Below are positions 1 through 64,000 of a stretch of 64,000 bases of DNA, piece by piece. The notes beneath the pieces are model-generated. The model had not been told where the DNA came from. It worked only from the letters and a program-made list of their open reading frames with translations, and searched no databases. Position numbers and translations under genes: made by a program. Numbering within the stretch: position 1 is the first letter of the stretch; the number at the start of each line of letters is the position of its first letter. The stretch spans positions 124,001-188,000 of the forward strand of contig DATENU010000020.1 of assembly GCA_035274845.1 (NCBI GenBank), in the 5' to 3' direction. This DNA is from Chthoniobacterales bacterium (GTDB taxonomy: Bacteria > Verrucomicrobiota > Verrucomicrobiia > Chthoniobacterales > UBA10450).

Positions 1-126
1 GATCGATTCGTTAGGCAAGAGCGCCCGTAATGCGCTCACTACCGTCAATCCGCCGATCCCGGAGTCGAAGACGCCAATCGGCTGGGCGGCCCTGTCCGAT
101 CCCGGGTTTGCTCTGTCGCTATTCAC
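1..126 (-). CDS. murI: Glutamate racemase, N-terminal part (cut by window edge)
   Basis: The reverse strand from 126 reads, after a 16-residue polar lead, I-G-V-F-D-S-G-I-G-G-L-T-V, the signature found at the N-terminus of glutamate racemases, which make D-glutamate for peptidoglycan. The aspartate of the D-S-G stretch lies in the conserved active-site region; the two catalytic cysteines would lie outside the window. The most likely start is GTG at 126, which overlaps the stop of the upstream amidase by eight bases (GTGAATAG), so the two genes are probably translationally coupled. Both act on the cell wall. Only about 42 codons are visible, but the motif is distinctive. Confidence 0.85.
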   Translation of the reverse strand, partial: MNSDRANPGSDRAAQPIGVFDSGIGGLTVVSALRALLPNESI

Positions 127-1237
127 CGGCGCTAATCGAAATGGACGGCGGGTGATGTTGCTGTTCGGGGGGCATGTCCGCGCCGAGGGGTTCGCTGATC
201 GGCCGGCCATGAGGCGGCAGCGTCACTTTCGCCACCGCGAAGTTCGCGCCCTGCGTCCGATAATTTACCGCCGCGTTGTAATTCTGAATGCCCTGCGCAA
301 TCGCCACGGCAAGCTGTTGCCGGTAATAACTCGTCGCAATGCGTTCCCCCTCGGCGACGCTGCTGATGAAACCGCCTTCCACCAGCACGGCCGGAATCTT
401 CACATCGCGCAGGACATGAAACCGGGCATGCCGCACGCCGCGGTCGAACGCCGCGAGCTTCGACAAGACGTTTGCGTGGATAGACGCGGTCAACGCGATA
501 TTTCGTTCGTCCTGAACATTTCCGGCATGCCGGGCCACATCGGCCGCCGAGACATGGTGCTCGCTGGACATATTAGAGGTCACTCCTTCTGGGGCCAGCG
601 CGTAAGTTTCCACGCCGGTGGCGTCCCCGGCCGACGAGTTGAAATGAATGCTGACGAAAACCGCGCGCGGAAACCGATTCGCGAAATTTACTCGATCCTC
701 CAGGGAGACAGCGGTATCGGTCGCACGCGTCATTTCAACGCGGTAGCCGGCCCGGATCAATTCCCGGCGAGCGGCCAGGGCGACGTCGAGGGTAAAGAAT
801 TTTTCGCTGCCCCAACTGCTCGAGGCCCCGTTGTCGCTGCCGCCGTGTCCGGGATCGAGCACGACGGTGTCCACCTTCTCCGATCTCGCAATCCGGCTCG
901 GCCTTAGGACCGGCTCAATGATCTTGCTCACATCCATGACTGAGATCAGATCTTCCCCGTTGTTGTTGAGGAGCGGAAAATGGGTGAAGAACCGGACGCC
1001 GTTGATGGAAAGTTCGCTCGTTCCGGCCTGGGCGCGGATCGTGCGCCGCTCGCTGCGAAGCGAGACGGTGCGGCTAACCCGGGTGTATTCGGGGAATTGA
1101 TAGAATTGCGCGACGTTCCCGAAGGTCACGTAAGGCCGGTTGTTCGGCCGCAGGACCGTCCAATCGTCGGCGAATATGGTGCAGACAAAAAGGCCTACGG
1201 TTACGAGCGGCCAAAGGAATTTTTTTGCGGACGACAC
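119..1237 (-). CDS. N-acetylmuramoyl-L-alanine amidase (Amidase_3), exported
   Basis: 372 residues with a signal peptide (residues 1-23, hydrophobic core about 8-22). Residues 25-118 form a beta-rich segment like the N-terminal modules that precede AmiC-type amidases. Residues 122-330 are the zinc amidase domain: D-P-G-H-G-G (His131), Glu145, S-I-H-F-N (His198) and the catalytic glutamate in L-V-E-G-G-F (Glu287) are all present. It should cleave the amide bond between MurNAc and L-Ala in the periplasm during cell separation or wall turnover. It overlaps murI downstream. The tail after residue 335 is Pro/Ser/His-rich and probably disordered. Confidence 0.92.
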   Translation of the reverse strand: MSSAKKFLWPLVTVGLFVCTIFADDWTVLRPNNRPYVTFGNVAQFYQFPEYTRVSRTVSLRSERRTIRAQAGTSELSINGVRFFTHFPLLNNNGEDLISVMDVSKIIEPVLRPSRIARSEKVDTVVLDPGHGGSDNGASSSWGSEKFFTLDVALAARRELIRAGYRVEMTRATDTAVSLEDRVNFANRFPRAVFVSIHFNSSAGDATGVETYALAPEGVTSNMSSEHHVSAADVARHAGNVQDERNIALTASIHANVLSKLAAFDRGVRHARFHVLRDVKIPAVLVEGGFISSVAEGERIATSYYRQQLAVAIAQGIQNYNAAVNYRTQGANFAVAKVTLPPHGRPISEPLGADMPPEQQHHPPSISISAGE

Positions 1238-1380
1238 AGTCAGGAAGCGGTTTAACGCGCGAACGGAAGAGAATGGCGCGAAAGACGAGGTTGGTCGAAT
1301 TGGAAGATCGTCCGATCCAGAAAAAGCATTCCCCTGCGTTTACGGACCGGCCGCCGCGAAATTGGAGCAACCTTCGCGGT

Positions 1381-2496
1381 TCAGTCAGTAGTCAGTCCGA
1401 GGATTTGCTGGCCACTCTTAATTTTCGCTGGGGATTTTCCGGCCGGCAATTCGGTCAGCCCGCGCTGGGCGTCGATCTTAAAAATTGCAATCTGGCGTGC
1501 CAGCGAGGCAACTGCGTACAAAAACCGGCCGTCCTTCGAGAGCACCATATCTTTTGTATCGGGATCTCCCGCTCCCCGCCGATCGACCGAACCCAAAAGA
1601 ACGAGCTTGCCGTCGTCCCGCACGTTGAACCCGCTGATCGTATTGCTGGCGAAATTGGCGGTGTAAAGGGTCTTGCCGTCAGCGGAAAGAGCGGTCCAGC
1701 AAGCAGCCGATCCGTCGGTCGGGTGGGCGGCCCCGTTTTGCGTCAAGCTGCCAGTCTTCGGGTCCACGTCGAAAACGATGATCGAGCTCCGGCGAAAGTT
1801 AGAAACGTAAACGCGGTTCCCCGCTGCATTCCAGGAGAAGCCGACCGGGCCGGACGCACCTGCGGGACGGACGGGAGAGCCAGGGGATTTCTTCAGCGTC
1901 GAGTCCGGTTGAACTTTGAAGCTGTGCACCCGGCTCGTTTCTGCGTCCTGGAAGCCGGAGGTCACTACCACAATTTTTCCGCTGGGATTGAACGCAATCT
2001 GAGCCGGGCCATGATCCTTTGGGAAGGCGATCTTCGACTTGGCGATCGGTTGCAGTTTTCCGTTCCGGTCGATGCGAAAGCCAGTGACATTTGGGGCGGT
2101 CTTGGGGTTGGCAAACGGAGGCGCCTGATTGGCGACGTAGACCAGACCCTTATGCGCGGCGATACTTAGCGGCGCAGGGCCCCCGGAGGCAAAGGGGGAG
2201 CCGGCCACTGGCGTCAGCTTGCCGCCGTCGCCCTTTCGCAGGACTGCAACGCTATCGCTTCCCGGGTTAACGGCGATCACGAAATTACCATGGACGCAAA
2301 TTGCGCCTTGTTGATCGATGTCTCCACCACTCAAACCCTTGCCACCGGTGCGGAAGGGCGAGCCGGGGACCTCCGTCAGGGTTCCGTCGGCTTTGCGCTT
2401 CAGAACCACGACGGCGTTCTCGTTCGTGTCGTTGTTGATGGTGTAGAGAAAGCCAGCTGCTTTTCGTTGGGTTGGGAGAGGGGGCGTCGTTGGCAT
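1381..2496 (-). CDS. Beta-propeller protein of the YncE / lactonase-like type
   Basis: 371 residues if started at the ATG at 2496, which has a good ribosome binding site (GAAGG five bases upstream); the frame stays open another 21 codons to 2559. The protein is a chain of about seven repeats of roughly 45-50 residues with the pattern N-x-x-G-x-x-V-Y-V-x-N and G-x-L-x-x-V-x-G-S-P, typical of YVTN/6-phosphogluconolactonase-like seven-bladed propellers. No signal peptide is seen. The substrate cannot be told from the sequence; many relatives are annotated as lactonases without biochemical support. It is divergent from valS, with about 180 bp of shared upstream DNA between the two starts. Confidence 0.8.
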   Translation of the reverse strand: MPTTPPLPTQRKAAGFLYTINNDTNENAVVVLKRKADGTLTEVPGSPFRTGGKGLSGGDIDQQGAICVHGNFVIAVNPGSDSVAVLRKGDGGKLTPVAGSPFASGGPAPLSIAAHKGLVYVANQAPPFANPKTAPNVTGFRIDRNGKLQPIAKSKIAFPKDHGPAQIAFNPSGKIVVVTSGFQDAETSRVHSFKVQPDSTLKKSPGSPVRPAGASGPVGFSWNAAGNRVYVSNFRRSSIIVFDVDPKTGSLTQNGAAHPTDGSAACWTALSADGKTLYTANFASNTISGFNVRDDGKLVLLGSVDRRGAGDPDTKDMVLSKDGRFLYAVASLARQIAIFKIDAQRGLTELPAGKSPAKIKSGQQILGLTTD

Positions 2497-2678
2497 AATA
2501 TCCTTCTTTCTTGGCGGGATCTTCCGTCGAGGGGTAGCCACCCCGCGAGGAGCACGCAAATCGATTTTTAGGGCAATGCTGCAAATCAGTCAACGCTATA
2601 CCACAACTAGGCGGCCCCGGTGGGGCGTCCGCTTGGTTTTCGTTGCATTCGCCTATCGTGCCCGCATCATTCCTCCCG

Positions 2679-5600
2679 ATGCCTGAGCTGCCGAAAACCT
2701 ACGATCCCAACGCCGTCGAACCGAAATGGTACGCGCGCTGGGAGGAAGCCGGATACTTCCGGGCCGACGTGCATTCAGCGAAGCCGCCGTACTCCATCGT
2801 CATTCCGCCGCCAAACGTCACGGGCATCCTGACGCTGGGCCACGTTCTTAACAACACGATCCAGGACATTCTCGCGCGCCGCGCCCGCATGCAGGGTTTC
2901 GAAGTTCTCTGGCTGCCCGGGACCGATCACGCGGGCGTTGGGACGCAAACGGCGGTCGAGAAATATTTGCGGCAGACGGAAAAGAAGACGCGGCACGACC
3001 TGGGCCGGGAGGAATTTCTGCGGCGCGTGGTAGACTGGACCGAAAAACACGGTGGGATAATTATCACACAACTGAAGCGGCTGGGCGCCTCGTGCGATTG
3101 GTCGCGCCAGCGTTACACGTTTGACGACGGTTACGTTCGCGCGGTCGAGAACGTTTTCATCGATCTTTATCGCAAGGGCTACGTCTACCGCGGCCGGCGA
3201 ATGATCAATTGGGATCCGGCGGCCCAGACCGCGCTTTCCGACGAGGAAGTGATCGCAAGGCCGCAGAAAGGAAAGCTCTATTACGTCCGCTACGAGATGG
3301 TGGACGAGCCGGGTCGCTATCTCGAAGTCGCGACGACGCGTCCGGAAACGATCATGGCCGATACGGGCGTCGCCGTTCATCCCGACGATCCGCGTTACCG
3401 CGAGTTGATTGGCAAACAAGTCTGGCGTCCGCTCGCCCGCGAGAAATTGCCGATCGTGGGCGACGCCGAGATCGACCCGAAATTCGGGACGGGCGTCCTA
3501 AAGGTTACGCCGGCCCACGACACGCTCGATTTCGAGATCGGCGTCCGGCACTCGCTGCCGGTCGTCGATGTTCTGCATCCGGATGGCCGTATTAATTGCC
3601 CCGCGGTCCCGGAGCTGGACGGCTTGGATCGATTTAAGGCGCGGACCAAGGCTGCTGAAATGCTGGCCGAGGCGAACCTCCTCGGGAAAGAAGAACCACA
3701 CGAGAACAATGTCGGGTTCAGTCAGCGGAGTGAAGTGCCGATTGAGCCGCGGTTGAGCGAGCAATGGTTTCTGCGCTATCCGAAAACGAAGGAAGCGCTC
3801 GAGGTGGTGCGCGATCATCTCATCCGGTTCTTCCCGAGGCATTGGGAGAAAGTTTACGCGCAATGGCTGGAGAACATTCGGGACTGGTGCATCAGCCGCC
3901 AGATTTGGTGGGGGCACCGGATTCCGGCCTGGTACAAGGTGGGGCGAGTTTCCAACTTGCCTTCTCGAGACACCCCGCAAATTGCAGACTTTCGCGGGTT
4001 CGATGAGTTCGCGGAAGTCGAAGTCACACGCCGCCGCCTGCCCCATTGGAAACAGGAGGGTGTTACGTACTTCGTTACATTTCGCCTGGCCGACTCAATT
4101 CCGGCGGACAAGCTCGCGTATCTTGAGGAGGAACGCGACCGATGGCTCGCGTCGCACCCCGAACCTTGGACGGAAAATCAAAAGCGCGATTACTATACTC
4201 TCTTCTGTGTTCCGATTGAACGATGGCTTGATGCGGGCTACGGGTCGTGCGTTTTGGCGCGACCGGAGGCCGGCCAGATCGTCGCAAACGCGTTGAAATA
4301 CTTTGATGGCGACCGCTACGAGCTCGGTGAATGGGTGGTGATGCCAAACCACGTCCACGCGATTGTCCGGCCAAAGGCGGAACATTCATTGGGCGATATT
4401 CTGCACTCTTGGAAGCGTTTTACCGCGAAGGAGATTAATCAGTTACTTGGTCGAGAAGGACAATTGTGGCAGCACGAATCCTACGATCACATCGTTCGCG
4501 ACCAAGCCGCGCTGGCACGGATCAAGGCGTACATCGCGCGCAATCCCGAGGGGATCAATGTGGCGCAAGTTTCCAACTTGCGCGGGCAAGCTGGAGAAGT
4601 TGAAAACTTGCGGGGGCAAGCCGGCGGGCAAGTTGAAAACTTGCCCCACACTGAGATTCGGGTTCAACTCGAATCGCCGGGGCCTGATTGGCAGCAGGAT
4701 CCAGATACGCTCGATACCTGGTTTTCGTCCTGGCTCTGGGCCTACGAGACGATGGACGAAGAGACCCGGCGAAAATTTTATCCGACGTCCGCGCTGGTGA
4801 CGGGACCCGACATAATCTTTTTCTGGGTCGCGCGCATGATCATCGCGGGTTTGGAATTCAAACCTGGCAAATCGGAGCGGGTCGAGGACAACATTCCGTT
4901 CCGGGATGTTTTCCTCACCGGGCTGATTCGGGACAAGCAGGGGAGGAAGATGTCGAAATCGTTGGGAAACTCGCCCGACCCGCTCGATTTGATCGCGAAA
5001 TACGGTGCCGATGGATTGCGCTTCGGCCTGATGCGGATCGCGCCGAGCGGCCAGGACATCGCCTTCGACGAAAAACAGATCGAGGAAGGACGGAACTTCG
5101 CCACGAAACTCTGGAACGCCGCGCGGTTCCGCCAGATGCAAAATGTGGCGCAAGTTTTCAACTTGCGATCCGAGTCGGACGGCAAGTTGGAAACTTGCCC
5201 CACAGATTTGTCGATCTACTCGATCGAACTCCTGGCGCGATTCAACGAGTTGCTGGTCGCGGTCGAGGACGCGTATCGCGAATACAAGTTCAACGAAGTA
5301 GCACAGCGCCTCTACGATTTCTTCTGGGGCGATTACTGCGATTGGTTCGTCGAAGCGGCCAAGACCGACATTTTCGCGGAGGACGAAGGGCGAAAGAAAT
5401 CGGTGCTCGCGGTCATGGATTTTGTGCTCTCCGGGTTTCTCCGGCTCCTGCACCCATTCATGCCGCATATCACGGAGGAGCTTTGGTCGCTGCTCGGGTT
5501 CGGTAAGGACACAATCCAGTTCGCGCCATTGCCGGGGCCGGCGTTGGAGGGAGTACCGGATCAGACCGTTTCGCAATCGAGGCAAACGGTCGCCGGGATT

Positions 5601-6035
5601 TACGAGACAATCCAAACGGGCCGGAACCTGCGCGCCGTCTCGCGCGTTCCTTCGAACAAGAAAGCGAATTTCGTTCTTCGGCTGGCGGCTGCGATCGACG
5701 ACCAGGTTGTCCCCACCATCTCGCGCCTTCTTAACGCGGATGAACTGAAGCTCGACTCGAATTTTCAGGCCGAAGCCGGCGTTCCGATGGCAGCCACACC
5801 ACTGGGCGAATTGTTCCTGATTATTGCGACCGCCGACAAGGGCGCGGAACGCGATCGCCTCGACAAGGAGATAGCGCGACTCGAAGGAGAGCTGCGGACT
5901 GTGGAGGCGAAGCTTTCAAACAGCTCGTTCGTCGACCGCGCTCCGGCAGCCGTCGTGGAGGAACACCGGAAGCGGAAGACGGATTTTACCGAACAGTTGT
6001 CGCAGTTGCAGCAGGCGCGGGCAGCAATGGATTGA
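2679..6035 (+). CDS. valS: Valyl-tRNA synthetase with an in-frame RAYT transposase insertion
   Basis: 1118 residues from the ATG at 2679 (a TTG 12 codons earlier is less likely), against about 870-950 for the family. All landmarks of ValRS are in one uninterrupted frame: P-P-P-N-V-T-G followed by a HIGH-type motif reading T-L-G-H (residues 52-55), the editing domain, W-C-I-S-R-Q-I-W-W-G-H-R-I-P-A-W-Y, then D-P-D-T-L-D-T-W-F-S-S, K-M-S-K-S (757-761), the anticodon-binding domain and a C-terminal coiled coil. Between A-W-Y-K and the T-E-I-R-V stretch, residues 421-657 are foreign: a RAYT transposase with REP ends. A second REP pair adds about 20 residues near 823-842. It charges tRNA-Val and is essential, so the gene is presumably functional despite the insertions. 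Its end overlaps a convergent methyltransferase gene by 50 bp. Confidence 0.95.
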   Translation: MPELPKTYDPNAVEPKWYARWEEAGYFRADVHSAKPPYSIVIPPPNVTGILTLGHVLNNTIQDILARRARMQGFEVLWLPGTDHAGVGTQTAVEKYLRQTEKKTRHDLGREEFLRRVVDWTEKHGGIIITQLKRLGASCDWSRQRYTFDDGYVRAVENVFIDLYRKGYVYRGRRMINWDPAAQTALSDEEVIARPQKGKLYYVRYEMVDEPGRYLEVATTRPETIMADTGVAVHPDDPRYRELIGKQVWRPLAREKLPIVGDAEIDPKFGTGVLKVTPAHDTLDFEIGVRHSLPVVDVLHPDGRINCPAVPELDGLDRFKARTKAAEMLAEANLLGKEEPHENNVGFSQRSEVPIEPRLSEQWFLRYPKTKEALEVVRDHLIRFFPRHWEKVYAQWLENIRDWCISRQIWWGHRIPAWYKVGRVSNLPSRDTPQIADFRGFDEFAEVEVTRRRLPHWKQEGVTYFVTFRLADSIPADKLAYLEEERDRWLASHPEPWTENQKRDYYTLFCVPIERWLDAGYGSCVLARPEAGQIVANALKYFDGDRYELGEWVVMPNHVHAIVRPKAEHSLGDILHSWKRFTAKEINQLLGREGQLWQHESYDHIVRDQAALARIKAYIARNPEGINVAQVSNLRGQAGEVENLRGQAGGQVENLPHTEIRVQLESPGPDWQQDPDTLDTWFSSWLWAYETMDEETRRKFYPTSALVTGPDIIFFWVARMIIAGLEFKPGKSERVEDNIPFRDVFLTGLIRDKQGRKMSKSLGNSPDPLDLIAKYGADGLRFGLMRIAPSGQDIAFDEKQIEEGRNFATKLWNAARFRQMQNVAQVFNLRSESDGKLETCPTDLSIYSIELLARFNELLVAVEDAYREYKFNEVAQRLYDFFWGDYCDWFVEAAKTDIFAEDEGRKKSVLAVMDFVLSGFLRLLHPFMPHITEELWSLLGFGKDTIQFAPLPGPALEGVPDQTVSQSRQTVAGIYETIQTGRNLRAVSRVPSNKKANFVLRLAAAIDDQVVPTISRLLNADELKLDSNFQAEAGVPMAATPLGELFLIIATADKGAERDRLDKEIARLEGELRTVEAKLSNSSFVDRAPAAVVEEHRKRKTDFTEQLSQLQQARAAMD
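3939..4649 (+). mobile_element. REP/RAYT element (Y1 HUH transposase) lying in frame inside valS
   Basis: A 711-bp block (exactly 237 codons) bounded by inverted repeats of 23 bp: the left arm (3939-3961) starts GTGGGGCGAGTTTCCAACTT and the right arm (4627-4649) is its complement with two mismatches. Each arm is itself nearly palindromic (AAGTTT..AACTT), as REP sequences are. The encoded domain has the order of a REP-associated tyrosine transposase: R-R-R-L-P-H-W, then T-Y-F-V-T-F-R-L-A-D-S, then V-V-M-P-N-H-V-H-A-I-V (HUH histidines at 4350 and 4356) and H-E-S-Y-D-H-I-V-R-D with the presumed catalytic tyrosine at 4482. There is no stop codon and no strong internal start; possible starts are GTG 3939 and TTG 3957 inside the left repeat. 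Function as a transposase is inferred from intact motifs only. Confidence 0.9.
4560..4649 (+). repeat. REP cluster at the right end of the RAYT element
   Basis: The transposase-coding part ends in a 90-bp cluster of REP half-sites: GTGGCGCAAGTTTCCAACTT at 4560, a related AGTTGAAAACTTGCGGG copy near 4598, and the terminal inverted copy at 4627-4649. They alternate in orientation, as in bacterial interspersed mosaic elements. All are translated as part of valS, giving the repeated peptides V-S-N-L-R-G-Q-A and V-E-N-L. Confidence 0.85.
5145..5203 (+). repeat. Second REP pair inserted in frame in valS
   Basis: A 59-bp element with the same ends as the RAYT element: GTGGCGCAAGTTTTCAACTT at 5145 and the inverted arm GGCAAGTTGGAAACTTGCCC from 5181, separated by about 13 bp. 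It encodes no transposase and looks like a non-autonomous derivative. It is translated as V-A-Q-V-F-N-L-R-S-E-S-D-G-K-L-E-T-C-P within valS, between the catalytic core (W-N-A-A-R-F-R-Q-M) and the anticodon-binding helices (S-I-E-L-L-A-R-F-N-E). The 59 bp alone is not a multiple of three, so one or more extra bases must have been added or lost at the junction. Confidence 0.88.
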
Positions 6036-6732
6036 AGTGGATCCGCTGAGTATGGATTTCCGCTCCTCGGGCTTCGAAATATTCCTTTAATTCCGGCGTG
6101 TAAAGCGAGTCGTCGTACTCGCGGTTGAGCTCGAGACAGATTTGCCCCCCGGGCTCCAGTTGGTGCTCTGCCAGGTCGTTGAGGAAAAATTCCCACTCTG
6201 CGCTGGTCCAAAGCTTGTCGCTCTTGTGGCCGTTGAAGCAAATCATATGCGCCGTGATGACATCGAATTTGCGGCCGAGGTCAGGCAGCGGTTCGAACGC
6301 TTCGATCCGGTAGATCACCCGTTTTACGCCCAGCAGTTCCACCATTTCGGTGAAACCGGGTTCCACATCCAGATCCATCCCCAGAACGTCGTGCCCGAGG
6401 TATTGGCAGATGTAGAGAAAATATCCGGTGCCGCAGCCGATATCGAGGACGCGCTTACGACCTCCGAGATCGAGACCGAGATCGCGGACGCGTTTCAGGT
6501 TGATTTCCATCCAGGTTTGCAGGTCCAGATATTTCGGCCAGTGATCGCCCGGGTCTTCCACGCCATAGCGCTCACAAATCGCGCGAAACTTCTCGGGATC
6601 GACGGTCTTGGTAATCTTGGCCGCGTCAAAACGGAGCGGCGCTCGGCCGAGCACCCATTGCTTCACGTGCCGGCGCGCGCTCGTCACCGCGTCCCCAGTG
6701 AGGACTTTTCGAAGTTTGTAGGATAACTGCAT
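5986..6732 (-). CDS. SAM-dependent class I methyltransferase
   Basis: 248 residues. Motif I reads V-L-D-I-G-C-G-T-G (95-103), followed by an acidic residue at the end of the next strand (L-G-M-D-L-D), the layout of a Rossmann-fold methyltransferase that binds S-adenosylmethionine. A later F-D-V-I-T-A-H-M-I-C-F segment fits motif IV. The first 90 residues are helical and basic. The substrate is unknown. The start ATG at 6732 has AGG a few bases upstream. The 3' end overlaps the convergent valS by 50 bp, so the two transcripts must run into each other. Confidence 0.85.
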   Translation of the reverse strand: MQLSYKLRKVLTGDAVTSARRHVKQWVLGRAPLRFDAAKITKTVDPEKFRAICERYGVEDPGDHWPKYLDLQTWMEINLKRVRDLGLDLGGRKRVLDIGCGTGYFLYICQYLGHDVLGMDLDVEPGFTEMVELLGVKRVIYRIEAFEPLPDLGRKFDVITAHMICFNGHKSDKLWTSAEWEFFLNDLAEHQLEPGGQICLELNREYDDSLYTPELKEYFEARGAEIHTQRIHFNPLLPAPAATATTVR

Positions 6733-6804
6733 GCTTACCTGTTCCTGTTGTCAGCGAGCCATGGTTTCGCCTAAAATCTCATCAGCGCGCATGGGATTCA
6801 ATCG

Positions 6805-8850
6805 ATGAATATCTGGAAAAAGCTGCTCTGGATTGCGGTCAGCGCCCTGGGTTTGGTGGCTCTGGTCGTGCTCGCACTCTCGAGGGGCGAACAAATCAGC
6901 GCTCTCTGGATCGTGACCGCCGGGCTTTGCACCTTCGCGGTCAGCTATCGTTTCTACAGCAAGTGGCTGGCGGCGAAGGTATTGGTCTTGAACAATGAAC
7001 GCGCCACCCCGGCGATTGCAAACGAAGACGGCAAAGATTTCGTTCCGACGAACCGCTGGATGGTTTTCGGTCATCATTTCGCGGCCATCGCCGGGCCGGG
7101 ACCGCTGGTCGGGCCGGTGCTGGCCGCGCAGTTCGGCTTTTTGCCGGGAACTCTTTGGATCCTGATAGGGGCGACTTTGGGTGGCGCTGTTCACGACATG
7201 ATCGTGCTGTTCAGCTCCGTCCGCCGGCGCGGCAAAACGCTCGGACAAATGGTGAAAGAGGAGATCGGCCGCGGAGTGGGGGCCCTGGCTCTCGTCAGTG
7301 TGCTCCTCATCATGATCATGATCATGGCGGTCCTCGCGCTCGTCGTGGTCCAGGCGCTGGCGAAAAGCCCCTGGGGCGTTTTCACCATGGCGACGACAAT
7401 TCCGGTCGCGATCATCATGGGCCTCGGTTTGAGAGTGGGAAAAATCAGCGTGGGCTGGGTCACCGCTTTCGGGATCGCCGGCCTCGCCTTCGCGGTTTGG
7501 GGCGGACAATTCCTCTCGAGTTATCCCTCAATCGAAAGCTGGTTCCGCCATGATGAAAAATGGCTCGCCTGGGCGGTGATGATTTATGGCCTGGCCGCCT
7601 CGATTCTGCCCGTCTGGCTGTTGCTCACGCCGCGTGATTACCTCAGCACATTCCTGAAGCTCGGGACGGTCGCGGCCCTGGCGGTAGCGGTGGTCCTTTT
7701 GCGGCCCATGCTTCTGATGCCCTCGATCACCAAGTTCATCGATGGCAGCGGGCCGATCTTTGCCGGGCCGGTTTTCCCCTTTGTCTGCATCACGATCGCC
7801 TGTGGGGCGGTTTCAGGATTTCATTCGCTGATCGCCTCGGGAACGACCTCGAAAATGGTCGCGCGCGAGTCCCGCATTCGTGACATCGGCTACGGCGCGA
7901 TGGTTACGGAAATGATGGTCGCGCTCATGGCGATGATCGCAGCCTGCGTCCTTCAGCCCGGCGAATATTTTGCCATCAACACCAAGGGAGCGCCGGCTGA
8001 AGTGGTCGCAAAGATCAGCACGGCTGGCTTCCCTGTCACGGAACCGGCGATGCAGAAGCTCGCGACTGATTTGGGAGAGACGACGATGTTCGGCCGGGCT
8101 GGGGGGGCGCCAACGTTTGCGGTCGGGATGGCCCACATGTTCTCACGGGTCTCATCGAACCCGACGGCGCTGGCTCTCTGGTATCACTTCGCGATCATGT
8201 TCGAAGCGCTTTTCATTTTGACCACGCTCGACGCCGGGACACGGGTCGGACGATTCTTGCTCCAGGATTTCCTGGGAAATTTGTGGAAGCCGCTGGGCAA
8301 TACCGGTTCCCTCGCGGCCAATCTTTTCTCGAGCGTTCTGCTGGTCGGCGCCTGGGGATGGTTCCTGTATCAAGGCGTGATTGATCCGCTTGGCGGAATT
8401 AACAGTCTCTGGCCACTCTTCGGCATTGCGAACCAGCTGCTCTCGATTATCGCCCTCTGTCTCGGCACCACCATCCTGATCAAAATGGGAAAGGTGAGAT
8501 ACGTTTTTGTCACGCTGATTCCTCTTTGTTTCATGTGCGCGGTGACCTTTAGCGCGGCCTACCTGAAGATTTTTTCCGCCGACCCCCGGCTGGGATTCCT
8601 GAGCGGCGCCGAGTCATTGACTCGAACCGCGAGCACGATCACCGACGCGGCGAAGGCCGCCGAGTTGACCCGGCAGGCCGCGATCTGGCGGTTCGACGCG
8701 CTGGTCGCGTTCGGTTTTGTGACCCTGGTCATCCTGATTGCCGCTGGGAGTGCGTGGGAATGGTGGAAACTTCTCCGCGGCTCAAAACGAATCGTTTTGC
8801 AGGAGAGCGAGTTTGTGCCGCTCTCGCGGGTTGAATCACCGGGCGTTTGA
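6805..8850 (+). CDS. cstA: Carbon starvation protein A family transporter
   Basis: 681 residues with about 15-17 hydrophobic segments. Family hallmarks near the N-terminus include F-V-P-T-N-R-W-M-V-F-G-H-H-F and A-A-I-A-G-P-G-P-L-V-G-P, followed by G-G-A-V-H-D. Members of the CstA family import peptides or pyruvate across the inner membrane; which one applies here cannot be read from the sequence. The gene is alone on the plus strand, divergent from the methyltransferase (72 bp gap) and convergent with pilP-like (24 bp gap). No clear terminator hairpin is visible in that gap. Confidence 0.93.
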   Translation: MNIWKKLLWIAVSALGLVALVVLALSRGEQISALWIVTAGLCTFAVSYRFYSKWLAAKVLVLNNERATPAIANEDGKDFVPTNRWMVFGHHFAAIAGPGPLVGPVLAAQFGFLPGTLWILIGATLGGAVHDMIVLFSSVRRRGKTLGQMVKEEIGRGVGALALVSVLLIMIMIMAVLALVVVQALAKSPWGVFTMATTIPVAIIMGLGLRVGKISVGWVTAFGIAGLAFAVWGGQFLSSYPSIESWFRHDEKWLAWAVMIYGLAASILPVWLLLTPRDYLSTFLKLGTVAALAVAVVLLRPMLLMPSITKFIDGSGPIFAGPVFPFVCITIACGAVSGFHSLIASGTTSKMVARESRIRDIGYGAMVTEMMVALMAMIAACVLQPGEYFAINTKGAPAEVVAKISTAGFPVTEPAMQKLATDLGETTMFGRAGGAPTFAVGMAHMFSRVSSNPTALALWYHFAIMFEALFILTTLDAGTRVGRFLLQDFLGNLWKPLGNTGSLAANLFSSVLLVGAWGWFLYQGVIDPLGGINSLWPLFGIANQLLSIIALCLGTTILIKMGKVRYVFVTLIPLCFMCAVTFSAAYLKIFSADPRLGFLSGAESLTRTASTITDAAKAAELTRQAAIWRFDALVAFGFVTLVILIAAGSAWEWWKLLRGSKRIVLQESEFVPLSRVESPGV

Positions 8851-8874
8851 TCCCGGGCAGGGCGTGGTCCCCCC

Positions 8875-9285
8875 TTACTTGCGCCGGAGCGGGACTATGA
8901 TTTCCTGGTCGCGCCGCGCCAGGATTACCCGGCCGTCTTCGATGGCTTTGACCGTGAGCTGGTAAGTCTGGTTGCCCAGCTGTAGGCCAAACTGCTGCCC
9001 TTCCTGCATCACTTTTCCGTTGATGATGGCGTAGCGCGCGCCCTGATCCAGCGTGATGGAGCTGACCAGGAAGGCTGACGGAGAAATATCCGGGCCGGTG
9101 TGTTCGCTGGTCTGGGCCCGGGCCACCGGTTTCCAGCCAATCGGCCAAAAGGGATTCCGGCCGCTTGCATCCATCGTAAAGGAAGACTTGTTTTTCAATT
9201 CAATGACGGGGGCGTTTTCTTCCGCGCTGGCGGCCCGAACCAGGGCAAGCGAGGCCAGGATCAGGATCGTGGAGGTGAGTTTCAT
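8875..9285 (-). CDS. PilP-like periplasmic assembly protein
   Basis: 136 residues with a signal peptide (1-21). The short C-terminal half (about 75-136) is beta-rich and carries the pattern G-x-x-Y-A-I-I-N-G-K-V-M-Q-E-G and Y-x-L-T-V-K-A-I-E-D-G-R-V, the HR/C-domain style shared by PilP and GspC, which link the inner membrane platform to the secretin. Assignment rests mainly on position: it is the last gene of a pilM-N-O-P order and overlaps the preceding gene by ATGA. No secretin gene follows; the neighbour is convergent cstA. Confidence 0.65.
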   Translation of the reverse strand: MKLTSTILILASLALVRAASAEENAPVIELKNKSSFTMDASGRNPFWPIGWKPVARAQTSEHTGPDISPSAFLVSSITLDQGARYAIINGKVMQEGQQFGLQLGNQTYQLTVKAIEDGRVILARRDQEIIVPLRRK

Positions 9286-9851
9286 CGTTTCAAAAGCGCT
9301 GTGCTCACGTTGAGGTTCACCTGCTGGAACTGCGGATCTTCCGGAGTCGCGCGAATGGTGATGCGCATCACGGAGAGAAGCGGCTCACCGTTTTCCAGGG
9401 CCGCGACGGCCTTGCCCAGCGTTGAGAAATCAGTTTGAGGCAAGTCGATGGCCCAGTTGTAACGCATCCAGCCGGAGAGATCGGCCTCCTTGTAGGCAAC
9501 GCTGTTCTCGAGGCGGGCAGTGGCCTTGTCGATCTCCTGGTTTGCGAAGAATGCTTTCATCCGCGGCGGAAACCAGGCGATGGGAGCGCCTTCCGGGCTC
9601 AGGGCTTTCAGTGCGGCAAAGCGAGTCGTGGCGTTGGTCGCCTGCCTTTCAAGATTGGTCGTCTTGGCCATTTCGTTCTTGGAGTTGGCGATCTTGTTCT
9701 GAACATCATCAATCGTCGCAAGCATCGTATCGCGGCTGGTGTTCAGGGGCCCGAGGAAGAAACTGAAATAAACATAGAGGAGCACGAAAAAGCCGATCGT
9801 GCTGAGCGCCAGTTTCTGGATCTGGTCCTTGGTAAGTTTTACCTTTTTCAT
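9282..9851 (-). CDS. PilO-like inner membrane assembly protein
   Basis: 189 residues: a short basic cytoplasmic tail, one membrane helix (about 13-33), a coiled-coil stretch (40-75) and a C-terminal alpha/beta domain. This is the architecture of PilO and GspM. It overlaps both neighbours by four bases (ATGA), so it is part of a tightly coupled operon with the PilM-, PilN- and PilP-like genes. It should form a heterodimer with the PilN-like protein in the inner membrane platform of a type IV pilus or related system. Confidence 0.7.
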   Translation of the reverse strand: MKKVKLTKDQIQKLALSTIGFFVLLYVYFSFFLGPLNTSRDTMLATIDDVQNKIANSKNEMAKTTNLERQATNATTRFAALKALSPEGAPIAWFPPRMKAFFANQEIDKATARLENSVAYKEADLSGWMRYNWAIDLPQTDFSTLGKAVAALENGEPLLSVMRITIRATPEDPQFQQVNLNVSTALLKR

Positions 9852-10492
9852 GGCCTTGGTGCGCGGGCTCGCGGGGGTGGCGCCGGCTTGGTCGTGCCGG
9901 TGGTGAAAGTTACGCTCAACCCGAAATGGGCCATGCCCAGATTAGACCCTCCGATGTTCACAATGGTGTCGAGGTCCTCCAGCGTTTTGAATTCCACTTT
10001 CGTCTCGTTGTAGCCCTGGCCGAGCTGTTCCAGGAGGAGCTGGCGAAGTTCTTCCGCGGCCGCCCGCGGTTCCCGTCCGGCGGCGAGTCCTTCAATGGTA
10101 ACGCTGACCTTGTTGTCTTCGAGAACAGTGCCGTCGATGTTTGTTAATTGGGCGTTGAGCGCGACGCAGCGCGAAAGTTTTTCCAGGAACGGACCCCAGT
10201 AAAAGCGGCCGTCGATAATTCCATCGAGCACCTTGGTCGTGCTGATGATGCTGTTCAATTCCGCCGAACGTTTCTGGGCGGCGGTGACTTTAGGCTCCAC
10301 TTTGGCCCAATCGCGCTGGGCTTGCCCGAGCCGGTTTCGGATTTCCAGCGTCTTGTAGGCGTTCCACATGTAATACACGAGCATGAGCGCGCCGAGGGCT
10401 CCGAGCACCATCATCCCGATCTTGAGCGGGTCGCGCTGGCGCTGCCGTTGTTCGAGGATTTCCTCGTGGAGGAGGTTGAGGTGAAGTGCCAT
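9848..10492 (-). CDS. PilN-like inner membrane assembly protein
   Basis: 214 residues. The N-terminus starts M-A-L-H-L-N-L-L, resembling the short PilN tail (I-N-L-L) that docks into PilM. A single membrane helix spans about 25-43, followed by a coiled coil and a ferredoxin-like domain. A Pro/Arg/Ala-rich tail closes the protein. It lies nine bases downstream of the PilM-like gene and overlaps the PilO-like gene. The start ATG at 10492 follows closely on the pilM stop. Confidence 0.72.
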   Translation of the reverse strand: MALHLNLLHEEILEQRQRQRDPLKIGMMVLGALGALMLVYYMWNAYKTLEIRNRLGQAQRDWAKVEPKVTAAQKRSAELNSIISTTKVLDGIIDGRFYWGPFLEKLSRCVALNAQLTNIDGTVLEDNKVSVTIEGLAAGREPRAAAEELRQLLLEQLGQGYNETKVEFKTLEDLDTIVNIGGSNLGMAHFGLSVTFTTGTTKPAPPPRARAPRP

Positions 10493-10501
10493 GCGCGCGC
10501 C

Positions 10502-11575
10502 TTAGTTTCTCAGGTATTCGAACGCGGCCCCGCAGGCGACATTGAGAGAGACAAATTCATCCGGCAGGGCCTGTCGCTTCTCCGGTGGCAACGCCACTTC
10601 GCAGGTCTCGAGCGGGTCCCAGATTTCACAGGGCAATCCCAGCTCATCGCTCAGGGTTTGCAGGATCGTTTCGGTGCGGGCGAGGCCGCCGGAAACAAAA
10701 ATGCGATGGATGTTCTGCTCGTGCTGCCCTTCAAAGAAGCCGATTGAATTACGGACTTCAGTGGCCAGGCGGGCGAGCGACGCGCGGCAAATATCCGCCA
10801 TTCCGGCGTCGCCTTCCTGCATCATGAGCCGCGCGGCATTGGCGTCGAGCGCGCCGTCTGCCGTCAAAGCCTGAATTAATGCCTTGCCGCCATAATCGAT
10901 GCTGCGAACCAGAACGAGTTCCTTCTTGCTGCCGATCAGGACCGTGCTTTGGAGATGGCCCATGTCGAGGAGGAGGAAGGCGTCTTTCGCGAAAGTCTCG
11001 GGATAGGCAAACTCGAAGGCATTGAACGAGCAGACCGGCGCCAGTTGAAGGATATCGGCTGCGACCCGCGTCTTGCTGCACGCCTCGGAAATTTGTTTCA
11101 CGGTCGGGCGCAACATTCCGCCGACCAGATATTTCGTCTTTTCGACCCCGTTAGCGCTGGCAATCGCGTCGGTCGCAACATGGCCATTTGTTCCGTTACC
11201 GTTTGGCCCTTCTGCCACGACTGGGGCGCAATCGAGGACGAAATCCTTGCATTCCTGGTTCAGGACCGCGAGGCCATTGAGGCGGAGGGCGTTCCGGAGC
11301 AGGTCAATGGGCGTATTCGGCTGCTCGATAATGCGAAGCAGGGATCCGGGATCGGAGACGGCGATGGCGCATCCTTTGGCGCTCCCGCCGAGATCCTTTA
11401 ACAAGAGCTTCAGCTGCTGGGCGAGTTGTTCCGGGGTGTTGAGTTCTTCCGGGACCTCCCGGGAAGCGTAGCTCGTCAGGACAAATCGTTCGTCACCTTT
11501 TCGCTGGAGCAAGACTCCTTTGAAAATGTGCTTTCCGAGATCGATGCCAAAGACAGAGTTTCCGCGCCGCGCCAT
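10502..11575 (-). CDS. pilM: PilM-like actin-fold ATPase of type IV pilus assembly
   Basis: 357 residues with the actin-like ATPase layout of PilM: the phosphate-1 loop V-F-G-I-D-L-G (8-14), a second phosphate loop near L-L-L-D-M-G-H and the adenosine motif I-F-V-S-G-G-L-A-R. PilM sits on the cytoplasmic face and binds the N-terminal tail of PilN. The start ATG at 11575 has AGGA eight bases upstream. About 100 bp separate it from the preceding 470-aa gene, so it may have its own promoter. A Gly/Asn-rich loop near residue 125 is probably a flexible insertion. Confidence 0.82.
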   Translation of the reverse strand: MARRGNSVFGIDLGKHIFKGVLLQRKGDERFVLTSYASREVPEELNTPEQLAQQLKLLLKDLGGSAKGCAIAVSDPGSLLRIIEQPNTPIDLLRNALRLNGLAVLNQECKDFVLDCAPVVAEGPNGNGTNGHVATDAIASANGVEKTKYLVGGMLRPTVKQISEACSKTRVAADILQLAPVCSFNAFEFAYPETFAKDAFLLLDMGHLQSTVLIGSKKELVLVRSIDYGGKALIQALTADGALDANAARLMMQEGDAGMADICRASLARLATEVRNSIGFFEGQHEQNIHRIFVSGGLARTETILQTLSDELGLPCEIWDPLETCEVALPPEKRQALPDEFVSLNVACGAAFEYLRN

Positions 11576-11675
11576 GGTGGTATTCCTGTCTAAAGCGGGA
11601 ACCGTGCCGACAAACGCCCTTTTCTACCGCGAAAATACCGCTTCGGGGGAGTGGCCAAAGCAGGAAATTATGGCG

Positions 11676-13088
11676 CTAATTAGCTGAAAAAGCGCGATAT
11701 CCGAAGAATTGCCGTTCTTTGATGATTTTCGTTACCTCCGGCGGCACCATCCGTTCCCAGGCTGGGTCGCCGGACTGCAATTTGACGAGCGCGTCCGGCG
11801 GATAAATGCGCAGAAACTCCGGGTTATAATCGGTGATTTCCTCGATGAATTCGTTGTCGATCAGGTAGCGATAGAGCGATCGCAGATTGGGCGCGACCTC
11901 GAGTTTCCGGGCCGTCACCGGCGCGCCGGTGGTCTCGTCGATCATCGGATAAACATAAAGCTTTAGCCCGCTCTTAAACATGCGGCCGAGCGCTTCCAGG
12001 ATCCCGCCTTCGAGGTTGAGATAATATTTTTCGTCAAAAATTTCCATCAGGCTCGGCAAACCCATGACGAGGCCAATCACCCGGTTCGTGTAACGCGCCA
12101 GGTACGAGGCCAGCCGGAAATATTCGCCGAATTTTGAGATCATGACGGTTCGGCCGAGCGCTCCCAGGATATCCACCCGGGCGAGGAAGTCGGCGTGGTT
12201 GAGCTGGCCTTCGGACAGCAGATTTTCGAGGGTCATTTCCATTAGGACAACCAGATCGCTTTCCGAGCAGGCAGAATGTTTGAGAAAGGCGCTCCGCGCG
12301 CCGTTCAGCATGTCATTCGTCGCACAGGTGACTGGCCGAAAACTGCCGCGCTCCACCAGGATCGCCTTCTTGTGGAGGATGTCCGCCGCCTGAACCATCT
12401 CGCCATTCGCGGTGAAAATAACTGCGTCGGTCAATCCCTGGCTGACGAGCTGAAGGCTCATCAAACGGTTGTCGACTGCGGCATAGGCGGGCCCGGAGAA
12501 TTTGATCAGGTCGATCTGCATTCGATTGGGCGCCAGGTTTTCCTGGAGCGAGGCAATCAGCTTCTCCGGCTGCGGATGATAGAAGGCGCCAAAGAGAAGA
12601 TTGACGCCGATGATCCCGAGCGCTTCCTGCTGATCGACGTTCGATTCATCCAGCATCCGGACGTGGATGATAATCTGGCTCGGTTCCCCGCGAGGCTCTT
12701 GCTGAAACCGGACCCCGAGCCAGCCGTGGGACTCGTTGTGCTGTTTGAAACTGCGCGCGGCCACGGTGTCCGCGAAAACGAAAAAGGTGCGGAAACCGCC
12801 GAGCTTTTCGTTGAGACGCTCGATCAACAAATCGTACTCGTGATCCAGCATGGTCTGGAGGCGATTCCGGCTCACGTAACGGTCGGCCGTGCCGTAAATG
12901 GCATCGCTGAAAGTCATGTCGTAGGCGGACATCGTCTTGGCGACCGTTCCCGCCGCGCCGCCCACATGGAAGAATCGGCGGGCGACTTCCTGGCCGGCCC
13001 CGATTTCCGCGAACGTGCCGTATTTCTTCGCGTCGAGATTTATCTGGAACGCCTTCTTGTCCGTTCCGATGTCCATTTCCGCCTTCAT
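11676..13088 (-). CDS. Conserved protein of unknown function, 470 aa
   Basis: I do not recognise the family with certainty. The protein has no signal peptide and no membrane segment, so it is probably cytoplasmic. Notable stretches are F-F-H-V-G-G-A-A-G-T-V-A-K-T-M-S-A-Y-D-M near residue 40, followed by S-D-A-I-Y-G, and G-L-V-M-G-L-P-S-L-M-E-I-F in the second half. Composition is balanced with no repeats. It lies between the Bat genes and pilM-N-O-P on the same strand, with gaps of about 60 and 100 bp, so it may be co-transcribed with either. Nucleotide binding is possible because of the glycine-rich N-terminal loop, but this is a guess. Confidence 0.6.
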   Translation of the reverse strand: MKAEMDIGTDKKAFQINLDAKKYGTFAEIGAGQEVARRFFHVGGAAGTVAKTMSAYDMTFSDAIYGTADRYVSRNRLQTMLDHEYDLLIERLNEKLGGFRTFFVFADTVAARSFKQHNESHGWLGVRFQQEPRGEPSQIIIHVRMLDESNVDQQEALGIIGVNLLFGAFYHPQPEKLIASLQENLAPNRMQIDLIKFSGPAYAAVDNRLMSLQLVSQGLTDAVIFTANGEMVQAADILHKKAILVERGSFRPVTCATNDMLNGARSAFLKHSACSESDLVVLMEMTLENLLSEGQLNHADFLARVDILGALGRTVMISKFGEYFRLASYLARYTNRVIGLVMGLPSLMEIFDEKYYLNLEGGILEALGRMFKSGLKLYVYPMIDETTGAPVTARKLEVAPNLRSLYRYLIDNEFIEEITDYNPEFLRIYPPDALVKLQSGDPAWERMVPPEVTKIIKERQFFGYRAFSAN

Positions 13089-13147
13089 CGCTTCTCAAGA
13101 TGCGGACATTCGGCTGCTTGTCATCCGGAGCGAAGCTCGGATTGACG

Positions 13148-13903
13148 TTAGAGGCGGACCCGCTCGGCGCTCTTGGCGGGAATCCAGCCCCGCAGATCAT
13201 TCGGCAACGCAGCGTAAATCCAATCGCCGCGTTCGCTCAAGATCTTGATCTCGCTGCCGGGCGGCAACGCCAGGACACTGCTGGCGCTGTCGGCGGTCGC
13301 CAGGCGCGCTTCGATATTTTTTCCAGTCACAATCGCGAAGGCGTTTCCTCTCGGTCCGGTCTCCATCCTGTAGAGGGCAAAGCATGCGCCGCTCGAGACC
13401 AGAATCGACAAGGCCAGCAAGGCCACCTTGCCGGCAGAGCGCCGGCCCGAAAGAGACAAACGCGTCGCGAAGAAAAGGGCGAACCAAAGCCCAAGAGACG
13501 CGGCGATCGAGTATTGCGTCGTCGTTCCTGGCTCGAGATATCGATCGATCCAATTCTTTTTCAATTCCAGCGCGCGCGCTTCTTCGCGCGCCAGAAGCAG
13601 GTTCGCTTCCGCTTCCGGATGGTGCGCATCCAGTGCCAGGGCCCGTTCGTAGTTCAGAATTGCCTGGCCGAAATTTCCGGCTCGGAACCAGGCGTTGCCC
13701 AAATCGTAAAACAGGTTCGCGCTCCAGCGGCCGGATCGGACGACATTCTGATAGCCGTCGACGGCTTCCTGGAAACGGCCTTCCGCAAAGGCCTGGTTGG
13801 CCTTGGTAAAGGTCGGATCTGCTTCGCCCCGTGTTCCAGTTGCCCCCAGGCAGAACACCGCCAAAGCCCCCAGGCTAATCCATGAACCGATTCGCTTCTT
13901 CAT
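13148..13903 (-). CDS. batE: BatE-like TPR/SH3 protein of the aerotolerance operon
   Basis: 251 residues: signal peptide (1-26), two to three TPR motifs (about 30-115; the clearest reads L-F-Y-D-L-G-N-A-W-F-R-A-G), two membrane helices (about 130-175) and a C-terminal bacterial SH3-like domain (185-251) ending in D-W-I-Y-A-A-L-P-N-D-L-R-G-W-I. This matches BatE. It overlaps batD by ATGA. Bat proteins are linked to oxygen tolerance and envelope stress in Bacteroides and Leptospira; the molecular role is still unclear. Confidence 0.83.
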   Translation of the reverse strand: MKKRIGSWISLGALAVFCLGATGTRGEADPTFTKANQAFAEGRFQEAVDGYQNVVRSGRWSANLFYDLGNAWFRAGNFGQAILNYERALALDAHHPEAEANLLLAREEARALELKKNWIDRYLEPGTTTQYSIAASLGLWFALFFATRLSLSGRRSAGKVALLALSILVSSGACFALYRMETGPRGNAFAIVTGKNIEARLATADSASSVLALPPGSEIKILSERGDWIYAALPNDLRGWIPAKSAERVRL

Positions 13904-15765
13904 GCGCGCAAATTCTCGATCAATTCGAGGACTTCTTGCCGGGTCTCCGGCGGGAGCAGACGAATGCCGTTTTGTCCGCCGCTGTAGCGGGCTTCATCGC
14001 TTTTTTCGAACAAACGTTGGAGCCGCCGCCGCGTGTCTTCATCCGCGCGGAATGCGGCTGCAGCCGTCTCGGCATCGACCAAATTCGGGTCGACCCCTCG
14101 CGCCAGGGCCGTCTTCAACTGCACTGCCCGTGATGCTCTCGAGAAATATTCCTGCGGCGGCACATCTTCTCCGCGCAAACTTCGCTGGAGCGCAGTGGCC
14201 TCGGATTGCAAAGCCTCCCGGCGCTGAGCGTCGCGATTACCCAAATGCGCCTGGCGCATTTTCCAGCCGACAAATCCGAGCAGGAAAAGCAACGGGACCA
14301 ATTGCGCCAGCCAGAACGATCGGCGCGCGAAAAGGGGAGTAAACGATTGCGGCTCCGCCGGAAGCTCGGTGATTTGATTGAGGATCCCCTGTGGTTTTGG
14401 ACTCGGCGCCGGTGCGGTGGCCGTGGCCGGAGTTGAGGCAGGCGCCTGGTTGGCGGGGCTGGACGGCGCCGGGGCTGGAGCGGCTCCCCCTTCCACCCGA
14501 ACCGGGATCGCTTCTCCCCGCAGGGTGACGTACTGCTCCTTCACCGGATCGAAATAACTGAAAAGCTGAGCCGGGATTTTGTCTTTTCGCTCGTTCGCGC
14601 TAAGGACCGTCTCAAAGGTTTTTATCCCGCTGATCCCAATGTCGTCATCCTGCTTGAATTCGGACGAGGGCGGATATTTGTGCCAGCCCTTCTCGTCTTC
14701 GAAGCTCGGGCCCGTCACCCGGTCGAAATTCCCCCGGCCAGTGATCTTGGCCGTGATCGTGAAAGGATCGCCCACCTGGGCGGCCTTCGGCTTGGCGTCC
14801 GTCGTCATGGTAAAATTACCGACCGCTCCTCCAAAATCCGGCGGAGCCCCGGGCGGCAATGCTTTCACCTCCAGGGTGACGGCTTCGCTTTTCAGTTTTA
14901 TTTCCGTGGGCGTGCTCGGCGTGAACATGGGATCGCGAAAAAAATTGTCCATGAACGGGTCGTTCAAATCGAAGAGATCGCGCGGCATGTTTGGATTGCG
15001 TGCGGGCGTCCGGGGAATTCGCACAACCGGATTAAGCTGCACCGGACCGATCTCAATCTTCCCGCTTCGTGCCGGGGAGAGCGCGGTCTTGAAGGTGAAC
15101 GTCTGATACGTTTTTCCACCAATCGTTTCGATGGTTTGCCTGGGCTCGCGCATTTTTTGGGCGGTGAATCCCTGGCCCGTGATTTCGACCCCATTGCCGA
15201 GCGATTCCACCGGGGTGCGGACGTTGAATCCCAGCCGTACTACCGCCGGAATCATCTCGCCAACATAAGCGGTCGTCTTGCTCAGGGTGAGCTCCACAAA
15301 CGCGATCTTGCTTGGATCAATCGACCCGCCAGAGCGATTCGACCGGGGAGACTGCGCGGAGGCGTCCGCCACCTGCAAGGAAAGCTCCGGAGTGCGAAAA
15401 GATTCTCCGCCGGCCTGGACGGTGAGCGGCGGAATCTTGAACGTGCCCGCCTTCGTCGGCATGACCGTGTAATTGTAGATGTAACTGTAAGTGAACTGAA
15501 AATTGCGGCCCTCGAGCAGCTGCGACTGTCCGCTAAAACGAATGTCGAGCCCGTCCACCGATATTTCGCCAGGCGGTCTCGCGCTGGCCGAGCCACTGAC
15601 TTTGATTTGAAGCTGCACCGGCTGGCCTACAACCGTCTCCGAATTGGTCAGGACCGCCGTGACGCTCGCGGACGCCGCCAGAAGATGGGCCAGCGGAAGA
15701 AACGCCAGGAGCGCCACAAGCGCCAGCCGTGTCGCAGCGGGAAGGGGAATCCATCGGGCGTCTCT
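13900..15765 (-). CDS. batD: BatD-like protein (oxygen tolerance)
   Basis: 621 residues from the ATG at 15765, 13 bases past the end of the upstream gene; the frame is open for another 18 codons but would then overlap it. A signal peptide is followed by several immunoglobulin-like beta domains: V-x-G-Q-P-V-Q-L-Q-I-K-V-S-G and P-P-L-T-V-Q-A-G-G are typical of BatD. A Pro/Ala-rich linker precedes one membrane helix about 130 residues before the end, then a cytoplasmic helical tail. The large periplasmic part probably contacts the VWA proteins BatA and BatB. It overlaps batE by four bases. Confidence 0.85.
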   Translation of the reverse strand, partial: RDARWIPLPAATRLALVALLAFLPLAHLLAASASVTAVLTNSETVVGQPVQLQIKVSGSASARPPGEISVDGLDIRFSGQSQLLEGRNFQFTYSYIYNYTVMPTKAGTFKIPPLTVQAGGESFRTPELSLQVADASAQSPRSNRSGGSIDPSKIAFVELTLSKTTAYVGEMIPAVVRLGFNVRTPVESLGNGVEITGQGFTAQKMREPRQTIETIGGKTYQTFTFKTALSPARSGKIEIGPVQLNPVVRIPRTPARNPNMPRDLFDLNDPFMDNFFRDPMFTPSTPTEIKLKSEAVTLEVKALPPGAPPDFGGAVGNFTMTTDAKPKAAQVGDPFTITAKITGRGNFDRVTGPSFEDEKGWHKYPPSSEFKQDDDIGISGIKTFETVLSANERKDKIPAQLFSYFDPVKEQYVTLRGEAIPVRVEGGAAPAPAPSSPANQAPASTPATATAPAPSPKPQGILNQITELPAEPQSFTPLFARRSFWLAQLVPLLFLLGFVGWKMRQAHLGNRDAQRREALQSEATALQRSLRGEDVPPQEYFSRASRAVQLKTALARGVDPNLVDAETAAAAFRADEDTRRRLQRLFEKSDEARYSGGQNGIRLLPPETRQEVLELIENLRA

Positions 15766-15778
15766 CATTTCCGGTACC

Positions 15779-17968
15779 TTACCAGTCCTTATAGACACGG
15801 CGCGCAGCCTTGCGTTCATCGAGCTGGACCCGTTGCTCTTCGTCTTTCATCGATTGCAATAAGAGCTGCGCTTGTTTCTCGCTCATCTGGCCTTCTTTCT
15901 CCGGCTCGGCGGGCGCGGCCTCGGCGGTCTGGGGCGGTTGATTTGGCTTTTCTTCGCCTGCTCCCTTTACATCGCCGGATAGTTTCTTTTGCGGCGAGGC
16001 GCTGGCGCTCGCGGAAGGCGAAGCGTTCGGTTGGGTTTCATCTCCGGCGCCCGGCGACGGAGAGGGTGATCCCGACTCGTTGGGGGAAGGGGAAGCCGAC
16101 TCCGAGGGCGACGGAGAGGCGTTCTGGTCATCGCCCGAAGGTGATTTCTGGTCTTTCTCTTGACCTTCGCCTTTGCCCTGGCCGGCTGAGGGGGACGGGC
16201 TGGCTTGATTCTGCTCCTGTTGTTGCTGCTGCCGATCGCCACCCGGTGACGGCGAAGGCGTCTCGCCCGCTTTGGGTTCTTCTTTCTTGTTTTTGTCTTC
16301 GCTCTTTTCGGATTTCTGCTGGTCCTGTTGGTTCTGTTGATCCTGCTTCTTTTGCTCGTCTTTCTGTTGCTGATCCTTTTGTTGCTGATCTTTCTGCTGT
16401 TGGTCCTTCGGTTGATCTTTCTGCTGCTTGTCTTTCTGGGATTGGGGAGGAGGCGACGGTTTTTTCGGAGGCTCTTGTTTCAGGCGCTCAATCTTCTTTT
16501 TTACTTCCTCCAGATTGGCCTTCGCCCGTTCATCCTTCGGATCAATTTTGAGCGCCTCCTCGTAATGCGACTGCGCATTCTGCAAGTCCCCCAGAGCCTT
16601 CTCATTCGATTGCGCGCGATCCGCACGCTCTTCCAAAGTCCGGCCGATGTTATAATGGCTTTTCTCCTGGAGCGTTTTGTCTTTGGAAAGCAACGAGCGA
16701 CTGAACCACTCCAGGGCTTTGTTGAAGTCCCCCATTTTGTAGGCGGCCGCCCCGGCATCGAACTCAATTTTGTCGGCCGCGTGGGTGTTCGGATGTTCTT
16801 TTAGCGTCTTCTCAAATTCCTGGTAGGCCTCGGTGTATTTGTCGTTACGGTATGCGTCCAGGCCCGGCGACGCGGCCAGGGATGTCCCAGCGAGGATCAG
16901 CAAGAGCGCCGCTGCCGCTAGCGCTCGCTTGGGCTCCACTCGGGAAACCGACGGCGCCCGCACTCGTTTTCGTTCTCGCACCAGGTAAGAAAGCGTTAGA
17001 GCAATGAGCGCGGCGGCAAGCGGCCATTGATATCGCTCGATCGGTCGCCGCGACATCCGGTCGTCAATCTCGCCCGTCTGCATCTTCGCTAATCCCTCGC
17101 TGAAGAGCGTCTTCATCGTTCGCGGCCCATCTTCCAGGTGAATATAGAAGCCGCCCGTGGCCTCCGCGATTTCCTTGAGGCGGCTTTCGTCCAGTCTGGA
17201 TTTGACGACCTGTCCGTTGCTGTCTTTGACGAACGCGTTCCCTCCGCCCTCGCCGTTAATCGGAATGAGCGAGCCTTCCGGCGTGCCCACTCCGACCGTG
17301 AAGATCCGCACTCCCGCATCGGCGGCGCTCCTGGCCGTCTTGACCGCGTCGCCGCTCAATTCTTCGCCGTCAGTGAAAATAATCATCGCGCGATTGCCGA
17401 TCGCACTTTTCCCGAACGTTCCCACCGCCAGGTCGATCGCGGCCGAAATGTTTGTTCCGCCTTCCGGAATTGTATTCGTATCGAGATCGTTGATCGCCTC
17501 GACCGCGGCGCTGTAATCAATTGTCAGCGGCGCCTGGAGAAAGCTGCGTCCCGCGAAGGCCACCAGGCCGACGCGATCGCCCTGGAGTTCGTTGAGCAGA
17601 TCCTGCATCGCCAGTTTCACCCGCTGGAGACGGCTCGGAGGCACGTCGTTCGAAAGCATGCTGCGCGACGTGTCGGCGGCGAAGATCAGGTCCAGGCCCT
17701 TGCGCTTAACATCCTCGTAAATGTAACCCCAGCGCGGTTCCGCCAGCGCCGTGACCAGGAAAGCAACCCCCAGCAGGACGAGAGCAAAGCGAAGCTTGCG
17801 GCGCCGCCGGTCCACCGTGCGGGCGAGATCGGGCAGCAGCCGCTCCGACACGAACTCGCGGAGCCGGACCACGGCCCGCCGTTCGCCGCGAGCGAAAATG
17901 ATCGCTAAAAATGGGACGACGAGCAGAGCCCAGAACCATTGTGGCGCGCCGAAGCTCATACGGTCCAC
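15779..17968 (-). CDS. batB: BatB-BatC fusion: VWA domain, TPRs and a long low-complexity linker
   Basis: 729 residues, about twice the size of BatB. Two N-terminal membrane helices (11-26, 61-77) lead to a von Willebrand A domain with an intact MIDAS (D-T-S-R-S, 99-103), a third helix, and then a second hydrophobic stretch before a TPR region (about 370-500). A 180-residue linker follows, first rich in Gln/Lys/Asp, then in Ser/Pro, and the end (about 693-729) resembles the BatC tail. Separate BatB and BatC proteins are the rule elsewhere. The chosen start is GTG at 17968, because GGAGG lies six bases upstream; an ATG three codons later is possible. That Shine-Dalgarno abuts a palindromic repeat. 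Confidence 0.88.
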   Translation of the reverse strand: MDRMSFGAPQWFWALLVVPFLAIIFARGERRAVVRLREFVSERLLPDLARTVDRRRRKLRFALVLLGVAFLVTALAEPRWGYIYEDVKRKGLDLIFAADTSRSMLSNDVPPSRLQRVKLAMQDLLNELQGDRVGLVAFAGRSFLQAPLTIDYSAAVEAINDLDTNTIPEGGTNISAAIDLAVGTFGKSAIGNRAMIIFTDGEELSGDAVKTARSAADAGVRIFTVGVGTPEGSLIPINGEGGGNAFVKDSNGQVVKSRLDESRLKEIAEATGGFYIHLEDGPRTMKTLFSEGLAKMQTGEIDDRMSRRPIERYQWPLAAALIALTLSYLVRERKRVRAPSVSRVEPKRALAAAALLLILAGTSLAASPGLDAYRNDKYTEAYQEFEKTLKEHPNTHAADKIEFDAGAAAYKMGDFNKALEWFSRSLLSKDKTLQEKSHYNIGRTLEERADRAQSNEKALGDLQNAQSHYEEALKIDPKDERAKANLEEVKKKIERLKQEPPKKPSPPPQSQKDKQQKDQPKDQQQKDQQQKDQQQKDEQKKQDQQNQQDQQKSEKSEDKNKKEEPKAGETPSPSPGGDRQQQQQEQNQASPSPSAGQGKGEGQEKDQKSPSGDDQNASPSPSESASPSPNESGSPSPSPGAGDETQPNASPSASASASPQKKLSGDVKGAGEEKPNQPPQTAEAAPAEPEKEGQMSEKQAQLLLQSMKDEEQRVQLDERKAARRVYKDW

Positions 17969-17977
17969 CCGCTCCCT

Positions 17978-17997
17978 CCGGCCTGAGGGCAGGCCGG
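17978..17997. repeat. Palindromic repeat, family B, between batA and batB
   Basis: The 20-bp palindrome CCGGCCTGAGGGCAGGCCGG fills most of the 55-bp gap between the batA stop and the batB start. Copies with the same core lie at 24866-24885 and 44742-44761. On the minus strand its edge merges into the GGAGG used by batB, so a hairpin here could mask the ribosome binding site. Confidence 0.85.
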
Positions 17998-18023
17998 CTC
18001 CATCGGTTGGTCGGATAAAATTC

Positions 18024-19082
18024 TCACGGCAATTTCTTCCAAATCGTCTGGGACAACACCAGTTGCGCGATCAGCAGGCCAAGCCCGGCCATGATGAAGG
18101 CCGGAAACAGGTCGTTGTATTGCTGGTATTTCTTCACGGAGACCGTCGTCTTCTCCAACTTGTCGATATCGCCAAAAATCTGTTCCAGCGATTTCGTGTC
18201 CGTCGCCCGGAAGAATTGGCCATCGGCGATCCTGCTCACCTCCTTCAAACCGGCTTCGTTGAAATGGACCCGCTGATTCTGATAAACAACGTTGCCGAAC
18301 ATGTCGGTCATCGGTTTGCCATTTTGAGGGTTGAACACCGGCGTCGGCGCCACTCCGTTAATGCCGGCGCCGATTGCGTAGAAGTGAATCTTCAGCGCCT
18401 TGATGGCCTCGGCCGCGGTATTGGGCGGAATCTTCCCGGTATTATTTTCGCCGTCGGTCAGAAGCACGATCACCCGGCTCTTCGACCGTTTGTCGTTCAG
18501 TCGATTGGCCGCGGCCGCCATTCCCGAACCGATGGCCGTTCCATCCTCCACCAGGCCAATCTTGATCCGCTCGAGATTCTTCAGCAGCCAATCGTGGTCC
18601 AGCGTCATCGGGCTGACCACATAAGGCCGGCCCGCGAAGGCAATAATGCCAATGCGGTCGTTAGGCCGGCCCTCGACGAACTTGCGCGTGACTTCCCGGA
18701 TCGCGTCGATCCGCGTGGCCGAGTCGCCGCCAATCGTAAAATCCTTGGTCAGCATCGACCCGGAGACGTCGAGGACCACCATGATGTCGATCCCGCTTGC
18801 TTCGACCTGAGTAAGGCTTTTCCCCAGCTGCGGGCGAGCCATCGCAATCGCGAAGAGCGCGAGGCTGAGCAGCAAAAGGGCGCGCAGAAATTGTCCCGCG
18901 CGGGCCGCGCTGGTTTTTCCGAGCGAACGAAGTGCCGCGGTTGACGAAAAGGTCAACGCCGCGGCGGGTCCGCTCTTGCCTCGCCAATAAGCCAGCAGGG
19001 GAATCGCTGCCAGGAGCAGGAGCAGCCACGGCTGGGCAAACGTGAGGGCGGAGTTGGCCGGGAACCAATCAGGCAGGCTCAA
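18024..19082 (-). CDS. batA: BatA-like VWA-domain inner membrane protein
   Basis: 352 residues from TTG at 19082, which has a perfect AAGGAGG five bases upstream; a TTG six codons earlier has none. A membrane helix near the N-terminus (about 18-30) and another at 55-75 precede a VWA domain with an intact MIDAS motif (V-L-D-V-S-G-S-M) and L-L-T-D-G-E-N-N; a last helix lies near the C-terminus. This is the BatA layout. It overlaps the upstream DUF4381-like gene by 14 bases, in keeping with coupled translation. Confidence 0.88.
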   Translation of the reverse strand: MSLPDWFPANSALTFAQPWLLLLLAAIPLLAYWRGKSGPAAALTFSSTAALRSLGKTSAARAGQFLRALLLLSLALFAIAMARPQLGKSLTQVEASGIDIMVVLDVSGSMLTKDFTIGGDSATRIDAIREVTRKFVEGRPNDRIGIIAFAGRPYVVSPMTLDHDWLLKNLERIKIGLVEDGTAIGSGMAAAANRLNDKRSKSRVIVLLTDGENNTGKIPPNTAAEAIKALKIHFYAIGAGINGVAPTPVFNPQNGKPMTDMFGNVVYQNQRVHFNEAGLKEVSRIADGQFFRATDTKSLEQIFGDIDKLEKTTVSVKKYQQYNDLFPAFIMAGLGLLIAQLVLSQTIWKKLP

Positions 19083-19569
19083 GTTTTCCTCCTTGGACAA
19101 ACCGGGTTGCCTCTTCCAAAAGCAGTCTCCCGTCTTCGAGCGTGGCGTCGTAGCGAGCGAACTTGATCAAGTCGCAGCGGTTGAGAAAATCCTCCAGCAA
19201 TGACTTTTCATCCTCGGAAAACGGCGAGGCTTTTGCGATCGCGGTAAGGAACTCGACCGAGGTCTGGCGAGTCACCGGCAAAGCGTATTGTTCCGTTACG
19301 TAGCTCCGCAAAATGTCCGAGACGCGGATACTGAATTGGTACGGCGTCATTGATTCCATTTCGCGGCCGATGCGGTCGAGGTTTTGGAGGGCGCGGTCGC
19401 GCGCTGACGGTTGGGGCTTGGGACGCAATAAACGTTTTCGGATCCACCAGCCCATCAGGCCGAGAAGAACAAGACCGAGAATGATGCCGCCGAAGACGAC
19501 CCAGGGCGGCACCAGTGAGTAATCAACCGGTGGCGCAATCTCGTGAATGTCAGCGGCAGCGAAAAACAT
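19069..19569 (-). CDS. DUF4381-like membrane protein of the Bat operon
   Basis: 166 residues with one membrane helix (about 22-46) followed by a basic helical cytoplasmic domain. Between DUF58 and batA, operons of this type usually carry a small protein of just this shape, annotated DUF4381. Family assignment is by position, size and topology; the function is unknown. It begins three bases after the stop of the DUF58 gene. Confidence 0.7.
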   Translation of the reverse strand: MFFAAADIHEIAPPVDYSLVPPWVVFGGIILGLVLLGLMGWWIRKRLLRPKPQPSARDRALQNLDRIGREMESMTPYQFSIRVSDILRSYVTEQYALPVTRQTSVEFLTAIAKASPFSEDEKSLLEDFLNRCDLIKFARYDATLEDGRLLLEEATRFVQGGKLEPA

Positions 19570-19572
19570 CCC

Positions 19573-20511
19573 TTATCTAACCGCCAGCCGGCGCTCTCGT
19601 TGTTTGAAAAATGACCGCAGGGCCGGCAGATAATTCTCTCCCGTCCGGAGTGAGATCGCGTCGATATGATTGCGCCGGAGAAGATGATTGAGATCGGCGC
19701 GGCGGGTCTCGGCCATCGCATTGAAGCGCGCGCGCGTGGCGCGATCCGCGGTATTGATCTCGATTTGTTCGCCGGTTTCGGCGTCCTCAAGGGTAATTAT
19801 TCCCACGTTGGGCAGCTGCTCTTCCCGCTGATCCTGGATATGGACGGCGATGAAATCATGCCGTCGCCCGCTCACGGCGAGTTCGCGCGAAAAATCGCCC
19901 GCTTGAAAATCGGAGACAAAGAAAACCACGGCGCGCCGGGTCACGACCTTGTTCAGATAATCCAGCGCCAGGGAAGGGGCGGTTCCGCGTCCCTTCGGTT
20001 GGAAGAACAGGATTTCGCGGATGATGCGCAGAGTGTGCGACCGCCCTTTTTTCGGCGGGATAAAGAGCTCCACCCGATCGCTGAAAAGGAGAAGACCGAC
20101 CTTGTCGTTGTTTCGAATCGCGCTGAAGGCGAGCAGGCAGGCGACCTCCGCGGCCAGCTCGCGTTTTGACTGGGAGACGCTGCCGAAATTTCCAGACGCA
20201 CTCACGTCCACCACCAGGACGACTGTCAGCTCGCGTTCTTCCGTGAACTTTTTCACGAACGCGGTCCCGAGGCGCGCCGTCACGTTCCAATCGATCGCGC
20301 GAATTTCGTCCCCCGGTTGATATTCCCGGACGTCCTCGAAGTTCATTCCGCGACCTTTGAAGACGCTGTGGTAATCGCCCGCGAAGATGGTCTGGACGAG
20401 GCCCTTGGTCTTGATTTCGAGCGCTCGGATTTTCTTTAGAATCTCCGCCGGCGTCTTTTTGTCGTCATCGCGAGCGGATCCCGCTTTGGCGGGAGCAGTC
20501 GAGGGACCCAT
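19573..20511 (-). CDS. DUF58 protein of the MoxR/Bat operon
   Basis: 312 residues from ATG 20511, which has AGGGG seven bases upstream; a GTG six codons earlier would overlap moxR. The DUF58 signature V-R-E-Y-Q-P-G-D-E-I-R-A-I-D-W-N-V-T-A is present near residue 60, and the C-terminal half has a VWA-like fold with V-L-V-V-D-V-S-A-S-G in place of a standard MIDAS. DUF58 proteins accompany MoxR ATPases and are thought to be their clients or partners. No membrane helix is seen. Confidence 0.88.
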   Translation of the reverse strand: MGPSTAPAKAGSARDDDKKTPAEILKKIRALEIKTKGLVQTIFAGDYHSVFKGRGMNFEDVREYQPGDEIRAIDWNVTARLGTAFVKKFTEERELTVVLVVDVSASGNFGSVSQSKRELAAEVACLLAFSAIRNNDKVGLLLFSDRVELFIPPKKGRSHTLRIIREILFFQPKGRGTAPSLALDYLNKVVTRRAVVFFVSDFQAGDFSRELAVSGRRHDFIAVHIQDQREEQLPNVGIITLEDAETGEQIEINTADRATRARFNAMAETRRADLNHLLRRNHIDAISLRTGENYLPALRSFFKQRERRLAVR

Positions 20512-20525
20512 GTTCACGCCCCTGC

Positions 20526-21512
20526 TCACGGCACCGGCAATCCCGCGAAAATGCGATCGACGATCGTCTCGCTCGTAATCGTCTCGGCTTCGGCTTCGTA
20601 ACTGACGATAATGCGATGCCGCAGGACATCGGTGCCGATGCTCTTCACGTCCTGCGGGGTGACGTAGCCGCGGCCGTTCAGGAAGGCGTGCGCGCGGGCC
20701 GCCAGCGCCAGGTAAATGGTGGCGCGCGGTGAGGCCCCGTAACGAATCAGCCCTTCCAATTTCAAGTTGTAGGAAGCCGGGTCTCGCGTCGCCCAGACAA
20801 CGTCCACGATGTAGTCCTTCACCCGGTCGTCGATGTAGATTTCGTTCACCACCGAACGCGCGGCGATAATCTGTTGCGGATCGACTACCGGTGTGACGTT
20901 CAGGTTCGGTGCGGACGTCGCCATCAAATCCAGAATCAGGCGTTCCTCGGTCTTGTGCGGATATCCGATGTGCAATTTCAGCATGAAGCGGTCGAGTTGC
21001 GCTTCCGGGAGTTGATAGGTTCCCTCCTGTTCGAGCGGATTCTGCGTCGCGAGGACCAGAAAGGGATCGGAAAGTGGATACGTCGTTTCTCCGATGGTCA
21101 CCTGACGCTCCTGCATTGCCTCCAGCAGCGCGCTTTGGACTTTGGCCGGCGCGCGGTTGATTTCGTCGGCCAGGATCAGGTTCGAAAAGAGCGGTCCGAG
21201 CTTGGTCGTAAACTCGCCGGTGCGCGGATTGTAAATGAGGGTGCCGATCAAATCCGCGGGCAACAGGTCGGGAGTAAATTGGAGACGCTGGAAACCGGTT
21301 TGAATGCAGGCGGCCATCGTCTTGACGGTGAGGGTCTTGGCCAGGCCGGGAACGCCTTCGAGCAGGATATGGCCGTTGGCGAGCAAACCGAGCAAAAGCC
21401 GGTCAACCAGGTATTTCTGGCCGATCACGACGTGACCGATTTGCTCGCGCAGCGGTGAAATCCATTGGCCTAATTCCTGAACCTGCTGCGTGATTTCCTG
21501 CGTCGATTTCAT
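20526..21512 (-). CDS. MoxR-family AAA+ ATPase
   Basis: 328 residues from ATG 21512; the frame is open 14 codons further up. Walker A reads G-V-P-G-L-A-K-T and Walker B L-A-D-E-I-N-R-A, followed by the MoxR-typical sequence L-L-E-A-M-Q-E-R-Q-V. The lid region has R-Y-G-A-S-P-R-A. MoxR proteins are chaperone-like ATPases that act on VWA proteins, here most likely those of the DUF58, BatA and BatB genes that follow. It is the first gene of the operon, with about 140 bp to the divergent neighbour. Confidence 0.92.
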   Translation of the reverse strand: MKSTQEITQQVQELGQWISPLREQIGHVVIGQKYLVDRLLLGLLANGHILLEGVPGLAKTLTVKTMAACIQTGFQRLQFTPDLLPADLIGTLIYNPRTGEFTTKLGPLFSNLILADEINRAPAKVQSALLEAMQERQVTIGETTYPLSDPFLVLATQNPLEQEGTYQLPEAQLDRFMLKLHIGYPHKTEERLILDLMATSAPNLNVTPVVDPQQIIAARSVVNEIYIDDRVKDYIVDVVWATRDPASYNLKLEGLIRYGASPRATIYLALAARAHAFLNGRGYVTPQDVKSIGTDVLRHRIIVSYEAEAETITSETIVDRIFAGLPVP

Positions 21513-21651
21513 AAGAAGAGTGAGACAGGTACGGCGGGAAGATCGTTCGATCAAACTCAGCCTGACGGGACGTGCTCCCTTGCGCCCCTGATTTCTGCCG
21601 GCTTGGCATGGGCGGCGCAGCGATTAGTCAATTGGAACCTGACGAGAAAGC

Positions 21652-22581
21652 TTGAATTTCGACGAGGCGATTAGGCAGAATCGCGCTCGCAGTATGACTC
21701 CTCAGAAACGCGCCTCGCGCCAAGCGCATTCTCCTCAAGCGCAGCCGGGCTCGATCACGGCGCGCTGGGACGCGGCAATCATCCTGTATGCGCTGATTGC
21801 GCTGGTTAGCTTCGCGTGCGGCGTAGCTCTGCTCGGGCTCATGGTATGGAAAGCGGACCGGTTAGTTTCTCTCGGGCTTACTGGGAATCTCTATTACATC
21901 GTTTTGCTGCCGCTCGGCCTCAGCGCTGCCGCATTTCTGTTCGGAGTTCTGAAGTCGTACGCTCGGTTTCGCGGGCGGTACTTCAACGGCGTTCTCGAAC
22001 TTGGCGGTCCGGTGGTCGGCTTCGCGCTTGTGGTCATCGGCGGCTTTGTTCTCGTGAAGAGTCCGGACACATTTCCTCTCACCGTCTTTGTGCACGGAGA
22101 TGCTGGCCGACAGGATGTGGCACTGCGAAACTCCGGACACGTCGTCCTGGACCTGGGACCTGACCGGCGGCGCGAACCAATCGGCGAGAATGGACAGGCC
22201 TATTTTCCTGCCGTTCCCGCAGCGTTTCGCGGACAGCCAGTACTTGCGTCGGTTGAGTCTGATTCGTACGAGCCAGTCAAACCGGGCGAGATGCAGCGAC
22301 TTGATAGCTCGCGCATCTACCTCCCCGTTCGCAAGAAATCAGCTGTGATCTCGGGACGTGTGCAAGACCGAGACGGTAACCCGATCCCAGGCGCGAGCCT
22401 GTCAATCGCTGGTATCTCAGCGACCAGCGACGCCGCAGGACGATTCGAGTTTGCGCTTCCAGGTCCGCGCGTGAAGCCGGAGCTAGAGTTGTACACCACT
22501 GCCAGTGGCTATAAGCCCACCAGTCACATAGTCACTGCGGGGAAAAATGAAATTACGGTCGTTCTCACAGCTGCGCCATGA
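21652..22581 (+). CDS. Membrane protein with a carboxypeptidase-regulatory-like domain
   Basis: 309 residues from TTG 21652 (GAGAAAG upstream), or 295 from ATG 21694. Three hydrophobic helices (about 42-65, 78-98 and 116-136) are followed by an extracytoplasmic part whose last 80 residues (I-S-G-R-V-Q-D-R-D-G-N-P-I-P-G-A) look like a carboxypeptidase regulatory (Ig-like) domain. The last codons overlap the start of the TPR gene by ATGA, so the two are co-translated. I see no enzyme motif. Such domains usually bind surface or protein ligands. Confidence 0.72.
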   Translation: MNFDEAIRQNRARSMTPQKRASRQAHSPQAQPGSITARWDAAIILYALIALVSFACGVALLGLMVWKADRLVSLGLTGNLYYIVLLPLGLSAAAFLFGVLKSYARFRGRYFNGVLELGGPVVGFALVVIGGFVLVKSPDTFPLTVFVHGDAGRQDVALRNSGHVVLDLGPDRRREPIGENGQAYFPAVPAAFRGQPVLASVESDSYEPVKPGEMQRLDSSRIYLPVRKKSAVISGRVQDRDGNPIPGASLSIAGISATSDAAGRFEFALPGPRVKPELELYTTASGYKPTSHIVTAGKNEITVVLTAAP

Positions 22582-24770
22582 AGACGGTGTACCGCCGTTT
22601 GTACCTCGGATTTCTTTTGCTCACGGCGGCTACGGCGGAAGGCGCTGTGCTTAAAGGCATCGTCATCGAGAATGAGCTTGGCGGCCCGCCTCTGGAGAAT
22701 GTTGAAATCAGCGCTGCCAGTGGAGGTAACCCGACCGTGTCGCATAGCAACGGCGCCTTCGCTCTGGAATTCCCGAGTTTTCATCCAGGGGACAGGGTTC
22801 GCGTCGTCGTTAAGAAAAGTGGGCACGTCGTCGTCAACGACGTCCAATTGGAACAGGCGCTTCCCGCAAATCCTGACGCTACTCCGTTGACCATTCTCCT
22901 CTGCAAAGAAGGGGTTCGTGAAGAGATGGCAAGCCGCTTCTATCGCTTGAAGTCCCTCGAAGCGATCCGCCAACGGTATGAAGAGGAGCTGGCGAAGCTG
23001 CAGGAACAGCAGCACGAGAACGTTGAAGCGCTTTCACGGCTCGCCCAAGAGCGTCATCGAGCGATTGCCGCAGCCCAGACCACGGCTGAGCAACTCGCTA
23101 AGGTTAACCCGGAAGAAAGCTCGCAGCTTTATCGCGAAGCGATGCGGCTCTTCCTCGAAGGAAAGATCGACCGAGCGCTCAACGTCCTCGATGAGGAGAA
23201 GCTGCGCCGTGCGACGACCGCTGTCGCTAAGAAAAGAGAAGAAGCCGACAAGCAGCTCGCCGAGCTGGTCCAAGCATGGCTACTCAAAGCGCAACTTCTC
23301 ACTACGCAGTTCCGTTTCAAAGAGGCTGAGGACACGCATGCCAGTGCGCTTTCTGCCGCCCCGGAAAGCTTTGAGGCGAATTTCGCGTTTGCTCTGTTTA
23401 ACCACGAGCTAAACCGCTTCGACAAAGCGAATGAAGCCTACGCGCGCGCCCTTGGTATTGCGCAGCGACAGGAGACTGTCTCGAAGGTGGCGATGACGCT
23501 GAACAATCTCGGCGTTCTGCACCGCGCCCAGAATCGGATGGAGGAGGCGCGCAAGGCCCACGAAGAATCGCTTAAGATTCGCCGTGCGCTGGCGGAGAAG
23601 AACCCCGATACCTATCTCCCGGACGTGGCGAAGACGCTGAACAATCTCGGCGTCCTACACCGCGAGCAGAATCGGATGGAGGAGGCGCGCAAGGCCTACG
23701 AAGAATCGCTCAAGATTCGCCGCGCACTGGCGGAGAAGAACCCCGATACCTATCTCCCGGATGTAGCGAACACGCTGAACAATCTCGGCGTTCTGCACAG
23801 CGACCAGAATCGGATGGAGGAGGCGCGCAAGGCCTATGAAGAAGCGCTCAAGAGCTACCGCGCACTGGCGGAGAAGAACTCCGATACCTATCTCCCGGAT
23901 GTAGCGATGACGCTGAACAATCTCGGCGTTCTGCACCGCGCCCAGAATCGGATGGAGGAGGCGCGCAATGCCTACGAAGAATCGCTCAGGAGCTACCGCG
24001 CACTGGCGGAGAAGAACCCCGATGCCTATCTGCCGGATGTGGCGATGACGCTGAACAATCTCGGCAACCTGCACAGCGACCAGAATCGGATGGAGGAGGC
24101 GCGCAAGACCTACGAAGAATCGCTCAAGATTGGCCGCGCGCTGGCGAAGAAGAACCCCGATACGTATCTGCCGGATGTGGCGAAGACGCTGAACAATCTC
24201 GGCGTCCTGCACCGTGACCAGAATCGGATGGAGGAGGCGCGCAAAGCCTACGAAGAATCGCTCAAGATTCGCCGCGCACTGGCGGAGAAGAACCCCGATA
24301 CCTATCTGCCGTATGTGGCGAACACGCTGAACAATCTCGGCGTTCTGCACCGCGCCCAGAACCGGATGGAGGAGGCGCGCAAGGCCTACGAAGAATCGCT
24401 CAGGAGCTACCGCGCACTGGCGGAGAAGAACCCCGATACCTATCTGCCGGATGTGGCGATGACGCTGAACAATCTCGGCGTTCTGGACCGCGACCAGAAT
24501 CGGATGGAGGAGGCGCGCAAGGCCTACGAAGAAGCGCTCAAGAGCTATCGCGCGCTAGCGGAGAAGAACCCCGACACTTATCTGCCGGATGTGGCGATGA
24601 CGCTGAACAATCTTGGCAATCTGCGCCGCGATCAGAATCGAAAGGAGGAGGCACGCAAGGCTTTCATTGAGGCCTTGGACATCTACACGAGATTTGCGAA
24701 AAGGGACCCCGACCAGTACTCAAGTCGCGCCGCGCTGGTGAAAAACAACCTGGAGGCGCTTGGGCATTGA
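22578..24770 (+). CDS. TPR protein with nine near-identical 46-residue repeats
   Basis: 730 residues. A signal-peptide-like start (1-20) leads to a carboxypeptidase-regulatory-like domain (V-L-K-G-I-V-I-E-N near 25 to about 105), a long coiled coil (about 120-240), a TPR pair (235-300) and nine tandem kinesin-light-chain-type TPR units (304-717), each around T-L-N-N-L-G-V-L-H-R-x-Q-N-R-M-E-E-A-R-K. Units differ at only a few positions. The protein shares its Ig-like domain with the preceding gene, so the pair probably works together at the cell envelope, but I cannot name the partner or the process. A short tail follows the repeats. Confidence 0.82.
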   Translation: MKTVYRRLYLGFLLLTAATAEGAVLKGIVIENELGGPPLENVEISAASGGNPTVSHSNGAFALEFPSFHPGDRVRVVVKKSGHVVVNDVQLEQALPANPDATPLTILLCKEGVREEMASRFYRLKSLEAIRQRYEEELAKLQEQQHENVEALSRLAQERHRAIAAAQTTAEQLAKVNPEESSQLYREAMRLFLEGKIDRALNVLDEEKLRRATTAVAKKREEADKQLAELVQAWLLKAQLLTTQFRFKEAEDTHASALSAAPESFEANFAFALFNHELNRFDKANEAYARALGIAQRQETVSKVAMTLNNLGVLHRAQNRMEEARKAHEESLKIRRALAEKNPDTYLPDVAKTLNNLGVLHREQNRMEEARKAYEESLKIRRALAEKNPDTYLPDVANTLNNLGVLHSDQNRMEEARKAYEEALKSYRALAEKNSDTYLPDVAMTLNNLGVLHRAQNRMEEARNAYEESLRSYRALAEKNPDAYLPDVAMTLNNLGNLHSDQNRMEEARKTYEESLKIGRALAKKNPDTYLPDVAKTLNNLGVLHRDQNRMEEARKAYEESLKIRRALAEKNPDTYLPYVANTLNNLGVLHRAQNRMEEARKAYEESLRSYRALAEKNPDTYLPDVAMTLNNLGVLDRDQNRMEEARKAYEEALKSYRALAEKNPDTYLPDVAMTLNNLGNLRRDQNRKEEARKAFIEALDIYTRFAKRDPDQYSSRAALVKNNLEALGH
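23487..24728 (+). repeat. Nine tandem 138-bp repeats coding for TPR units
   Basis: Units begin at 23487, 23625, 23763, 23901, 24039, 24177, 24315, 24453 and 24591, each exactly 138 bp. The first eight are nearly identical also at DNA level (for example GAGGAGGCGCGCAAGGCCTA recurs), while the ninth is diverged. High DNA identity points to recent expansion or gene conversion, so copy number probably varies between strains. Confidence 0.95.
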
Positions 24771-24862
24771 CCAAGGTCCGTATTCGAGCATCTACCCGCG
24801 CTTGGAACCTGGACGCGCGGAAGAGCTTCCCTCCGAGGACGCAAGATTGGCGCGCCGAAGTC

Positions 24863-26272
24863 CTAGCGGCCTGAGGGCAGGCCGCTTCCAGATTCGCTCC
24901 TTGCGCGACAGCTCAGAAGAAGGGGCAATCCTGGGTAGGGTTCGGCGGCGCGGATCCGGCGCTCGAGATAGCGCGCGTAGGTATCGCTGAGAAGGCCCGG
25001 TTGATTTACGAACAGAACAAACTTAAGCGCCTCGAGCGTCGCGTCATCTTCGCCCCGGGCCTGGGCGGCATAAAACAGTTTCAAGCGCCGGGTCCCGATC
25101 ATCGGCGGTGGATTTTCTTCGAAAGCCGCGCGCAACAGCCGGTTCAGGACGCCCGTTCCGATGCGCTTGCCGGCAGCGCGCCGAACCCGCGTGATAAGGC
25201 GAAAAAGTTGATCGACGTTTTCGCCGGTCAAGGCGGAGGCCACCAGCACCGGGGCATACTCGAGAAAGAAAAGATCTTCGCGGGACCCCGCGACGATTTG
25301 ATCGATCGCTGCTTTCGCGCCCCGTGGCGGTTTCACCTGGTCCCATTTGTTGAGGACAATCAAACAGGGCTTTTCCGCCTTCTGAATCAGACCGGCGATC
25401 TTCTTGTCCTGGCCGGTCACGCCGCTGGTCAGATCGATCACGAGCACGCAGAGGTCCGCGCGCCGGATTGTGCGTTCGGCGCGCATCACACTGAAGACCT
25501 CGACGGAAGTCGAGTGCTTGCTCCGGGGACGCATCCCGGCGGTGTCGATGAGGAGAAACTTCTCACCCTCGCGTTCGTAAAAAACGTCGACGGCGTCGCG
25601 GGTGGTCCCGGGCAAATTGCTGACGATCGTGCGTTCGTCGCGCAGGATGGAATTGATCAGCGACGACTTGCCGGCGTTCGGCCGACCGACAATCGCGAGA
25701 GCGATCGGATTTTCGATTTTCGAATTTCGATTTTCGATTGGAGAGGCAGGCGACGCGGGAAGGAGCGAGTCGATTGTTTCCAGAAGGCCAGAGATGCCGC
25801 GGCCGTGGGCGGCGCTGATGGGAATGGTCGTGTCAAAACCCAGGCGAAGGAAATCCGTTTCCAGGTTCTCGTGCTTTTCGTGATCGATCTTATTGACGAC
25901 GAGAACGACCGGTCTTTTCGATTTCCGAAGGAGCCGCGCCAGTTCCTGGTCGATCGGGGTGAGTCCGTCCTGCGCGTCCACGACAAAGAGAATCACGTCG
26001 CTCTCCCGCATCGCGGTGTCGGCTGCGGCGCGCACCGGCGCCGTCAATTCGGTTTCCCCCGCGCCGCCAATTCCGCCCGTATCCCACACCGTAAACGGCC
26101 TGTGGCCCTTCCGGCAGGGCGCGGCCAGGCGATCGCGGGTAATGCCCGGCTGATCGTGAACGATGGCGATGTTGCGGCCGGCGAGGCGGTTGAAGAGCGC
26201 CGACTTGCCGACGTTGGGCCTTCCCACGATGGCGACGGTGCCCACGCTGTCCGTGGCAGATTTGGAGTCCAT
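24863..26272 (-). CDS. der: Ribosome assembly GTPase Der (EngA)
   Basis: 469 residues with the two GTPase domains unique to Der. G1 motifs are G-R-P-N-V-G-K-S and G-R-P-N-A-G-K-S; G3 reads D-T-G-G and D-T-A-G; G4 reads N-K-I-D and N-K-W-D. A KH-like domain follows. Der helps mature the 50S subunit and is essential in most bacteria. The linker between the G domains contains I-E-N-R-N-S-K-I-E-N-P, encoded by a TCGAAAA-type repeat at 25710-25740. The last six residues come from a palindromic repeat. It lies 24 bp after pgsA. Confidence 0.95.
   Translation of the reverse strand: MDSKSATDSVGTVAIVGRPNVGKSALFNRLAGRNIAIVHDQPGITRDRLAAPCRKGHRPFTVWDTGGIGGAGETELTAPVRAAADTAMRESDVILFVVDAQDGLTPIDQELARLLRKSKRPVVLVVNKIDHEKHENLETDFLRLGFDTTIPISAAHGRGISGLLETIDSLLPASPASPIENRNSKIENPIALAIVGRPNAGKSSLINSILRDERTIVSNLPGTTRDAVDVFYEREGEKFLLIDTAGMRPRSKHSTSVEVFSVMRAERTIRRADLCVLVIDLTSGVTGQDKKIAGLIQKAEKPCLIVLNKWDQVKPPRGAKAAIDQIVAGSREDLFFLEYAPVLVASALTGENVDQLFRLITRVRRAAGKRIGTGVLNRLLRAAFEENPPPMIGTRRLKLFYAAQARGEDDATLEALKFVLFVNQPGLLSDTYARYLERRIRAAEPYPGLPLLLSCRARSESGSGLPSGR
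24866..24885. repeat. Palindromic repeat, family B, at the der stop codon
   Basis: GCGGCCTGAGGGCAGGCCGC, the same core as at 17978 and 44742. It overlaps the last codons of der, so it supplies the C-terminal residues G-L-P-S-G-R and abuts the TAG stop. It may also act as a hairpin between the convergent TPR gene and der, but there is no T-tract. Confidence 0.85.
25710..25740. repeat. TCGAAAA-type low-complexity repeat within der
   Basis: Four to five overlapping copies of TTTTCGA / TCGAAAA in 31 bp. The tract is far more AT-rich than its surroundings and codes for the linker between the two GTPase domains. It looks like an inserted simple repeat tolerated because the linker is flexible. Confidence 0.6.
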
Positions 26273-26296
26273 GGCTTTGCTGGCTGCGGTCGCGCG

Positions 26297-26902
26297 TCAA
26301 CTCAACTTCGCGTTGGCGTGGCCCTGGGCCGATAACTGTCGCACGCCATCGCGAACGTAAATCATGCCAGAAACCAGGGTGAAAACGCCTGCCGCCACCA
26401 CCACATAAAGCAGCGGCGGAACGCGCAGCTGCAACATCACCCAGGCGATCGCCGCCATTTGGAGGACCGTCGCCACTTTTCCGGTCCAGCTCGGCCGGAC
26501 CCGCACCGTTCCGTTCAAAATGTGGAGCACCGCGCTTCCCACGAGAATCACCACGTCGCGCGTGATCACGAGCACGGGAAACCAGACGGGAAACTTCCCG
26601 TAATGCGGATCGATCTGGCTCCAGTTGCTGATGCTAAGGGTGATAATTCCGCTGAGGAGGAGGCCCTTGTCGGCGATCGGATCGAGGATCATGCCGAGGG
26701 AGCTGCGCTGATTGTAGCGGCGCGCGACATAACCATCGAGGCCGTCGCTGATGGCGGCCAGCAAAAACACCGCGATGGCGGTGAATCGCATCCAATCCTG
26801 TGGGTTACCTTCCTGGATGCTTCCCCCGTAATAGATCGCGAGCGTGACGAACACCGGGATCATCAGGATCCGGATCACGGTAATTTTGTTGGCGGTCGTC
26901 AT
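26297..26902 (-). CDS. pgsA: CDP-diacylglycerol-glycerol-3-phosphate 3-phosphatidyltransferase
   Basis: 201 residues, four to five membrane helices. The CDP-alcohol phosphotransferase motif is complete: S-D-G-L-D-G-Y-V-A-R-R followed by S-S-L-G-M-I-L-D-P-I-A-D-K. The N-terminus (N-K-I-T-V-I-R-I) also fits PgsA, the enzyme that makes phosphatidylglycerophosphate for anionic lipids. It is followed by der. A gap of about 66 bp separates it from the PfpI-family gene upstream. Confidence 0.9.
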   Translation of the reverse strand: MTTANKITVIRILMIPVFVTLAIYYGGSIQEGNPQDWMRFTAIAVFLLAAISDGLDGYVARRYNQRSSLGMILDPIADKGLLLSGIITLSISNWSQIDPHYGKFPVWFPVLVITRDVVILVGSAVLHILNGTVRVRPSWTGKVATVLQMAAIAWVMLQLRVPPLLYVVVAAGVFTLVSGMIYVRDGVRQLSAQGHANAKLS

Positions 26903-26968
26903 GGGCAGATCTCGCGATCATCGAAAACTTGGAGGACGCGCCGCCTGCGATGCAAGGCAATTTGCCCG

Positions 26969-27550
26969 CTACGTTTCCAGCTGAGTCGCGGCCGGAGATT
27001 TCGCGGCGTGGCGCCCTTCGCAAAACTCTTCGATCATCTTTTCGTTGAAGGCAGGAATGTCGTCCGGCTTTCGGCTGGTGACGAGTCCATTATCCACGAC
27101 CACTTCATTATCGACCCAGTTGCCACCGGCATTTCGAACGTCGGTTTTGATCGCCGGCCACGAAGTAAGGGTCCGTCCGCGCGCGACCCCGGCATCGATC
27201 AACACCCAGGGCCCATGGCAAATCGCGGCGACCGGTTTGCCCTCGCGAAAGAAATGGCGAACGAACTCCAGCGCTTCCTCGGTCGAACGCAACGTGTCCG
27301 GATTCATCAAGCCGCCGGGAATCATGAGCGCGTCGAAATCCTCCGGCTTCGCCTCCGCCAACGTCAAATCAACCGGAACAGTCTCGCCTTTATCGGCGTG
27401 GTTCATTCCCTGGATCTTGCCCGACTTGATCGAAACCACGCTGGTCTTCGCGCCCGCCTCTTCCAGCGCTTTCTTCGGCTTCGTCAGCTCGACTTCTTCA
27501 AAACCGTCCGCCGCCAGGATCGCGATTTTCTTTCCCGTTACTTTTCCCAT
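26969..27550 (-). CDS. DJ-1/PfpI family protein (YhbO-like)
   Basis: 193 residues from ATG 27550; the frame is open 19 codons further. The nucleophile elbow A-I-C-H-G-P-W with its cysteine is intact, with the glutamate of F-E-E-V-E upstream, and S-R-K-P-D-D-I-P-A-F near the end is typical of the intracellular protease/deglycase group. Proposed activities in this family include repair of glycated proteins and proteolysis; neither can be decided here. It is cytoplasmic. Confidence 0.85.
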   Translation of the reverse strand: MGKVTGKKIAILAADGFEEVELTKPKKALEEAGAKTSVVSIKSGKIQGMNHADKGETVPVDLTLAEAKPEDFDALMIPGGLMNPDTLRSTEEALEFVRHFFREGKPVAAICHGPWVLIDAGVARGRTLTSWPAIKTDVRNAGGNWVDNEVVVDNGLVTSRKPDDIPAFNEKMIEEFCEGRHAAKSPAATQLET

Positions 27551-27643
27551 GGTGTTTACCGGTACAACGAGGGAAGGAGTTCGATCGGATGCAACGAAAC
27601 GATACAACCGGCTCTGACCACAGCCCTTTCGTAGAGCGCTGCT

Positions 27644-28033
27644 CTAGGTGTGGTCGAACGGATTGACCGGCGCGAGCGTCGAACCGGTTGGGCCAGCCGG
27701 CGTGGAAGTCGTTTTGGGACCGCCCGATTCTTTGCGCATGAAGCCCTCGATAAAATCGGCCCCGGCGTAGCCTGCCGTGATCAGAATCATCACCGTTTGC
27801 TTGTTGAAGACCGGGTTATCCCACATTGCGATCGAAGCGAGACCGCCGGCGACCGCGCCAAGGATCAAACTTACCATCAGCTGTTTTCCATCGAAACAGG
27901 CTGAGAACGGGATGTTTTTGGCCTGGGCTTCGTCAGAAGTTTTTTTCAAGCCAATCACCATTCGGGCGACCTGTCCGATCGCACCGAGAAGCAGACTTAG
28001 AGCAACATAACTGAGGGCGTTATTTGAATTCAC
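27644..28033 (-). CDS. Small membrane protein of unknown function
   Basis: 129 residues with about three hydrophobic segments (7-26, 51-70, 78-95) and a Thr/Pro/Gly-rich tail. I do not recognise it. It is the last gene of a minus-strand cluster with the beta-barrel-like protein, a 129-aa protein and an amidase; the gap to the upstream gene is 19 bp, so co-transcription is likely. Confidence 0.55.
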   Translation of the reverse strand: MNSNNALSYVALSLLLGAIGQVARMVIGLKKTSDEAQAKNIPFSACFDGKQLMVSLILGAVAGGLASIAMWDNPVFNKQTVMILITAGYAGADFIEGFMRKESGGPKTTSTPAGPTGSTLAPVNPFDHT

Positions 28034-28052
28034 GAGTATTCCTTTCGTCGTT

Positions 28053-29591
28053 CTAGAATCCGCTGGTGAGCTGCGGCTTATCGGACGTTCCGAATCGTAG
28101 CCCGCTGACTACAAATAGTTGTTCGCCTGTCGGCGAGTCGCCGAAGTCCTGGCCGAGAGCAAGAGTCAGCCACAGGTTCTCGGCAATTTTCCGTTCGATG
28201 TTACCGCCGAGCCGATAGGCGCTGTCTCTGCCGTGCGCGTCGGACCATGTCCGGAAATAGGCGCCTTCGAACGACGCGTTAAAGTCCGGCGAACCAAAAC
28301 GGAGCCGGGCTCCGACGGTGAAGGTGTCCTGGCGAAAGAATACTTTTGCGTCCGAGGGCTCGGCGACATTCTCGAAGTTTCGATAGCGCGCGTTGACGAT
28401 GAGCTGCGCCTTATTCTCCAACGCTTGCATTCCTTCGAACCCGTATGCGAACGAACTCCAGACGGTCGCTCCGTCCCACTTAAGTTCATTGGCATCGCCC
28501 GTGGCGGTGATCCAGGTCGGAGCAGCGGCGACGATCCAACTGCTTTTCGCCCAGGACTTCTTTCGAATCTCTGCCACCCGGGCCTGGAGATCCTTTTCGT
28601 AAGCGTTGAGGGATTTCGTATATGCGTCCATCTGATCTTGAACTTGGCCAAACGGATTGAGCGGTGGCGGGCGATGATCGACAAAATTCTTAGTGTAAAG
28701 ATTCGCGATGTCCTCGTTGAGTCTGGGGTCGCCGTTATCCCAGAGGGTAATATTAACTCCGGCGGCCAGTCGCAACGCCTTGTCATCGGTCGTGGCCTTG
28801 GCGGTTCCGATCGAAAGCTGGGTGTTATAAAGAATGCGCGTCAGCGGATGATTCTTGTATTCCGGCAAGGTCGTCTCCTGGCCCGCGAGGATTTGGTAAG
28901 GAGCAACGTCGATGGCCACACCGGATTGCAGTTTCCCATCTTTATCTACGCCGTTGAGCAAAGCAGTTCCGAATTCTCGCACCGACGCGGGACGAGTCAC
29001 GGTTTCCGGACTGATGCCCAAAGCCGTGAATGCCGGCGATTCGGGAATTGATCGGTCAAGGTTCCAGTCCTTCAGCTTTGTTTGAAGTTCGACCTGTTTC
29101 TGATCCGCCGCCGGTGGAGGGGAAGAAACAGCGGTTATTTGGTCTGTCGGGGTCTCCGCCTTTTGGACTCCGTTCGCATTCACGGTCGCCAGGGTGGTAG
29201 TGCGCTCCAGGATCGGTTTTGAAAAATTTGCCTTAACCTTTTCGGTCCGATTTTCGATCGGTGTCGAAACTGGCGTGACCGCCGCTACCTTCGCTTGCGA
29301 CGCCGCGAAGACATCGAAATGCCCGGAGCGCGGCGCAATCAGGGATTCCTTGGGAAACGTCCAGACGGCGGTCTCGCCGTCCACCGTCATCGAATATTGA
29401 CCGGTTCCGACGGGATGCCGGTTGAGCGGAATTTTAATCTGGATCTGACCGCTTGAGTTTGAACTGACGTGAACTTGGTCGCCCGCGGCGTCGTAATCAA
29501 TCGAACCGATCGAGTCCGCGGCCCGGATAAGACAAAGCGGCAGGAGACCGGCTGCGAGAGCAAACAGAATCCGTCGGTACGAGGCACTCAT
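28053..29591 (-). CDS. Exported protein with a putative C-terminal beta-barrel
   Basis: 512 residues with a signal peptide (1-24). After a Ser/Thr/Pro-rich middle, the second half shows alternating hydrophobic/polar strands ending in aromatic residues (N-L-W-L-T-L-A-L-G-Q-D-F and L-F-V-V-S-G-L-R-F-G), and the protein ends in phenylalanine, as outer membrane barrels often do. I cannot assign a family. It overlaps the preceding 129-aa gene by ATGA. Confidence 0.62.
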   Translation of the reverse strand: MSASYRRILFALAAGLLPLCLIRAADSIGSIDYDAAGDQVHVSSNSSGQIQIKIPLNRHPVGTGQYSMTVDGETAVWTFPKESLIAPRSGHFDVFAASQAKVAAVTPVSTPIENRTEKVKANFSKPILERTTTLATVNANGVQKAETPTDQITAVSSPPPAADQKQVELQTKLKDWNLDRSIPESPAFTALGISPETVTRPASVREFGTALLNGVDKDGKLQSGVAIDVAPYQILAGQETTLPEYKNHPLTRILYNTQLSIGTAKATTDDKALRLAAGVNITLWDNGDPRLNEDIANLYTKNFVDHRPPPLNPFGQVQDQMDAYTKSLNAYEKDLQARVAEIRKKSWAKSSWIVAAAPTWITATGDANELKWDGATVWSSFAYGFEGMQALENKAQLIVNARYRNFENVAEPSDAKVFFRQDTFTVGARLRFGSPDFNASFEGAYFRTWSDAHGRDSAYRLGGNIERKIAENLWLTLALGQDFGDSPTGEQLFVVSGLRFGTSDKPQLTSGF

Positions 29592-29977
29592 CCTATTGTG
29601 AAGGTGCAGATGATGACGACGTATTCGAACGGTCCGCTGAACTGCCCCGCGGCCTTCGGCTCCACGTCATAGGTCGTGACCAGCTGGTTGTTCTGGTAGA
29701 ACCCGCATTTTACCGAGAACGGCCCTTTCGATGCGGGATCGAACGGACGAACAACTCCCTGCCAGACGAGCCGCCGCGTCACCAACTCAGCCGGAGAATG
29801 TCGAAGCGAGAATCGATTAGTCTGCTGTGTCCCGTCGTTCGAGCCGATAATTTCGTAATGCGTCGGCGAATCCCACAGGTAGATATCGTAACCGCCCCAG
29901 TTGGCGTTTCCGAAAATGGTGAGAATGTCCGGACTTCCGCCGTTCGCTGACAGGGTAATCTGGCTTTGGGCTAACAT
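29588..29977 (-). CDS. Small beta-rich protein of unknown function
   Basis: 129 residues with no signal peptide or membrane helix. It is rich in beta-branched and aromatic residues and seems to form a beta sandwich; stretches such as N-W-G-G-Y-D-I-Y-L-W-D-S are unusual. It lies 16 bp after the amidase and overlaps the next gene by four bases. By position it could be a partner or immunity protein of the amidase, but nothing in the sequence proves this. Confidence 0.5.
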   Translation of the reverse strand: MLAQSQITLSANGGSPDILTIFGNANWGGYDIYLWDSPTHYEIIGSNDGTQQTNRFSLRHSPAELVTRRLVWQGVVRPFDPASKGPFSVKCGFYQNNQLVTTYDVEPKAAGQFSGPFEYVVIICTFTIG

Positions 29978-29993
29978 AGGTAGGGGTGGGGGG

Positions 29994-30524
29994 TTAGACG
30001 TTTTTGTCCACCCACGCCGCGATTGTGGGCTGCGAATGCTTCGCTCCGAAGAGTTTGTCCGGGCAGCTTGTTCCTCCAGGCAAATTGTAGCCCGGCGTGA
30101 AATCGTGTCCGAACACCCTCGCCCGGGGAATGTCGTACTGTTGGAGCAGCCAGCGAATAAGCGCCGCGGAAGCAGCCGCCTGCTCCTCGGTCAGGACATC
30201 GGTCTCTTTCCCCACGTGCTCAATGCCGATCGAGCTCTCGTTCGCGCCGCGGCAATGATTGGCCCGCTCGCTGTCTTCCACCATTTGGTAGATGTCGCCG
30301 TTCCGATCGATCACGTAATGGGCCGAAACCTGGCGCCCGACCGCGTTCTGGAATTCCGCCAGGGTGCTATTCAACGATGCTTCGGTGCAATGGAGGACCA
30401 CCTTGTCGATCCGCGCTCCGTTACGCGATGAATGGTTGGGGCTCGCGATGAATTGCTTGATCGGCGGCTTTGCGTGTTCGTTGCTGCTGCCGTGACCGGG
30501 ACGCTCAGATGGGGAGTTTGCCAT
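29994..30524 (-). CDS. N-acetylmuramoyl-L-alanine amidase (Amidase_2) without signal peptide
   Basis: 176 residues. The zinc-binding and catalytic pattern of Amidase_2 / peptidoglycan recognition proteins is present: V-V-L-H-C-T-E-A-S, S-A-H-Y-V-I-D-R-N-G, G-I-E-H-V-G, G-H-D-F-T-P-G and C-P-D-K-L-F. The first 37 residues are polar and contain no signal peptide, so export needs a holin, a secretion device or lysis, as for endolysins and some effectors. It heads a four-gene cluster of envelope-type proteins. No phage genes are nearby. Confidence 0.85.
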   Translation of the reverse strand: MANSPSERPGHGSSNEHAKPPIKQFIASPNHSSRNGARIDKVVLHCTEASLNSTLAEFQNAVGRQVSAHYVIDRNGDIYQMVEDSERANHCRGANESSIGIEHVGKETDVLTEEQAAASAALIRWLLQQYDIPRARVFGHDFTPGYNLPGGTSCPDKLFGAKHSQPTIAAWVDKNV

Positions 30525-30657
30525 TGGAGGGGTGATTTGGTTGCAAGAAACTACGGAAGGGTTGGGAAGAAGTTCTTAAATAATTCTGGCCGAACGGCGA
30601 CGCCCGGGCAATTTCGCTTGGCCTGGCGTGAGACTCTCCTTAGCGTAGGGCGCAGCC

Positions 30658-30743
30658 GCCGATGTGGCGAAATGGCAGACGCAACGGACTTAAAATCCGT
30701 TGGGCTTAAACGGCCCGTGCCGGTTCGAGTCCGGCCATCGGCA
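30658..30743 (+). tRNA. tRNA-Leu (anticodon UAA)
   Basis: 86 nt. The acceptor stem GCCGATG pairs with CATCGGC, discriminator A. The anticodon arm ACGGA-CTTAAAA-TCCGT puts TAA at the anticodon. A long variable arm (GGGC..GCCC) fits the leucine class II type, and the T arm reads GCCGG-TTCGAGT-CCGGC. CCA is not encoded. Confidence 0.96.
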
Positions 30744-30783
30744 TGACCAGCGCAGGCCTGACTTGAAAAATGAAACAATCACC

Positions 30784-31236
30784 ATGCTAGACTTCCTTCG
30801 ACGGAACCGGTTTGTCCGCAAGATGATGGCCCTTGGCGTTTCCCTGACGGGAGGCCTTTTGCTCGTTTCCGCGGTTTTGGCCAGGCCCGTCGAACCAGGT
30901 CCGGAGGCAGATGGCATGTACACTTGCCGGAGAATCGTGATTATCCTAAAGCCCAAAGTCGCGGTCGATATGACCGATTTGGGCACTTTGGAATTGCATG
31001 GCAAAACCTACCGGACCGCGAGCAAGGGCGACCCGATTGACTCCCGCGAGTTTATCTCATTTACGTCGGACGCGAACGGTCACCTCACCTGGAGCAACTC
31101 GTTTGTCTGGGTCAGCGCCATGGGGGCCATCCACCAAAGCGTCTATTTCCTCAAGCATGGCAAAGTTCCGACGATTGACATTCGATATAGCGACGACCAC
31201 GAGGAAAGGCAGATGATTTGTAGCAAAAGCAACTGA
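30784..31236 (+). CDS. Small exported protein of unknown function
   Basis: 150 residues from ATG 30784, just after the tRNA gene; the longer open frame would run into the tRNA. A basic start (R-R-N-R-F-V-R-K) and a hydrophobic stretch (about 14-33) form a signal peptide or anchor. The rest is a small beta-rich domain with two cysteines (C-R-R near 48 and C-S-K-S at the end) that could be joined by a disulfide. I do not recognise the family. Confidence 0.6.
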   Translation: MLDFLRRNRFVRKMMALGVSLTGGLLLVSAVLARPVEPGPEADGMYTCRRIVIILKPKVAVDMTDLGTLELHGKTYRTASKGDPIDSREFISFTSDANGHLTWSNSFVWVSAMGAIHQSVYFLKHGKVPTIDIRYSDDHEERQMICSKSN

Positions 31237-31254
31237 TCTGATGGAGCTGAGAAC

Positions 31255-31821
31255 ATGACCGACAAACCACTCTATATTCCCATCATTCTCGGGACCGCCC
31301 GGCAGGGCCGGCAGAGCGAGCACGTCGCGAATTTTCTTCTCAGTGAGATGAAGAAACGGCCGGAGATCGAAACCGAGGTGATCGATGTCCGGCAGCTCAA
31401 GATGACGCTCGATGACGCGGGCGAAGAGATGAAAGACCCGGAGTACGCGAAGAAGATGACGCGGGCGGACGGGCTGGCGATCGTGGCGCCGGAATACAAT
31501 CACGGATACCCCGGACTTTTGAAGCACGCGCTCGACATGTGCCTCGAGGAATACATCCATAAGGTGGTTGGCTTGGTCGGCGTTTCGGCGGGGCCCTTCG
31601 GCGGGTCCCGCGTGATCGAGCAATTGGTGCCGGTGGTTCGCGAGCTGGGGTTGGCCGTTACCTTCACGGACGTGAATTTCAGCCGGGTCCGCGACGCCTT
31701 CGATGAACAGGGAAAGTTGAAAGACGAAAAGTATGTCGGACGCGTGGCGAAGTTTTTGAACGAGCTGGTCTGGATGGCGCGCGTTTTCCGGCACGGCCGG
31801 GAGAATATTCCCCCGCTGTAG
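31255..31821 (+). CDS. NADPH-dependent FMN reductase family protein
   Basis: 188 residues of flavodoxin-like fold. The FMN phosphate loop I-L-G-T-A-R-Q-G-R-Q-S is at residues 9-19, and A-P-E-Y-N-H-G-Y-P-G-L-L-K-H-A-L-D is the family hallmark that binds the isoalloxazine ring. Relatives are quinone, azo or chromate reductases; the true electron acceptor is unknown. GGAG upstream of ATG 31255 serves as ribosome binding site. It is followed by a large inverted repeat. Confidence 0.88.
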   Translation: MTDKPLYIPIILGTARQGRQSEHVANFLLSEMKKRPEIETEVIDVRQLKMTLDDAGEEMKDPEYAKKMTRADGLAIVAPEYNHGYPGLLKHALDMCLEEYIHKVVGLVGVSAGPFGGSRVIEQLVPVVRELGLAVTFTDVNFSRVRDAFDEQGKLKDEKYVGRVAKFLNELVWMARVFRHGRENIPPL

Positions 31822-31836
31822 AATCGGAGCTATTTA

Positions 31837-31914
31837 GCCCGCGAATGAACGCGAATTGACGCGAATGGATTCGGCACTGCAGTTATTCGCGCTTATTCGC
31901 GTTCATTCGCGGGC
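31837..31914. repeat. Long inverted repeat (30-bp arms) between two plus-strand genes
   Basis: Arms at 31837-31866 and 31885-31914 match in 27 of 30 positions; the outer 20 bp (GCCCGCGAATGAACGCGAAT) are perfect. The loop is 18 bp. Each arm contains internal GCGAAT repeats. No T-tract follows, so it is better seen as a mobile palindrome (REP/MITE type) than as a simple terminator, though it should form a very stable hairpin in RNA. Confidence 0.88.
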
Positions 31915-31925
31915 CCACAAAGGCA

Positions 31926-32276
31926 ATGCCACTCCGCGAGGCTGATCTGGAGGAAACCTTCGCCCGTTCGGGCGGACCGGGCGGGCAAAACGTCAACAAA
32001 GTCTCGACGGCGGTGACGCTTCGCCATCGGCCCACTGGCCTCAGCGTGACCGTCCAGGATTCGCGGTCGCAAGCCCAGAACCGCAAACTCGCTCGTGAGC
32101 GTTTGGCGGAAATGGTGGAGCGTCGTGACCAGGCGCGGCGCGCCGCGGAAGTCTCGCGCCGGGAAAAGATCCGCCGCCAGCGTTCGCCCCGGCCACGGGC
32201 CCTGAAAGAGCGCATCCTGGAATCGAAACGGCGTCGTTCGAAAACGAAAAAATTGCGTTCCCGCTTCGAAGATTAA
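31926..32276 (+). CDS. Stand-alone RF-1-domain protein (release-factor-like)
   Basis: 116 residues containing only the peptidyl-tRNA hydrolysis domain: [12 protein letters not shown] (GGQ at 19-21) followed by a strongly basic tail ([12 protein letters not shown]). Codon-recognition domains are absent. This fits the ArfB/ICT1- or C12orf65-like group that frees stalled ribosomes, with the basic tail entering the empty mRNA channel. The start ATG lies 12 bp after the inverted repeat. Confidence 0.85.
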
Positions 32277-32365
32277 GGCGGGGAAATCAAAAAAATCTTC
32301 GCTCGAAATACATCTGGCCGAAGAACCTGCGCCGAATCGTCCTTGAAGGAACAACACTCCAACTT

Positions 32366-32551
32366 ATGAAAAAGCTTATCATTCTTACTCCGTTAGTTTT
32401 GGTCGCTTCGGTGCTTCTGACTTCGTGCACCACCGTCGTGGAAAAACCAGCGCCAACTACCACCACTACCACTACGCAGTCGACCACGACGAAGAGGACT
32501 CCTGCAACCACCACGGACAGCAGCACGACGGTTCGGTCGACCAATTACTAG
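32366..32551 (+). CDS. Small Thr-rich lipoprotein
   Basis: 61 residues. A type II signal peptide with the lipobox L-L-T-S-C puts the lipidated cysteine at position 21. The mature part is only 40 residues, dominated by Thr and Ser, with runs of T. No domain can be recognised; it may be a flexible envelope peptide. A clear Rho-independent terminator follows about 30 bp downstream, which supports a real short transcript. Confidence 0.65.
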   Translation: MKKLIILTPLVLVASVLLTSCTTVVEKPAPTTTTTTTQSTTTKRTPATTTDSSTTVRSTNY

Positions 32552-32580
32552 ATCGCTTCCAGCGACAACCAAATCGGGAA

Positions 32581-32612
32581 GGGGACGCGCGAAGGCGTGT
32601 CCCTTTTCTTTT
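32581..32612 (+). terminator. Rho-independent terminator after the Thr-rich lipoprotein gene
   Basis: Stem GGGACGCGC / GCGTGTCCC with a GAAG loop and one mismatch, followed directly by TTTTCTTTT. Position and T-tract fit a terminator for the plus-strand gene ending at 32551. Confidence 0.85.
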
Positions 32613-32617
32613 GGTAG

Positions 32618-32638
32618 GGACGGCGCGCTGCGCCGTCC
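32618..32638. repeat. Perfect palindrome GGACGGCGC-GCT-GCGCCGTCC
   Basis: Nine-base perfect arms with a three-base loop, directly after the terminator. There is no T-tract; it looks like a REP-type intergenic palindrome. Confidence 0.7.
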
Positions 32639-32738
32639 GGACCCCGCTCTTGTGGTAGTGATTTGAGTTTGGCTAATCGGGAATGACTGTCCTAAATTGA
32701 GAGCGTTATGGGTGCGCCCAGCCGCAAGGAATTCCCTC

Positions 32739-33215
32739 ATGAAAAGCTACAAAGCCCCGTGGAGTATTTCCCTCATCGTCCTTTCCTCAATCGCCACTCT
32801 TGTCTGTATCGGTGTCGCGGTGGGGGTTCTATCGACCGGCCGGGAGCGTCCCATCTGGGCCGCAATGCTTCCGCTTGCCATTATTGCCGGCAGCGCGCTC
32901 TTTACGATTCGCGGATACACCGTCACGGGAGACGCCGTTTTGATTCATCGGCTCTTTTGGACAACCCGCTTGCCGCTGGCCGGGTTGCAGTCGGCGCAGT
33001 TTGAGCCGGATGCCATGGCTCGCAGCCTCCGCACGTTCGGCAACGGCGGTCTGTTCTCGTTTACCGGCTTCTACTGGAACAAGATGTTAGGCGCCTACCG
33101 GGCGTTCGTGACGGACCCGCATCGGACCGTGGTCCTGCGATTTGCGGCCCGAAAGGTGGTCGTTTCGCCTTCCGCCCCCGACGATTTTGTCCAACAGATT
33201 GCGGCTGCGAGTTGA
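32739..33215 (+). CDS. Membrane protein with a bacterial PH-like domain
   Basis: 158 residues from ATG 32739; 14 open codons precede it. Two membrane helices (about 8-30 and 37-55) are followed by a beta-rich part: G-D-A-V-L-I-H-R-L-F-W-T-T-R-L-P, then a segment rich in Phe and Gly, then T-V-V-L-R-F. This resembles bacterial pleckstrin-homology (bPH) membrane proteins. The function is unknown. It converges on gyrA with a 14-bp gap. Confidence 0.65.
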   Translation: MKSYKAPWSISLIVLSSIATLVCIGVAVGVLSTGRERPIWAAMLPLAIIAGSALFTIRGYTVTGDAVLIHRLFWTTRLPLAGLQSAQFEPDAMARSLRTFGNGGLFSFTGFYWNKMLGAYRAFVTDPHRTVVLRFAARKVVVSPSAPDDFVQQIAAAS

Positions 33216-33229
33216 TCTCGCTTGAGAAA

Positions 33230-38460
<5,231 letters not shown>

Positions 38461-38663
38461 CCGATATTGTATCGTTTTGGGACCTTATTTTGCGCAACAA
38501 ATTGGGGGTGGGGCGGGGGCGGAGCACAGTATTTAGTGGGTGGGGGAGGAATAGGCGTCTGCCCCTCCCGGGACATCCCGAGGCGGCCCCTGCGGACCCC
38601 TGTTTTAGGCGGTTCTGCGGCGTGCTTGACCCGGTGTCCAGCGCCCCCGAAACTCCCCGTCGC

Positions 38664-39293
38664 ATGCGGTTCCAAACCCTTTACGAAGCGCGTTGGATTT
38701 TCGCGGCCCTTTTGCTGGCCGCCATCCTGAGCGCGTTCTTCCTGCCCTGGCTGCTCATTCTCGTTGGCCTGCTGGCCATTTACGTCTTCTGGTTTTTCCG
38801 CGACCCGCCGCGCGTTTCTCCGACAGACCCTGACGCCGTCCTGGCCGCAGCCGACGGCACCGTTGCCGACATCGTCGAAATTGATGAGCCCGAAGTCGTC
38901 CATGCCCGCCAAAAGCGAGTCGGCATTTTTCTTTCCGTCTTCGACGTCCACACCAACCGCGCGCCGGTCGAGGGCAAAATTATTTACCGCAAAGCGCACG
39001 CCGGACTTTGTCTCGATGCGCGCCATGCCGATTGCACGACGAAGAACCGGGCCCTGACCTGGGCGTTTCAAAATTCGCGCGGCACCTTCGTCGTTCGCCA
39101 GCTAACGGGAATGATCGCGCGCCGAATTGTGGGCTGGTCGGAAGTCGGAGACGAACTCCGGAAGGGGGAGCACTTTGGGATGATTCGCTTCGGATCGCGA
39201 ACGGAAGTATATTTGCCTCTGGATGCCGAGGTTCTGGTAAAGGTAGGGGACCGCGTGACAGGCGGTTTGAGTGTGATCGCCCGGCTTCGTTAG
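38664..39293 (+). CDS. psd: Phosphatidylserine decarboxylase proenzyme
   Basis: 209 residues from ATG 38664; a longer open frame upstream is GC-rich leader DNA. Two hydrophobic helices (about 12-30 and 32-48) precede the decarboxylase domain with F-L-S-V-F-D-V-H-T-N-R-A-P. The self-cleavage site is the G-S of I-R-F-G-S-R-T-E, where the serine becomes the pyruvoyl group. It makes phosphatidylethanolamine from the product of the next gene, pssA, three bases downstream. Confidence 0.92.
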   Translation: MRFQTLYEARWIFAALLLAAILSAFFLPWLLILVGLLAIYVFWFFRDPPRVSPTDPDAVLAAADGTVADIVEIDEPEVVHARQKRVGIFLSVFDVHTNRAPVEGKIIYRKAHAGLCLDARHADCTTKNRALTWAFQNSRGTFVVRQLTGMIARRIVGWSEVGDELRKGEHFGMIRFGSRTEVYLPLDAEVLVKVGDRVTGGLSVIARLR

Positions 39294-39296
39294 AGA

Positions 39297-40121
39297 ATGA
39301 GCACGCCCAATCCCAAGATTTATCTGCTGCCGAATCTAATGACGGCCGGCAATCTCTTTTGCGGCTTCGCGGCCGTTCTGTGCATTTACGATGGCGCCCA
39401 GGACACGGATTTCCGGCTCGCGGCGCTGAAGTTTCACGACGCGATCTGGTTCATCCTCGCCGCCTGCATTTTCGATCTGCTTGATGGCCGGCTAGCCCGC
39501 CTCGGCGGACACGACAGCGCTTTCGGGCGCGAGTTCGACTCGCTCGCCGATGTGGTTTCGTTTGGAATCGCGCCTGCACTCCTGGTTTACCAGATTGTCC
39601 TGGGCGAATTCCAAAACCTCGGTTGGATGGTGGCCTTCGTTTACCTCGCCTGCGGGACCCTCCGGCTCGCCCGGTTTAATTGCGTCGCCGCGGAAGGCGG
39701 CGGAGGTGGGGCCGACAAGAACTTTACCGGCTTTCCAATCACAGCGGCGGCCGGCGTCATCGCCTCCATCACGCTTTTCCTCCTCTGGCTCGACGAAGGG
39801 CAGCGCTCGATCGGGAGATGGAAGTACGTGCTTCCGTTTTTGATGATCTTTTTGTCCGCCATGATGTTTAGCAAGGTGCGCTATCCCAGCTTCAAGGCGG
39901 TCAACTGGCGCACGACGCAGTCTGCCACTCGGTTCTTGATCGTGATCGGCCTCATTGCCGTCACGGTTAAGTTTTACCAGTGGATGGCGGCGATTGTCTT
40001 TCTCGTCTACCTCCTTTACGGATTTCTACGTCTGCTTATCTCTCCGAAGCGCCGGCGCGAGATCGAAGAAGAGATTGGGGAGGAGCCGGCCGCCGAGGCG
40101 CCCGTTGAGGAAACGCCGTAG
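39297..40121 (+). CDS. pssA: CDP-diacylglycerol-serine O-phosphatidyltransferase
   Basis: 274 residues with six to eight membrane helices. The CDP-alcohol phosphotransferase motif is complete: D-L-L-D-G-R-L-A-R followed by F-G-R-E-F-D-S-L-A-D. The N-terminus P-N-L-M-T-A-G-N-L-F-C-G is that of the PssA type. It makes phosphatidylserine, the substrate of Psd encoded just upstream. The tail is Glu/Ala-rich and probably cytoplasmic. A set of palindromic repeats follows. Confidence 0.92.
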   Translation: MSTPNPKIYLLPNLMTAGNLFCGFAAVLCIYDGAQDTDFRLAALKFHDAIWFILAACIFDLLDGRLARLGGHDSAFGREFDSLADVVSFGIAPALLVYQIVLGEFQNLGWMVAFVYLACGTLRLARFNCVAAEGGGGGADKNFTGFPITAAAGVIASITLFLLWLDEGQRSIGRWKYVLPFLMIFLSAMMFSKVRYPSFKAVNWRTTQSATRFLIVIGLIAVTVKFYQWMAAIVFLVYLLYGFLRLLISPKRRREIEEEIGEEPAAEAPVEETP

Positions 40122-40133
40122 GCCTGCTTTCCC

Positions 40134-40224
40134 TGTAGCGGCGGTCTCTGACCGTCGAAAGCGCTCGCTTCACAACGACGGTCAGAGACCGCCGCTACAA
40201 CGACGGTCAGAGACCGCCGCTACA
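40134..40224. repeat. Palindromic repeat family C, three copies
   Basis: TGTAGCGGCGGTCTCTGACC(GTCG) at 40134-40157, its exact inverse at 40176-40199, and a further copy of the inverse at 40201-40224. The first two form a hairpin with perfect 24-bp arms. The set fills the space between the convergent pssA and nucleotidyltransferase genes and ends one base before the latter's stop codon. Confidence 0.92.
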
Positions 40225-40225
40225 G

Positions 40226-40936
40226 CTACGGTTTTGCATTTAGTCGCGCCAGGATCTCAGGGTCCCTTACATCGGCCCAATCTCCCGATAACTCGAGCGC
40301 CCGAACTTTCTTCCCGGCCAGCGCGAGATTGCGGATCGCGTCGGTGAGCTCGTATTCGCCGCGCGGCGAACGCTCGAGCTTCGCAATGTGATCGAAGATA
40401 CTCGATCGAAAGACATACACCCCGGCGTTGTACCAGGGACTGGTCGGCTCTCCGGGTTTCGGTTTCTCACGCAGATCGACGAGGTGGAATTCTTCATTCA
40501 CGAAAACAGCGCCGCCCTGGCTGACGTCGTCGCTCCGCTTCACGCTGACCACTGCTTCGGCGTCCGCTAGTGCCGCGCAAATCCGCGAATAATTTTGCGG
40601 CGCCACAAGAATGTCGCCGTAACTCAGGACAAACGGTTCGCTGCCGACAAACGGACGCGCCAATTCAACGACCTTGCCGGTCCCGTTCTGCGCCTCCTGA
40701 GTGGTGTAATCGATGCGCACTCCGAGCTTCGAACCGTTCTGGAAAAATTCGCGCACGACCTCTGCGCGCCAGCCGACGACGATCAATAAGTCAATCAGGC
40801 CCGCATCGCGCAGCCCTTCGACGATATGCTGCAGGACCGGCTTGCCGCGCACCTCGAGCATCGGCTTGGGGAGCGCTTCCGTGAGCTCACGCATTCTGGT
40901 CCCGCGGCCGGCGGCTAATAGAACGGCCTTGTTCAT
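40226..40936 (-). CDS. Sugar-phosphate nucleotidyltransferase
   Basis: 236 residues. The nucleotide-binding signature L-A-A-G-R-G-T-R-M-R-E and L-P-K-P-M-L-E-V at the start and the G-D aspartate in L-S-Y-G-D-I-L-V define a nucleotidyltransferase that makes an NDP-sugar from NTP and sugar-1-phosphate, in the RmlA/GlmU-N/GCD1 fold. There is no C-terminal acyltransferase or beta-helix part. The sugar cannot be told from the sequence; W-Y-N-A-G-V-Y-V-F is the usual substrate loop. It lies alone between two repeat clusters. Confidence 0.88.
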   Translation of the reverse strand: MNKAVLLAAGRGTRMRELTEALPKPMLEVRGKPVLQHIVEGLRDAGLIDLLIVVGWRAEVVREFFQNGSKLGVRIDYTTQEAQNGTGKVVELARPFVGSEPFVLSYGDILVAPQNYSRICAALADAEAVVSVKRSDDVSQGGAVFVNEEFHLVDLREKPKPGEPTSPWYNAGVYVFRSSIFDHIAKLERSPRGEYELTDAIRNLALAGKKVRALELSGDWADVRDPEILARLNAKP

Positions 40937-40960
40937 AAAACGCGGAGCGCTTCAAAAGCT

Positions 40961-41024
40961 TCAAGGAGCGGCGGTTTGAAACCGCCGTTCTCTTCGTCGG
41001 CGATTTCAAATCGCCGTTCCTTGA
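40961..41024. repeat. Double-palindrome repeat, family D
   Basis: Two palindromes, GGCGGTTTGAAACCGCC and GGCGATTTCAAATCGCC, are themselves enclosed by an outer inverted repeat TCAAGGA .. TCCTTGA. The structure is that of a bacterial mosaic REP pair. It lies between the divergent nucleotidyltransferase and DoxX genes. Confidence 0.88.
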
Positions 41025-41085
41025 GGTGCACGCTAGCTCGAGAGTTTGATTTGCATCTATCAGGTAACGGTTTGATCATCGCGCC

Positions 41086-41487
41086 ATGCGAATGGCTTTC
41101 CTCGCCAAATACGCCGATTTCGGCCTGCTCCTGTTGCGCGTCAGCATAGGCGTCCTCTTCCTCCTTTACACCGCGCCGGTGCTGCTCGGTGGGCCAAGTG
41201 CCTGGGGGCATTTCGGAGCTGGGGTTAGGAATATCGGCATTCATTCGCATTTTCAGCTGTGGGGGTTCATCGGCGCGCTGCTCGGCTCAATTGGCAGCGT
41301 TCTGGTCATTTTCGGATTGTTCTTTCGGCCCGGGATTCTGATTTTGCTGCTCGTCGCCATTGCCCATGCGATCGGCGTCAAACATGGCGGTGGTTTTCGC
41401 ATCGCTCTTCCCTCGATCGAAATCTGCTTCGTCCTGGCCGGAATTCTCTTCGTCGGTCCAGGCAAATACAGCGTCGATAAAACATAA
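41086..41487 (+). CDS. DoxX family membrane protein
   Basis: 133 residues with four hydrophobic helices (about 12-34, 55-75, 79-97, 105-122). The start L-L-L-L-R-V-S-I-G-V-L-F-L and the G-A-L-L-G-S-I-G-S-V-L-V-I-F-G motif fit the DoxX/DoxD fold, which includes quinone-linked and uncharacterised proteins. Its role cannot be inferred from context. Its stop lies four bases from the stop of the convergent large exported protein. Confidence 0.8.
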   Translation: MRMAFLAKYADFGLLLLRVSIGVLFLLYTAPVLLGGPSAWGHFGAGVRNIGIHSHFQLWGFIGALLGSIGSVLVIFGLFFRPGILILLLVAIAHAIGVKHGGGFRIALPSIEICFVLAGILFVGPGKYSVDKT

Positions 41488-41491
41488 CCCG

Positions 41492-44400
41492 TCACGGTTT
41501 CTCGCCCACGGAGATGGCGGGCAACTCGGCCTGCCGGATCAAGGCCGCGATCTTCGGCACCTCTTCAGTCTTGAGCTGAGTCCATTTTTTTAGCTGCTCG
41601 TCCAGCCGGCCATCGAGCTGTTTGAAGACCTCTTGTTGCGGCTGAGTCGGTCCGTAATCCGCGTACTCGATTGTCCGGCTGAAGGAATAGAAGGCTTCGT
41701 TCAGCATGTTCGGGAACGCGAGATTGCCCTCGGAACCCTTCATGTTGACCTGAATGAGTTGCTCTTCGACGGCGACCATTTTCTTTTCCAGGTCGTCCGC
41801 GGCCGCGAGGGCAGTCTTCAACCGTTCATCGTCGCCGAATCGCTTATGCAACCCCTGGAGCTGGGTCTTTACATTGCGAATCTCGTTGATCGCCTGGTGC
41901 AGTTCCCCGATCCGTCCCGCGACTTTCGCTGACAATTCGAACTGCCTCGCGATCACAGGCTCCGCGTCCTTGATCCGCGGATCGATCACGAGATGGAGCG
42001 GGACGGTTTGCGTTTTGCCGCCCGCGGTCATTTTCACCTGGTATTCACCGGGAAGAGCGAGTGGCCCGCGAGGGCCTTCGCCGTAATAAAAGGCGCCCGG
42101 GGTTTCGATCGGGTCATCGTAATGCAAATCCCACGCGAACCGATTCATCCCTTCGGCGGCGGGAATCGTGCGGGGCGTCTCGATCTGGTCTGGCCATTCG
42201 GGCGGTTGATCGTTCTTCTTTTTGTCCTTGCTCGACAAATGGCGCACGACCTTTCCCTGCGCGTCGATGATATCGAGGGTGACTTCATCCTTCGCCGCGA
42301 CCTTCAGGTAATAATCGATAATCGCGCCGGATGGCGGATTGTCGCCGACCGGTTGCCGTTTGTCGGCCTCGGTCGGGTAATGCAAGCGCAGGGCCGTCTG
42401 GGGCTGATAAAGGAGCGCGTCCATTTGCGCTGATTGCGCCGTCACCTGGCGCAACGGGGTGATGTCGTCGAGGACCCAGAAGGAGCGGCCGTGGGTAGCC
42501 ACCACGAGGTCGTCATCTTTAACGACCAGATCGTGGATCGGGGTGACAGGCAGGTTCCATTGCAGTGGCTGCCAACGCCCGCCGTCATCGAACGACACAT
42601 AAACGCCCGTCTCCGTTCCCGCGTAGAGCAATCCGCGCTTCGCCGGATCTTCCCGGACGGCGTGGACGTAAGCGCCTTCCGGGATCCCGGTCGTGATCGC
42701 CGTCCAGGTTTTTCCGGAATCGCCTGTCTTGAAAATGTATGGTTTGAAATCGTCGAGCTTATGCCGATCGAAAACGACGTACGCGACCGCGGGGTCATGG
42801 GGGGAGGGATCGATCAGGCTTACCGTGCTCCACTCCGGCGCTTTCGGCGAAACGTTTGCCCAATGCGCGCCCTCATCAGTCGTTAGGTGAACCAGCCCGT
42901 CGTCCGTGCCGGCCCAGAGCATTCCTTTTTTCTTCGGCGACTCGGCGAGCGCGAAAACCGTGTCGTAATATTCGACCGAAGTAATGTCGTTGGTGAGCGG
43001 GCCGCCGCTGGGTTGTTGCTTGCTCTTGTCGTTACGGGTGAGATCGCCGCTGATTTTCGTCCAGCTGTTTCCCTTGTCCGTCGTTTTGAAAACGCTTTCG
43101 GCCGCGGTGTAAATCGTGTCCGGATCGTGGGGCGAAAGGAGAAGCGGCGAAATCCATTGAAAGCGATGAGCGAGATCGGCCGCGCCGTGTCCGGAATTGT
43201 CCAGCGGGAGAACGCTCGCATCATGAGCGTGCTCCTTTTTCTTATCGTAAACCGTCAGGTACCCTTCGTTGTTGGAATAAATCAGTTGCCAGTCACGAGG
43301 GTCTGGGATTACGAAGCCGCACTCACCGCCGCCGGCCTGGAACCAGTCTTCGCGAGCGATCACGCCCGAATCGGTCCGGCTGGCTATGCCGACATTCGAG
43401 CTGTCCTGTTGCGCGCCGTAAATGTGATACGGAAACGCGTTGTCCACGGCCACGTGATAAAACTGCGCAGTCGGTTGATTGTTTTGCGTTGTCCAGGTCT
43501 TGCCTCCATCCGTCGAAATAGCAGCGCCGCCGTCGTTGGCATTGGCAATTCGTTGCGGATTCTGGGGATCGATCCAGAGACCGTGATGATCTCCGTGACG
43601 CGCGGGCAACAGGGTGAATGATTTCCCGCCATCAACCGAGCGAAACAGGCCCGTGTTCAGGACATAAACTGTGTCGGCGGCTTTCGGGTCCGCGTAAACC
43701 TTGCTGAAATACCAGGCCCGTTGCCGGAAACGGCCGTCTTCATTGACCCGCGTCCATTTCGCGCCGCCATCTTCCGAGCGGAATAATCCTCCTTCTTTCG
43801 CTTCGATGAGGGCGTAAACCCGGCTTGAATCGGCGCCCGACACGCTTACGCCGATCCGGCCCAGGATGCCCTCCGGCAGTCCGTTGCCCTCCAGCCGCTT
43901 CCAGGTAGCGCCACCGTCTTCCGACCGATACAAACCGCTGCCCGGCCCGCCGCTGGAGAAGAACCACGGCTGGCGTCGCGCCTGCCAGAGCGCCGCAAAA
44001 ACGATGTTTGAGTTTTGCGGGTCGAACACCACTTCGATCCCGCCCGTATCCTGATCTTTGCCCAGGACTTTCGCCCAGGTCTTGCCCCCATCGGTGGTGC
44101 GAAAGATCCCGCGCTCCTGGTTCGGACCAAAGATGTGACCGAGCGCGGCCACGAGGACGATGTCGGCATTCCGGGGGTCGACGATGAGCCCCCCGATATG
44201 TCGCGTGTCTTTCAGGCCGATGTTCTTCCAGGTCTTGCCGGCGTCGACCGATTTATAAACTCCAGTCCCGTAGGAGATGTTTCCGCGAACGGCTGCTTCA
44301 CCCGTGCCGACATAAATGACGTTGTGATCCGAGGGCGCGACGGCCACCGCGCCGATGGATGAAATGGCTTCCTTGTCAAAAAGGGGCGTCCAATTTGCGC

Positions 44401-44647
44401 CGCCATCCGTTGTCTTCCAGACGCCGCCCGCGACCGCGCCGAAATAACACGTGCCCGGTTCTCCCGCAATGCCCTCGATGGCCAGGGCGCGCCCCCCGCG
44501 GAACGGTCCTACCTGGCGCCATTGCATTCCGCGAAAAAGCTTCTCGTCGATCGTTCCGGGGAGGGCTGGCGAAGGGTCGGCTCCGCGAGCAGCTGGAAGA
44601 AGGAAGGGGCAGAGGAAGAGAGCGAAGACGAAAGATCGGAACCGCAT
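41492..44647 (-). CDS. Large exported BNR/sortilin-type beta-propeller protein
   Basis: 1051 residues with a signal peptide (1-22). Many BNR/Asp-box motifs are visible (G-x-x-W-x-T-T-D-G-G, such as V-W-K-T-T-D-G-G-A-N-W and I-F-R-T-T-D-G-G-K-T-W), spread over about 650 residues, enough for two propellers of the VPS10/sortilin-like or WD40/YVTN/BNR type. A beta domain and a C-terminal coiled helix (about 900-1040) follow. Proteins of this shape are often annotated glycosyl hydrolases, but no catalytic residues can be pointed out. It is likely periplasmic or extracellular. Confidence 0.82.
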   Translation of the reverse strand: MRFRSFVFALFLCPFLLPAARGADPSPALPGTIDEKLFRGMQWRQVGPFRGGRALAIEGIAGEPGTCYFGAVAGGVWKTTDGGANWTPLFDKEAISSIGAVAVAPSDHNVIYVGTGEAAVRGNISYGTGVYKSVDAGKTWKNIGLKDTRHIGGLIVDPRNADIVLVAALGHIFGPNQERGIFRTTDGGKTWAKVLGKDQDTGGIEVVFDPQNSNIVFAALWQARRQPWFFSSGGPGSGLYRSEDGGATWKRLEGNGLPEGILGRIGVSVSGADSSRVYALIEAKEGGLFRSEDGGAKWTRVNEDGRFRQRAWYFSKVYADPKAADTVYVLNTGLFRSVDGGKSFTLLPARHGDHHGLWIDPQNPQRIANANDGGAAISTDGGKTWTTQNNQPTAQFYHVAVDNAFPYHIYGAQQDSSNVGIASRTDSGVIAREDWFQAGGGECGFVIPDPRDWQLIYSNNEGYLTVYDKKKEHAHDASVLPLDNSGHGAADLAHRFQWISPLLLSPHDPDTIYTAAESVFKTTDKGNSWTKISGDLTRNDKSKQQPSGGPLTNDITSVEYYDTVFALAESPKKKGMLWAGTDDGLVHLTTDEGAHWANVSPKAPEWSTVSLIDPSPHDPAVAYVVFDRHKLDDFKPYIFKTGDSGKTWTAITTGIPEGAYVHAVREDPAKRGLLYAGTETGVYVSFDDGGRWQPLQWNLPVTPIHDLVVKDDDLVVATHGRSFWVLDDITPLRQVTAQSAQMDALLYQPQTALRLHYPTEADKRQPVGDNPPSGAIIDYYLKVAAKDEVTLDIIDAQGKVVRHLSSKDKKKNDQPPEWPDQIETPRTIPAAEGMNRFAWDLHYDDPIETPGAFYYGEGPRGPLALPGEYQVKMTAGGKTQTVPLHLVIDPRIKDAEPVIARQFELSAKVAGRIGELHQAINEIRNVKTQLQGLHKRFGDDERLKTALAAADDLEKKMVAVEEQLIQVNMKGSEGNLAFPNMLNEAFYSFSRTIEYADYGPTQPQQEVFKQLDGRLDEQLKKWTQLKTEEVPKIAALIRQAELPAISVGEKP

Positions 44648-44701
44648 TTCCGAAGATCAGAGCGGGGACGCGTCATTCAACCAGAATGTTGATTCCTTGG
44701 A

Positions 44702-44761
44702 GCCGGCCTGCCTCCGGCCCCGGGGGGGCGGCGAGCAAACAACGGCCTGAGGGCAGGCCGT
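44702..44761. repeat. Two family B palindromes in opposite orientation
   Basis: ACGGCCTGAGGGCAGGCCGT at 44742-44761 is the same core as at 17978 and 24866. A degenerate inverse copy (CCGGCCTGCCTCCGGCC) lies at about 44703-44719. They are separated by a G-rich stretch. The pair occupies most of the 135-bp gap before the pilT-like gene. Confidence 0.8.
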
Positions 44762-44782
44762 CTCCAGACCGGCCGTCTCCAT

Positions 44783-45997
44783 TTACCGCGCCAAAGGCGG
44801 CGGGGACGGAGGCGAGACCGGTTCTTCGATGATCCGGATCGGTTCGGGGATATTCATCTTCAGCCCGGAAGGCGCCTGTTCCAGCTTGGCGCCGCGCTGT
44901 CTTTGGATCTGATCGATATCCCGGCGCATTTTGCCTTTGTTCGTGCAGGACGTCATCGCGGTTTCTTCGCTGACGATGTCGGCCTTGTAGGCTTCGAGGA
45001 TCGATTGGTCGAACGTGTGCCACCCCTGGTTCGTGGCCGCTTCGATGATCTCCTGAAACGATTTGTTCTCCGATTCGCCGTAAAGAATGGTTTCGCGCGT
45101 GCGCAGATTGCTGCCCATGATTTCCGTAACGAGCAGACGGCCGCCATTCACCTTGTTCACGAGTCGCTGGCTGACGACGTAGCGGAGCAGTGGGGAGAGG
45201 CGTTGGCGGAGTTGGGCCTCTTCCTCGCGCGGAAACATGCCAAGGATCCGGTTGATGGTCTGGCCGGCATTGGTCGTGTGGAGAGTGGTAAAAACAACGT
45301 GGCCGGTTTCAGAGGCCGTCATCGCTATCTCGAGCGTCTCGCGGTCACGAATTTCGCCGACCAGGATTGCCTTCGGCGCCTGACGCAACGCCGCCCGCAT
45401 GCCATCCGCGAAGTTTGGAAAATCCTTGCCTAACTCGCGCTGGCTGATCGCGGCCTTGCCATGTTCGTGAAAAAATTCGATGGGATCCTCGAGGGTAACG
45501 ATGTGGATATCCTGCGTCTGGTTCAGCTCGTTTATCATCGCCGCCAGGGTGGTGGTCTTGCCGGTCCCCGTCCCGCCGGTGAGAAGAATGATGCCGTCCT
45601 TTTCCTTGACCATTTCGCGGAAAATTGGCGGCAGTCCGAGGCTATCGAGCGTCGGAATCTTTGATCGCAGTTTGCGCATCACGATAGCGTGACGGCCATT
45701 CTGTTTGAAGATGTTGACCCGGAAGCGGGCGATATTTTCGATGGCGTAGCTGCAATCGCACGACCCTGTGTTGGCGAAGTCCAAACGGAGACGCTCGTTG
45801 CCGTTGATGATTTGCCCAGCCAGTTGCTCGATTTGTTGCGGGGTGAGGACCGATCCCGGCGTGTCGATCTGAAATTCGCTTAACCGGCCGTGGACCTCAA
45901 CCAGCGGCGGCTTTCCCGAGATGAAAAGCAGGTCGGAAACATCCTCGCTGCTTTCGAGCATGCCGGTTAGCAATGCGTCAACTGTCTTCCGGTCCAT
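44783..45997 (-). CDS. pilT: PilT/PilU-type retraction ATPase
   Basis: 404 residues. Walker A reads G-G-T-G-T-G-K-T-T-T, followed by the Asp box I-V-T-L-E-D-P-I-E-F, Walker B (A-I-L-V-G-E-I-R-D-R-E-T) and the His box G-H-V-V-F-T-T-L-H-T-T. This order, with no N-terminal GspE domain, marks PilT or PilU, the hexameric motor that disassembles type IV pili. The C-terminal 35 residues are Pro-rich, which is unusual. The gene is far from pilM-N-O-P in this window and lies behind a cytochrome gene. Confidence 0.9.
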   Translation of the reverse strand: MDRKTVDALLTGMLESSEDVSDLLFISGKPPLVEVHGRLSEFQIDTPGSVLTPQQIEQLAGQIINGNERLRLDFANTGSCDCSYAIENIARFRVNIFKQNGRHAIVMRKLRSKIPTLDSLGLPPIFREMVKEKDGIILLTGGTGTGKTTTLAAMINELNQTQDIHIVTLEDPIEFFHEHGKAAISQRELGKDFPNFADGMRAALRQAPKAILVGEIRDRETLEIAMTASETGHVVFTTLHTTNAGQTINRILGMFPREEEAQLRQRLSPLLRYVVSQRLVNKVNGGRLLVTEIMGSNLRTRETILYGESENKSFQEIIEAATNQGWHTFDQSILEAYKADIVSEETAMTSCTNKGKMRRDIDQIQRQRGAKLEQAPSGLKMNIPEPIRIIEEPVSPPSPPPLAR

Positions 45998-46086
45998 GCG
46001 TGCCGGGAAAGATAGCTAGGATCATGCCCCTGCAGGCAGATCGGTTGGTCCTCCGGGCGATGCGGAAAATGTTGCCGACGGCCTGT

Positions 46087-46416
46087 TTAGAGCGAACGAA
46101 CGGTCTGCAAATACTTCAAGAGGGCGTCATGCTGGGCAGGGTTCAAATTAGCGCGGCGCGACATCATTCCGACGATTGCGGTCAAACGCGGGGCGTTGAA
46201 CCGGGAAACGTCCTGCAGGGCATGACACTGGATACACCGGCTGACGAAGATTGAGCGCCCGGCCGTGAGGGTAGCGGCGTCCGCCTTTTCGCGTGACGCA
46301 GCCTTAACCAGGGCAGGCGTGACCGGCGGAGCCAGCGAGGCGGTCGATCCACAGGCATCCAGGAAAAGCGCACAGACCCCGAGTGCCGCTCCTGCGAAAA
46401 AGTTACGAGTTTTCAT
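46087..46416 (-). CDS. Small c-type cytochrome lipoprotein
   Basis: 109 residues from ATG 46416. A lipoprotein signal ends in F-L-D-A-C (Cys about 20). One haem site C-I-Q-C-H (with F-V-S-R ahead of it) and a downstream methionine in V-G-M-M-S as the possible sixth ligand fit a single-haem class I cytochrome c. It follows the outer membrane protein gene with a two-base gap, in the same operon as FTR1. A role in electron transfer for iron handling is inferred from this position only. Confidence 0.85.
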   Translation of the reverse strand: MKTRNFFAGAALGVCALFLDACGSTASLAPPVTPALVKAASREKADAATLTAGRSIFVSRCIQCHALQDVSRFNAPRLTAIVGMMSRRANLNPAQHDALLKYLQTVRSL

Positions 46417-46418
46417 TT

Positions 46419-47177
46419 TTAAAACGAGAAGCCAAAGATGGTTCGAACTTGAAGGTCCGGTTCGTCGCCGGCGTTGGTCACCTGGCCCAACGCGGTCAGG
46501 GTGACCCACCAGTTATTCTTCCGGAAGGAAACGTTGGGACCGGCGAAAAATTTACCGGGCTCAGATTCCGACCAATCGGGAAAGGCGATTTCGTGGAGGA
46601 GCTCGGCGCCGAAAAGGAAGTGCGGGTTCACCTCATAGCTCAGGCCTAACGACTGCTGGAATTCGCCTTCGCGCTCCTCGAGTCCTTCGCCCTCCCATTC
46701 AGCCTCGAGAACCGCATTGTAGGCGACGACGAAGCGGCCAAAATTCTTTTGGGCCAGAATTTTCGACTCCGATTCGAAGAGCCGATAGCCAGCCTTGAAT
46801 TCCTGGTAAACCGAGAGGCCGATCGGGTCATCCACGGGGTTGGTGAAGTTGTAGATCAGCTCGATCGCGGAACCTTCGAGGGTGAAGCCGGGTTCGCCCG
46901 CCGATATCCCGTGATGGTAGTTCCAGTCGGCGACGTAAACCGCCATCTGGAATTTGTCGGTGATTCCGAATTCGAGCTCGTGCCGGAATTCGACCTGGTC
47001 GAACCCGTGATCGTCCGGTTTTCGCGTTTTCCACATCACCCAGTTTTCAATTTCGACATCGCCCGGGGGCGAAGTGGTCACTTCATAAACGTAGGTGAAG
47101 CGCCGTGAGCCGGCCTCGGATGAAAACAGCGGCAGTAGCGTGATCGCGGCGAGGATAAAGAGAATGCGTTTTGTCAT
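46419..47177 (-). CDS. Outer membrane beta-barrel-like protein
   Basis: 252 residues from ATG 47177; a longer frame upstream is not plausible. A signal peptide (1-22) is followed by alternating strands with many aromatic residues (V-E-F-R-H-E-L-E-F-G-I, F-Q-M-A-V-Y-V-A-D-W) and a final phenylalanine, as expected for an outer membrane barrel of about 10-12 strands. It sits between the FTR1 permease and the cytochrome c lipoprotein. Whether it is a metal-related channel is not known. Confidence 0.7.
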   Translation of the reverse strand: MTKRILFILAAITLLPLFSSEAGSRRFTYVYEVTTSPPGDVEIENWVMWKTRKPDDHGFDQVEFRHELEFGITDKFQMAVYVADWNYHHGISAGEPGFTLEGSAIELIYNFTNPVDDPIGLSVYQEFKAGYRLFESESKILAQKNFGRFVVAYNAVLEAEWEGEGLEEREGEFQQSLGLSYEVNPHFLFGAELLHEIAFPDWSESEPGKFFAGPNVSFRKNNWWVTLTALGQVTNAGDEPDLQVRTIFGFSF

Positions 47178-47256
47178 TAGAAAACTCAAGGAATTAGCCG
47201 GCCGGTGGATCAGATGGCCGGCCGTTGTCTGGGGATAAGCGTGAGTTCGATGCCCA

Positions 47257-48363
47257 TCATGGAACAGTTTCCAGCTGCTCCACGATCCGCGCGTCCGGCG
47301 CGGGCTGAGGCGTTTCTTCGAGCTCGGGTGGCAACCCGCCAAAATGCCGGGCGGCATAATACGAACCGACTACCAAAACGGCGGCGACACCCTGGGCGAT
47401 GAGCGTTTCGTAGGTCGGGAAAATCGCGAACCACATCCCAACCCAGGCGGGGAGAACGTCGACCAGCCACGGAATTTCCGTGCGCGAAATCCAGTGGGCC
47501 AACTGCATCTCCTGCGCCTGTTCGCCCACCATGACCAGCAGAACTACGCCGAGGAGGATTCCCGTCGTGATCAGCATTTTTCGATAGGGCAGGCGCTGTT
47601 GCAGAATAAAGGTGAGCACCGCCACCATGCCGGAGAGCAGGAGACCCAGGAGCGCGCCTTTGAAAACCACCGCGCCGCCCAGGCGCAGCTGATAGCTTTG
47701 GAGAAAAAGAACCACCTCGAACCCTTCCCGGTAAAGCGAGGTGAATCCCAGCAGGACCAGGCCCCACCACAAGCGCGAATGAGTGGACCCGCTTCCATTG
47801 GCGAGAAGCGTCTTTCGCCGCCGATTGTGCGCGCGAATCCAGCCGCCCCAATAAATTTTGTGGAAGAACCAGTTCATGATCACGAGGAGCACGACCACGG
47901 CCAGCAAGCCGGTCGCCGCCTGGAGATCGAGCGCCGGAACGCTCTCCATGAGCGAGCCGAGAACGCGCACGGCGATCAACCACGTGACCAAAGTCGCACC
48001 GAAGGCAATGGCGGCGCCTACGGCCACGGGGCGGCGATGGGCTTGTTTCGTTCCGGTCATGCTTGCCGTCACGGCAGCCAGCACCAGGATGCACTCCAGG
48101 CCTTCACGAAAGACAAGGACCCCGATGTCGAGAAACGCGACGGTCGGGCTCGTATTGGGCCGCAACGGGTCGGGAGCGCCCTGCTCGGTCAAACCTTGCC
48201 AGATCAGGACCCCAACGACGGCGGCCGCCGCCAGGGAAAGGCTGGCGGCGATCATGCCGGAACGGCGGCGGGCGGCGGCGCGAGCGCTCCGGCAATGGGG
48301 CGAACACGGGTCGAGCTGGGCGTCGATCTCCGAGGGTTTTGCCAGCGCCGTGATTTCCTTCAC
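47257..48363 (-). CDS. FTR1-family high-affinity iron permease
   Basis: 368 residues with about seven membrane helices. Both iron-binding REGLE-type motifs are present: R-E-G-L-E-C-I-L-V and R-E-G-F-E-V-V-L-F. The N-terminal 40 residues are basic with C-S-P-H-C. The start is GTG at 48363. FTR1 permeases move ferric iron across the inner membrane, usually coupled to a ferroxidase or cytochrome; here a barrel protein and a cytochrome c lipoprotein follow. The first possible promoter lies directly upstream. Confidence 0.9.
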   Translation of the reverse strand: MKEITALAKPSEIDAQLDPCSPHCRSARAAARRRSGMIAASLSLAAAAVVGVLIWQGLTEQGAPDPLRPNTSPTVAFLDIGVLVFREGLECILVLAAVTASMTGTKQAHRRPVAVGAAIAFGATLVTWLIAVRVLGSLMESVPALDLQAATGLLAVVVLLVIMNWFFHKIYWGGWIRAHNRRRKTLLANGSGSTHSRLWWGLVLLGFTSLYREGFEVVLFLQSYQLRLGGAVVFKGALLGLLLSGMVAVLTFILQQRLPYRKMLITTGILLGVVLLVMVGEQAQEMQLAHWISRTEIPWLVDVLPAWVGMWFAIFPTYETLIAQGVAAVLVVGSYYAARHFGGLPPELEETPQPAPDARIVEQLETVP

Positions 48364-48380
48364 GGGCTAAAATTATCACA
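48364..48380 (-). promoter_or_regulatory. Extended -10 promoter candidate for the FTR1 gene
   Basis: On the minus strand TGTGATAAT (48372-48380) is an extended -10 box. No convincing -35 box is visible. The start codon lies eight bases downstream, so the mRNA would be nearly leaderless. The same AT-rich stretch resembles half of a Fur box (GATAAT), which would suit an iron gene, but this is weak evidence. Confidence 0.3.
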
Positions 48381-48492
48381 TACGCCTGGCAGCCGCTGCC
48401 GGTCGCTTGCGTTTTTTTAGCGGCTGGTTGCGACGGAAAAACCAATGCTCCTCGGTCGTGCGCCGCATTTCTTTCCGCAGACCCTTCCTGAA

Positions 48493-48522
48493 AATAGCCC
48501 AGCGCTTTAGCGCTGGGCTATT
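48493..48522. repeat. Perfect palindrome, family E, in a 400-bp gap
   Basis: AATAGCCCAGCGCT and its inverse form 14-bp perfect arms with a two-base loop. There is no T-tract. It lies in the non-coding DNA from 48364 to 48697, between the divergent FTR1 and type II secretion genes. Apart from this palindrome and the leader at 48557, I see nothing in that stretch. Confidence 0.85.
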
Positions 48523-48556
48523 ATCGGAAGACAGCTCGCGGTCGCGACAACAAGCG

Positions 48557-48697
48557 CGCGTGCAGGCAGCGTGGGCAACATCGACACTGATTTCTGCCAT
48601 CCGCGGCGCCGAGATTCAGTTCAAATTCGAGATTTCTTTTACAATCTTCGCACGAAGATCTGACATACGATTTCGTGGATTGTGCCTAACTGGGCAC
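48557..48697 (+). promoter_or_regulatory. Conserved pseudopilin leader, copy A
   Basis: This stretch matches, in sense orientation, the leaders of gspG copies 1 and 2 (minus strand, 54177-54317 and 54811-54949). Shared blocks include GAGATTTCTTTTACA and GACAYACGATTTCG, then RTYGTGYCTAACT and ATGAAAA. A weak hairpin forms around the CGATTTCG block. Here the leader runs into a 15-codon open frame instead of gspG, and gspH begins 75 bp further on. Confidence 0.75.
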
Positions 48698-48745
48698 ATG
48701 AAAAGGTCCCGGCGCAATGGGTTCGTCCCCAGGCCTATCTTGTGA
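48698..48745 (+). pseudogene. 15-codon remnant or leader peptide after the pseudopilin leader
   Basis: ATG at 48698 occupies the position of the gspG start in the homologous leaders and begins M-K-R, close to the M-K-K of gspG, then stops after 15 codons (M-K-R-S-R-R-N-G-F-V-P-R-P-I-L). It may be all that is left of a lost gspG copy, or a short upstream frame that affects gspH. Confidence 0.45.
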
Positions 48746-48772
48746 TTTGCGGCGAAGCACGTAACTTTTCCC

Positions 48773-49246
48773 ATGAAACGCGAGGGAGGATTTACGTTGA
48801 TGGAGCTGGCGATTGCGGTCGTCATTCTCGTCATCATCCTCATGCTGGCGGTGCCGAGCATGAACGGTGTCCTGGCGGATCGGCGCCTGCGCAAGTCGCT
48901 CGATGCCTTTAACAGCCTTGTCCGCCAGGCTCACGAGCGGAGCATCGCCGAGCGGCGTTCCTATTTGATCATGTGGCGGGAGGGCAATTTGGTCTTGCGG
49001 CCGGAAGCCCTTCTTCGGGGAGAAGACCGTGAGCCGGTGGCCGTGTGGAAATTCAACAAGGGCGAATCGCTGCGCATTTCATTTCCTTCGGCCTTGATCG
49101 ACGATCCGCCGCCGGAGTGGATCTTTTGGTCGTCAGGCAACTGTGAGCCTGCCGTCGTTACATATCGGGGAAGAAACGGCGGGTGGACGGCGAGGTATTC
49201 CGCCCTCACGGCCCGCGCCGAAGTTTCAAACTATGTGGCGCGATAA
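48773..49246 (+). CDS. gspH: Type II secretion minor pseudopilin GspH
   Basis: 157 residues. The type III prepilin signal is K-R-E-G-G with cleavage before F-T-L-M-E-L-A-I-A-V, Gly at -1 and Glu at +5, then a long hydrophobic helix. The globular part is short and beta-rich. The order H-I-J-K-L-M that follows defines a type II secretion system. GspH is a minor pseudopilin near the tip. It overlaps gspI by 14 bases. Confidence 0.82.
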   Translation: MKREGGFTLMELAIAVVILVIILMLAVPSMNGVLADRRLRKSLDAFNSLVRQAHERSIAERRSYLIMWREGNLVLRPEALLRGEDREPVAVWKFNKGESLRISFPSALIDDPPPEWIFWSSGNCEPAVVTYRGRNGGWTARYSALTARAEVSNYVAR

Positions 49247-49634
49247 ACGAAGGCCAAGCGCGTTCGCGCTTTACGAAGTGCTGCTCGGCCTGGCGATTTT
49301 CGCCGTGGGCGTTATCGCGCTGGGCAAATCGGCTCAAAATTGCATCAACGCCAGCGGCCTGAGTTCGCAGGAAGATCGGGTGCGCCAAATCCTGGCCAAC
49401 CGCATGGCCGAAGTCCAGGCGACTCCGGGATTTCCCGACCGGCGCAAGGAAATAAAAATCGATACCGGGTATGGCGAGGTAAGACTGATTCAGACGAGCG
49501 AGCCGGCGGGCCTGAAGGGGGACAAAAACGTCGAGCTACAAGGGATCAACGTAGTGAGGCTGCGGGCGGAGTGGACCCGGAACGGGATCGAGCAGGTGAG
49601 GAAGATCGATTTCTATGTTTATCGCAATGGTTAA
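49233..49634 (+). CDS. gspI: Type II secretion minor pseudopilin GspI
   Basis: 133 residues from ATG 49233. The prepilin signal R-R-P-S-A with cleavage before F-A-L-Y-E-V-L-L-G-L has Ala rather than Gly at -1; Glu at +5 is kept. A hydrophobic helix and a small alpha/beta domain follow. Position between gspH and gspJ supports the name. It overlaps gspJ by 20 bases. Confidence 0.8.
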   Translation: MWRDKRRPSAFALYEVLLGLAIFAVGVIALGKSAQNCINASGLSSQEDRVRQILANRMAEVQATPGFPDRRKEIKIDTGYGEVRLIQTSEPAGLKGDKNVELQGINVVRLRAEWTRNGIEQVRKIDFYVYRNG

Positions 49635-50238
49635 AGGGCGCCGTTCCCGCGGGTTTACGCTCCTCGAAATCGCGCTGGCCGCGGGCATTCTGGGAATGAT
49701 GTGCCTGGCGATTTATCGCTTCGTGCAATCAAACATCACGGTCCTGCGCCTCAATGCGTCCGAAACAATGGAAGAAGCGCGTTACTCGGGATTGCTCGAT
49801 CTTCTGACCACCGAGTGGCAGGAGCTGCCGCCGGGTGTCGGCGCGCTGAGCGGCGAACCTTTCAAGTTCAACGACCGACCCCGCGATGAGATCACCTGGT
49901 TTTGTTCAACCGGTCCCGGGCTCCTGACCCGCTACGCCGAAGGCGAATTTGCCGTTCGCATGCGGCTGCGGCCGATGGAGAAGAGTGACAAAATGCAGCT
50001 GGGGTTTCTGCGCAGGCCACGGGACGCCGCGGAAGGCTCTGACGACGGGGAAACCTGGGTTCCGGTGATGGATGACGTGCGCGGGATGCGCATTCGATAT
50101 TTCGATCCGCGATTGAACGCCTGGGTCGATCGATGGACCGATTCCTCGACTCTACCTCGACTCGTCGAAGTAATTCTGGAGAGGCCAAATCGGGCAAACT
50201 GGCAGGCAATTATCGCCCTGGGGCGAACTCCTCTCTAA
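49615..50238 (+). CDS. gspJ: Type II secretion minor pseudopilin GspJ
   Basis: 207 residues from ATG 49615, which has GAGGAAG about ten bases upstream. The signal is R-R-S-R-G with cleavage before F-T-L-L-E-I-A-L-A-A. The globular domain is longer than in GspH and GspI, as usual for GspJ. The TAA stop shares its last base with the ATG of gspK (TAATG). GspI, GspJ and GspK form the pseudopilus tip complex. Confidence 0.84.
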   Translation: MFIAMVKGRRSRGFTLLEIALAAGILGMMCLAIYRFVQSNITVLRLNASETMEEARYSGLLDLLTTEWQELPPGVGALSGEPFKFNDRPRDEITWFCSTGPGLLTRYAEGEFAVRMRLRPMEKSDKMQLGFLRRPRDAAEGSDDGETWVPVMDDVRGMRIRYFDPRLNAWVDRWTDSSTLPRLVEVILERPNRANWQAIIALGRTPL

Positions 50239-51254
50239 TGGTTAAACAGAAACCAGCGGCGGCCGATGAGGCGCGTCCCGGCAAGGTCGGGCGCGATTTC
50301 GTTCCCGTGTCCAAACGGCGCCGCTTCCGCCGGGCGCGGGGCGCCGCCATCTTGCTTTCGCTTTGGGCCCTTTTCTTACTCAGCGCGATGATCATTTCAT
50401 GGGCGCTCGATATCGGCACCAAGGTCACGAATTCAGGCTACGCGAACCGGTCGCTCGAGGCAGTGGCGATGGCCTGTTCCGGCGTGGACGTGGCGATGCA
50501 TCCCATGGTTCTGCCGAACTCGCCGGTGCTTAGAGGAGGGTTCGCACCGGGCCAAAGCTACGAAGCTCATATTACCGGGGAGGCAGGGCGCCTGAATTTG
50601 AATTTGATCGTGGCCGCGATGCTGGGCGGGCAGGATCCCCTTGGTCACCGCGAGCTGCTGCGAAAATTCCTGGAAGTCAAAGGCATCGACTTAAACGACC
50701 GCGAGCGGATGATCGATTGCCTGATCGACTGGATTGATCCCGACAACCTGGTTCAAATTAATGGAGCGGAAGACGAGCCGGGTTATAAGCCGGCCAACAA
50801 ACCACTGGCGAACCTGGAAGATTTGAAACGTGTGCGGGGTTGGGACGAATTCACTTCCCGGCCCGGCTGGGACGAGGACCTGACCCTGAAGAGTGACCCG
50901 CCCGGCTCGATCGATTTGCAGTGGGCCACGCGCGACGTCCTCCTGTCCTTGCCCGGAATAACGGATGGCATGGTCGATCGCTTTTTGTCCCTGCGCCGCG
51001 GCCCTGACGAAGAAGAGGGCACCGAAGACGATTTCGTTTTTAAGACCCCGCAAGACGTTCAAGTTGCGCTGGGCCTGCAGGCGGCGCAGTATGCTCAACT
51101 TGGACAATTAGTCACTATTACTCAGCCTGGCCAACCACAAGTACTCCGCATCGTCAGCATAGGGAAATCTGGAGCCGTAACCCGAACCGTGCGAGTGGTG
51201 GTCCGCAAAGCAGGAGGCGTTCAATTAGTCCCCGGAACCTGGAAGGAACTTTAA
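50238..51254 (+). CDS. gspK: Type II secretion minor pseudopilin GspK
   Basis: 338 residues from ATG 50238. A long basic leader ends in R-R-A-R-G before A-A-I-L-L-S-L-W-A-L-F-L-L, so there is Gly at -1 and no Glu at +5, as known for GspK. The large globular part includes G-E-A-G-R-L-N-L-N-L and W-I-D-P-D, conserved in GspK. GspK caps the pseudopilus tip. The stop lies just before the poorly defined start of gspL. Confidence 0.85.
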   Translation: MVKQKPAAADEARPGKVGRDFVPVSKRRRFRRARGAAILLSLWALFLLSAMIISWALDIGTKVTNSGYANRSLEAVAMACSGVDVAMHPMVLPNSPVLRGGFAPGQSYEAHITGEAGRLNLNLIVAAMLGGQDPLGHRELLRKFLEVKGIDLNDRERMIDCLIDWIDPDNLVQINGAEDEPGYKPANKPLANLEDLKRVRGWDEFTSRPGWDEDLTLKSDPPGSIDLQWATRDVLLSLPGITDGMVDRFLSLRRGPDEEEGTEDDFVFKTPQDVQVALGLQAAQYAQLGQLVTITQPGQPQVLRIVSIGKSGAVTRTVRVVVRKAGGVQLVPGTWKEL

Positions 51255-51312
51255 TATCGAGACGGAAGTAAAACGCAGTTACCTGATTCCGGCCGCGGGG
51301 GGCTGGGACCTG

Positions 51313-52491
51313 GTGCGCATGGCGCAACACAACGGCGCCTGGGAAGTGCGCGGTGTGGCGTCTCTCGACGAGGCGGCGGAACTGCTGCGTCCGGGCGACG
51401 ACATCGTGCTCGCGCTCCCCCTGGACCTCGTCCTGGCGCAACGCCTCCAGCTGCCCACCACCGATCCCTCGGAGTTCGTCGAGATGGTCCGGATCCAGGT
51501 CGAAAAAGCGATGCCGTACTCGACGGATGAAATGACGACCGATTCGGAAATCATTTCCCAGAGCGAAACCGGCAGTGTCATTTCCGCCGTGGCGGTGCAC
51601 AATGAGAAACTAAACCAGCTCGCCGCGCCTCTGCTTTCCCGAGGGCTGATTCCACGGCAGGTCACGGTTTACGCGGTGCATCGAGCGGCCACCCACGCGC
51701 CGCAGGGGACCTCCCTCCTGATTTATCCGGAAAGTGATTCCATCGTTTGCGCCATCGCGGAGGAAGGCAAATTGAGTTTCACCTCCACTCTCGATGCGGC
51801 CGACCCCCTCCAACTCCAGCGCGATTTGCCGCAACTCGCCCTGAGCGCGGAGCTACAGGGCATCAACACTTCCGCGCCGCGAATTCTCCTCGCGGAAAGT
51901 TTATTCGAACTGCGCGACACCGTGGAGGGCATTTTCGCCATGCCGTCCGAATTGATCGCGATCGAGGCGCCGCCGGCCGAAACGAAGCTGAACCTTCTTC
52001 CCGAGAGCTGGCGGCAACGCCGTGCTCAACTCGTCAGGCAAAAGGATTGGCGAAAACGCCTCCTCATCCTCGCTGGCGCGTATGCCGGCGTGCTTCTCCT
52101 TTTCTTGGCCTATCTCGTTTATCTCCGGGTGCAGATTCGACAGTTGAATAAGCGGATCTCGCGCGATGCGCCCCGCACGGAATTTGTCAAGACAACGGAA
52201 GCCCGATGGAAGGCGCTCGCCCCGGCGATCGACCCACGCTATTACCCGATCGAAGTCATTCTCCATCTCTTCGATAGCCTGCCCTCCGCGGACGTTCGAA
52301 TTACCGTTTTCAACCAATCGGCCAAGCAAATCTCAGTGGATGGGGAAGCGAACTCGGCGGCGCTGGCCTACCAGTTTGCCGAAAAAGTAAAGAAGAACCC
52401 GGATCTGCAGGCGTTTCAGTTCGAGCTGGGCGCGCCCCGACTCCTGCCTAACGACCACGCCCAGTTTCGCCTGGAGGGAAAACCGAAATGA
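51313..52491 (+). CDS. gspL: Type II secretion GspL-like cytoplasmic/inner membrane protein
   Basis: 392 residues from GTG 51313. The frame is open further up, and the 19 codons before the GTG (K-R-S-Y-L-I-P-A-A-G-G-W-D-L) look protein-like. An ATC at 51256 with AAGGA seven bases upstream may be the real, non-standard start. A split actin-like domain (1-220) is followed by the N-L-L-P-E-S-W motif, a membrane helix (about 245-267), and a ferredoxin-like periplasmic domain. GspL anchors the secretion ATPase GspE. It overlaps gspM by ATGA. Confidence 0.78.
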   Translation: MRMAQHNGAWEVRGVASLDEAAELLRPGDDIVLALPLDLVLAQRLQLPTTDPSEFVEMVRIQVEKAMPYSTDEMTTDSEIISQSETGSVISAVAVHNEKLNQLAAPLLSRGLIPRQVTVYAVHRAATHAPQGTSLLIYPESDSIVCAIAEEGKLSFTSTLDAADPLQLQRDLPQLALSAELQGINTSAPRILLAESLFELRDTVEGIFAMPSELIAIEAPPAETKLNLLPESWRQRRAQLVRQKDWRKRLLILAGAYAGVLLLFLAYLVYLRVQIRQLNKRISRDAPRTEFVKTTEARWKALAPAIDPRYYPIEVILHLFDSLPSADVRITVFNQSAKQISVDGEANSAALAYQFAEKVKKNPDLQAFQFELGAPRLLPNDHAQFRLEGKPK

Positions 52492-53033
52492 TGCCCGCCT
52501 GGTACCACCGGATGAACCGACGGGAGCGCTTTCTGGCCGCGATCGTGGCCGGGACCGTCTTTTTTCTCCTTAATCTCTACGTTTGGGGCAAACTTTTCAG
52601 CTCGCTCGACGCCGCCCGCGCGGAGCTGGCCGAGCAAAAAGCGACCCGCAAAGCCCAGGAGGTTTATATCAAGGAGCGCGACCTGTGGAACACTCGGTCG
52701 GAATGGCTCAAGGCTCATCAGCCGGTTCTGAAAGGGCCGGGAGAAGCCTCTACTCTTCTCGACCAGATCAAAGGTGTGGCCAGCAAGCACAATGTGCTGA
52801 TTGAAAACCCGGCCATCGGCACCAGCGACGCCACGCCGGATCGCCAGTCGGTTTTCGCTTCCATCGACACCAAGAGTCCCTGGCCGCCGCTCCTCCATTT
52901 CCTCTACGACGTTCAGCAGCCGGAATCGTTCGTGGTTTTTGAAAACGTGACTCTTAACATCGACCCCTCCGATCCGACGATGATGCGCGGGAAATTCAAG
53001 ATTGCGCGCTGGTTTGCGCCGGCCGGAAAATAA
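52488..53033 (+). CDS. gspM: Type II secretion GspM/PilO-like protein
   Basis: 181 residues: a short cytoplasmic tail with R-M-N-R-R-E-R-F, one membrane helix (about 17-34), a coiled coil (35-75) and a small alpha/beta domain. This is the GspM layout, and the gene overlaps gspL by four bases. GspM and GspL form the inner membrane part of the assembly platform. Confidence 0.78.
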   Translation: MMPAWYHRMNRRERFLAAIVAGTVFFLLNLYVWGKLFSSLDAARAELAEQKATRKAQEVYIKERDLWNTRSEWLKAHQPVLKGPGEASTLLDQIKGVASKHNVLIENPAIGTSDATPDRQSVFASIDTKSPWPPLLHFLYDVQQPESFVVFENVTLNIDPSDPTMMRGKFKIARWFAPAGK

Positions 53034-53084
53034 GGATATTCGAACGGTGCGCCTTCCCTTGTTGTCCCAAACTGAAGTAACAGA

Positions 53085-53747
53085 ATGAGAATTATGAAGA
53101 CCAGGACCGTTCTTCTCGTGCTCGCGGGCACCATGCCGTTGCGCTTCCTCGCGGCGGACGATGTCCCGAAGCCGTTCACCTTCGCGCGTTACCAGGCGAT
53201 GCTGGATCGATCACCCTTTGCCGTGGCGACGGCGGTGGTGGCGCCGGTGGTCGCGCCGAATTTTGCCAAGGACCTTTACATTGCCAATGCGGCCCATTCC
53301 GCTGATGGCGACATGGTCACGCTCGCCTCGAACGCGGACAAGAATTTCAAAAAATACCTGACGACCAACCAGACCGAAGAGGGCTACACGATCACCAACA
53401 TCGAATGGTCGGACAAAGTGGGTGCGACCAAGGTGACGATCACGAAGGATGGGCAGACCGCGACTCTGTCGTTTAATGAAGCCCTCCTTCACGCGCCGGT
53501 GGCCACCGGTGGGCAGAATCCAAACCCGGCCAAGGCGGCGATCGAGCAGCAACAGGTCCCGCCGCCGCCGGGCGTTCCACTTCAGCCGGTTGTGCCGGGC
53601 GTGACTGTGCCCCAGGCGGTCCAGCCGCCAGCCAGTTTCCAGAAACCAGCCCCGGTGCCGATGCTGCCGTCGCCGCCGCCGCGGGTGCGAGGCGTTATTC
53701 CACGCAATCCCGCCGCGGCGAAAGACCCGGGCGCTGAGCCGGAGTAA
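53085..53747 (+). CDS. Exported Pro-rich protein at the end of the secretion operon
   Basis: 220 residues with a signal peptide (1-24). A small domain (about 30-130, D-V-P-K-P-F-T-F-A-R-Y) is followed by a Pro/Val/Gln-rich tail that ends P-P-P-R-V-R-G-V-I-P-R-N-P. By position it may take the place of a GspC-like periplasmic linker, but I cannot show homology. Its tail is copied twice more downstream, behind gspG copies 2 and 3. Its stop is four bases from that of the convergent gspG copy 1. Confidence 0.6.
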   Translation: MRIMKTRTVLLVLAGTMPLRFLAADDVPKPFTFARYQAMLDRSPFAVATAVVAPVVAPNFAKDLYIANAAHSADGDMVTLASNADKNFKKYLTTNQTEEGYTITNIEWSDKVGATKVTITKDGQTATLSFNEALLHAPVATGGQNPNPAKAAIEQQQVPPPPGVPLQPVVPGVTVPQAVQPPASFQKPAPVPMLPSPPPRVRGVIPRNPAAAKDPGAEPE

Positions 53748-53750
53748 ATC

Positions 53751-54176
53751 CTAGCCGCCCCAGTCGTCGTCGGCCGTATCGGCTTTCCGGTCCCGTCCAG
53801 CCGAATAGAGATCGTATCCTGTGGAGTTCTTGCGGCCGGGAGAGAGATAAATGTAATTGTTGCCCCACGGATCTCTCGGAATTTCCTTGAAGAGCTGATG
53901 CCAACGCTGAGGCTTGGGATCGCTGGAAGGCTGCGTAACGAGAGCTTGCAGACCTTGTTCGGTCGTGGGTGGATAGCCGTTCAAGCTTTCGTAAAGCTTT
54001 AGTTGCGTGCCAATCGACTGAATGTCGGCTTGGACTGCCACTGACGTGGCCACGTCCCTGGTCCCAACTATCTTGCTAATCGCCACTCCCAAAAGAACGA
54101 CGATGATGCTGATCACCAGCATGATTTCCAACAGAGTAAACGCGCTCTGTGGACCTAGGAGCACTGGTTTTTTCAT
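53751..54176 (-). CDS. gspG: Type II secretion major pseudopilin GspG, copy 1
   Basis: 141 residues from ATG 54176. The prepilin signal is G-P-Q-S-A with cleavage before F-T-L-L-E-I-M-L-V-I; Ala is at -1. The GspG core Q-L-K-L-Y-E-S-L-N-G-Y-P, E-Q-G-L-Q-A-L and K-D/R-D-P-W-G-N-N-Y-I-Y is complete, as is the acidic D-T-A-D-D-D-W end that binds calcium in GspG. This copy differs from the other two mainly after the hydrophobic helix (G-T-R-D-V-A-T). It is the most distal of three tandem copies. Confidence 0.93.
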   Translation of the reverse strand: MKKPVLLGPQSAFTLLEIMLVISIIVVLLGVAISKIVGTRDVATSVAVQADIQSIGTQLKLYESLNGYPPTTEQGLQALVTQPSSDPKPQRWHQLFKEIPRDPWGNNYIYLSPGRKNSTGYDLYSAGRDRKADTADDDWGG

Positions 54177-54317
54177 TTGCTCAGTTAGACACAATCTCGA
54201 AATCGTGTGTCAGAGCTGCGTGCGAAGACTGTAAAAGATATCTCATCTTTCAACCGAACCTGGGTAGCGCGGACGGCAGAGAGATTAGGGCCGATGTTGC
54301 CCACGCCGCCTCCACGC
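54177..54317 (-). promoter_or_regulatory. Conserved pseudopilin leader, copy B (before gspG copy 1)
   Basis: Homologous to 48557-48697 and 54811-54949. Close to the start codon GACACA and TGTGTC pair perfectly around the CGATTTCG block. The leader ends directly at the ATG and has no clear Shine-Dalgarno, so the hairpin may matter for translation. Confidence 0.7.
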
Positions 54318-54382
54318 GTGCGAGGCGTGATTCCACGCAATCCCTCCGCGGCAAGGACGCGCCGGGCGCGGAGCCGGAGTAA
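54291..54382 (+). pseudogene. Duplicated tail of the 53085 gene, copy 2
   Basis: It reads P-M-L-P-T-P-P-P-R-V-R-G-V-I-P-R-N-P, one residue away from the original tail, then shifts frame; the GAGCCGGAGTAA end is kept. It has no start of its own and is a hitchhiker of the gspG duplication. Confidence 0.8.
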
Positions 54383-54384
54383 GC

Positions 54385-54810
54385 TTAGCCGCCCCAGTCG
54401 TCGTCGGCGCTATCCGCCTTGCGATCTGGTCCGGCTGAATAAAGATCGTATGAGGTAGAGTTCCGCCGGCCGGGAGAGAGATAGATATAGTTATTTCCCC
54501 AGGGATCTTTCGGAATTTCCTTGAAGAGCTGATACCACCGCTGTGGTTTCGGGTCGGTGGAAGGTTGAGTCACGAGAGCCTGGAGTCCCTGCTCGGTGGA
54601 CGGTGCGTATCCATTCATGCTTTCGTAAAGCTTTAGCTGCGTGCCAATCGCCTGGATGTCCGCTTTCACGGCCACACCCTTGGCCATTCCCGTGGTATTA
54701 CCGAGCTTGTTGATCGCCACGCCCAAAAGAATGACGATGATACTAATCACCAGCATGATTTCCAACAGAGTGAACGCGCTCTGTCGACCGAGGAGCATTG
54801 GCTTTTTCAT
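54385..54810 (-). CDS. gspG: Type II secretion major pseudopilin GspG, copy 2
   Basis: 141 residues from ATG 54810. The signal is G-R-Q-S-A before F-T-L-L-E-I-M-L. It is nearly identical to copy 3 in the mature part (only a few changes, such as P-S-T for P-T-T), and about four fifths identical to copy 1. All GspG core residues and the acidic end are present, so it is probably functional. It is preceded by the conserved leader. Confidence 0.93.
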   Translation of the reverse strand: MKKPMLLGRQSAFTLLEIMLVISIIVILLGVAINKLGNTTGMAKGVAVKADIQAIGTQLKLYESMNGYAPSTEQGLQALVTQPSTDPKPQRWYQLFKEIPKDPWGNNYIYLSPGRRNSTSYDLYSAGPDRKADSADDDWGG

Positions 54811-54949
54811 ATGCGTAGTTAGGCACGATGTTCGAAATCGTGTGTCAGAGCGGTGTGCGAAGACTGTAAAAGAAATCTCATCTTCAACCGAATCTGGATA
54901 GCGCGGCCGGCAGAGATTAGGGCCGATGTTGCCCACGCTGCCTCCACGC
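54811..54949 (-). promoter_or_regulatory. Conserved pseudopilin leader, copy C (before gspG copy 2)
   Basis: Same leader as copies A and B. Here CACGAT and ATCGTG form the stem around the T-T-C-G-A-A loop. The stem is kept in copies B and C although its bases differ, which suggests selection for structure. Confidence 0.7.
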
Positions 54950-55015
54950 GTGCGAGGCGCTATTCCACGCAATTCCTCCGCAGCGAAGAACGCGCCGGGC
55001 GCGGAGCCGGAGTAA
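54923..55015 (+). pseudogene. Duplicated tail of the 53085 gene, copy 3
   Basis: It matches the tail DNA of the 53085 gene and of copy 2, ending GAGCCGGAGTAA two bases before the stop of gspG copy 3. Frame is not kept throughout. It is a remnant of duplication. Confidence 0.75.
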
Positions 55016-55017
55016 GC

Positions 55018-55434
55018 CTAGTTGCCCCAGTCGTCGTCGGCGGTATCCGCCCGGCGATCTGGTCCGGCCGAATAAAGATCGTATGAGGTCGGGTTCCGCC
55101 GGCCGGGAGAGAGATAAATATAGTTATTTCCCCAGGGATCTTTCGGAATCTCTTTGAAGAGTTGATACCACCGCTGCGGTTTCGGGTCGGTGGAAGGTTG
55201 GGTCACGAGAGCCTGCAGTCCCTGCTCGGTGGTCGGCGCGTATCCATTCATGCTTTCGTAAAGCTTTAGCTGTGTGCCAATCGCCTGGATGTCCGCCTTT
55301 ACGGCCACGCCCTTGGCCATTCCCGTGGTATTACCGAGCTTGTTGATCGCTACTCCCAAAAGAATGACGATGATGCTGATCACCAGCATGATTTCCAACA
55401 GGGTGAACGCGCTTTGGCGATGGTTTGTTCTCAT
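55018..55434 (-). CDS. gspG: Type II secretion major pseudopilin GspG, copy 3
   Basis: 138 residues from ATG 55434. The N-terminus differs (M-R-T-N-H-R-Q-S-A before F-T-L-L-E), because this copy lacks the common leader and directly follows the unknown 354-aa gene with a five-base gap. The mature part is almost identical to copy 2. It is probably expressed from the gspF operon, whereas copies 1 and 2 may depend on their own leaders. Confidence 0.93.
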   Translation of the reverse strand: MRTNHRQSAFTLLEIMLVISIIVILLGVAINKLGNTTGMAKGVAVKADIQAIGTQLKLYESMNGYAPTTEQGLQALVTQPSTDPKPQRWYQLFKEIPKDPWGNNYIYLSPGRRNPTSYDLYSAGPDRRADTADDDWGN

Positions 55435-55439
55435 GGCGA

Positions 55440-56504
55440 TTAACGATCAGTCTGGAGCTGATAATCTGTTTTATCCCAGAGATATTTCAATTGAATCTGG
55501 GTCGCGCGGATGGCCGAAATGGGCGTCCCAGCGCCGCCAATGATGAGGAGATCGTTCGTTCCCACCTTCAAGTTACTGGCCGGCACCAGCTTTTGGGCGC
55601 GGAGCCAGCCGGTGTATTGAAAGCTCATGCCGCGGATGAGCGACTGGGTCATCCCACGATATCCAGGATCGGCCAGCTCCGGCAGAGTGATGGCAACCGC
55701 CCCGAGACTTTCGCCATTGAGGAAAACTTCGGGCGGCGAAGCAATATTGGGGCTCGCCACTTCGAACGTGAGCAGCGCCATGAGCGGTTCCGATTCGAGG
55801 CCGAATTGAAACGCTGCGCCTTGGGAAACGCTCGCGCCGATCCGGATCGTTTCATCCGCCAGCGACGCAGTCACGGTGCCGAATTTTTCCGAATCATGTT
55901 CCGCCGGATGGAGCGGGGCCATCGTGGAGAAAGGCTCGGGAATCAGGTCGCGGTGTTCGGCGCTAACCGGGTGGAGCACTTCCGCATTCGCCATCCAATC
56001 CATGTAGGCGCCGCGGATCGTTTTCCCATCTCCCGGAACTTCCAGGTCGATCGTGGAGACGCCCACCATCGGCACCATGAGACTTTCCGAAGTGGAGAGG
56101 CCGGTGCCTCCACCGAGCTGGCCGGATTGCACTACGATCGTGCCCAATTCATTCCAGGCGATTAGACGCGGTTGTTGCTCGGCGTTGTCGTCGAAAAACA
56201 AACGGAAAAATAGCATCTGGAGGTCAGGACTCGGGTGATCGAGGCGGATGCGGAAAATGGTCTTCTCGGGAAGCCCGGGAGTTTTGTCCCCGGGAACGAG
56301 CGAAACCGACTCGACCCAATCCGGGGTCGATTGCGGCTTGGAATTGGCCGCCGGGATTTGGCGAAGATCAAGCCAGGCGCTCTCGACATTTTTGCCGGAA
56401 GTCTTCGGGGTATCCCTGGAGAGCCTTCCGACCAGCACGTCCTGGCCGCGAGTCGAGACGACCGCGCAGAGAAAAAGGAAGAACGCAGCGGTCCGATTTA
56501 GCAT
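55440..56504 (-). CDS. Exported protein of unknown function in the secretion locus
   Basis: 354 residues with a signal peptide (1-20). The rest is beta-rich without cysteines, with G-A-Y-M-D-W-M-A-N-A-E-V-L-H-P and a C-terminal Ig-like look (A-S-N-L-K-V-G-T-N-D-L-L-I-I-G-G-A-G). I do not recognise a family. It lies between gspF and gspG copy 3 in the same direction, so it may be a secretion accessory protein or a substrate. Confidence 0.6.
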   Translation of the reverse strand: MLNRTAAFFLFLCAVVSTRGQDVLVGRLSRDTPKTSGKNVESAWLDLRQIPAANSKPQSTPDWVESVSLVPGDKTPGLPEKTIFRIRLDHPSPDLQMLFFRLFFDDNAEQQPRLIAWNELGTIVVQSGQLGGGTGLSTSESLMVPMVGVSTIDLEVPGDGKTIRGAYMDWMANAEVLHPVSAEHRDLIPEPFSTMAPLHPAEHDSEKFGTVTASLADETIRIGASVSQGAAFQFGLESEPLMALLTFEVASPNIASPPEVFLNGESLGAVAITLPELADPGYRGMTQSLIRGMSFQYTGWLRAQKLVPASNLKVGTNDLLIIGGAGTPISAIRATQIQLKYLWDKTDYQLQTDR

Positions 56505-56522
56505 TTACGGTCGGAGAGTAAC

Positions 56523-57818
56523 TCAGTGCGGTTGAAACTGCAAACTATGTGTCATCTCGAACACCGCCGAGAGGATACTGTAAACCACGAATCCGACCAC
56601 AATCGCGATGAGCACGATAATAACGGGCGGGACCAGGGCCGAGATGGTCTTGACCGTGCGGTCCAGCTCCCGCTCGTAAACGTCAGCGATAGTTTGCATG
56701 GTCTGCGCGAAATGGCCCGTCTGTTCGCCCACCGCCATCATGTCGGTGAACAATTCCGGGAAAAGTCGCTCCTCGCTCAGGGCGGTCGAGAGCGTCGCAC
56801 CATCGATGACGGCGCGCCGGACATCCGCGATCTTTTTTTCCAGATAACGGTTACCCGCGATCTCGCTCACGAGATCGATTGCCTTCAGCAACGGGACGCC
56901 ATTTTCCATCAGGGTTCCCATGGTTCGCGAGAACTGGGCGTAATACCGGTGACGGATCACTCGCCCGTAACCCGGGATCATCAGGCGAAAGCGGTCCCAG
57001 CCGGTTCGCCCCTCGTCCGTGCGGACGAACGCGCGAAAGCCGATCATCACGCCCAGGACCGCCAGGAGACCGAGCCACCAGTAGGCGGTGATGAAATGAT
57101 TCGCGCCCAACAGGATCCTTGTGGGCAAAGGCAGAGTGCCGCCGTTCTGCGACATGAAGCCGACCAGTTGCGGCACCATGAAGGTGATGAAGACCGTGAT
57201 CAGGCCCGCGCCCGCCAGGGCAAGAAACGCCGGATAAATCAGCGCTTGCTGGACGCGGTCCCGCAGATTCTTCGACTGCATCAGGTGCTCGACGAGGCGG
57301 GTAAGAATGTCCGGCAACGCGCCGCTCGCTTCGCCCGCCGCGACGAGATTCACATAGATCGCCGGAAAGATGCGGGGAAAATCGCGCAACGCCTGGGAAA
57401 AACTACGCCCGTCCACCAGGGCCTGGTGCAAAGAGTGGGTCATCGCCTGCACGCGTGGCTGTTTCAGGCGTTTCTCGAGGACCGATAGCCCTTCGTCCAG
57501 GGTCATGCCCGCCTTCAGCAAATGTCCGAGCTGCTCGGTGAAAATGAGCAACTGGCTGTGGGGAATTTTTAGCTTCTGGGATGGGGTCGCGGGAACGGCC
57601 GGCGCCGCGGTTGTCGCCGGAGCCGCGACTGCTTTTGTCGCTGCCCCGTTTTTCCCGCTCTTCGCTGCAGGCGGCTCGCTGGCTACGGCATCGATCCGCA
57701 CCGGGACGTAGTGAAGCTGTTCGATTTGCCGGATGGCGAAGGCGCGATCGGGACAATCCAGGACGCCTTCAACGAGGCCCCCCTGCGCATTCCGAGCGCG
57801 ATACGAAAACTGCGGCAT
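56523..57818 (-). CDS. gspF: Type II secretion inner membrane platform protein GspF
   Basis: 431 residues. Two GspF domains are visible: one after a Lys/Ala/Pro-rich linker (F-T-E-Q-L-G-H-L-L-K-A-G-M-T-L-D-E-G at about 90) and one near 300 (F-S-R-T-M-G-T-L-M-E-N-G-V-P-L-L-K-A-I). Three membrane helices lie at about 195-220, 245-265 and 395-420. The linker (about 50-85) is unusually rich in Ala and Thr. GspF anchors the ATPase and pseudopilin assembly. gspE and gspD are not in the window. Confidence 0.92.
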   Translation of the reverse strand: MPQFSYRARNAQGGLVEGVLDCPDRAFAIRQIEQLHYVPVRIDAVASEPPAAKSGKNGAATKAVAAPATTAAPAVPATPSQKLKIPHSQLLIFTEQLGHLLKAGMTLDEGLSVLEKRLKQPRVQAMTHSLHQALVDGRSFSQALRDFPRIFPAIYVNLVAAGEASGALPDILTRLVEHLMQSKNLRDRVQQALIYPAFLALAGAGLITVFITFMVPQLVGFMSQNGGTLPLPTRILLGANHFITAYWWLGLLAVLGVMIGFRAFVRTDEGRTGWDRFRLMIPGYGRVIRHRYYAQFSRTMGTLMENGVPLLKAIDLVSEIAGNRYLEKKIADVRRAVIDGATLSTALSEERLFPELFTDMMAVGEQTGHFAQTMQTIADVYERELDRTVKTISALVPPVIIVLIAIVVGFVVYSILSAVFEMTHSLQFQPH

Positions 57819-57974
57819 GCGGGGAAACTACCTTGCAGTCTCACGGTCGTCTAGTTCGGACCGGCCGAGGGCGGCCTTCGCTCAGTAATCATGGGAACCG
57901 AGAGTTTTTCCTGTCCGGGAAGCCGGTTGTAGCGTAAATTGTCTGACCGCTGTTGCCCCGCTTGGTGGCCGCCC

Positions 57975-58436
57975 ATGAACGCTCCCTTTCATCACCGCCG
58001 AACGTTCTTCCTGGCCGCGTTCATCGCGGGCTGGGGATTTTGGTCGTGGGCCGTGGCGCAACAGCCTGCCGCTGCTCCACCCCCGCCGGCGGAAGCCAAA
58101 TCGCAGCGCCCAAGAGTGAAGCCGCAGGTCATTTATCATCTTCCGCCTGCTTCGAATTATGCGGCGGCCCTGCATTCCCAGGCCAAAACCCAGCGCGACA
58201 CTATCCCAGTCGATAACAGCATGCCTACGTCTCGCGGCGCTGCCAATGAAGCCGCGGCGAATGCGCCGCCAGAGGTGGGCGCCGGTCCCCGGCCCAAGAC
58301 AAATTCAGCGCCGGTCGCGCCCGCGCGCGTCATGAAACCGCGGTCCCATTCGCCGGGACCGTCCCTGCGCCACAAGCCGGCCAGCAAGGGACATGGCCAC
58401 GGCAATGGGCACGGAAACAAATCGCACCACAAGTAG
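57975..58436 (+). CDS. Small exported Pro/Ala/His-rich protein
   Basis: 153 residues from ATG 57975, a little inside a longer open frame. A signal peptide (about 1-30) precedes a Pro/Ala-rich region and a tail with many His-Gly pairs (K-G-H-G-H-G-N-G-H-G-N). The His-rich end could bind metals. No domain is recognisable and I would treat the function as unknown. Confidence 0.55.
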   Translation: MNAPFHHRRTFFLAAFIAGWGFWSWAVAQQPAAAPPPPAEAKSQRPRVKPQVIYHLPPASNYAAALHSQAKTQRDTIPVDNSMPTSRGAANEAAANAPPEVGAGPRPKTNSAPVAPARVMKPRSHSPGPSLRHKPASKGHGHGNGHGNKSHHK

Positions 58437-58475
58437 GTAACGTCGGGGAAGCCTTGTCGGCCCCGCGGGTAAGCG

Positions 58476-58494
58476 GGTCATTTTCAAAATGACC
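58476..58494. repeat. Palindrome GGTCATTTTCAAAATGACC
   Basis: Nine-base perfect arms around one base, between two plus-strand genes. A short GC hairpin (CCCGC .. GCGGG) precedes it. It could act as a weak terminator or a regulator site of the next gene, but there is no T-tract. Confidence 0.5.
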
Positions 58495-58530
58495 TTGCGA
58501 AAGAACCGGCATCGCGTTGCGTAGGCAGTC

Positions 58531-59322
58531 ATGCTTCGAATCCCTTTAACTTTCGCGACGGCTTTGCTCGCGTGCGGAAATCTCCTGGCCGCCGAAGTCC
58601 AGGTTCAGGTCAAACCGGCGGCCAGCCCATCCCCGACGGGGTCGCCCAAATCGCAATCGCCGACTCCATCAGCGCAAACGCCTCAATATCGGCCCGCGCT
58701 TCTCGGGATCGGGCCGACGGCTGTGATCAACCGCATCGACACCGCAGGCCTGATCAAGGATGGGCAAAAGGACGCGTCGGTTTCGTTTTGCTGCTCCGTC
58801 AGCTCTCTCGGAGAGATCATGCACTCCTGGACATATCGCGGGACTCCGGAATCCAAATTACTCGAGCGCGAATTGGTGAGATGCCTCGACCGGTCCTCCT
58901 TCATCCCCGCCGTTTACGAGCAACACCCCGTCAACGTTCTCTTTTTCGGCACGGTCATCTTCAAGGTCGTAAACGGAAAACCGCGCCTGCGCATTTTCGC
59001 GAACCAGGAGACGGAAGAGTTGAAAAAGGAGAGCGACTTCATCGGGCCCCAGCCGTTTATCGGACCGGGTTCCAAGTTCGAAGGATTGCATTATCCCAAC
59101 GACAGTTTGACGTCCGAGCTGAGCGGCATCGTCGAGCTGGCCGTGAAAGTGGACGCCGCCGGAAACCTGAAGGACCTGCGAATTGTTTCCGAGGATCCTC
59201 CGTTGGTGGGCTTCCGGCGGGCGGCGGCGGAAGACTTCCGGGTCGCGCGCTTCATTCCCGCATTTCGCGACGGGAAACCGGTCGAGTGCAGCGTCACCCT
59301 GCCGGTTTATTACGAACCGTAG
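58531..59322 (+). CDS. Exported protein with a TonB C-terminal-like domain
   Basis: 263 residues with a signal peptide (1-20), a Ser/Pro/Gln-rich stretch (to about 55), a middle domain with two cysteines (F-C-C-S-V) and a C-terminal domain (about 185-263) with G-I-V-E-L-A-V-K-V-D-A-A-G-N-L and A-A-A-E-D-F-R-V-A-R-F-I-P-A. The last part fits the TonB C-terminal fold. No N-terminal membrane anchor is present, so it is not a classic TonB and may bind other envelope partners. Confidence 0.68.
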   Translation: MLRIPLTFATALLACGNLLAAEVQVQVKPAASPSPTGSPKSQSPTPSAQTPQYRPALLGIGPTAVINRIDTAGLIKDGQKDASVSFCCSVSSLGEIMHSWTYRGTPESKLLERELVRCLDRSSFIPAVYEQHPVNVLFFGTVIFKVVNGKPRLRIFANQETEELKKESDFIGPQPFIGPGSKFEGLHYPNDSLTSELSGIVELAVKVDAAGNLKDLRIVSEDPPLVGFRRAAAEDFRVARFIPAFRDGKPVECSVTLPVYYEP

Positions 59323-59326
59323 CGGC

Positions 59327-59908
59327 GTGCCGAAAGCTGCCTTCTTGCCGTGCTCGTTCTTCGAGCGCGATCCACTGCTCTGTGCCCGTGAACTCGTCGG
59401 CACGGAATTGGTCTGGGGAAGATGCTCCGGCATTATCGTCGAGACGGAGGCGTATCTGACGCTGCATGACGAGGCCTGCCACACCTTTACCCGGCCGAGC
59501 ACGCGCGCTTTCGTCGAGCGCAATCTACCCGGGGCGGTTTACATTTATTTCAACTACGGCGTCCATTGGATGCTTAACTTGCTCGTCAAGGGCGGGGAAC
59601 GCAGCGGCCTCGTTTTAATCCGGGCGCTCGAACCGCGGTGCGGCCTGGCCCTGATGAAAAAGCGCCGCGGAGTGGAAGAGATCCGGCGGCTTTGCTCGGG
59701 CCCGGGAAAGCTGACCCAGGCTCTGGAAATTACGAACCGGCATCACGAGATGAGCATCTGCGCGGGGCCGCGCCATTGCCTGCTGCCGCGCGCCGGGAAG
59801 GTTTCCGTGGTGGCCGACCCGCGCATTGGCATCAGCCGCTCGAAGGACTTTCCCTGGCGGTTTACCCTCGCCGGCAGCGAGTTCGTGAGCCGCCCTGTTC
59901 GCGCATAG
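59327..59908 (+). CDS. 3-methyladenine DNA glycosylase (AAG/MPG type)
   Basis: 193 residues from GTG 59327, five bases after the previous stop. The catalytic glutamate lies in I-V-E-T-E-A-Y-L; Y-I-Y-F-N-Y-G-V-H-W-M-L-N and L-I-R-A-L-E-P are family hallmarks, as is G-P-G-K-L-T-Q-A-L. It removes alkylated purines and hypoxanthine from DNA in the base excision repair path. The length fits the family (about 180-200). Confidence 0.9.
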   Translation: MPKAAFLPCSFFERDPLLCARELVGTELVWGRCSGIIVETEAYLTLHDEACHTFTRPSTRAFVERNLPGAVYIYFNYGVHWMLNLLVKGGERSGLVLIRALEPRCGLALMKKRRGVEEIRRLCSGPGKLTQALEITNRHHEMSICAGPRHCLLPRAGKVSVVADPRIGISRSKDFPWRFTLAGSEFVSRPVRA

Positions 59909-59936
59909 GTTCTATTTGGCCTATAAGTCCTATTCG

Positions 59937-61046
59937 ATGAAAACACGCGTCCTCCTTGGCATGAGCGGCGGCGTCGATTCCAGTGTCGCGGGCTACCTTC
60001 TCCGCGAGCAGGGATACGACGTCGTGGGCGTTACCATGAAGGTCTGGCCCCAGGATTGCATCTCGCGCGCCGAGGACAAATGCTGTGGCCCCCAGGCCGT
60101 CGCCGACGCGCGGAACGTGGCCCACTCGTTAGGCATTCCTCATTACGTGGTGGATGAGGCCGATCAATTCGAACGGCTCGTGATCGATTATTTCTCCAGC
60201 GAATACCAGGCGGGCCGCACCCCGAATCCGTGCGTGATGTGCAACGAGAAACTCAAATTCGGAAATCTTTGGAAGAAAGCCGAAGCGCTCGGCTGCGATT
60301 ATATTGGCACCGGACATTACGCGATTATTGAGCATCATCCGGATCGCGCGGTTTTGCGAAAGGGCGCCGATTCGCGGAAAGACCAGTCCTACTTCCTTTT
60401 TAGTCTGCGCCAGGCCCAGCTCCGGCGGGCTCTCACGCCCCTGGGCGGAATGTCGAAGCCGGCCATTCGGGAAATTGCGCGTTCGTTAGGCTTGAAGGTG
60501 GCGGATAAGGTGGACAGCCAGGAGATCTGCTTCGTGCCGGGCAACGACTACAAGGCATTTCTCCGGTCGCACCTCGGCGCGGAGGAATTTCACCCCGGCG
60601 CAATCTACGATCTCGAGGGAAATTTCCTGGGCGAACATGGGGGGATCGAGATGTTCACCATCGGTCAGCGGAAAGGTTTGCCCGGCGGCTCGGCCCAGCC
60701 GCGTTATGTGGTCGATCTCGATCCGGCAACGAACCGCGTCATCGTCGGCGCCGCGGAAGATCTTGTCTCGGACGACTTCGAAATCGACCGGGTGAACTGG
60801 ATCGGTGATCTAAAGGCGGCTGGCTCCAGCCGCAACCCAAACAGTTTCGAAGCGACGGTGAAGATTCGCTACAGCCATCCCGGCACCCGCGCGACGGTGA
60901 CACCGCTGGAGGGTGGGCGCGTCCGCGTTCAGTTGCACGAACCGCAGAAGGCGGTCACTCCCGGTCAGGCCGCCGTAATTTATGACGGCGATATCGTCGT
61001 GGGAGGCGGCTGGATTTGCCGGGCGGCGGCGCTTCAGCCGGCCTGA
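59937..61046 (+). CDS. mnmA: tRNA-specific 2-thiouridylase MnmA
   Basis: 369 residues from ATG 59937. The PP-loop G-M-S-G-G-V-D-S-S-V-A is at residues 8-18; the catalytic cysteines are in N-P-C-V-M-C-N and Q-E-I-C-F-V-P. It puts sulfur at position 2 of the wobble uridine in tRNA-Lys, -Glu and -Gln. Near residue 295 the sequence A-A-G-S-S-R-N is encoded by a perfect palindrome (60816-60833) and looks like a small insertion in a surface loop. Confidence 0.95.
   Translation: MKTRVLLGMSGGVDSSVAGYLLREQGYDVVGVTMKVWPQDCISRAEDKCCGPQAVADARNVAHSLGIPHYVVDEADQFERLVIDYFSSEYQAGRTPNPCVMCNEKLKFGNLWKKAEALGCDYIGTGHYAIIEHHPDRAVLRKGADSRKDQSYFLFSLRQAQLRRALTPLGGMSKPAIREIARSLGLKVADKVDSQEICFVPGNDYKAFLRSHLGAEEFHPGAIYDLEGNFLGEHGGIEMFTIGQRKGLPGGSAQPRYVVDLDPATNRVIVGAAEDLVSDDFEIDRVNWIGDLKAAGSSRNPNSFEATVKIRYSHPGTRATVTPLEGGRVRVQLHEPQKAVTPGQAAVIYDGDIVVGGGWICRAAALQPA
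60816..60833. repeat. Perfect palindrome within mnmA
   Basis: GCGGCTGG and CCAGCCGC flank a two-base loop. It encodes A-A-G-S-S-R in a loop between I-G-D and F-E-A-T-V-K-I-R-Y. It may be a small REP insertion kept in frame, or chance. Confidence 0.45.
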
Positions 61047-61050
61047 GTCA

Positions 61051-61377
61051 ATGGGCACGGCGACTCTCCTGGCCCTGAGCACGTTTCCGGACGTCGAGAC
61101 CGCGCGCCGCATCGCCGGGCAATTGGTGGCCGAAAATTTCGCGGCCTGCGCGAACATTATTCCGGCGATCGATTCAATCTATCGCTGGCAGGGCAAGCTG
61201 GAGCAGGGGAGGGAAGCGCTCGCTTTCTTCAAGACCACCGAAGTCCGTTATGCGGCGTTTCAGGAGAAACTGAAGTCGCTCCACCCCTACGATGTCCCCG
61301 AGATCGTCTGCCTCGATATTCGTAATGGCCTGCCGGAATACCTCCGGTGGGTCAGCGAGAATACCGAAGCAACTTAA
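61051..61377 (+). CDS. cutA: CutA divalent-cation tolerance protein
   Basis: 108 residues from ATG 61051. The CutA hallmarks A-A-C-A-N-I-I-P and S-I-Y-R-W-Q-G-K-L are present, followed by H-P-Y-D-V-P-E-I. The protein forms a trimer with a PII-like fold; its role in metal tolerance is debated. It is four bases after mnmA. Its stop overlaps that of the convergent membrane protein. Confidence 0.92.
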   Translation: MGTATLLALSTFPDVETARRIAGQLVAENFAACANIIPAIDSIYRWQGKLEQGREALAFFKTTEVRYAAFQEKLKSLHPYDVPEIVCLDIRNGLPEYLRWVSENTEAT

Positions 61378-61874
61378 GGCGACTCGGCGGTCTTCGGCGG
61401 AGGGCCGTTTCGAAATTCGCGATGCCGAATTTTCCCGCCGGCCGAGGCAATGTAAACGCCCGCGCCTAACGACACCAGGGCGAGCGCTACCGTCGCCCAG
61501 ACCAGTGGCTGCGCCGTCCGCGGCCACTTTTTCGGAACAAAAATCGCCGCGGCTGAGAGCAGGGCGAGCGCGTAAAAGACGTAGACCAGGCTGTCCGCGC
61601 GCTGCGCATGCGCCTTGAGCCAGGCGGCCCCGTCCTCATCGGCCATCACCTGGACCGAATCTTCGGCAGCTTCCCCATAATGAGCGACTGGCCAGGCCGA
61701 AGCGCCACAGGCGAACACAAGGACGAGCGCGGTCACCTGGCCGCCTCGGGTGCCGAGATAGAGCGCGGCGATCAGGCCAAACAACGCGATGGCCAATCCG
61801 TAAACCGGGAGAGGATTGAGCAGGACGTGCAGATATTCCGGTTGCCGGACTGCCAGCGCGAGAGTCTCGATCAT
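61374..61874 (-). CDS. Membrane protein of unknown function, four helices
   Basis: 166 residues from ATG 61874 with hydrophobic helices at about 22-40, 46-64, 95-113 and 122-142. The pattern L-H-V-L-L-N-P-L-P-V-Y-G-L near the start resembles DUF2231-like membrane proteins (which begin I-H-P), but the match is weak. The gene overlaps the VanX-type dipeptidase by ATGA and so is probably co-translated with it. Confidence 0.55.
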   Translation of the reverse strand: MIETLALAVRQPEYLHVLLNPLPVYGLAIALFGLIAALYLGTRGGQVTALVLVFACGASAWPVAHYGEAAEDSVQVMADEDGAAWLKAHAQRADSLVYVFYALALLSAAAIFVPKKWPRTAQPLVWATVALALVSLGAGVYIASAGGKIRHREFRNGPPPKTAESP

Positions 61875-62521
61875 GGCCGGGCCGTGCTTGCCTGATTCTG
61901 GAATTTGAGATCGGGAACGTGCGGATATTTCTTCCAGTCCGGCGCGGCGAAATGCCACCACTCGGTTCGCATCCCATAGAAGCCACCGTGGGCCATCGCT
62001 TTTTGCAGGAGTTTCAAGTTGGCGCGGACGGCCGGATCGCGACCCTGGTAAATCATCAGGGCAGCCGGCGTGAAATTGTCGAACCCGGTCGGCATCGGAA
62101 GTTCACGGCCTGCCCGATCCACCAGGGTGGCGTCCACCGCCGCGCCGCGAGTGTGCATCGAGCCAATGCCCTCGTTCGGGTCGGCGACAAACGACCGGTT
62201 ATGGGTCGCCTTCCAGAGTTCGGTCTGGATCGACTCCGGCCGGTAGGCGTCCCAGATCTTGAGGCCGAATCCCTTTGCCTGCAGATATTTTTGCACAACC
62301 ACGAGACGTTGGGCAACGCCCGACCGGACCAGGGCCGGCGTTCCAGGAGGATAAAGCGGCCGGCGAGCGACATTGTTTGCGGTCGCGTAGTGCAGATCGA
62401 TCGCGATGGAGCGATCGACCTGATGAATGTCAACGAACTCGCTCTCATCCGCCGGCGGAGCCTGGCCGTTTCCCAGGAAGGACCACCACGCAGCCAGCAC
62501 CAACATTCCGAGCGTGATCAT
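61871..62521 (-). CDS. D-alanyl-D-alanine dipeptidase (VanX/DdpX type)
   Basis: 216 residues with a signal peptide (about 1-20). The zinc sites of the M15D family are present: S-M-H-T-R-G-A-A-V-D (S-x-H-x-x-G-x-x-x-D) and E-W-W-H-F. I-D-L-H-Y-A-T and W-D-A-Y-R-P are further family marks. With a signal peptide it should act in the periplasm, cutting D-Ala-D-Ala released from wall turnover for re-use. It does not by itself suggest vancomycin resistance: no vanH or vanA gene is near. Confidence 0.88.
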   Translation of the reverse strand: MITLGMLVLAAWWSFLGNGQAPPADESEFVDIHQVDRSIAIDLHYATANNVARRPLYPPGTPALVRSGVAQRLVVVQKYLQAKGFGLKIWDAYRPESIQTELWKATHNRSFVADPNEGIGSMHTRGAAVDATLVDRAGRELPMPTGFDNFTPAALMIYQGRDPAVRANLKLLQKAMAHGGFYGMRTEWWHFAAPDWKKYPHVPDLKFQNQASTARP

Positions 62522-62542
62522 GGCAGCGTCTGCGAAGCGGCC

Positions 62543-64000
62543 TCAGTTTCCCGCCATCGAGGGGACGGAATTGGTCCTGGCGAAGCGCTGCAGAATCAGG
62601 CGCGCGCTGTTCTCCGGAACATCGAAACGCATCTGGACATCGGTCCCCTGCACATCCACTTCCGGCGGTTGCACGTAAAAGAGCTGATCGGAATCCTGGA
62701 GACGAAGAAAACGCTGCGGCTCATTTCGGATTCGGGCGGCCAATTCAGTCGCCGCCTGCGCCGATTTTGCTTTTAGAATCAGGCGCGCCTTCACCGGGTT
62801 CTGCAGCGTCATGGAGAGGCCGAGAAGATCGACCCCCGCCAGCATCTCATCCTGGAAAACGAGCGGGAACATCTTCGACAGCTTTGTCGGTTCGTTCGAG
62901 ACGAGACGAAGCGCATTGCCTTCCTTCAACGACTGAAAGCGGTCGAAGAGGGGACCAGTGATTTTCAAGTCGGGATCGATTCCCAAACGGACCCGGGCCA
63001 GCGACGCCACTTCGCGTTCGGTTCCCACCGCCAGCGTTTTCGGTCCCACGCGGGCCAGGGCAAAATCCGGATGCAACCACATCGGTAGCCCGGTGATCGT
63101 GCGACGCTCGAACGATTTGTCCTTCTCGATGGAACTAATGACGCGGGAAACATCGCCGCGAGCCTCGACCAAGACATATTCACGCGTCGATCCGTTGTCG
63201 CTCGTGGACATGGCTCGCGTGACCCGGACGGCATCGCGCGGCAGGTTCAGGACCGGGGTGCGCTGGGCGTCGGCCAGGAGACCAGCCCAGACACTTTGCC
63301 ATTCCGTGCTCTGGTCTTTGCGCCAGCGTCTCGGCAAATCGTCCCGTTCGAGTTGTTCGAGGTTCACGGACAAAATCGCTTCCGTTCCTAGAGGAAGCCA
63401 TTCGCGCTTCTGCGGTGATTGGAAGACAAGGACGAGAATGATGGCGACCAGCACCACCACGGACAGGCCGGCGAAATAAAATTTCCGCAGCTCCTGTTTG
63501 TCGATCTGGCTGGAAAGAACCGCGAGCTCCGCGGTGTGCTGAGAATGACGATCGACCGCCGCGCGGTGCTTTTGCACTTCCGCCAGCAAATGGGGCGCGT
63601 TGGGCGGCGCGATTCCCTGCGAAGCAAGATGCCGCCCGATGTTCAGGTAGGCGGGATTTTTCTTCTCCTCGACGGTTTCATGAAGACCGCGCGCCTCTTT
63701 CAACGCATCCTGCTGGGCGCGGCTGCTTTCATTCAGGACCCGGTCTCGCGCTTCAAATTCCTCGCGCACCCGCGCGATGTTTTTGTCCATCGCCGCCAAC
63801 GCCCCGTCCTGCTCGGCCAGTTTTTCCCGGGCGATCCGGCAGGCTTCCGCGCTTCCCATCCGCGCGCGGGTAACTTCCGCCTTTTCTTCGGGCAACCGGA
63901 CCCGGCGCGCGCTGATCGAGGCCATTTGCGCGTCGAGGTCGTCGGGAGGAGGCGTCTGGGCCTGTAATTCGGCCAGCTTTTTCAACAGGTCCCGGTCCGC
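62543..64000 (-). CDS. Coiled-coil membrane protein, 5' end beyond the window
   Basis: At least 485 residues; the frame is still open at the window edge and the first possible start inside (TTG 63985) is unconvincing. A long coiled coil (about 1-165) is followed by one membrane helix (about 172-192, V-V-V-L-V-A-I-I-L-V-L-V-F) and a periplasmic alpha/beta domain of about 290 residues with L-G-T-E-A-I-L-S-V-N-L-E-Q-L and several repeats of V-x-V-G-T-E-R-E. I do not recognise the family. It is 21 bp upstream of the dipeptidase gene. Confidence 0.6.
   Translation of the reverse strand, partial: ADRDLLKKLAELQAQTPPPDDLDAQMASISARRVRLPEEKAEVTRARMGSAEACRIAREKLAEQDGALAAMDKNIARVREEFEARDRVLNESSRAQQDALKEARGLHETVEEKKNPAYLNIGRHLASQGIAPPNAPHLLAEVQKHRAAVDRHSQHTAELAVLSSQIDKQELRKFYFAGLSVVVLVAIILVLVFQSPQKREWLPLGTEAILSVNLEQLERDDLPRRWRKDQSTEWQSVWAGLLADAQRTPVLNLPRDAVRVTRAMSTSDNGSTREYVLVEARGDVSRVISSIEKDKSFERRTITGLPMWLHPDFALARVGPKTLAVGTEREVASLARVRLGIDPDLKITGPLFDRFQSLKEGNALRLVSNEPTKLSKMFPLVFQDEMLAGVDLLGLSMTLQNPVKARLILKAKSAQAATELAARIRNEPQRFLRLQDSDQLFYVQPPEVDVQGTDVQMRFDVPENSARLILQRFARTNSVPSMAGN

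Follow-up and report, generated by a model that had tools for sequence, protein, structure and literature searches.

The question raised by this locus is what two overlapping genes, standing between der and moxR, might do for the cell and how they came to be there. The window, i.e., the whole stretch of 64,000 nucleotides analyzed in this study, belongs to a genome of 4.54 Mb assembled in 24 contigs. The list of open reading frames (ORFs) placed gene 1 at 21652 (TTG)–22581 (+, 309 aa) and gene 2 at 22578 (ATG)–24770 (+, 730 aa), with an overlap of ATGA. The pair is flanked by a gene encoding a moxR-type AAA ATPase on the left (20526–21512, −; AAA_3, E 3.8e-63) and by der (EngA), encoding a GTPase with two MMR_HSR1 domains and a KH_dom-like domain, on the right (24863–26272, −), both of which lie outside the pair. 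The ATGA overlap and the orientation opposite to both neighbors, as given in the original prediction, were borne out by these coordinates.

The genes der and moxR were found on the same strand and 44–167 bp apart in all six sister genomes in which Der was matched over its full length (from seven other genomes of the genus, with G007 excluded for having no such match), and 3350 bp apart in the window. This adjacency in the sister genomes marks the pair as inserted DNA of about 3.2 kb. The inserted interval spans approximately 21565–24840 (no strand), with edges that were estimated by eye from the intergenic sequence and are uncertain by tens of bases. The G+C content of the pair showed no difference from that of its surroundings. 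No sigma-70-like promoter was found in 21450–24950, and terminator-like sites in the same region were about as numerous as in shuffled sequences. Elsewhere in the window, we found a low-complexity Q/K/D-rich tandem repeat (16352–16438) in the vWA-TPR gene of the moxR operon, a 512-aa ORF (28053–29591, −) for which Pfam gave no match at E 1e-5, and a short tandem repeat of 25 bp in 2.4 copies (40172–40232).

The pair has a narrow distribution. Gene 1 was identified in one of the eight genomes of the genus, and the non-repeat part of gene 2 in four of the 83 genomes of the family, namely the window's own and G053, G072, and G078 (another genus), indicating that the pair is accessory. Among 213 genomes of the order, gene 1 was present only in the window's own genome and in G053. 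The 384 genomes searched in the class yielded its own copy and one short match, and the 387 searched in the phylum yielded six matched genomes, with a full-length match only in the window's own. A scan of genome contigs added five loci with matches in the C-terminal half, mainly in the CarboxypepD_reg part; the occurrence of gene 1 beyond the bacterial family was thus not supported, since the outside matches were short or mainly confined to this part. For the non-repeat part of gene 2, 16 of the 387 phylum genomes were matched, and apart from the own copy these matches were short and limited to the final third of the profile. No match to gene 1 was found on the plasmids searched, one weak TPR match to gene 2 was found on a Prosthecochloris plasmid, and no match to the non-repeat part of gene 2 was found in the viral contigs searched. 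G078 carries gene 2 without an adjacent gene 1, and the pairing is therefore not obligatory.

Gene 1 contained three hydrophobic segments by hydropathy (residues 34–52, 82–100, and 117–135), in agreement with the three-helix membrane protein originally proposed. Its N-terminus is positively charged, and the K+R counts of successive loops (6/2/4/3) fit an N-terminus inside and a C-terminus outside. A CarboxypepD_reg domain was identified in the C-terminal part (residues about 231–307; PF13620, E 8.7e-10, 39.3 bits against a cut-off of 32.3), and the structure model of the protein was poor (pLDDT 47). Pfam identified no TIR domain in gene 1, including the N-terminal TIR_2 that characterizes TIR-TM (transmembrane) receptor-like proteins, and a tblastn search of the window gave no TIR match below E 0.2. 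Additionally, gene 1 had no match among the known anti-phage systems of PADLOC 2.0.0.

Gene 2 encodes, in order, a signal-peptide-like start, a predicted beta region, long helices, and nine TPR units. The signal-peptide-like start was recognized by eye in all three gene 2 copies that include the start, and the product is probably a secreted binding protein. AlphaFold2 modeled the TPR part with a pLDDT of about 80–95 and the N-terminal part with low values, where seven strands were predicted at low confidence (residues 27–107). Gene 2 matched PF13715 below the cut-off (14.6 bits against 32.2, E 0.035) and the CarboxypepD_reg domain of gene 1 with 29% identity (E 0.011). The claim that both proteins share a carboxypeptidase-regulatory-like domain therefore holds above the gathering score for gene 1 only; for gene 2, these similarities make the same domain plausible. 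The repeats were assigned to TPR_12 (E 1.7e-90, 297.7 bits against a cut-off of 30.1) and TPR_10 (251.4 bits against 27.5). The nearest solved TPRs by sequence were those of kinesin light chains (E 9.6e-26), with the bacterial kinesin light chain ranked lower, and the leading fold matches included SPINDLY, LGN, and kinesin light chain TPRs. PADLOC 2.0.0 matched gene 2 solely to its generic TPR model (E 7.9e-9) and to no specific anti-phage family.

The array begins at residue 304 and consists, as predicted, of nine units, each of exactly 46 aa or 138 bp. Units 1–8 (23487–24590, +) shared 87–96% DNA and 78–96% protein identity in pairwise comparisons, with synonymous differences (pS) of 0.06–0.28, and unit 9 (24591–24728, +) is a diverged cap unit with 62–66% DNA identity to the others. 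The description of eight units as almost identical was thus too strong, and their recent expansion needs to be qualified, since this moderate synonymous divergence indicates an expansion that is not very young. With these corrections, the observation made on the gene pair is confirmed as real. A duplication of a block of four units is suggested, not firmly, by the identity at an offset of four units (92.6%; P 0.029 over all orders, as the best of five offsets and uncorrected). An antisense frame of 231 aa (23655–24350, −) spans the array and most likely results from the periodicity of the repeats; the G078 array contains a comparable frame of 153 aa (L022, 3805–4266).

Comparison with relatives did not reveal a constant repeat number with slow divergence. 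We counted nine units in the window, seven in G078, and six in G072, the latter two being drafts of about 370 and 410 contigs in which repeat counts may be wrong. In the unit tree, the window units and those of the other genus separated with a support of 1.000, a pattern that amplification or conversion within each lineage would produce. G078 and G072 shared 98.4% identity over 1414 bp of gene 2 and were one unit apart. Their copies showed one synonymous and no nonsynonymous differences in the 209 codons before the TPRs, and one synonymous and eight nonsynonymous differences (nine bases) in the 230 codons of units 1–5. The eight nonsynonymous differences fall in seven codons (7 of 230 versus 0 of 209, Fisher p 0.016). 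Seven of the nine differing bases were present at the same place in another unit, which indicates exchange between units or, equally, misassembly. These sequence comparisons show an array that turns over.

Variation within the units is concentrated at positions of the TPR groove. Passages of Magliery and Regan (PMC1261162) describe TPR positions 2, 5, 9, 12, 13, 33, and 34 as the most variable and as exposed on the concave face. With position 1 of Pfam TPR_1 at residue 351, the helix-A positions correspond to unit positions 3, 6, 10, 13, and 14. The summed entropy of TPR positions 2, 5, 9, 12, and 13 exceeded that of random sets of five positions in window units 1–8 (P 0.0036) and in G078 units 1–6 (P 0.0029), and none of the 45 cyclic register shifts equaled it in either array. 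When positions 33 and 34 were added, the signal was weaker in the window (P 0.024, with one of 45 shifts equaling it; P 0.007 and none of 45 in G078), and simple counts of variable sites gave p 0.043 and 0.085. The pN/pS ratio was 0.74 in the groove versus 0.29 elsewhere among the window units, and 4.0 versus 0.51 among those of G078, where synonymous sites are very few. This pattern is normal for TPRs with different ligands; it singles out the groove as the part that changes and, on its own, is no proof of positive selection. Together with the predicted topology and the unit turnover, the concentration of variation in the groove supports the original view of an envelope pair with a fast-changing binding protein.

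A possible link to signaling was found in G053 (L021), in which a relative of gene 1 precedes a gene 2 that is cut by the contig end. The TM region of this relative shared 67–68% identity with that of window gene 1 over about 101–104 residues, and its C-terminal part is a CarboxypepD_reg domain (E 8.7e-8). The second half of a TIR_2 domain lies before the TM helices, which are the same three as in the window; it scored below the Pfam cut-off (E 1.4e-4) and was 79% identical to an intact TIR of G078 over 86 residues, and a TIR start motif was found just upstream in another frame. The homologous TM region thus occurs in a TIR-bearing relative, whose TIR is interrupted. The coding sequence is interrupted twice, with changes of frame, so that its start, its TIR-TM part, and its C-terminal part stand apart, indicating that this copy is broken (perhaps a pseudogene) or misassembled in the draft. 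The TIR link to the pair was seen in this one genome only. The two gene 1 copies fit either a gain of the TIR by the lineage of G053 or its loss from that of the window.

A divergent patatin gene adjoins the gene 1 relative of G053 and is 45% identical to the patatin of L057, which was tested with Pfam. In L056, L057, and L058, from the same genus as G053, intact TIR genes adjoin relatives of this patatin, and in L057, L058, L059, and also L061 (another genus), intact TIR genes adjoin an exported Peptidase_M15_4-type gene; Pfam was run on L057 only for these neighbors, and the TIR and TM parts of L058 lie in two overlapping frames. L057 (4623–10518) and L058 (1588–7665) are conflict-type loci, with a divergent patatin, a TIR-TM gene, an exported Peptidase_M15_4-type protein, and a SLOG protein (LSDAT_prok). 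The TIR-TM gene of L057 has a YARHG tail, and this locus also contains a TPR-S protein, with a similar-looking ORF in L058.

The TIR-TM piece of G053 matched 20 of the 83 family genomes. A TIR-start ORF was found by motif in 25 of the 30 loci fetched, the five without it including those of the window and of G053 itself. A TM segment followed after residue 110 in 22 of these 25 ORFs, and a tail of at least 100 residues followed the TM segment in 20 of the 22. In these counts, it is doubtful whether the L050 ORF is the one matched, and the end of the locus truncates some tails. Pfam named a C-terminal domain in nine of 20 distinct TIR proteins, i.e., YARHG (two), SBP_bac_3 (two), WD40 (two), SH3_3 (two, one below the cut-off), or TPR (one). 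SBP_bac_3, SH3, and YARHG are domains found on the outside of cells, and a layout with the TIR inside and the sensor outside is therefore likely. The G053 pair would be a split version of this layout. The window genome holds six further matches to the G053 TIR-TM piece besides the window's, so that signaling in trans appears possible from the gene content.

Several members of this family were noted in their own right. L037 (with the same protein in L068, G002) and L049 (G003) encode TIR_2, one membrane helix, and a periplasmic SBP_bac_3 solute-binding-type domain, and L052 (G055) encodes TIR_2, a TM segment, and TPRs in a single polypeptide, a fused counterpart of the split arrangement. About 40–58 kb before the window start, a run of large ORFs (L024, G000:C20:66000-84000) contains candidate conflict proteins with a TIR-like, NB-ARC/TPR, or CHAT-like appearance on visual inspection. 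In a limited paper collection, we found no paper joining TIR with YARHG or with SBP_bac_3, and none on a carboxypeptidase regulatory-like domain together with a tetratricopeptide, or on a membrane TIR.

These results suggest, with a probability that we place a little short of even, that the two genes form a sensing module of the envelope, either mobile or accessory, as a split receptor related to TIR receptors from which the TIR is absent here. They might represent the sensor side of a transmembrane alarm receptor, with the signaling part missing at this locus. We infer that gene 1 would serve as an inner-membrane anchor with its N-terminus inside and its C-terminal CarboxypepD_reg beta-sandwich outside, on which the exported gene 2 product would dock via its N-terminal beta domain or its helical stalk. 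The groove of the TPR superhelix would bind a protein or peptide ligand, and units would be gained, lost, and exchanged through recombination. We propose that such recombination, together with changes collecting at the groove, shifts specificity quickly. In the ancestral arrangement, as G053 suggests, the signal would probably pass via the gene 1 helices to a cytoplasmic TIR; the TIR-free copy in the window could act as a decoy, a trap, or a co-receptor, or through one of the other TIR-TM proteins of the genome. The more specific proposal, in which G053 carries a real split transmembrane TIR receptor whose exported TPR sensor triggers a cytoplasmic TIR and the window carries a TIR-free decoy or co-receptor, is rather unlikely.

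A pair with no immune role is somewhat unlikely as well, in which gene 1 would anchor a secreted TPR protein that organizes cell-wall or polymer machinery, as a scaffold or adhesin, and unequal crossing-over of the ordinary kind would change the copy number, with no selection favoring new ligands. CarboxypepD_reg and TPR domains are frequent in envelope proteins, and the lack of a TIR in window gene 1, the retention of gene 2 without gene 1 in G078, and the purely generic PADLOC match all agree with such a role. However, the insertion is species-restricted and very rare (gene 1 in two of 213 order genomes), unlike housekeeping scaffolds, and both the joining of TIR sequence to the corresponding TM region of G053 and the groove-biased change argue against it. 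The same absence of the TIR in the window, its interruption in G053, and the missing gene 1 beside G078 gene 2 could also indicate the decaying remnant of a TIR-TM and TPR system, deprived of its TIR in the window lineage and now without function. We consider this improbable, because both window frames are fully open and overlap translationally, the pN/pS between the window TPR units is as low as 0.29 outside the groove, and the part before the TPRs has a dN/dS of 0.30 when G078 and G053 are compared.

The variation in unit number and the exchange between units might, finally, be artefacts of draft assembly over a stable array. The fragmentation of G078 and G072, the 138-bp length of the units, and the predominance of differences that match bases of other units are in line with this explanation. 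Nevertheless, the window genome is assembled in few contigs and its array is lineage-specific in the unit tree, for which misassembly in G078 and G072 alone offers no ready explanation, and we regard an artefact as highly improbable.

A sensing module in the envelope can be compared with several known systems. TPR and TIR are described as common parts of conflict systems of the vWA-MoxR type (Kaur et al. 2020, PMC7159879); the passages on them mention no membrane TIR protein with an exported TPR protein as its partner. The pair resembles these systems in adjoining a moxR-type gene and vWA genes, but the moxR operon here contains BatA-type vWA genes and DUF58, and moxR occurred without the pair in all six sister genomes compared, so that the pair is not its constant partner. 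Kinesin light chain-type TPRs (TPR_12/TPR_10, including BklC) are the solved structures most similar to gene 2 in sequence and rank among the most similar in fold; unlike them, gene 2 has units of 46 residues that are highly alike and is predicted to be exported, and no connection with tubulin or kinesin was noticed. In architecture, the G053 gene 1 relative, with its TIR sequence, TM helices, and C-terminal domain, resembles the unnamed TIR_2-TM-tail proteins of the same bacterial family, other members of which have TPR, WD40, SBP_bac_3, SH3, or YARHG tails. Window gene 1 differs from these proteins in lacking a TIR and in having three helices, where one is usual, and its TPR sensor is a separate protein.

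Most described bacterial TIR defense proteins respond to cues inside the cell. If the proposed arrangement is true, a TIR would be joined through the membrane to outside sensors, making the sensing of external attack via TIR receptors directly testable. Animal Toll-like receptors combine a repeat-built sensor outside, a membrane helix, and a TIR inside, and the same elements would recur here if the G053 arrangement is real. The domain order is opposite, the sensor lies on a separate chain, and the window copy has no TIR; we do not propose that the arrangement in its entirety shares descent with them. A split transmembrane TIR receptor triggered by an exported TPR protein with a fast-changing groove would be, in logic, a bacterial counterpart to Toll-like receptors.

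Follow-up and report, generated by a model that had tools for sequence, protein, structure and literature searches.

GspG is the major pseudopilin of the T2SS (TIGR01710, PF08334; PulG, XcpT, EpsG), the most abundant of the pseudopilins and the subunit that is required in the greatest number. Several gspG genes within one T2SS cluster, which is the point of likeness to the locus considered here, have been described on chromosome 2 of Cupriavidus metallidurans CH34, where a gsp cluster carries gspEFG and two additional gspG copies (PMC2864759). Lateral acquisition is reported as a possibility for that cluster and, compared by description, the gene tails and captured leader of our locus are absent from what that report says of it. 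For promoter capture by spontaneous tandem duplication the precedent is the set of experiments by Li and Bock, which, as they are described in PMC11111574, resemble our case in that a coding region becomes joined to another promoter through tandem duplication and illegitimate recombination. Most known cases of promoter capture after duplication come from laboratory evolution, and our search of the open-access literature turned up no T2SS in which a two-component operon's promoter had been captured and had spread to two transcription units. Here we describe a three-copy gspG array that was probably formed by tandem duplication with promoter capture and retained under selection.

On the minus strand of the window (the whole stretch of 64,000 nucleotides that was analysed) three uninterrupted gspG frames lie in tandem with a period of 632-634 bp. 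A sequence-only reading of this DNA had described three gspG genes in a row with a 632-633 bp period, which was borne out:

53751..54176, minus strand: gspG copy 1, 141 aa, adjoining the intact gene at 53085 (gene A); diverged body, captured leader
54385..54810, minus strand: gspG copy 2, 141 aa, a recombinant with a copy-1-like leader and a copy-3-like body
55018..55434, minus strand: gspG copy 3, 138 aa, at the ancestral place right behind gene B (stop 55440), as in single-copy relatives

The three copies exceed the curated equivalog cut-off of the NCBIfam GspG model TIGR01710 (113.9, 114.6 and 114.9 bits; cut-off 88.85), match Pfam T2SSG (PF08334) and, in their N-terminal part, N_methyl (PF07963, above cut-off), and align with the solved GspG structures 5wda, 2kep, 3fu1 and 1t92. 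They are the only GspG genes of the whole genome examined (4.54 Mb in 24 contigs, 96% complete); a fourth match consists of a 48-residue prepilin-signal similarity only, and copy 2, used as the query against the wider genome contigs, matched distant GspG proteins only. Family likeness extends to the FTLLE signal-helix and the C-terminal loop pattern D.(Y/F)S.G.D, both kept in all three copies. The class III signal peptide with its hydrophobic N-terminal helix (F-T-L-x-E) reads FTLLEIMLVISII in each copy, and the acidic C-terminal loop, DLYSAG(P/R)DR(K/R)AD(T/S)ADDDW, aligns with the loop of the solved GspG chains, its ligand residues being compared by alignment only. The prepilin signals that had been called intact are indeed present in all three copies, with the qualification that the residue at -1 of the cleavage site (SA^FTLLE) is Ala rather than Gly, in the three copies and in close relatives alike. 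What sets the locus apart from described GspG is this Ala, the presence of three tandem copies and a number of odd residues in copy 1. Divergence among the copies is 7-24%, and none of the three frames is disrupted.

The genes around the array are those of a T2SS locus, with gspF on one side and gspH-M-like genes on the other, an arrangement that is kept in seven relatives:

48773..53033, plus strand: gspH, I, J, K, L and M-like genes, an operon downstream of an inserted fragment
53085..53747, plus strand: gene A, 220 aa, intact and convergent with gspG; the tails described below derive from its 3' end
55440..56504, minus strand: gene B, 354 aa, intact, upstream of copy 3 and between gspF and gspG throughout the genus
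56523..57818, minus strand: gspF-like gene, best match TIGR02120 (E 1.5e-101, 340.6 bits, under its 424 cut-off)

Neither gene A nor gene B has a Pfam or NCBIfam match. Genes of the T2SSE and secretin families are found elsewhere in the genome, with ten T2SSE-family matches genome-wide, and a PilT-like ATPase gene lies near the gsp cluster at window positions 44783-45997. The gene content, including a weak match to the Verru_Chthon cassette model, suggests Verrucomicrobiota as the lineage.

The ancestral state can be read from the relatives. Each of the seven remaining genomes of the genus has a single gspG at the syntenic locus (in G005 the contig stops inside gspF), and the order common to the genus is gspHIJKLM-like genes and gene A on one strand, with gspF, gene B and gspG on the other. 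Of the 83 family and 156 order genomes, this one alone has three gspG matches; in G004 a second gspG-like gene lies away from this locus, and in another family of the order two tandem gspG-like genes, 46 and 51% identical to copy 2, lie ~400 nt apart (G144:C44:29980-31155). In the relatives gspG starts within a few nucleotides of the gene B stop, as does copy 3, whose start codon is 5 nt from that stop. Copy 3 is in the ancestral 5' position, and copy 1, beside the real end of gene A, is in the ancestral 3' position.

Between the copies lie pieces of both flanking genes:

54290..54382, plus strand: gene A 3' end, non-functional copy behind gspG copy 2, 85% to the real tail
54922..55016, plus strand: gene A 3' end, non-functional copy behind gspG copy 3, 82% to the real tail
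54245..54280, minus strand: gene B 3' end fragment upstream of copy 1, 81% over 36 nt to 55482-55517
54883..54917, minus strand: gene B 3' end fragment upstream of copy 2, 77% over 35 nt

The real gene A tail is 53657-53747, and the two tail fragments are 93% identical to each other. Each gspG had been said to be followed by the 3' end of the gene at 53085, functional only in the first instance, and the fragments at 82-85% to the real tail confirm this. The gene B fragments, at 35-37 nt, are short matches of about 80% identity, with E values from 1e-4 to 0.04. Upstream of copies 1 and 2 the spacer runs in the order gene A tail, gene B fragment, leader. Because the duplicated unit carries the tails of both genes, the breakpoints of the first duplication fall in both flanking genes. 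As a first step we picture a single-copy ancestor, with gene A converging on gspG and with gspF and gene B upstream, in which a duplication whose breakpoints lay within the 3' ends of both A and B would have severed a second gspG from its upstream operon. An independent, broken partial duplicate of gspG occupies the same locus in another genus (G075; L027, G075:C103, ~2130-2330 in locus coordinates), where the 3' half of gspG stands out of frame behind a foreign 5' piece, apparently the start of a GYF/DUF4339-type gene; chimeric duplication has therefore taken place at this locus at least twice in the family.

Where did the severed copy obtain its upstream region? In copies 1 and 2 the gene B fragment is separated from the ATG by a stretch of ~70 nt, which we call leader P and which is missing from copy 3 and from the relatives:

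54177..54246, minus strand: leader P of copy 1, with half-sites TTTTAC-N5-TCGCAC-N5-TCTGAC at 54236-54209
54811..54881, minus strand: leader P of copy 2, with half-sites at 54871-54844

Leader P occurs at four sites in the genome: before copies 1 and 2, upstream of gspH, and before a VWA gene on contig C10. The VWA gene heads an operon (G000:C10:152650-156663; L126, L146) in which it is followed by a HisKA/HATPase histidine kinase and an OmpR-type regulator (Response_reg and Trans_reg_C), and the same order of VWA gene, kinase and regulator is found in G006. Four of the 83 family genomes have the VWA gene, and leader P precedes it in all four (in G034 its 5' part only), whereas a search of the 83 genomes found it at no gsp locus of another family genome; the direction of transfer was therefore from the VWA operon to gsp. 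The leaders of copies 1 and 2 are 86% identical, and the gsp leaders differ by 22-26% from the genome's own VWA leader. The duplicate is joined to the promoter region of an identifiable other gene in that P matches the VWA leader. Judged from the compared starts, which read ATGAAAAAACT in the VWA genes of G005 and G006, ATGAAAAAACC in copy 1 and ATGAAAAAACG in the single-copy G001 and G007, the fusion point of leader P and gspG is the start codon. In the second step, then, the ~70-nt promoter region of the VWA operon would have taken the place of everything between the B fragment's end and the gspG start codon, joined at ATGAAAA, the start common to the VWA gene and gspG. As an observation in its own right, the promoter region of this accessory VWA-kinase-regulator operon is unusually conserved.

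Three other accounts of leader P were considered and rejected. It is not a general mobile repeat, having four genomic sites only; nor is it the native promoter of gspG or gspH, as those loci in the relatives are without P and have their own conserved gspH element instead; nor did the VWA gene capture a gsp leader, for P (whole, or in G034 its 5' part) stands at the VWA gene in three genomes whose gsp loci are without it.

A further copy of the chimeric spacer lies on the strand opposite to the gspG array, ~5.5 kb away:

48554..48703, plus strand: chimeric spacer copy (A tail, B tail, leader P), inverted, separate and ~80% identical, upstream of gspH; half-sites at 48637-48664
48738..48772, plus strand: native gspH element, conserved (TTGTGATTTGC...CGTAACTTTT) and kept beside the inserted fragment

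Because this fragment holds the A/B junction, it was copied from the gspG array after leader capture. Our third step is that ~150 bp of the chimeric spacer would have been copied, inverted, to a place upstream of gspH; the fragment, which has an intact native element downstream of it, may be inert. That element (TTGTGATTT...CGTAAC, window 48738-48772; L014-L020 in relatives) ends, in most of the genus's genomes, only a few nucleotides short of the gspH ATG, and this, together with a CTAAC box ~10 nt before the ATG in P, hints at leaderless transcripts in the group. Immediately upstream of the inserted fragment, at window positions 48500-48520, there is a palindromic repeat, CAGCGCTTTAGCGCTGGGCTATT, and a similar one is found upstream of gspH in G006 (L016).

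The history of the copies themselves is not a simple one. Copies 2 and 3 had been described as nearly identical and copy 1 as diverged, and this holds for the gene body, in which, as in the gene A fragments behind it, copies 2 and 3 group together; it does not hold for the 5' region, where copy 1 pairs with copy 2, and copy 3, without the leader, stands apart. These conflicting groupings identify copy 2 as a recombinant, and in place of a plain series of copies we find a chimeric unit made of both flanking genes and a VWA leader. In our fourth step, unequal crossing-over within the part that codes for the N-terminal helix, which explains the origin of copy 2 best, would have given the third gene of the array the leader of copy 1 and the body of copy 3; the pattern would be the same had copy 2 undergone gene conversion by copy 3. 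The three bodies are monophyletic in the tree with good, if not starred, support (92/98), and they have dS values of 0.25 between copies 2 and 3 and of 0.94-1.05 between copy 1 and either of them, the latter near the dS of 0.94 between the species G001 and G007. A comparison with related genomes had been proposed as a way to date the duplications; the locus has a single gspG in 7/7 other genomes of the genus, and the dS values point to two duplications, the first old (dS about 1) and the second younger (dS 0.25). The ages are rough, because the gene A tails (15-18% diverged) are less diverged than the synonymous sites of the bodies. The first, second and fourth steps are visible as relations between sequences, and the copy at gspH is itself observed; the order given to the third and fourth steps is surmised.

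The ratio dN/dS (w) is ~0.1 for every pair of copies and for the relatives, and all three copies have therefore been kept as proteins. The view that every copy is intact thus gains support at the level of function. Could the array nevertheless be without adaptive meaning, a set of illegitimate duplications drifting in one lineage or an artefact of assembly? We consider this very improbable. It would agree with an array that is unique to one genome, with the useless gene tails inside the duplicated units and with the independent broken copy in G075, by which the locus also duplicates by accident, but a dS near 1 at a w of 0.10 means long retention under purifying selection and contradicts drift. 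All frames are intact, moreover, and misassembly of one copy cannot give a divergence of 7-24%. For the same reason the proposal that one or two real copies had been turned into three by the assembly is unlikely, and a collapse or error was rejected for the copy number as assembled.

Copy 1 calls for separate comment, as it has the longest branch (0.20, against 0.018 and 0.007 for the others) and carries the unusual residues V37, R40, T44 and H93. Relative to outgroup G007 it shows a significant excess of change (18 vs 3 sites), and at sites that are at least 90% conserved in ~30 relatives its body has five changes that the other two copies do not share, where copy 2 has a single one and copy 3 has none (a count that leaves out an F to Y change common to the copies). 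From the branch length, the rate excess and the unusual residues it might be supposed that copy 1 has become a distinct pseudopilin, serving another fibre or substrate, with copies 2 and 3 as the standard subunit. We regard this as improbable: with G001 or G006 as the outgroup the rate excess is weak, w is still 0.10, the family features and the C-terminal loop are retained, and at the locus there is neither a second set of minor pseudopilins nor a second gspF.

The aligned leaders share three direct half-sites, TTTTAC-N5-TCGCAC-N5-TCTGAC, with an exact 11-bp period, then a CTAAC box ~20 bp past them, and then the ATG. Among the three gsp copies of the leader the half-sites are invariant (0/18 columns) and the other columns vary at 16/49 (p 0.003), a comparison in which the half-sites were defined after viewing the alignment and in which their conservation is partly inherited because the three leaders are of common ancestry. 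Allowing up to two mismatches, the pattern has four matches in this genome, with 0.19 expected per genome, one in each of the two other genomes of the genus that have the VWA gene, and none in the five without it. Genus-wide, its sites are the VWA promoters (3/3 genomes with the gene) and the three gsp sites only; the gspD- and gspE-like genes (secretin and T2SSE families) elsewhere in the genome have no such pattern. The last half-site lies 34-35 nt from the ATG in copies 1 and 2, as it does for the VWA genes of this genus. OmpR-type regulators generally bind direct repeats of such a period of ~11 bp, and our literature search for OmpR-family regulators with 11-bp direct repeats found none. 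The simplest reading, which we infer from these patterns, is that the half-sites are a candidate operator, and that the VWA operon's own regulator would bind P and would have gained three gsp sites. The CreB/BlrA tag upstream of creD, TTCAC-N6-TTCAC, offers a likeness, being made of direct 5-mers with the same 11-bp period as the half-sites of leader P, beside a histidine kinase/response regulator pair (PMC4689548). Written as 5-mers, leader P reads TTTAC-N6-CGCAC-N6-CTGAC; in contrast to the CreB/BlrA tag, its half-sites have another sequence, there are three repeats, and the gene is a VWA gene and not CreD; nothing points to membership.

Would a demand for more of the major pseudopilin suffice to explain the three copies, with the leader as a chance rescue promoter whose former regulator is irrelevant? 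We think this rather unlikely, if much less so than the two alternatives above. The abundance of GspG among the pseudopilins is in keeping with it, as are similar purifying selection on all bodies and copy 2 and 3 proteins that are ~97% identical. The two extra gspG genes next to gspEFG in C. metallidurans CH34 (PMC2864759, as the cluster is described there) would also agree. Yet the copy 1 protein is 17% different from that of copy 2, with its five body changes at conserved sites, and mere rescue leaves unexplained the invariant half-sites in three gsp leaders, the gspH one included. Mixed fibres or dosage, the functions that the sequence-only reading had put forward, do not stand as the sole novelty; that novelty is likely regulatory, two copies having lost their ancestral place in the operon and acquired a different promoter region.

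In tandem duplication with promoter capture, the reading we prefer, copy 3 would be transcribed with gene B and gspF, as in the relatives, and copies 1 and 2 from leader P, with gspHIJKLM possibly read from P as well as from the intact native element. The response regulator of the VWA operon would then raise the supply of major pseudopilin on its signal. Because GspG is needed in the greatest number, an extra and separately controlled supply under a two-component signal would be a plausible benefit. More tentatively, and as a possibility for which the evidence is nearly balanced, we suggest that the operon of VWA gene, kinase and OmpR-type regulator took over part of the T2SS in one lineage, its promoter/operator having been copied before two of the three gspG genes and before the minor-pseudopilin/assembly operon, with the half-sites kept by selection at all three places.

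Set against promoter capture as Li and Bock's experiments are described in PMC11111574, the promoter here came from a distant locus and not from the adjacent repeat end, and the event is natural, old and under selection, with the captured region copied once more, to a second operon belonging to the T2SS. The survival of the source operon and of single-copy relatives allows this natural case to be read stepwise, from breakpoints and promoter source to re-copying and recombinant. If the operator works, the locus would be a direct, testable example of a conserved secretion machine wired to a new signal.
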